This document shows, piece after piece, positions 1 to 17,118 of a stretch of DNA of 17,118 bases; position 1 is the first letter of the stretch, and every line of letters begins with the position of its first letter. Position numbers and translations under genes: made by a program. The notes under the pieces were generated by a model. The model had not been told where the DNA came from. It saw nothing but the letters and a program-made list of their open reading frames with translations, and searched no databases. Origin of the DNA: Hyphomicrobiales bacterium. GTDB taxonomy: Bacteria > Pseudomonadota > Alphaproteobacteria > Rhizobiales > Xanthobacteraceae. The DNA is taken from positions 1 through 17,118 of the forward strand of contig JACQDO010000056.1 of the NCBI GenBank assembly GCA_016201085.1, read 5' to 3'.

Positions 1-105
1 CGCGGGCGCGATATCCTGGCCGCCTGCGGCCAGCTCAAGAGCGCCAGCGAGAAGCTGTCGGCGCGCGAGCGCATGGCGCTGCGCGCCATGGCGATGACGG
101 ATTAG
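1..105 (+). CDS. rlmN: 23S rRNA (adenine-C2)-methyltransferase RlmN, C-terminal end (partial)
   Basis: Only the last 34 codons and the TAG stop (103-105) are in the window; the 5' part lies to the left. The tail contains the motif [12 protein letters not shown], which matches the C-terminal signature (D-I-x-A-A-C-G-Q-L) of the radical-SAM enzyme RlmN. RlmN methylates C2 of A2503 in 23S rRNA and of A37 in some tRNAs. The cysteine in this signature is the methyl-carrying catalytic cysteine known in the family. In many Hyphomicrobiales rlmN sits a short distance upstream of argG, as here, which supports the call. The Fe-S cluster domain is outside the window and cannot be checked. Confidence 0.85.
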
Positions 106-117
106 TAGCGGCGCGTG

Positions 118-244
118 CCCCGGACGCGGCGCAGCACGAGCGCAGCGAAGTGGTGCGACGCAGATCCGGGGCCTTACCGGGCTCGGAATTTGTAAAGGTC
201 CCGGGTCTGCAGCGCATCACTTCGTGCTGCGCTGCGCCCGGGAC
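118..244. repeat. Pair of inverted REP/BIME-like palindromic elements
   Basis: Two related palindromic units lie head to head between rlmN and the next gene. Unit 1 (118-171) begins CCCCGGA and ends TCCGGGG. Unit 2 (198-244) begins GTCCCGGG and ends CCCGGGAC, a perfect 8-base inverted repeat. The reverse complement of unit 1 resembles unit 2 along its length (CCGGGTCTGC... versus CCGGATCTGC..., and a shared CACTTCG core followed by CTGCGC). The 26 bases between them have no gene. Such GC-rich mobile intergenic palindromes are common in Bradyrhizobium-type genomes; transposition by a RAYT-type enzyme is known for REPs elsewhere but is only an inference here. The pair may also act as a transcription terminator or mRNA-stability element for rlmN. 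Confidence 0.7.
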
Positions 245-260
245 ACGTAAGGATGGTAAA

Positions 261-707
261 ATGTCCCTGCTCGGCCGCATCCTTGTCATCCTGTTTGCCC
301 TGTGGCTTGCGACCCTCGCGGCCGGCATCGTGTGGAGCTTAGGCCTGCTCGGCGCGCAATGGCACAACGTGTCGGGCGATCCGGCCGAACGCATCGTGTT
401 CTGGGGCGCGGCCTTCATCGCCTCCGGCATGACCGCGACGCTGTTGTTCCTGCCCATGCTGATCGCGGTCGTGATCGCCGAGTTTTTCGCGATCCGTTCG
501 GTGTTGATCTATGCGCTGGGCGGCGCCGCGCTGATGCTGCTGGCTTATCAAGGCGCCGGCTTCGGACGCGGCGATGAATCGATCGATGCGCCGCCGCCGC
601 TGGTGTCGCGCGACATGGAGATTGCCGCCGCCAGCGGCCTGGCGTTTGGTCTGGTCTATTGGGCGATCGCCGGACGGCGGGCCGGTCGCCGGCGGGAGCG
701 AGCTTAA
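261..707 (+). CDS. Small multi-pass membrane protein of unknown function
   Basis: A 148-residue protein starting at ATG 261 (an upstream in-frame start at 150 lies inside the palindromic repeats and is unlikely). It has about four hydrophobic helices: residues 5-30, 48-70, 72-98 and a short one near 118-135. It ends in an arginine-rich tail (AGRRAGRRRERA), so the C-terminus is probably cytoplasmic. No catalytic motif is recognisable. The short sequence before the start (AAGGATGGTAAA) gives an AAGGA-like ribosome site. Its TAA stop overlaps the stop of the converging gene by four bases (TTAA, 704-707). Conserved membrane proteins of this size next to rlmN are familiar in this bacterial group, but their function is not known to me. 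Confidence 0.7.
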   Translation: MSLLGRILVILFALWLATLAAGIVWSLGLLGAQWHNVSGDPAERIVFWGAAFIASGMTATLLFLPMLIAVVIAEFFAIRSVLIYALGGAALMLLAYQGAGFGRGDESIDAPPPLVSRDMEIAAASGLAFGLVYWAIAGRRAGRRRERA

Positions 708-1324
708 TTCCCTTTCCCCGCAAGCGGGGAGAGGGAGAGTGCCCACTCCAAGGCATCTTCCAGCCGGTCGTTGCCCCAGAACAACTCGCCGTCGGCGGTC
801 ACGAAACTGGGCGCTCCGAATATGCCGAGCGTGCGGGCTTGCTCGGTTTGCGCGCGCAGCAGCGGTTTTGTCGCATCCGATTGCGCGCGTTCAAGCACCG
901 CGCCGGCGTCCTGTCCAAGACCGGCCAGGATCACAGCGATGGTCGTCTGCTCGCCGATATTGCGCCCGGCGCCGAATTCGGCAGCGTAGACCGCGCGGCA
1001 GAAGTCCTCGCCCCAATCCTGCGCCAAAGCGATGAGCGCGACGCGCGCCGCCAGCACGGAGTTCTGCGGAAACAGCGCCGGTTGCGCGAACGGCAGCTTG
1101 AGCGCGCCACAAATCCGCTCCAGGTCGCGCCACATATAGCGGCCCTTGGCGGGATAGAGATTGAACGGCGAGGTGTCCCAGCCTTGGCTCTTGAAGATCG
1201 GGCCGAGCAGGAATGGCCGCCACCGCACGTTCACGCCGGCGCTCCTGGCCAGCGTGCCGATGCGCATGGCCGCCGGATAGGAATAGGTGGAGGCGAATTC
1301 GAGCCAGAAATCGAGTGTTGGCAT
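704..1324 (-). CDS. 2-hydroxychromene-2-carboxylate isomerase-like protein (DsbA/GST-kappa fold)
   Basis: 206 residues starting MPTLDFWLEF at 1324. A longer in-frame extension to 1540 overlaps the divergent phosphatase gene and lacks family similarity, so it is rejected. The N-terminal FASTYSYPA places serines at the position where NahD-type isomerases activate glutathione (near Ser12 here). GAPSFV in the C-terminal third is the cis-proline loop typical of thioredoxin-fold proteins, followed by the family tail LFWGNDRLE. Relatives isomerise 2-hydroxychromene-2-carboxylate in naphthalene breakdown, but no aromatic-degradation genes are nearby. The true substrate is probably another glutathione-linked one. 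The last residues (SLSPLAGKGN) are encoded by a palindromic repeat (710-735). Confidence 0.8.
   Translation of the reverse strand: MPTLDFWLEFASTYSYPAAMRIGTLARSAGVNVRWRPFLLGPIFKSQGWDTSPFNLYPAKGRYMWRDLERICGALKLPFAQPALFPQNSVLAARVALIALAQDWGEDFCRAVYAAEFGAGRNIGEQTTIAVILAGLGQDAGAVLERAQSDATKPLLRAQTEQARTLGIFGAPSFVTADGELFWGNDRLEDALEWALSLSPLAGKGN
710..735. repeat. Palindromic repeat / bidirectional hairpin at convergent gene ends
   Basis: CCCTTTCCCCGC (710-721) is followed after AA by GCGGGGAGAGGG (724-735), giving a near-perfect hairpin with one G-U pair. It lies directly beyond the shared TTAA stops of two converging genes and inside the 3' end of the minus-strand gene. The CCCTCTCCCCGC-type palindrome is a common dispersed repeat in this bacterial group. 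No T-run follows on either strand, so a terminator role is possible but not certain. Confidence 0.55.
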
Positions 1325-1414
1325 GGTGACAATATAGCGGGGCGGGCGCGCCGCTGCCTTCCCATTTTCACATGGCTCGGCTAGACGGAGCGCGCACTGC
1401 CCTGAAGGTAATAC

Positions 1415-2188
1415 ATGAATCGCACTGGACTGATCGTCGCGCTCTGCCTTGCCGTCGGTGTCGGCTTGGCATTCGGGTTCTTTCCAGGGCTCGATCTGCT
1501 GGTGTCGCGCTACTTCCACGGCTTTGTCGACGCCAACCACAATGCGTTCGCATTACGGCTTTATCCGCCGCTGATGCTGGCGCGCGATATCGGGCTCTGG
1601 GTCGGCACCCTGCTGGTCGCGCCGGCGGTCGGTGCGCTGCTGCTCAAGCTGATCCTGCCGCGCCGCAAGCTGCTGGTGTCGGGTCGCGCCATCCTGTTCC
1701 TGATCTTGACGCTGGCGCTGGGGCCCGGCGTTCTGGTCAACGGCGTGCTGAAGGAGCATTGGGGCCGCTCACGGCCGATCGATGTCACGCAGTTCGGCGG
1801 GACAGAGCATTTCGTCGCCTGGTGGGATCCGCGCGGCGATTGTCCGGCCAATTGCGGCTTCGTCTCCGGCGACGTGGCCGGAGCGGCGTGGACCATCGCG
1901 CCGGCCGCGCTGGCGCCGCCGGCATGGCGCGCGTTGGCCTATGGCGGGGCGCTGGCGCTTGGGCTGGGCATGGCGGCCTTGCGCGTGATGGCGGGCGGAC
2001 ATTTCCTCACCGACGTGGTGTTTGCCGGCATATTCACCTTCCTGATCGTCTGGATCGCGCACGGCCTGATCTACCGATGGCGGTATACCCGGCTCACCGA
2101 CGCCAATATCGAGTGGGCGCTCGAGTGCCTGGCGACGCCGGGCTACGATTTGTTCGTCGGATTGTTCAGAAAGCGCAAGACCGGGTAG
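1415..2188 (+). CDS. PAP2-superfamily phosphatase, LpxE/lipid-phosphatase-like membrane protein
   Basis: 257 residues with an N-terminal hydrophobic helix and five or so further membrane segments. The three phosphatase motifs are present: KEHWGRSRP (K113, R120, P121), FVSGD (S151-G152-D153) and RVMAGGHFLTD (R190, H196, D200). H196 is the expected nucleophile and R190 a phosphate ligand. Motif two reads SGD rather than the usual SGH; the cysteine-rich run CPANCGFVSG before it matches a lipid A phosphatase-like subgroup in which SGE or SGD occurs. The likely role is removing a phosphate from lipid A, undecaprenyl-pyrophosphate or another lipid at the periplasmic face. Its start is divergent from the HCCA-isomerase gene, with about 90 bases between. 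The substrate cannot be told from sequence. Confidence 0.8.
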   Translation: MNRTGLIVALCLAVGVGLAFGFFPGLDLLVSRYFHGFVDANHNAFALRLYPPLMLARDIGLWVGTLLVAPAVGALLLKLILPRRKLLVSGRAILFLILTLALGPGVLVNGVLKEHWGRSRPIDVTQFGGTEHFVAWWDPRGDCPANCGFVSGDVAGAAWTIAPAALAPPAWRALAYGGALALGLGMAALRVMAGGHFLTDVVFAGIFTFLIVWIAHGLIYRWRYTRLTDANIEWALECLATPGYDLFVGLFRKRKTG

Positions 2189-2213
2189 CGCGCGATCCGG
2201 CGGCGAGGATGAT

Positions 2214-2234
2214 GACGGCGCATCTTGCGCCGTT
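2214..2234 (+). terminator. Hairpin downstream of the PAP2 gene
   Basis: ACGGCGC (2215-2221), loop ATCTT, GCGCCGT (2227-2233), with a flanking G-U pair, begins 26 bases after the phosphatase stop. A weak T-rich stretch (TTCACCTTT) follows. It may be a terminator separating this gene from argG, though the T-run is poor and the 3' arm overlaps the proposed argG -35 element. Confidence 0.4.
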
Positions 2235-2252
2235 CACCTTTGGCCCTATAGT
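2225..2252 (+). promoter_or_regulatory. Candidate sigma-70 promoter of argG
   Basis: TTGCGC (2225-2230), a 16-base spacer and TATAGT (2247-2252) lie about 33 bases before the argG start codon. The -10 is five of six to consensus; the -35 has TTG only. The proposed -35 sits in the 3' arm of the 2214-2234 hairpin. Confidence 0.4.
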
Positions 2253-2284
2253 CCGCGAAATTTCTCGATTGCACGGTAGTACAA

Positions 2285-3325
<1,041 letters not shown>

Positions 3326-3342
3326 CGGCGAGGTGCCATCCG

Positions 3343-3762
3343 ATGCGCCGAAATGCGATGCGCGCATGTTTGCTGTCGGGAATGGTGGCGCTGGCGCTCG
3401 CCGGCTGCGGTTCCGACGGCAAGAAAGCGGAGATCGATCCGAATATTCTGCCGGCCAATTACAAGCAGGAAATCATCGATACGCTGACGCACACGCTCGA
3501 CGATCCGACCAATGTGCGCGAGGCTTTCATCAGCGAACCGGTGCTGCGGCCGGCCGGCAAGGAGCAGCGTTATACGGTGTGCGTGCGCGCCAACGCGCGC
3601 AATCTCATGCGCCAATACGCCGGCAGCAAGGACCGTATCGGTTACTTCTACGCCGGCCATCTCAATCAATTGGTCGACGCGACCAAGGAGCAATGCGGCA
3701 GCGCGGCCTACAAGCCGTTCCCCGAACTGGAAAAGCTTTGCCTGGGTAGCAAGTGCGAGTAG
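3343..3762 (+). CDS. Small conserved lipoprotein of unknown function
   Basis: 139 residues starting at ATG 3343, only 17 bases after argG, so probably co-transcribed. It has a basic N-terminus, a hydrophobic core and a lipobox LAGC with the lipidated cysteine at residue 22, so the mature protein is expected to be anchored in a membrane. The rest is soluble and polar, with four further cysteines near residues 78, 112, 128 and 138 that could form disulfides in the periplasm. The segment DTLTHTLDDPTNVREAFISEPVL followed by YTVCVRANARN is recognisable as a conserved hypothetical type seen in Bradyrhizobium relatives. No enzymatic motif is visible, and the link to arginine synthesis may be positional only. 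Confidence 0.8.
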   Translation: MRRNAMRACLLSGMVALALAGCGSDGKKAEIDPNILPANYKQEIIDTLTHTLDDPTNVREAFISEPVLRPAGKEQRYTVCVRANARNLMRQYAGSKDRIGYFYAGHLNQLVDATKEQCGSAAYKPFPELEKLCLGSKCE

Positions 3763-3799
3763 CGCGGCGTTGGCCTTTCGCAAAATCGCAAAGTGGAAG

Positions 3800-4915
3800 C
3801 TAGTTAATTTCCTCGCGCGTAGCCGGCGCGGCATCGACCTCGACCCGCTTCATCTCCGGCACCAGCGGCTGATTGCGGCGCTTCTTGTCGGCGATCTCCT
3901 CGGCGACCTTGCGCATTTGCAGGAAGCGCACCGGCGAGGTCGGGTGCGTGGTCGTCTTCCGAATGCTGTTGGGATCTTCCATTCCCATCGCGGCCCAGAT
4001 CTCCTCGGCCCCGGCCAGATCGTAACCGGCGCGCGTCGCATAATAGGCGCCGACATAATCGGCTTCGCGTTCGAATTCGGGGCTGAATGCCCTGGCGCCG
4101 ACCTGATAGAAATACTTGGTGAACGTGCCACCAGTATTCATTGTGCCGAGTGCGAAGCCGCCATCAATCAACACGCCGCCGAGCGCTCCAAGCACAGCAT
4201 TTTGTAGTTTCTTTCCGTAATGGCCCATGTTCACATGGGCGAGCTCATGGCCGACGACCACGGCGAGCTGGTCGTCGGTGCGCGCGATCCGCAATATGCC
4301 TGAATGGATTACGATTTTGCTGTAATCCGTAAAGGCGTTTGCATCGGCACTGATCGCGAGGTTGACCGGGATGGCGCAGCCGATCGCCGGCTTCACATCC
4401 ACGGTGCGGTCTTCGCCCTCGCGCTTGAGCACGATCCGCACCGGCCGGTCGCCATTGGCGAGCTGGAAGTCGCCGATCCAGCGGGACGTCCCGGTGACCG
4501 GCACCAGCTCGTTGTTGAAGGTCATCAACTCGTCGCCTTTGACAATTCCGGCAGCGGCGGCGGGCGAGCCCTCGACCACCGAAATGACGGCTGCTCGCGC
4601 CCAGCGCAGGCCGAGCGCCTCGGCGGAAAAGGAATGGTATTTTCGCGGCAGGCTGCGCGGTGTAGCCGCCAGCAGACCGAGATGACCGGTCACCCATCCC
4701 TTGCAGTCGGCGCTGTTAGCGGTGCGGATGCGGAAGGCGACGGTGTCGAGCCGGTGCAGCTGCGCGTAATAGTCCCGCATCTGCGCGATTTCCTGCCGGC
4801 GGCGCTCGGCCGCGACCTCGTCGGCCGGCAATGCGGGAAAATTCGCGCTCGGCCCGACGCAGGCCGCGCAAAGCAGCAGACACGCATAGGCTACGGACCA
4901 GCGACGCCGACGCAC
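3800..4915 (-). CDS. PDZ-containing M48-family zinc metallopeptidase, probable lipoprotein
   Basis: 371 residues. The start is a GTG at 4915, six bases after a G-rich ribosome site (GGGGGG). A short basic-hydrophobic leader ends in LLLCAAC, a weak lipobox, so export with lipid attachment is likely but not certain. Residues about 105-175 form a PDZ-like domain (SPAAAAGIVKGDEL). The peptidase follows: HELAH at 223-227 gives two zinc ligands and the catalytic glutamate, and EADYVGAYY (E284) supplies the third ligand. This layout, PDZ before the M48 domain, resembles envelope quality-control peptidases related to BepA/LoiP. Substrates are unknown. It is transcribed alone, convergent with the small lipoprotein gene, from its own promoter (4957-4985). 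Confidence 0.85.
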   Translation of the reverse strand: MRRRRWSVAYACLLLCAACVGPSANFPALPADEVAAERRRQEIAQMRDYYAQLHRLDTVAFRIRTANSADCKGWVTGHLGLLAATPRSLPRKYHSFSAEALGLRWARAAVISVVEGSPAAAAGIVKGDELMTFNNELVPVTGTSRWIGDFQLANGDRPVRIVLKREGEDRTVDVKPAIGCAIPVNLAISADANAFTDYSKIVIHSGILRIARTDDQLAVVVGHELAHVNMGHYGKKLQNAVLGALGGVLIDGGFALGTMNTGGTFTKYFYQVGARAFSPEFEREADYVGAYYATRAGYDLAGAEEIWAAMGMEDPNSIRKTTTHPTSPVRFLQMRKVAEEIADKKRRNQPLVPEMKRVEVDAAPATREEIN

Positions 4916-4956
4916 GGCAACCCCCCGAGCGGCCAGCCAGGGCTACAACCGGATCA

Positions 4957-4985
4957 AGCATAAGTTGTAAGTAGGCGCTCGGCAA
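4957..4985 (-). promoter_or_regulatory. Candidate sigma-70 promoter of the M48 peptidase gene
   Basis: On the minus strand TTGCCG (4985-4980), exactly 17 bases, then TATGCT (4962-4957). Both hexamers match consensus at four of six positions and the start codon is 41 bases downstream, so the spacing fits. Confidence 0.45.
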
Positions 4986-5007
4986 CCCGGCCATAAAGCC
5001 AGGATGT

Positions 5008-5029
5008 GCGCGACTTTTGCCAGTCGCGC
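5008..5029. terminator. Hairpin after the sdh operon
   Basis: GCGCGACT (5008-5015) and AGTCGCGC (5022-5029) form a perfect 8-pair stem with a 6-base loop, 29 bases beyond the sdhB stop. There is no T-run on the minus strand side, so it is a weak intrinsic terminator or an mRNA 3'-end stabiliser. Confidence 0.4.
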
Positions 5030-5058
5030 CACAACCCGGATCGCTGGAGCGGTCGGCG

Positions 5059-5838
5059 TCAGACCTGCCGGTCGACCATCGCCTTCTTCAGCTCGGCGAT
5101 TTCCTTCGCCGGGTTGAGGCCCTTGGGGCAGGCTTTCGAGCAGTTCATGATGGTGTGGCAGCGATAGAGCCGGAACGGATCCTCAAGATTATCGAGCCAC
5201 TCGCCGGTGGCCTCGTCGCGGCTGTCCTGCACCCAGCGGTTGGCCTGCAGCAGCGCCGCCGGACCGAGATAGCGGTCGGAGTTCCACCAATAGCTCGGGC
5301 ACGAGGTCGAGCAGCAAGCGCACAGGATGCACTCGTACATGCCGTCGAGCTTGGCGCGGTCCTGGTAGCTCTGTTTCCATTCCTTCTCGGGCGTCGCCGT
5401 CACGGTCTGCAGCCAGGGCTCGATCGAGGCGTATTGCGCGTAGAAATTCTTCAGGTCCGGCACCAGGTCCTTCACCACCGGCTGATGCGGCAGCGGGTAG
5501 ATTTTCAACGGCTAACTGGCATCGTCCATCGCCTTGGTGCAGGCCAGCGTATTGGTGCCGTCGATGTTCATGGCGCAGGAGCCGCAGACGCCTTCGCGGC
5601 AGGAGCGGCGGAAGGTCAGCGTCGGATCGACGTTGTTCTTGATCCAGATCAGCGCGTCGAGAACCATCGGACCGCAGTCGTCGCGATCGACATAGTAGGT
5701 GTCGATGTGCGGGTTCTCGCCGTCATCCGGATTCCAGCGATAGATACGCAATTCCGTCACGTCGGTGGCCTTGGCCGGCTTCGGCCAGGTCTTGCCTTGC
5801 GTGATCTTGGAATTTTTCGGCAGTGTAAATTCGACCAT
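5059..5838 (-). pseudogene. sdhB: Succinate dehydrogenase iron-sulfur subunit SdhB, interrupted by one in-frame TAG codon
   Basis: The reading frame codes for a normal-length SdhB (259 codons) but has TAG at codon 109 (5514-5512). Before it, C80, C85, C88 and C100 ([10 protein letters not shown]...C) bind the [2Fe-2S] cluster. After it, [11 protein letters not shown] (C170, C173, C176, C180) and [11 protein letters not shown] (C227, C233, C237) bind the [4Fe-4S] and [3Fe-4S] clusters. Every ligand is present. The flanks align without any gap to the usual MDD-x5-KIYPLPH stretch, so the stop replaces a single residue in a variable loop. SdhB carries electrons from the flavoprotein to quinone. 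Without readthrough only the N-terminal 108 residues would be made; an internal TTG at 5508 could start a separate second half. It lies 38 bases after sdhA as last gene of the operon. Confidence 0.85.
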
Positions 5839-5876
5839 GTCGGCGATCCGCGTGTTGTTTCAGGTGAGCCTAAAGG

Positions 5877-7571
5877 TCAGTAGACCCGGGCTTTCGGTTC
5901 GATATAGGCGATGTCGTTGGTGAGCGTGTAGGTGTGCACCGGACGATAGTCGAGCTTCACCTTGCCCTTGTCGTCGATCCACGACAGCGTGTGCTTCATC
6001 CAGTCCTTGTCGTTGCGCTCGGGGTAATCCTCGCGCGCATGCGCGCCACGGCTTTCTTGGCGATTCTGCGCCGCATCCATGGTGACGACGGCTTGCGCCA
6101 TCAGATTGTCGAGCTCGAGCGTCTCGATCAGGTCGGAGTTCCAGATCAGCGAGCGGTCGCTGACGCGCACGTCGGCCATGCCGCTGTTGGTCTGGTGGAT
6201 CAGCTTGGAGCCTTCCGTCAGCACCTCGCCGGTACGAAACACGGCGCAATGGTTCTGCATCACCCGCTGCATATCCAGCCGCAGTTGCGCGGTGCGCGTG
6301 GCGCCGGCGGCATTGCGGAATTTGTCGAGCCGCGACAGCGACAGGTCGGCGGAATCCTTCGGCAGATCGGGCTTTTCCGCGCCGGGCGTGAGCAGTTCGG
6401 CGCAGCGCTGTGCGGCGGCGCGTCCGAACACCACCAGGTCGATCAGCGAATTGGAGCCGAGCCGGTTGGCGCCGTGCACCGATACGCAGGCCGCTTCGCC
6501 CAGCGCCATCAGGCCGGGGACCACGGTGTCGGGTTCGTTGCCTTTCTTGGTCAGAACCTCGCCGTGATAATTCGTCGGGATGCCGCCCATGTTGTAATGC
6601 GCGGTCGGGATCACCGGGATCGGCTCGCGGGTGACATCGACGCCGGCGAAGATGCGCGAGGATTCCGCGATGCCCGGCAGCCGCTCGTGGATCACCTTGG
6701 GATCGAGGTGGTCGAGGTGCAGGTAGATATGGTCTTTCAGCTTGCCGACGCCGCGGCCTTCGATCAGGCAGCCGGCGCCATAGATGCCGGTCGGATGGAA
6801 TTGCACGAATTCCATATCCTGCAAGGGCAGGCCGGCGCGCAGCACCATGCCGTTGCCGTCGCCGGTGCAGATATGCGCCGAGGTGCAGGAGAAATAGGTG
6901 CGTCCATAGCCGCCGGTGGCGAGGATCACCATGTTGGCGCTGAAGCGATGGATCGAGCCGTCGTCCATGTTGAGCGCAACCACGCCGCGGCAGCGGCCCT
7001 GATCGTCCATGATCAGATCGAGCGCGAAATATTCGATGTAGAACTCGGCATTGTGCCGCAGCGACTGCCCGTACATCGTGTGCAGCATGGCGTGGCCGGT
7101 GCGGTCGGCGGCGGCGGCGGTGCGCTGCGCGGTGCCCTTGCCGTAATGCGTGGTCATGCCGCCGAACGGGCGCTGGTAGATGCGGCCGTCCTCCTTGCGC
7201 GAGAACGGCAAGCCCCAATGCTCGAGCTCGTATACGGCGGCCGGCGCGTTGCGGCACATGTATTCGATGGCGTCCTGGTCGCCGAGCCAGTCGGAGCCCT
7301 TGACGGTGTCGTACATGTGCCAGCGCCAGTCGTCCTCGCCCATGTTGCCGAGCGCGGCGGCGATGCCGCCCTGCGCCGCCACCGTATGCGAGCGGGTCGG
7401 AAACACCTTGCTGATGCAGGCGGTACGCAGGCCCGCTTCGCTGCAGCCGACCACGGCGCGCAGGCCGGAACCGCCGGCGCCGATCACCACCACGTCGTAG
7501 CTGTGATCCTCGATCGGATAGGCGTGGCCGTTGACTGCCGGTCCGCCGTTCGATTTTGCGTTCTTCGCCAT
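5877..7571 (-). CDS. sdhA: Succinate dehydrogenase flavoprotein subunit SdhA with an internal in-frame deletion
   Basis: 564 residues, against about 605-613 in relatives. SdhA oxidises succinate to fumarate in the TCA cycle and complex II. Seen intact: the FAD dinucleotide fold GAGGSG (31-36), the flavin-attachment histidine (H62 in [10 protein letters not shown]), [26 protein letters not shown] and the C-terminal [11 protein letters not shown]. After GAGCLI (residue 270) the sequence jumps directly to EGRGVGK. The approximately 45 residues normally between them are missing, including TEGARGEGGYL, the GERFM block and the SR-A-M-T segment that holds the catalytic proton-shuttle arginine (Arg286 in E. 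coli numbering, from memory). The frame is preserved (junction 6761/6762). The product should not be active. The gene follows sdhD after six bases. Confidence 0.9.
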
Positions 7572-7577
7572 GACTTT

Positions 7578-7967
7578 TTAAACCCCGAACGAAAGCTTGA
7601 GGATGGCGAAAGCGGAGGCGAAGGTGATGGCGAACACGAAGAACGTATTTCCCATCAGGCAAGCCAGCTTCAGTTTATCCTCGTGCACATAGTCGACGAT
7701 GATCTCCTGCAGGCCGATCCACATGTGATACGTCGTGTTGATGATGAACAGCAGCATGACGATCGCAACGAGCGGCGAGCCGAGAATCTGCACGACCGCG
7801 GCGTGGCTGCGGCCGAGCAGGGAGATCGCGATGATGATGGCCGCGATGGTGAGCGGGATGGCGGCCACCGACGTAATGCGCTGATGCCAGAAATGGTGCG
7901 TGCCGGAATGGCCGGCGCCGAGCCCGCGCACGCGGCGCATGGGCGTGAGAATTTGATTCTGTTTCAT
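7578..7967 (-). CDS. sdhD: Succinate dehydrogenase membrane anchor subunit SdhD
   Basis: 129 residues with three transmembrane helices. SdhD and SdhC anchor complex II in the inner membrane and hold heme b and the quinone site. The family motif H-x-W-I-G-L-Q-x-I-x-x-D-Y (YHMWIGLQEIIVDYV) carries the conserved His and the Asp-Tyr pair near the quinone pocket. The N-terminal MRRVRGLGAGHSGTHHFWHQR is the usual cytoplasmic stretch. ATG 7967 is chosen over the longer frame because a strong ribosome site GGGAGG stands eight bases before it and the start overlaps the sdhC stop as ATGA. That overlap indicates translational coupling. No damage is seen in this subunit. Confidence 0.93.
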   Translation of the reverse strand: MKQNQILTPMRRVRGLGAGHSGTHHFWHQRITSVAAIPLTIAAIIIAISLLGRSHAAVVQILGSPLVAIVMLLFIINTTYHMWIGLQEIIVDYVHEDKLKLACLMGNTFFVFAITFASAFAILKLSFGV

Positions 7968-8392
7968 CGCGGGCCTCCCATGGCGAGATAGCCGACCACC
8001 CACACGACGACCGTGAGCGAGATCGAGCCGACGATGGTGGCGAGCGCCAGGAATTCGCGTTCGGTCGGCTCCAAGCCGTAGCTGAGATCCCAGATCAGAT
8101 GACGGACGCCGCCGAGCATGTGATGCAGCAGCGCCCAGCTATAGCCGAGCAGCACCAGCCGGCCGATCCAACTGCCCATGAACCATTCGATGCTGGCATA
8201 GGCGTTGGGGCCGGTGGCGGCGGCGATCAGCCACCAGGCGATCAGCAGCACGCCGAAATAGAGCACAAAGCCACTGACGCGGTGGAAGCCCGACATCACG
8301 TAGCTCAGCATGAATTTGTAGATTTGCAGATGCGGAGAAAGCGGACGCGGCCGTTGCGCTGCCGCCGTCGTTCCCGCCTCAAGCTCGGCCAT
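7964..8392 (-). CDS. sdhC: Succinate dehydrogenase cytochrome b556 subunit SdhC
   Basis: 142 residues, first gene of the operon. RPLSPHLQIYK, then SGFHRVSG, is the SdhC signature; the Ser and Arg of S-G-x-x-H-R contribute to the ubiquinone site. LLHHMLGGVRHLIWD provides the heme b axial histidine. Three hydrophobic helices follow the usual pattern. Two in-frame ATGs exist, at 8398 and 8392. GGAG at 8403-8400 leaves one base before the first and seven before the second, so 8392 (MAELEAG) is preferred. An FNR/FixK-like box lies about 97 bases upstream. The subunit looks intact. Confidence 0.92.
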   Translation of the reverse strand: MAELEAGTTAAAQRPRPLSPHLQIYKFMLSYVMSGFHRVSGFVLYFGVLLIAWWLIAAATGPNAYASIEWFMGSWIGRLVLLGYSWALLHHMLGGVRHLIWDLSYGLEPTEREFLALATIVGSISLTVVVWVVGYLAMGGPR

Positions 8393-8425
8393 CGTCATTC
8401 TCCAGAATGCTCAAAACCAGCCATT

Positions 8426-8443
8426 CGATCGCAGCGGCGATCG
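8426..8443 (-). promoter_or_regulatory. Hairpin in the likely sdhC 5' leader
   Basis: CGATCGC (8426-8432), four bases, GCGATCG (8437-8443) is a perfect 7-pair stem 34 bases upstream of the sdhC start. If transcription starts near 8454 the hairpin lies in the untranslated leader. Function unknown. Confidence 0.3.
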
Positions 8444-8488
8444 CGGCCGGTTCATGTATCACTGTCTACCAGAGCCGCATCGCGTCCA

Positions 8489-8502
8489 TTGACCAAAATC
8501 AA
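8489..8502 (-). promoter_or_regulatory. FNR/FixK-type regulator box upstream of sdhC
   Basis: The 14-mer TTGATTTTGGTCAA on the minus strand is TTGAT-N4-GTCAA, nine of ten positions to the FNR consensus TTGAT-N4-ATCAA, and fits the TTGA-N6-TCAA pattern of FixK/CRP-family sites. If the box is centred at -41.5, transcription would start near 8454, with TAGACA or GATACA as the -10. This suggests oxygen-responsive control of complex II. It is inferred from motif and position only. The rest of 8393-8717 holds no gene. Confidence 0.5.
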
Positions 8503-8673
8503 AACGCCCAGCCTTCGACGTTGCGTTGGATAAAACGGCGAAGCGGTTGTTAGGTCAATGCACCGGTCGAAGACGGGGGCAGTCGGAGAGCAGGAGGCTT
8601 GACTGGCCGCCAAAACCGGATACTTCATCGATTACGAAGCCTTGCGCCTCAGATAACCGCGTTGCAATATGTG

Positions 8674-8698
8674 TTTTACGTAGCCTGCCTTCGTAAAA
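8674..8698 (+). promoter_or_regulatory. Inverted repeat directly upstream of the LysR gene
   Basis: TTTTACG (8674-8680), 11-base spacer, CGTAAAA (8692-8698) is a perfect 7-base dyad ending 19 bases before the lysR start. LysR proteins typically bind interrupted dyads near their own promoter. The site is therefore a good candidate operator for autoregulation, though its half-site spacing is not the strict T-N11-A form. Confidence 0.5.
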
Positions 8699-8717
8699 TA
8701 AGAAGGTAGCCCGACCG

Positions 8718-9605
8718 ATGCGCTTCGACTTCACCGATCTCAACCTGTTCCGCCACATCGTGGAGGCGGGCAGCATCACCCATGGCGCGGCGCGCTCGAA
8801 CCTGGCGCTGGCCGCAGCCTCCACGCGCATCCGCAAAATGGAACAGGCATTCGGAGCCACGCTGCTGGTGCGTGGGCGTCAGGGCGTCGTACCGACCCAG
8901 GCCGGCCGCACTTTGCTGCAACACACGCGTGTGATCCTGGCGCAGTCCGAACGCCTGAAGGAGGATCTGTCGCCCTATGCGCGCGGGCTGGCCGGCCAGG
9001 TGCGCGTACTGTCCAATACCAATGCGCTCACCGAATTCCTGCCCGAGACGCTGAGCTCGTTTCTCACCACCTATCCCGACATCAGCGTGGACCTGGAGGA
9101 GCGACTCTCCGACGAGATCGTCGGACTGATCGCGGAAGGCGCCGCCGATATCGGCATCGTCGCCGGCACGGTGGACTACGGCGGCCTGCACACGTTTCCG
9201 TTCCGCAGCGACCGCTTCGTGCTGGTGGTGGCGCGCAATCATGCGCTCGCCAGCCGTTCGCGCATCGGCTTTGCCGAGGTGCTCGACTACGACATGGTGG
9301 GCCTGGATCGCGCCAGCGCGATCCAGCGCTTTCTCGCCGACAAGGCGAGCCGCATCGGCCGCGCCATCCGTCTGCGCGTGCAGTTGCGCTCATTCGACGC
9401 GATCTGCCGCCTGGTCGAATGCAATGTCGGCGTCGGCATCGTGCCGGAGACCACGGTGCAGCGGGCGGCGCGTACCATGGCGATCAACGCCGTGCGGCTG
9501 AGCGATTCCTGGGCGCCACGCGAATTGACCATCTGCGTGCGCGCCGTCGAGGCGCTGCCGCCCTATGCGCGGCAGTTGCTGGATCATTTGAAGGCGAGTG
9601 CTTAG
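8718..9605 (+). CDS. LysR-family transcriptional regulator
   Basis: 295 residues, the normal family length. The N-terminal winged helix-turn-helix spans about residues 5-65 (TDLNLFRHIVEAGSITHGAA...AASTRIRKMEQAFGATLLVR), ending with the usual PTQAGRTLL. A linker helix to about residue 90 leads to the inducer-binding domain (VRVLSNTNALTEFLP..., then two Rossmann-like lobes). The ligand cannot be predicted. The gene is divergent from sdhC, 325 bases away, and its stop directly abuts the stop of mesaconyl-CoA hydratase (9605/9606). The sdh operon and the hydratase gene are both possible targets, but neither is shown. An AGAAGG ribosome site lies about 11 bases before the ATG. Confidence 0.9.
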   Translation: MRFDFTDLNLFRHIVEAGSITHGAARSNLALAAASTRIRKMEQAFGATLLVRGRQGVVPTQAGRTLLQHTRVILAQSERLKEDLSPYARGLAGQVRVLSNTNALTEFLPETLSSFLTTYPDISVDLEERLSDEIVGLIAEGAADIGIVAGTVDYGGLHTFPFRSDRFVLVVARNHALASRSRIGFAEVLDYDMVGLDRASAIQRFLADKASRIGRAIRLRVQLRSFDAICRLVECNVGVGIVPETTVQRAARTMAINAVRLSDSWAPRELTICVRAVEALPPYARQLLDHLKASA

Positions 9606-10670
9606 TTATTTCGGCAGCAGCACCCAGTAATCCAAATCGAGGATCACCGCCGGGTCATAGTCGTCGCCAACCTTGTCCGGGAAATCCGCGCAAGCGCGGT
9701 CCTTGGTGGCGATGGTGCGCAGGCGCAGCGCGCCGACATCCGTGCGGCCGGGCAGTTCGGCGCGATCGAGCACTTCCGACCAGGCAAACACGGTGAGACC
9801 TGCAAACAGCGGCGCCACGTGCCGGCCGCCGTTGATCGCCGCCACGTGGAAGGCGTTGCCAAGCCCGTTGAAGGAGAGCGCGCGCGCCAGCGAAATGGCA
9901 TGGCCGCCGTAGATCAGGCGGCGGCCGAAACGGCCTTTGCCCTCGGCGTATTGGTTGAAATGCACGCGCGCGGTGTTCTGATAAAGCCGCGTCGCGATCA
10001 TGTGCTCGGCTTCTTCGACCGTGACGCCGTCGACGTGATCGATCTTCTCGCCGACCTTGTAGTCGCCGAAGCGGTGCGGGCTGCCGGCGAGCTGCGTGTC
10101 ATAGGCCGTAGCGTCGATCGGCGGGCAGGCGGCGCCAAGCTTGGCGACCTCCACGCTCTTGGGCAGTTGCGGGACTTGCTCGGCTGGTGCTGCGGCCTGC
10201 TCGTCGCGCTTGCGCACCATCACCCAGCGCACGTATTCCAGAACCGTAGCGCCGTCCTGGTCGAAGCCGCGCGACCGCACGTAGACGATGCCGGTCTTGC
10301 GGTTGGAATTTTCCTTCAGGCCGATCACTTCCGATACGGCGTTGAGCGTATCGCCCGGATAGACGGCTTTGAGGAAACGGCAGTCGGCATAGCCGAGATT
10401 GGCCACGGCATTGAGGGAAATGTCCGGCACCGTCTTGCCGAACACCACGTGAAACACCAACAAGTCGTCAATTGGCGAGCGTGGAAGCCCAAGCTTGCGC
10501 GCGAAGGCATCGGACGACTGCACGGCAAAGCGCGCGCCGAACAGCCCGTTGTAGAGAGCCACATCGCCGGCGGTGACGGTGCGGGGCGTGGCATGGCGGA
10601 TCTCCTGGCCGAGGCGGAAATCCTCGAAGAAATTTCCCGGATTGGTTTTGCGCGCGGACGGCTCGCTCAC
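9606..10670 (-). CDS. mch: Mesaconyl-CoA hydratase (beta-methylmalyl-CoA dehydratase), double MaoC/hotdog protein
   Basis: 354 residues from a GTG start at 10670, chosen because GAAGGAA stands eight bases upstream; an ATG at 10715 is possible but poorly placed. The sequence matches the Rhodobacter Mch type: KTNPGNFFEDFRLG at the start, FHVVFGKTVPDISLNAVANLGYA in the first hotdog domain (about residues 15-170), and HFNQYAEGKGRFGRRLIYGGHAIS in the second (about 195-350). The enzyme interconverts mesaconyl-C1-CoA and beta-methylmalyl-CoA in the ethylmalonyl-CoA pathway for acetyl-CoA assimilation. That pathway ends in glyoxylate plus propionyl-CoA, which then feeds succinyl-CoA to the TCA cycle, in line with its position near sdh. 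No malyl-CoA lyase gene is in the window. Confidence 0.88.
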   Translation of the reverse strand: MSEPSARKTNPGNFFEDFRLGQEIRHATPRTVTAGDVALYNGLFGARFAVQSSDAFARKLGLPRSPIDDLLVFHVVFGKTVPDISLNAVANLGYADCRFLKAVYPGDTLNAVSEVIGLKENSNRKTGIVYVRSRGFDQDGATVLEYVRWVMVRKRDEQAAAPAEQVPQLPKSVEVAKLGAACPPIDATAYDTQLAGSPHRFGDYKVGEKIDHVDGVTVEEAEHMIATRLYQNTARVHFNQYAEGKGRFGRRLIYGGHAISLARALSFNGLGNAFHVAAINGGRHVAPLFAGLTVFAWSEVLDRAELPGRTDVGALRLRTIATKDRACADFPDKVGDDYDPAVILDLDYWVLLPK

Positions 10671-10824
10671 TGAACTGATTCCTTCATGCGGTCTTGCTCG
10701 ATGCGGCATTCTCACAAAACCGTGAGGCGAACGCCAGCTTCCGACAACGGGAAACTGATGAGGACGTGTTTAACCCTTGTGCTAGCGAATACAGCGCAAA
10801 TTCAATCTTCCTGGAGGACGAAAA

Positions 10825-11079
10825 ATGAAAAAGAACATCCTGCTTTCCGCCATTCTGTCGGGCGCAATCGCGGCCGGTATCGCCATGGCGCCGGCGGCCT
10901 ATGCGGCGGACGAGATGAAGAAGGACACCATGTCCAAGGATAATATGTCAAAGGATTCGATGAAGAAGGACACGATGTCGAAAGATACCATGTCCAAGGA
11001 TATGATGAAGAAAGACGACGCCATGTCCAAGGACAATATGTCCAAAGACAATATGTCCAAAGACAACATGAAGAAATAA
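10825..11079 (+). CDS. Secreted methionine-rich pentapeptide (MXKDX) repeat protein
   Basis: 84 residues. A Sec signal peptide (MKKNILLS...APAAYA) should be cut after residue 27. The mature 57 residues are almost wholly a repeat of M-[SK]-K-D-x, about ten units, with 12 methionines (21%). This matches the family known as pentapeptide MXKDX repeat protein. GGAGG (10813-10817) lies seven bases before the ATG. The protein precedes a cytochrome b and a YedY-like molybdoenzyme on the same strand. In Azospira a Met-rich periplasmic peptide (MrpX) beside yedY1 and yedZ1 quenches hypochlorite by reversible methionine oxidation, and this peptide may do likewise. The underlying DNA shows a near-15-base periodicity from tandem duplication. 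Confidence 0.85.
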   Translation: MKKNILLSAILSGAIAAGIAMAPAAYAADEMKKDTMSKDNMSKDSMKKDTMSKDTMSKDMMKKDDAMSKDNMSKDNMSKDNMKK

Positions 11080-11085
11080 ATCGCT

Positions 11086-11121
11086 CGCCGCCGGGTTCAT
11101 GCATTCAGGGGCCCGGCGGCG
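11086..11121 (+). terminator. GC-rich hairpin between MXKDX gene and cytochrome b gene
   Basis: CGCCGCCGGG (11086-11095) and CCCGGCGGCG (11112-11121) pair perfectly over ten bases, with a 16-base loop. It starts seven bases after the MXKDX stop. No T-run follows, so it may act as a partial terminator or as an mRNA stabiliser that makes the short peptide message more abundant than the downstream enzyme genes. TATAAT (11125-11130) follows at once, but no good -35 is visible. Confidence 0.45.
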
Positions 11122-11158
11122 GCATATAATGGCCAACCGCCTGGATCGGACATTGACC

Positions 11159-11788
11159 ATGAGCGTGGAAACGGCAGTCGGTGGCAGTCAGATCGCGGCG
11201 CGCGAGGCCATTCATCCGGCCTGGGTGCGCGTCACCCATTGGATCAACGCGATCGCGATCCTGGTGATGATCGGCTCCGGCTGGCAGATCTATAATGCCG
11301 CGCCGCTGTTCGACGGCCTCCGCTTCGCCAAAAGCATTTCGCTCGGCAACTGGCTGGCCGGCGCCTTGCTCTGGCATTTCGCCGCCATGTGGGTGCTGGC
11401 GATCAACGGCCTCGTCTATGTGACGCTCGGCATCCTGAGCGGCCGTTTCCGCCGCAAGCTGTGGCCGATCAGCCCGGCACAAGTATTGGCCGACGCCAAG
11501 GCGGCGCTCAGCTTCAAGCTCTCGCACGATGATCTGTCGCGTTACAACGCGGTGCAGAAGCTGCTCTATGCCGGCGTCATCCTCGCCGGCATCGTGATCG
11601 TGCTATCGGGCCTGGCGATCTGGAAGCCGGTGCAGTTGCAGGAACTGACCGCGCTGTTCGGCGGCTACGATGCGGCGCGCTACGTGCATTTCTTCGCCAT
11701 GGCCGCGATCGTCGGATTCCTGGTCGTGCATGTGGCGCTGGCGCTGATCGTGCCGAAGAGCCTGCGCGCCATGATCACAGGCCAATAG
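11159..11788 (+). CDS. Four-histidine membrane cytochrome b (b561/Ni-Fe-hydrogenase-type)
   Basis: 209 residues with four transmembrane helices. H27 (WVRVTHWINA), H73 (LLWHFAAMW), H177 and H191 (YVHFF...VVHVAL) are placed as the bis-heme ligands of the cytochrome b561/Cyt_b-N family. This membrane subunit would pass electrons between the quinone pool and the periplasmic molybdoenzyme encoded 11 bases downstream. It is not the six-helix YedZ/MsrQ type. ATG 11159 is preferred over ATG 11129 since the latter overlaps a TATAAT sequence; neither has a strong ribosome site. It is probably co-transcribed with the next gene. Confidence 0.85.
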   Translation: MSVETAVGGSQIAAREAIHPAWVRVTHWINAIAILVMIGSGWQIYNAAPLFDGLRFAKSISLGNWLAGALLWHFAAMWVLAINGLVYVTLGILSGRFRRKLWPISPAQVLADAKAALSFKLSHDDLSRYNAVQKLLYAGVILAGIVIVLSGLAIWKPVQLQELTALFGGYDAARYVHFFAMAAIVGFLVVHVALALIVPKSLRAMITGQ

Positions 11789-11799
11789 GGGAGGTCGAG

Positions 11800-12573
11800 A
11801 TGCGTCAGCGCAAAATTATCCCCGGCGTCGATCCGCAGCTGCTGATCAAGGATGCCGCCAAGTTGATGCCCGACGCCTCCCGGCGCGGCTTCCTGCGCGG
11901 CGCCGCCAGCCTGGGCGCGCTCGCCTTCCTCACCGGCTGCGACATCGTCGACGGCGACACCGCCGAAGGCGTCTTGCGCAAGATTTCTTCGTTCAACGAC
12001 GGCGCGCAGGCCGCGCTGTTCAACCGCGGCAAACTGGCGCCGACATTCCCCGAAAGCGCCATCACCCGGCCGTTCCCGTTCAACGCCTATTACGACGAGG
12101 ACGAGGCGCCGGAGGTCGACGGCAACAGCTACAAACTCGAAGTCGCCGGTCTGGTCGACAACAAGAAGCCGTGGACGCTCTCCGAGCTGCACGCGCTGCC
12201 CGAGGTGTCGCAAATCACCCGCCATATCTGCGTCGAAGGCTGGAGCGCCATCGGCTCCTGGCAGGGCACGCCGCTGTCGGAATTCCTCACGCGCATCGGC
12301 GCCGACACCCGCGCCAAATACGTCTGGTTCAAATGCGCCGAGGGCTACAGCAACACCATCGACATGCCGACCGCGCTGCATCCGCAGACGCAGATGACCT
12401 TTAAATACGCCAACAAAATCCTGCCGCGCGCCTACGGCTTCCCGATGAAAATCCGCATCCCCACCAAGCTCGGCTTCAAGAACCCGAAATACGTGGTGGC
12501 GATGGAAGTGACCAATACCGACAAAGGCGGCTATTGGGAGGACCGGGGCTACAACTGGTTCAGCGGGCTGTAG
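11800..12573 (+). CDS. Tat-exported molybdopterin oxidoreductase of the sulfite oxidase / YedY (MsrP) fold
   Basis: 257 residues. The N-terminus holds a twin-arginine motif SRRGFLRG (R28-R29) and a lipobox-like LTGC (C47), so the protein is probably exported folded, with its cofactor, and lipid-anchored. RHICVEGWSAIGSWQG places C144 as the molybdenum-coordinating cysteine, as in YedY's R-x-x-C-V-E-x-W-S. The C-terminal YGFPMKIRIPTKLGFKNPK completes the fold. Homologues reduce methionine sulfoxide (MsrP) or oxidise sulfite; the substrate is unknown here. GGGGAGG precedes the ATG. A diverged copy of the last 50 residues is found at 15128-15280. Its 3' end overlaps the converging AlgJ-like gene by 14 bases. 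Confidence 0.85.
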   Translation: MRQRKIIPGVDPQLLIKDAAKLMPDASRRGFLRGAASLGALAFLTGCDIVDGDTAEGVLRKISSFNDGAQAALFNRGKLAPTFPESAITRPFPFNAYYDEDEAPEVDGNSYKLEVAGLVDNKKPWTLSELHALPEVSQITRHICVEGWSAIGSWQGTPLSEFLTRIGADTRAKYVWFKCAEGYSNTIDMPTALHPQTQMTFKYANKILPRAYGFPMKIRIPTKLGFKNPKYVVAMEVTNTDKGGYWEDRGYNWFSGL

Positions 12574-13630
12574 CGCTCGCCTCGGGCATCTGTTTCAGGT
12601 TCCAGCAGAACATAAAGCGCTCGGTCGGCACCAGGATGACGATGTCGGGCGCCTGCGCGGTCACGACCTCCGGGATGAAGTCGCACATCTCGTGATGGAT
12701 CCAGACCAGCCGGCCGACGTGCAGGCCGAAATAGTCGCGCCAGGCATGCTCGGTGAACGAATCGCCCACCAGCAGCACGCGCGGACCGCTTCGGTCGCTG
12801 TCGGTGACAAAACCGCCGGTCTCGCGGCCGGTGTCGAGCTTGCGCTCGGTGAGCTTGGGCGCGCCGAGCATGCGCGCGAGATCGCCGCCCTTGGTCTTGG
12901 CAAAACCGCGGAACACGCGTTGCGGATCGATGCGCCAGTCCGGCTTGCCGAGCTTGGCGACCAAGGCGTTGTAGGCGAGCAGTGCGCCCAGCCGATTCCA
13001 ATGGGTGTCGCCGCGCCGGAACAGCGGATGGCGTTCGGCTTCCGCGATCAGCGCCGCCCGCAGATCGGCAAAGGGCACGCCGCGCGCGGCCAGCGCCGGC
13101 AGCATCGCGTCATATTCGGTCGGCGGCTTCGGCTTGAACCAAGGCGGCACGGTATCGCGAACGACGCTGGTGCTGTTGGGCGCAATCGCCACCAGGAAGC
13201 CTATGCCCTGGGCGCGGTAGTTCGCCTGCAACGCCGCCGCGAAATCGGCGAAGCGAGCGATATCGGCATGACGCTGCATCAGCCCCAAGGACTGCTCCAG
13301 CATGCCGTCGCCGTTGAAGAACAGCGCGCGGTTGCGACCATAGAGCACGCGCAGATCGGTCGGCGACACCAGGGTGTAGCGCAGCACGGCATTGGCGCGC
13401 ACCAAGGTCTCGCGCAGCCCGAAATGGTCGGTAATGAAGGCCTCGGTTGCCTTCGGCAACGCGCTCCATTGCGCCAGCGTTCGCGGCCACGCCGGTAGCG
13501 GCGCCAGCCGCCGGTTTTCGCGTGCGGACAGCATCTCGCGCGGCATGATCGCCTGAATCAGCATCGGCAACGACAGCAGCGCCAGCGCTATCGCGATCCA
13601 CCAGCGGCGATGACGTGCGAGCAAGCCCAT
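12560..13630 (-). CDS. AlgJ/AlgX-like SGNH O-acetyltransferase, periplasmic
   Basis: 356 residues with one N-terminal membrane anchor (about 9-28) and a periplasmic SGNH-hydrolase-like domain. The catalytic motifs of the alginate-type acetyltransferases are visible: DTHW (D208-H210) and, in inverted order as usual for the family, GDSF (D290-S291). With AlgI-type MBOAT proteins such enzymes move acetyl groups to secreted polysaccharides; which polymer is modified here cannot be told because no glycosyltransferase is nearby. The gene begins three bases after the MBOAT gene, indicating an operon. There is no signal-peptidase site, so it likely stays membrane-bound. Confidence 0.85.
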   Translation of the reverse strand: MGLLARHRRWWIAIALALLSLPMLIQAIMPREMLSARENRRLAPLPAWPRTLAQWSALPKATEAFITDHFGLRETLVRANAVLRYTLVSPTDLRVLYGRNRALFFNGDGMLEQSLGLMQRHADIARFADFAAALQANYRAQGIGFLVAIAPNSTSVVRDTVPPWFKPKPPTEYDAMLPALAARGVPFADLRAALIAEAERHPLFRRGDTHWNRLGALLAYNALVAKLGKPDWRIDPQRVFRGFAKTKGGDLARMLGAPKLTERKLDTGRETGGFVTDSDRSGPRVLLVGDSFTEHAWRDYFGLHVGRLVWIHHEMCDFIPEVVTAQAPDIVILVPTERFMFCWNLKQMPEASATAR

Positions 13631-13633
13631 CGT

Positions 13634-15028
13634 TCAGAACCTGAAATACAGGAAGGGGCTGTAAGAGCCCGCGGCCGCGCTCAACAAGGTCAGCGCCAGC
13701 ATCAATGACGTCACCACGGTGTCGGCGAGCGGCCACAGCGAGCGCCAGGCGCTGCGCGGCAGTCCGCGCCAGCGCACCAGCGCCAGCACGGCGCCGATCG
13801 CCAGCGCGGCCACGGTGGTCGGATAGATCGCCAGATGCGCCGGCAGGCCGATCTCGCTGACGCCGTTGCGGCCGATCAGCCCGCCGAAGAAGTCGAGCGC
13901 ATGCGCGAAATCATGCGAGCGGAACCACACCCAGCTGCTCATCACCGCCAGCAGTGCGTAGAGCCGCGCCACCAATACCGGTGAGCGCGCAAGCCAGCGG
14001 CCGAGACCCATGCGCTCGACCATCAGAAACAATCCGTGGTGCGCGCCCCATACCACGAAGGTCCAGTTGGCGCCGTGCCACAGGCCGCACAGCAGGAACA
14101 CCAGACAGAGATTGCGGTAGGTGGCGAGTTCGCCGCCGCGATTGCCGCCAAGCGGGATGTAGAGATAGTCGCGCAGCCACTGCGACAGGCTGATGTGCCA
14201 GCGCCGCCAGAATTCGGTGATCGAGCGCGACGTGTAGGGGAAATTGAAATTGCGCGGAAAACGCAGACCGAGCGCGAGGCCGAGCCCGATCGCCATGTTG
14301 GAATAGCCGAGGAAATCGAAATAGATCTGGATCGTATAGGCGCTCAGCCCGAGCCAGGCTTCCGTCATGCTCGGCGCGACGACATGATCGAATACCTGAT
14401 CGGCAATGCGCGCCACTTCGTCGGCGATCAGCACCTTCTGCGCCAGACCGACGATGAAGATGCGCAATCCCGCCGAGCCGCGCCCGAGCGTCATGCGCCG
14501 CTCACCGAGCCTGCGCGCGATGGTGTGGTAGCGGATGATCGGGCCGGCGACGAGCTGCGGAAACATCGCGATATAGACGGCGACCTGCAGCAGGCTGCGA
14601 TTGGCGCGCACGTCGCCGCGGTAGATATCGACCAGGTAGGAAATCGAATGGAAGGTGAAGAACGAGATGCCGAGTGGCAGCGCCAACCCCGGCAGCGTGA
14701 AGCGCCAGAGGCCGACGGCATTGAGGCTGCCGACGACGAAATCGGCATATTTGAACACGCCGAGCATCAGCAGATTGACGCTGACGCCAAAGGCAATCGC
14801 CGCCAAGCGGGCGCGGCCGCTGCGCGCATCGATGGCGAGCGCGATCAGATAGTTGAAGGCGATCTGGCCGGCCAGCACCAGCACGAACCAGGGTTCGCCC
14901 CAGGCATAGAAAATCAGCGAGGCGGCCAGCAGGCAGGCGTTCTTCGCCGTAATTCCGGGCGCCGCGCCATAGGCGATGCAGAACAGCGGCAGGAAATAGA
15001 ACAGGAAAGGGACTGAGGAAAAAACCAT
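13634..15028 (-). CDS. MBOAT-family O-acyltransferase (AlgI-like)
   Basis: 464 residues with about ten transmembrane helices, a normal length for AlgI/DltB-type MBOAT proteins. The conserved blocks FWRRWHISLSQWLRDYLYIPLGGNRGG (H278) and LCGLWHGANWTF (H318, the catalytic histidine) are intact, as is GLRFPRNFNFPY. The protein would transfer an acetyl group across the inner membrane for the partner AlgJ-like enzyme just downstream. A nearby motif reads YFDFLGYSNMA where SGYSDMA is more usual, a modest change. It starts next to the molybdoenzyme remnant. No strong ribosome site is seen. Confidence 0.88.
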   Translation of the reverse strand: MVFSSVPFLFYFLPLFCIAYGAAPGITAKNACLLAASLIFYAWGEPWFVLVLAGQIAFNYLIALAIDARSGRARLAAIAFGVSVNLLMLGVFKYADFVVGSLNAVGLWRFTLPGLALPLGISFFTFHSISYLVDIYRGDVRANRSLLQVAVYIAMFPQLVAGPIIRYHTIARRLGERRMTLGRGSAGLRIFIVGLAQKVLIADEVARIADQVFDHVVAPSMTEAWLGLSAYTIQIYFDFLGYSNMAIGLGLALGLRFPRNFNFPYTSRSITEFWRRWHISLSQWLRDYLYIPLGGNRGGELATYRNLCLVFLLCGLWHGANWTFVVWGAHHGLFLMVERMGLGRWLARSPVLVARLYALLAVMSSWVWFRSHDFAHALDFFGGLIGRNGVSEIGLPAHLAIYPTTVAALAIGAVLALVRWRGLPRSAWRSLWPLADTVVTSLMLALTLLSAAAGSYSPFLYFRF

Positions 15029-15127
15029 GAGCCGAAAGCTTCGCCGTTGGCGCCCGTCGCTGGCCAGAACCTCATAGGCCGCGCCGCCGCGGCGATGTCA
15101 AACCAAGGCGCCCCGATAACCTGGCAG

Positions 15128-15280
15128 CTTGCGCGCGCCTACAGCTTACCGATGAAGCTCCGCATCCCCACCAGGCTCGGCTGCATGAACACGAAGTACG
15201 GGGTGGCGATGGAAGTCACCAACACCGACAAAGGCGACTATTGTAAGAAGCAGGGCTACAATTGGTTCAGCCGGTTGTGA
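15128..15280 (+). pseudogene. Truncated, diverged copy of the C-terminus of the molybdopterin oxidoreductase
   Basis: This stretch aligns without any gap to 12421-12573, the last 50 codons of the molybdoenzyme gene, with about 25 differences in 153 bases by hand count (about 84% identity). The translation ARAYSLPMKLRIPTRLG...KGYNWFS-type tail is recognisable, but key residues have changed (F to C, P to T, W to C, three lysines in a run). It has no upstream catalytic part. It is read in the same direction as the intact gene, with the acetylation cassette between the two copies. It looks like the remains of a second gene copy, or a scar of recombination. The 100 bases before it (15029-15127) hold nothing recognisable. 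Confidence 0.75.
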
Positions 15281-15283
15281 GTT

Positions 15284-15691
15284 CTACGAGGAGATAAAGG
15301 GATTCAGCAACTTCACACCGAATTCCTTGAAGTCCTTCACGTTCCGCGTGACGACAATGAGCCCATGCAATCTGGCTGTCACTGCAATCATGGCGTCCTC
15401 GATCAGCGAGTCGGGTCGCCCATGCATCAGCTTGCCCCACAGGCGAAACGCGGCGGCATCCATTGGCAACACGTTCAATGTGGCGGCGACCTGATCGGCC
15501 CAAGCTTCGATCTCGGCGGCCTTATGCGCATCCTGGTCGCGGGTAACCTCGATCCCAGTTTGAATTTCGCCAAGTGTAACGGCTGAGAGGTGGAGATGCC
15601 GGTCGTCCACGCTGCGTATCCAAGCGATGACGGCACCGTGAGGCTTCGACTTTCGCAGTTCGGAAACCACGTTGGTATCGAGCAGATACAT
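15284..15691 (-). CDS. vapC: VapC-type toxin, PIN-domain ribonuclease
   Basis: 135 residues, typical for the family. The four acidic metal-binding residues of the PIN domain are in place: D5 (LLDTN), E42 (TLGEIQTG), D99 (IEDAMIA) and D120 (TRNVKDF). It should cleave RNA (often tRNA) when freed from its antitoxin. It starts seven bases after the antitoxin stop on the same strand. The toxin looks intact and sits beside a gene remnant, as toxin-antitoxin pairs often do in variable regions. Confidence 0.9.
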   Translation of the reverse strand: MYLLDTNVVSELRKSKPHGAVIAWIRSVDDRHLHLSAVTLGEIQTGIEVTRDQDAHKAAEIEAWADQVAATLNVLPMDAAAFRLWGKLMHGRPDSLIEDAMIAVTARLHGLIVVTRNVKDFKEFGVKLLNPFISS

Positions 15692-15697
15692 GCGCGC

Positions 15698-15955
15698 CTA
15701 TCCAACGCGCTCAGGCCGGCGCCGCTTACGCTTTCCGCGCGGCGGAATATTCAGTTCGCCGCGGGCGAAGTCGGTCAGCAGGAGGTCCTTTAGGGTGGGC
15801 CGGCTGTCGTTAGCAAGCCGTTGCCATTGCTCGATCGGCACCAGGACGGCTGCGTCAACGCCGCGCCGGGTGACGAGTTGCGGTCCCTTTTTCAGGCAGG
15901 CATCGAGCATCTCGCTGAAACGCGCTTTGGCATCCTGCACCGGCCAGATTTTCAT
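15698..15955 (-). CDS. Phd/YefM-type antitoxin
   Basis: 85 residues from ATG 15955, with AGAAGG about nine bases upstream; a GTG at 15964 is a less likely start. The N-terminal AKARFSEMLDACLKKGPQLVTRRGVDAAVLVPIEQW is the Phd/YefM DNA-binding fold. The C-terminal part (DLLLTDFARGELNIPPRGKRKRR) would fold on binding and cap the VapC active site. It stops seven bases before vapC, so the two are one operon. A repeated operator lies right upstream (15967-15989), where the antitoxin and the complex should repress transcription. Confidence 0.88.
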   Translation of the reverse strand: MKIWPVQDAKARFSEMLDACLKKGPQLVTRRGVDAAVLVPIEQWQRLANDSRPTLKDLLLTDFARGELNIPPRGKRKRRRPERVG

Positions 15956-15966
15956 GGCAGCCACCT

Positions 15967-15989
15967 TCTGACTAGTTATCTGACTAGTC
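15967..15989 (-). promoter_or_regulatory. Operator of the toxin-antitoxin operon
   Basis: TCTGACTAGT occurs twice in tandem (15967-15976 and 15979-15988), and GACTAGT-N6-ACTAGTC (15970-15989) is a perfect inverted repeat. Two ACTAGT palindromes thus lie about one helical turn apart, 12 bases upstream of the antitoxin start, as expected for Phd/VapB autoregulation. Confidence 0.6.
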
Positions 15990-16021
15990 TAAGCTGCATG
16001 GGCGCCGGGCGCAAGGGCAGC

Positions 16022-16052
16022 TTGACCGAGTCGCTGCGGTCTTTCGTATGAA
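16022..16052 (+). promoter_or_regulatory. Weak candidate promoter of leuB
   Basis: TTGACC (16022-16027) and TATGAA (16047-16052) are separated by 19 bases, which is longer than ideal. The start codon is 78 bases farther on. Confidence 0.25.
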
Positions 16053-16078
16053 AAAATTTACTCACCTTGCCATTCCCG

Positions 16079-16102
16079 GCGCGGAGCCTTAGCACTCCGC
16101 GC
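16079..16102 (+). promoter_or_regulatory. Hairpin in the leuB 5' leader
   Basis: GCGCGGAG (16079-16086) and CTCCGCGC (16095-16102) form a perfect 8-pair stem with an 8-base loop, 27 bases before the leuB start. There is no leucine-rich leader peptide and no T-run, so classical attenuation is not supported. It could affect mRNA stability. Confidence 0.35.
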
Positions 16103-16129
16103 AGTTCCGCAATGGCGAGGCGTAAAAAA

Positions 16130-17118
16130 ATGGCAACCCACAATCTCCTTCTGCTCCCCGGCGACGGCATCGGCCCGGAAGTGATGGCGCAGGTGAAGCG
16201 CGTCATCGACTTCTTCAACAAAAAGGGCCCGGACAAGTTCACCTCGGAAGAGGCGCTGGTCGGCGGCTGCTGCTACGACGCGCACAAGGTCGCCATCACC
16301 GACGCCACCATGGACAAGGCCAAGGCCGCCGACGCCGTCATCTTCGGCGCGGTGGGCGGGCCGAAATGGGACAAGGTGCCGTTCGAGGCACGGCCCGAGG
16401 CCGGACTGCTGCGCCTGCGCAAGGACCTCGCGCTCTACGCCAATTTGCGGCCGGCGGTGACCTATCCGGCGCTCGCCGATGCGTCTTCGCTCAAGCGCGA
16501 ACTGGTCGAGGGCCTCGACATCATGATTTTGCGCGAGCTGACCGGCGGGGTGTATTTCGGCGAGCCCAAGACCATCACCGATCTCGGCAACGGCCAGAAG
16601 CGCGCCATCGACACGCAAGTCTACGACACCTACGAGATCGAGCGCATCGGGCGGGTGGCCTTCGAGCTGGCGCGCAAGCGGCGCAACAAGGTCACCTCGA
16701 TGGAAAAGCGCAACGTCATGAAGTCGGGCGTGCTGTGGAATGAGGTGATGACGGCGCTGCACGCGCGCGAGTTCAAGGACGTGCAGCTCGAGCACATGCT
16801 GGCCGATGCCGGCGGCATGCAGCTGGTGCGCAATCCGAAACAGTTCGACGTCATCGTCACCGACAATCTGTTCGGCGACATGCTGTCGGACGTGGCCTCC
16901 ATGCTCACCGGCTCGCTCGGCATGCTGGCCTCAGCCTCATTGGGCGAGGTCGATCCGAAGAGCAAGCGGCGCAAGGCGCTGTATGAGCCGGTGCACGGTT
17001 CGGCGCCCGACATCGCCGGCAAAGGCATCGCCAATCCGATCGCCATGATCGCCTCGTTCGGCATGGCGCTGCGCTACTCGTTTAATCTCGGCAAGCAGGC
17101 CGATATGATCGACCAAGC
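16130..17118 (+). CDS. leuB: 3-isopropylmalate dehydrogenase LeuB (3' end outside the window)
   Basis: 329 complete codons of an expected 370 or so; the frame is open to the edge. LeuB oxidises and decarboxylates 3-isopropylmalate with NAD in leucine synthesis. Seen are [13 protein letters not shown] at the N-terminus, [14 protein letters not shown] and [12 protein letters not shown] (substrate loop), [12 protein letters not shown] (metal-binding aspartates) and [19 protein letters not shown] (NAD-binding). No gap is visible against the usual family sequence. ATG 16130 has GAGG nine bases upstream and follows a run of seven A. The gene is on the strand opposite the toxin-antitoxin pair, with about 175 bases between. 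Confidence 0.93.

Follow-up and report, generated by a model that had tools for sequence, protein, structure and literature searches.

The window analysed here, a stretch of 17,118 nucleotides that forms one contig of a draft genome of 3.66 Mb with 88.6% completeness, carries three consecutive genes on one strand. In a protein search, the highest-ranked match bearing an organism name came from a Pseudolabrys MAG. They code for a secreted MXKDX peptide, a four-histidine cytochrome b561 and a YedY/MsrP-like molybdoenzyme (Table 1). These genes had been proposed earlier from the sequence alone, and matches to TIGR02953, PF01292 and PF00174 confirm all three at their places. The start codon of the peptide gene follows the sequence TGGAGGA. 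A signal occupies approximately residues 1–27 of the peptide (assigned by eye), and the other 57 residues, presumably the mature part, contain 12 methionines. This count reproduces the 21% methionine claimed by the sequence-only reading. The presumed mature peptide contains ten M-x-K-D units and is devoid of Cys, His, Trp and Tyr. The start of the cytochrome gene is uncertain, because the alignments of its relatives begin near position 11159. The four His columns are 99.6–100% conserved among 230 relatives, which bears out the earlier description of a four-His b561-type protein. These histidines are candidate haem ligands and would be enough for two haems. The gap between the cytochrome and enzyme genes measures 11 bp.

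Table 1. Features of the three-gene unit (positions in the window)
Feature	Position	Strand	Basis or remark
Inverted repeat TCACAAAACCGTGA, possible operator	10712–10725		may serve the divergent MaoC-type gene instead
Secreted MXKDX peptide gene, 84 aa	10825–11079	+	NCBIfam TIGR02953, 86.1 bits (cut-off 41)
GC-rich stem-loop between peptide and cytochrome genes	11083–11123	+	no U-tract
Four-His cytochrome b561 gene	11099–11788 (true start possibly ~11159)	+	PF01292, 91.6 bits; four His columns
YedY/MsrP-like molybdoenzyme gene, predicted Tat lipoprotein	11800–12573	+	PF00174, 95.9 bits
Twin Arg (residues 28–29) to lipobox Cys47 (LTGC, Asp at +2)	11881–11940	+	R[R/K] plus lipobox pattern
Cys144-Val-Glu146, presumed Mo ligand and neighbour	12229–12237	+	C[VI]EGW in 236 of 236 loci

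Of the solved structures, E. coli YedY (1xdq) matches the enzyme best in sequence; its CVEAW aligns with the CVEGW of the window protein. Among the chains printed, sulfite oxidases contain Cys-Ala-Gly-Asn (1ogp) or Cys-Ser-Gly-Asn (2ca3 and kin) at this site. The family profile scores 94.9 bits against 1xdq and 68.4 bits or less against the sulfite oxidases. The C-x-E site shared with 1xdq and the preference of the profile for this structure favour sulfoxide reduction as the activity. The window enzyme scores 72.2 bits with the MsrP model NF003767, far under the cut-off of 207, 37.4 bits with the SorA model (cut-off 600) and 33.5 bits with the SoxC model (cut-off 420). It is 52% identical to an enzyme from an E. 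coli plasmid, 57% to one from Burkholderia and 54% to one from Rahnella. Judged by these identities, the common C[VI]EGW motif and the lipobox, the four proteins belong to the same subfamily. The combination of R[R/K] with a lipobox recurs in 233 of 236 distinct loci, and 136 of these 233 contain Asp at +2. By the rules for Tat lipoproteins, the twin Arg, the lipobox and the Asp at +2 suggest that the molybdoenzyme is tethered to the inner membrane beside its cytochrome.

We also considered a canonical MsrP elsewhere in the genome, but the sole further PF00174 match is SoxC (contig C155 of G000, locus L263), flanked by genes that resemble SoxB and SoxD (names assigned by eye). With this arrangement, the organism probably oxidises reduced sulfur. 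Within the window, an AlgX-like gene (PF16822) and an MBOAT gene (PF03062), together an alginate-type acetylation pair, run convergent to the enzyme gene (12560–15028, reverse strand). Beyond this pair lies a forward-strand remnant of 49 codons (15128–15274) with 69% identity to the 3′ end of the molybdoenzyme gene, probably a decayed second enzyme copy. A PIN/Phd-YefM toxin–antitoxin pair is found at 15284–15964 (reverse strand). In another locus (L221), what appears by eye to be this toxin–antitoxin pair lies behind the enzyme gene.

Linkage of the cytochrome–enzyme pair to other genes

Genomes were searched with the enzyme at thresholds of E 1e-20 for the window's family (149 genomes) and E 1e-15 for its order (150) and phylum (299). 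The enzyme is present in 100, 35 and 58 of these genomes, respectively. Loci were picked by similarity to the window enzyme. A named set was picked by similarity to an alignment led by a relative (L084) and consists of the best 80 of 587 candidate loci. Counting only loci with an enzyme match of at least 80 bits, we found that all 246 loci, 236 of them distinct, have a b561-type cytochrome directly upstream on the same strand.

For the peptide we counted secreted open reading frames with at least 10% methionine beside the pair, with signal peptides called by a crude hydrophobicity rule. At least 500 bp had to be readable on each side, which removed 3 of 104 family loci, 2 of 47 order/phylum loci, 6 of 80 named loci and both loci from the MXKDX search. 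A methionine-rich secreted frame accompanies the pair in 55 of the 74 readable named loci (best 80 of 587), 50 times downstream and 6 times upstream. The corresponding counts are 10/45 for the order/phylum set, 3/3 for plasmids and 9/101 for the window's family, where the peptide is thus a minority partner. Per kilobase, the slots beside the pair contain 0.482 such frames in the named set (best 80 of 587), as compared to 0.010 at a greater distance on the strand of the pair and 0.024 on the opposite strand. The same three densities are 0.158, 0.028 and 0.041 for the order/phylum set and 0.062, 0.009 and 0.026 for the family. Methionine-rich frames beside the pair therefore exceed chance, with a smaller excess in the order/phylum and family sets. 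The sequence-only reading had staked its proposal on co-occurrence beyond this lineage. Such co-occurrence is wide, as the named and order/phylum counts show, and the proposal is not refuted.

Named alpha-, beta- and gammaproteobacteria also have these genes linked, in two orders, peptide–b561–enzyme and b561–enzyme–peptide. The peptide precedes b561 in most peptide-bearing loci of the window's order, though not in L055, and follows the enzyme in most named loci (best 80 of 587). On a FastTree tree of 223 enzymes, peptide presence changes at least 15 times. A b561–enzyme–peptide string with a methionine-rich peptide was also seen on a contig binned as a Desulfobulbus MAG (L166), possibly by a binning error.

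In the 150-genome order sample, 10 genomes contain both an MXKDX protein and the enzyme, as compared to 4.05 expected (Fisher p 0.0012, with kinship ignored). Three weak enzyme rows (G003, G055 and G121) were left out of the carrier count. Three counts speak against a dedicated peptide cycle. The pair is without a methionine-rich frame in its slots in 92 of 101 family loci and in 19 of 74 named loci (best 80 of 587). The two genes are adjacent in only 4 of the 10 genomes of the order sample that have both. Finally, the enzyme is absent from 9 of the 19 MXKDX genomes in this sample, one of which (G121) has one of the weak, uncounted rows. From the few adjacent pairs and these nine genomes we conclude that MXKDX proteins also serve elsewhere. 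For 15 MXKDX loci that lack the pair within approximately 1.5 kb, inspection of the neighbouring genes by eye revealed no common theme.

The slot before b561 is also used by another protein in the window's family, probably Xanthobacteraceae. A FAS1 (fasciclin) gene occupies it in 38 of 101 readable family loci, as compared to 9 with the methionine-rich peptide. The assignment to PF02469 is based on a match of 119.9 bits in L023. We considered whether FAS1 might itself be a methionine-rich protein, but its median methionine content is approximately 3% (42 loci). One locus contains both partners: in L025 the end of a FAS1 gene is followed by the peptide, b561 and the enzyme. In three further loci (L221, L223 and L184) a Cu/Zn superoxide dismutase gene lies directly before b561 (PF00080 confirmed for L221). 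In 18 of 104 family loci SodC lies no more than 700 bp downstream of the enzyme, on the same strand, and in 4 it is found 1.1–1.5 kb upstream; the search gave no SodC match in its other loci. Strings of the type FAS1–b561–molybdoenzyme–SodC occur in L041, L042, L045, L049, L183, L186 and others. In the window's genome (88.6% complete) SodC is present elsewhere, and FAS1 has no match.

Relation to known systems

The sequence-only reading had described the unit as a distinct variant in which b561 replaces YedZ/MsrQ as the electron donor. Since b561 immediately precedes the enzyme in all 246 loci compared, the E. coli plasmid included, this partner is the rule among them and we reject the notion of a distinct variant. 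The other part of the earlier proposal, that a methionine-rich peptide would be kept reduced by a YedY-type enzyme through a membrane cytochrome b, stands as a plausible interpretation. PF01292 was found in the cytochromes of the E. coli plasmid (97.7 bits), Burkholderia, L084 and the Rhizobium-like L266.

With E. coli MsrPQ the window unit shares the Oxidored_molyb domain and the C-V-E site. Unlike MsrP, which is a soluble enzyme, the window protein is a predicted lipoprotein, and it reaches 72 of the 207 bits required by the MsrP model. The adjacent partner also differs: MsrQ carries a ferric-reductase domain, whereas the adjacent partner in the window is b561, for which no such domain is listed. 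Another parallel is Azospira suillum MrpX-YedY1, in which a methionine-rich periplasmic peptide reportedly serves as a hypochlorite sink together with a YedY-type reductase, and which is said to be under SigF/NrsF control. The window unit likewise combines a methionine-rich secreted peptide with a YedY-type enzyme. An Azonexus MAG (L121), from the same order as Azospira, contains b561 and the enzyme with a methionine-rich MxKD-type peptide. A protein search with the Azonexus cytochrome returned no Azospira name among the best 120 of 8000 matches, most of them without an organism name.

The E. coli plasmid unit (L100; from a healthy person) consists of b561, enzyme and methionine-rich peptide, with a two-component system divergent from them. 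A chromosomal unit (L285) has the same gene order, is approximately 74% identical in DNA among the matches listed, and includes a gene annotated as cytochrome b/b6. Among 5,426 E. coli genomes, 350 match the unit, and for 348 of them the match spans 80% or more of the query. The cytochrome gene (L285, 1189–1787) carries a frameshift annotation in E. coli ATCC 25922. The gene content of the E. coli unit is that of UPEC c3564-c3568. The UPEC study lists c3566 as "cytochrome B", calls C3568 an MrpX homologue and describes c3566 and c3567 mutants as sensitive to tert-butyl hydroperoxide (PMC8550376). Like UPEC c3566-c3568 and the plasmid relative, the window unit comprises b561 (PF01292 in L100), the enzyme and a methionine-rich peptide. 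In contrast to the window, the E. coli peptide is encoded last and not first, and the regulation there is by a two-component system.

In Rhizobium sp. BT03, genes annotated as NrsF and a sigma factor lie divergent from genes for an MXKDX protein, cytochrome b/b6 and a molybdopterin protein. L266 has the same layout (NrsF 218.5 bits, b561 94.5 bits), and by eye L265, L267 and L268 resemble it. This is the layout of Brucella bcrS-abcS and bcrXQP. According to the Brucella report, bcrXQP is cotranscribed, is induced by HOCl and adds to HOCl resistance in vitro, and in the model proposed there BcrX acts as a sink that BcrPQ restores (PMC8315932). For an MXKDX peptide, the model of the sequence-only reading had thus been published before. 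The same report states that bcrS and bcrXQP are not needed for mouse infection, an observation that counts against the cycle (PMC8315932). As in Brucella melitensis BcrXQP, the MXKDX gene of the window comes first, followed by the membrane partner and the molybdoenzyme, and re-reduction of the peptide is proposed (PMC8315932). Unlike in Brucella, no divergent ECF16 sigma/anti-sigma pair lies alongside the window unit. BcrQ is called an MsrQ homologue by the authors (PMC8315932), whereas BT03, whose genes are laid out alike, has a cytochrome b/b6 gene at this place, and L266 has PF01292 there.

It is therefore well supported that the window unit is an ordinary member of a known and widespread MrpX/BcrXQP kind and not a distinct variant. 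The comparison also suggests that the methionine-rich-peptide cycle of Azospira, Brucella and UPEC commonly runs on a b561-type cytochrome and the lipid-anchored YedY subfamily. Since b561 is present in every locus compared, what the literature calls an "MsrQP homologue" may in some cases use another electron donor.

Proposed cycle and rival readings

How might these three proteins work together? We hold it to be moderately probable that they form an envelope methionine-sulfoxide cycle of the MrpX-YedY1/BcrXQP kind. The Met/Lys/Asp peptide would be exported, and its methionines would be the first to be oxidised by hypochlorite or similar oxidants. The lipid-anchored YedY-like enzyme would draw electrons from the quinol pool through b561 and use its Mo-Cys site to turn the methionine sulfoxide of the peptide back to methionine. 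From gene content, linkage and conserved sites we infer which oxidant acts, which way electrons flow, what the enzyme reduces and that it is anchored in the membrane. This cycle is supported by the finding that methionine-rich frames are more frequent beside the pair than in the flanks in the named, order/phylum, plasmid and family sets, and by the two gene orders together with the repeated changes of peptide presence on the tree. The regulators also point in this direction: NrsF and a sigma factor accompany MXKDX–b561–enzyme in Rhizobium sp. BT03, as they do in the HOCl-induced bcrXQP system, and a two-component system accompanies b561–enzyme–peptide in E. coli, as in UPEC c3564-c3568. In 25 of 104 family loci a Cu/Zn superoxide dismutase gene is found close to the pair, which adds support, as do the MsrP-like C-x-E motif and the presence of a separate SoxC for sulfite in the genome.

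The family loci also fit a broader function, in which the pair mends many oxidised periplasmic proteins in the manner of MsrPQ, and the peptide or FAS1 is a co-regulated client and not a sink. The 92 family loci without a methionine-rich neighbour, the frequent FAS1 protein with its low methionine content and the superoxide dismutase gene that follows the enzyme in 18 loci agree with such general envelope repair. We nevertheless consider it unlikely, because it leaves unexplained the methionine-rich peptides at 55 of 74 named loci (best 80 of 587), which are mostly beta- and gammaproteobacterial. The FAS1 protein in the slot and the SodC that often follows point to envelope oxidative stress with exchangeable partners. 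One could go further and suppose that b561 and the lipoprotein YedY form a generic envelope reductase with an exchangeable slot, and that the FAS1 proteins serve this MetSO reductase as dedicated clients or as sinks for oxidants. We offer this idea tentatively and regard it as somewhat doubtful. If true, it would give this envelope protein family a function. It predicts that FAS1 proteins and SodC belong to one envelope oxidative-stress module in the window's family. In the literature collection searched, we found no paper that joins at least three of the four terms fasciclin, cytochrome b561, molybdopterin and methionine sulfoxide. The exchange of partners around a constant b561–YedY core is what remains of interest beyond the known kind.

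Binding of Cu(I) or another metal by the methionines of the peptide, kept reduced by the redox pair, is a further and quite improbable reading. A weak MXKDX-like match (L018, 21.6 bits, below the cut-off) adjoins a gene that we take to be DUF692-like. According to one study, E. coli msrPQ is regulated together with copper pump genes, and its authors propose a functional connection with CusF, a Met-dependent chaperone (PMC9302797). Against metal handling, the window peptide is free of Cys and His, and the peptides of the readable named loci (best 80 of 587) contain 0.6% Cys and 3.0% His among their presumed mature residues. In addition, no copper-annotated gene occurs in the annotated stretches, including the E. 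coli plasmid and chromosome and Rhizobium sp. BT03. Very improbable, in our view, is a sulfite dehydrogenase that passes electrons via b561 to quinone next to an unrelated peptide. PF00174 is common to sulfite oxidases, and S. meliloti SorT is described as ECF-controlled and sulfite-responsive (PMC3511301). The MsrP-like C-x-E motif in all 236 loci argues against this function, as do the better profile match to 1xdq than to sulfite oxidases, the low SorA and SoxC scores, and the separate SoxC in the genome.

Regulatory and transcript features

SigF/NrsF (ECF16) control of the methionine-sulfoxide cycle, also considered for the window unit, was rejected: NrsF has no match in the 88.6% complete genome, which counts against the cycle. 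This type of control is not universal, since UPEC uses a two-component system. The only regulator identified near the unit is a LysR-family gene (8718–9605), which likewise counts against the cycle. A promoter resembling that of Brucella (GTAAC-N13-18-CGAA) occurs upstream of 1 of 9 family peptide loci, 1 of 26 FAS1 loci and none of 52 other loci.

Other upstream patterns were picked after viewing the same sequences, and kinship alone can conserve them; 26 FAS1 loci had enough upstream sequence. TCAC-N4..8-GTGA, the pattern behind the possible operator at 10712–10725, is found in 7 of the 9 family peptide loci, in 6 of these 7 at −106 to −128, as compared to 1 of 26 FAS1 loci and 3 of 52 loci with neither partner. 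Shuffles of the nine sequences gave a mean of 0.15 and a maximum of 2. The FAS1 loci have a pattern of their own: GAAAC-N15-18-CGTA lies upstream in 25 of 26, and a GTTTC/GAAAC inverted repeat in 21 of 26; both patterns are absent from the 9 peptide loci and from the 52 loci with neither. In B. japonicum, an inverted repeat with GAAAC has also been reported in front of ecfQ, an H2O2-inducible sigma factor gene (PMC3420878).

The whole gap between the peptide and cytochrome genes (11080–11158) has a minimum free energy of −36.2 kcal/mol (z −2.0, 200 shuffles). In 19 peptide-first loci the median z of this gap is −2.0, with 9 of 19 under −2, as compared to a median of approximately −0.8 for the control, the 80 nt before the first gene. 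FAS1-locus gaps have a median z of −3.3 (41 loci), a value not directly comparable because these gaps are longer (median 202 nt vs 96 nt). This modest evidence makes it possible that the stem-loop is a 3′ stabiliser or a partial terminator that favours the peptide transcript. Such an element could allow the cell to make more peptide than enzyme.
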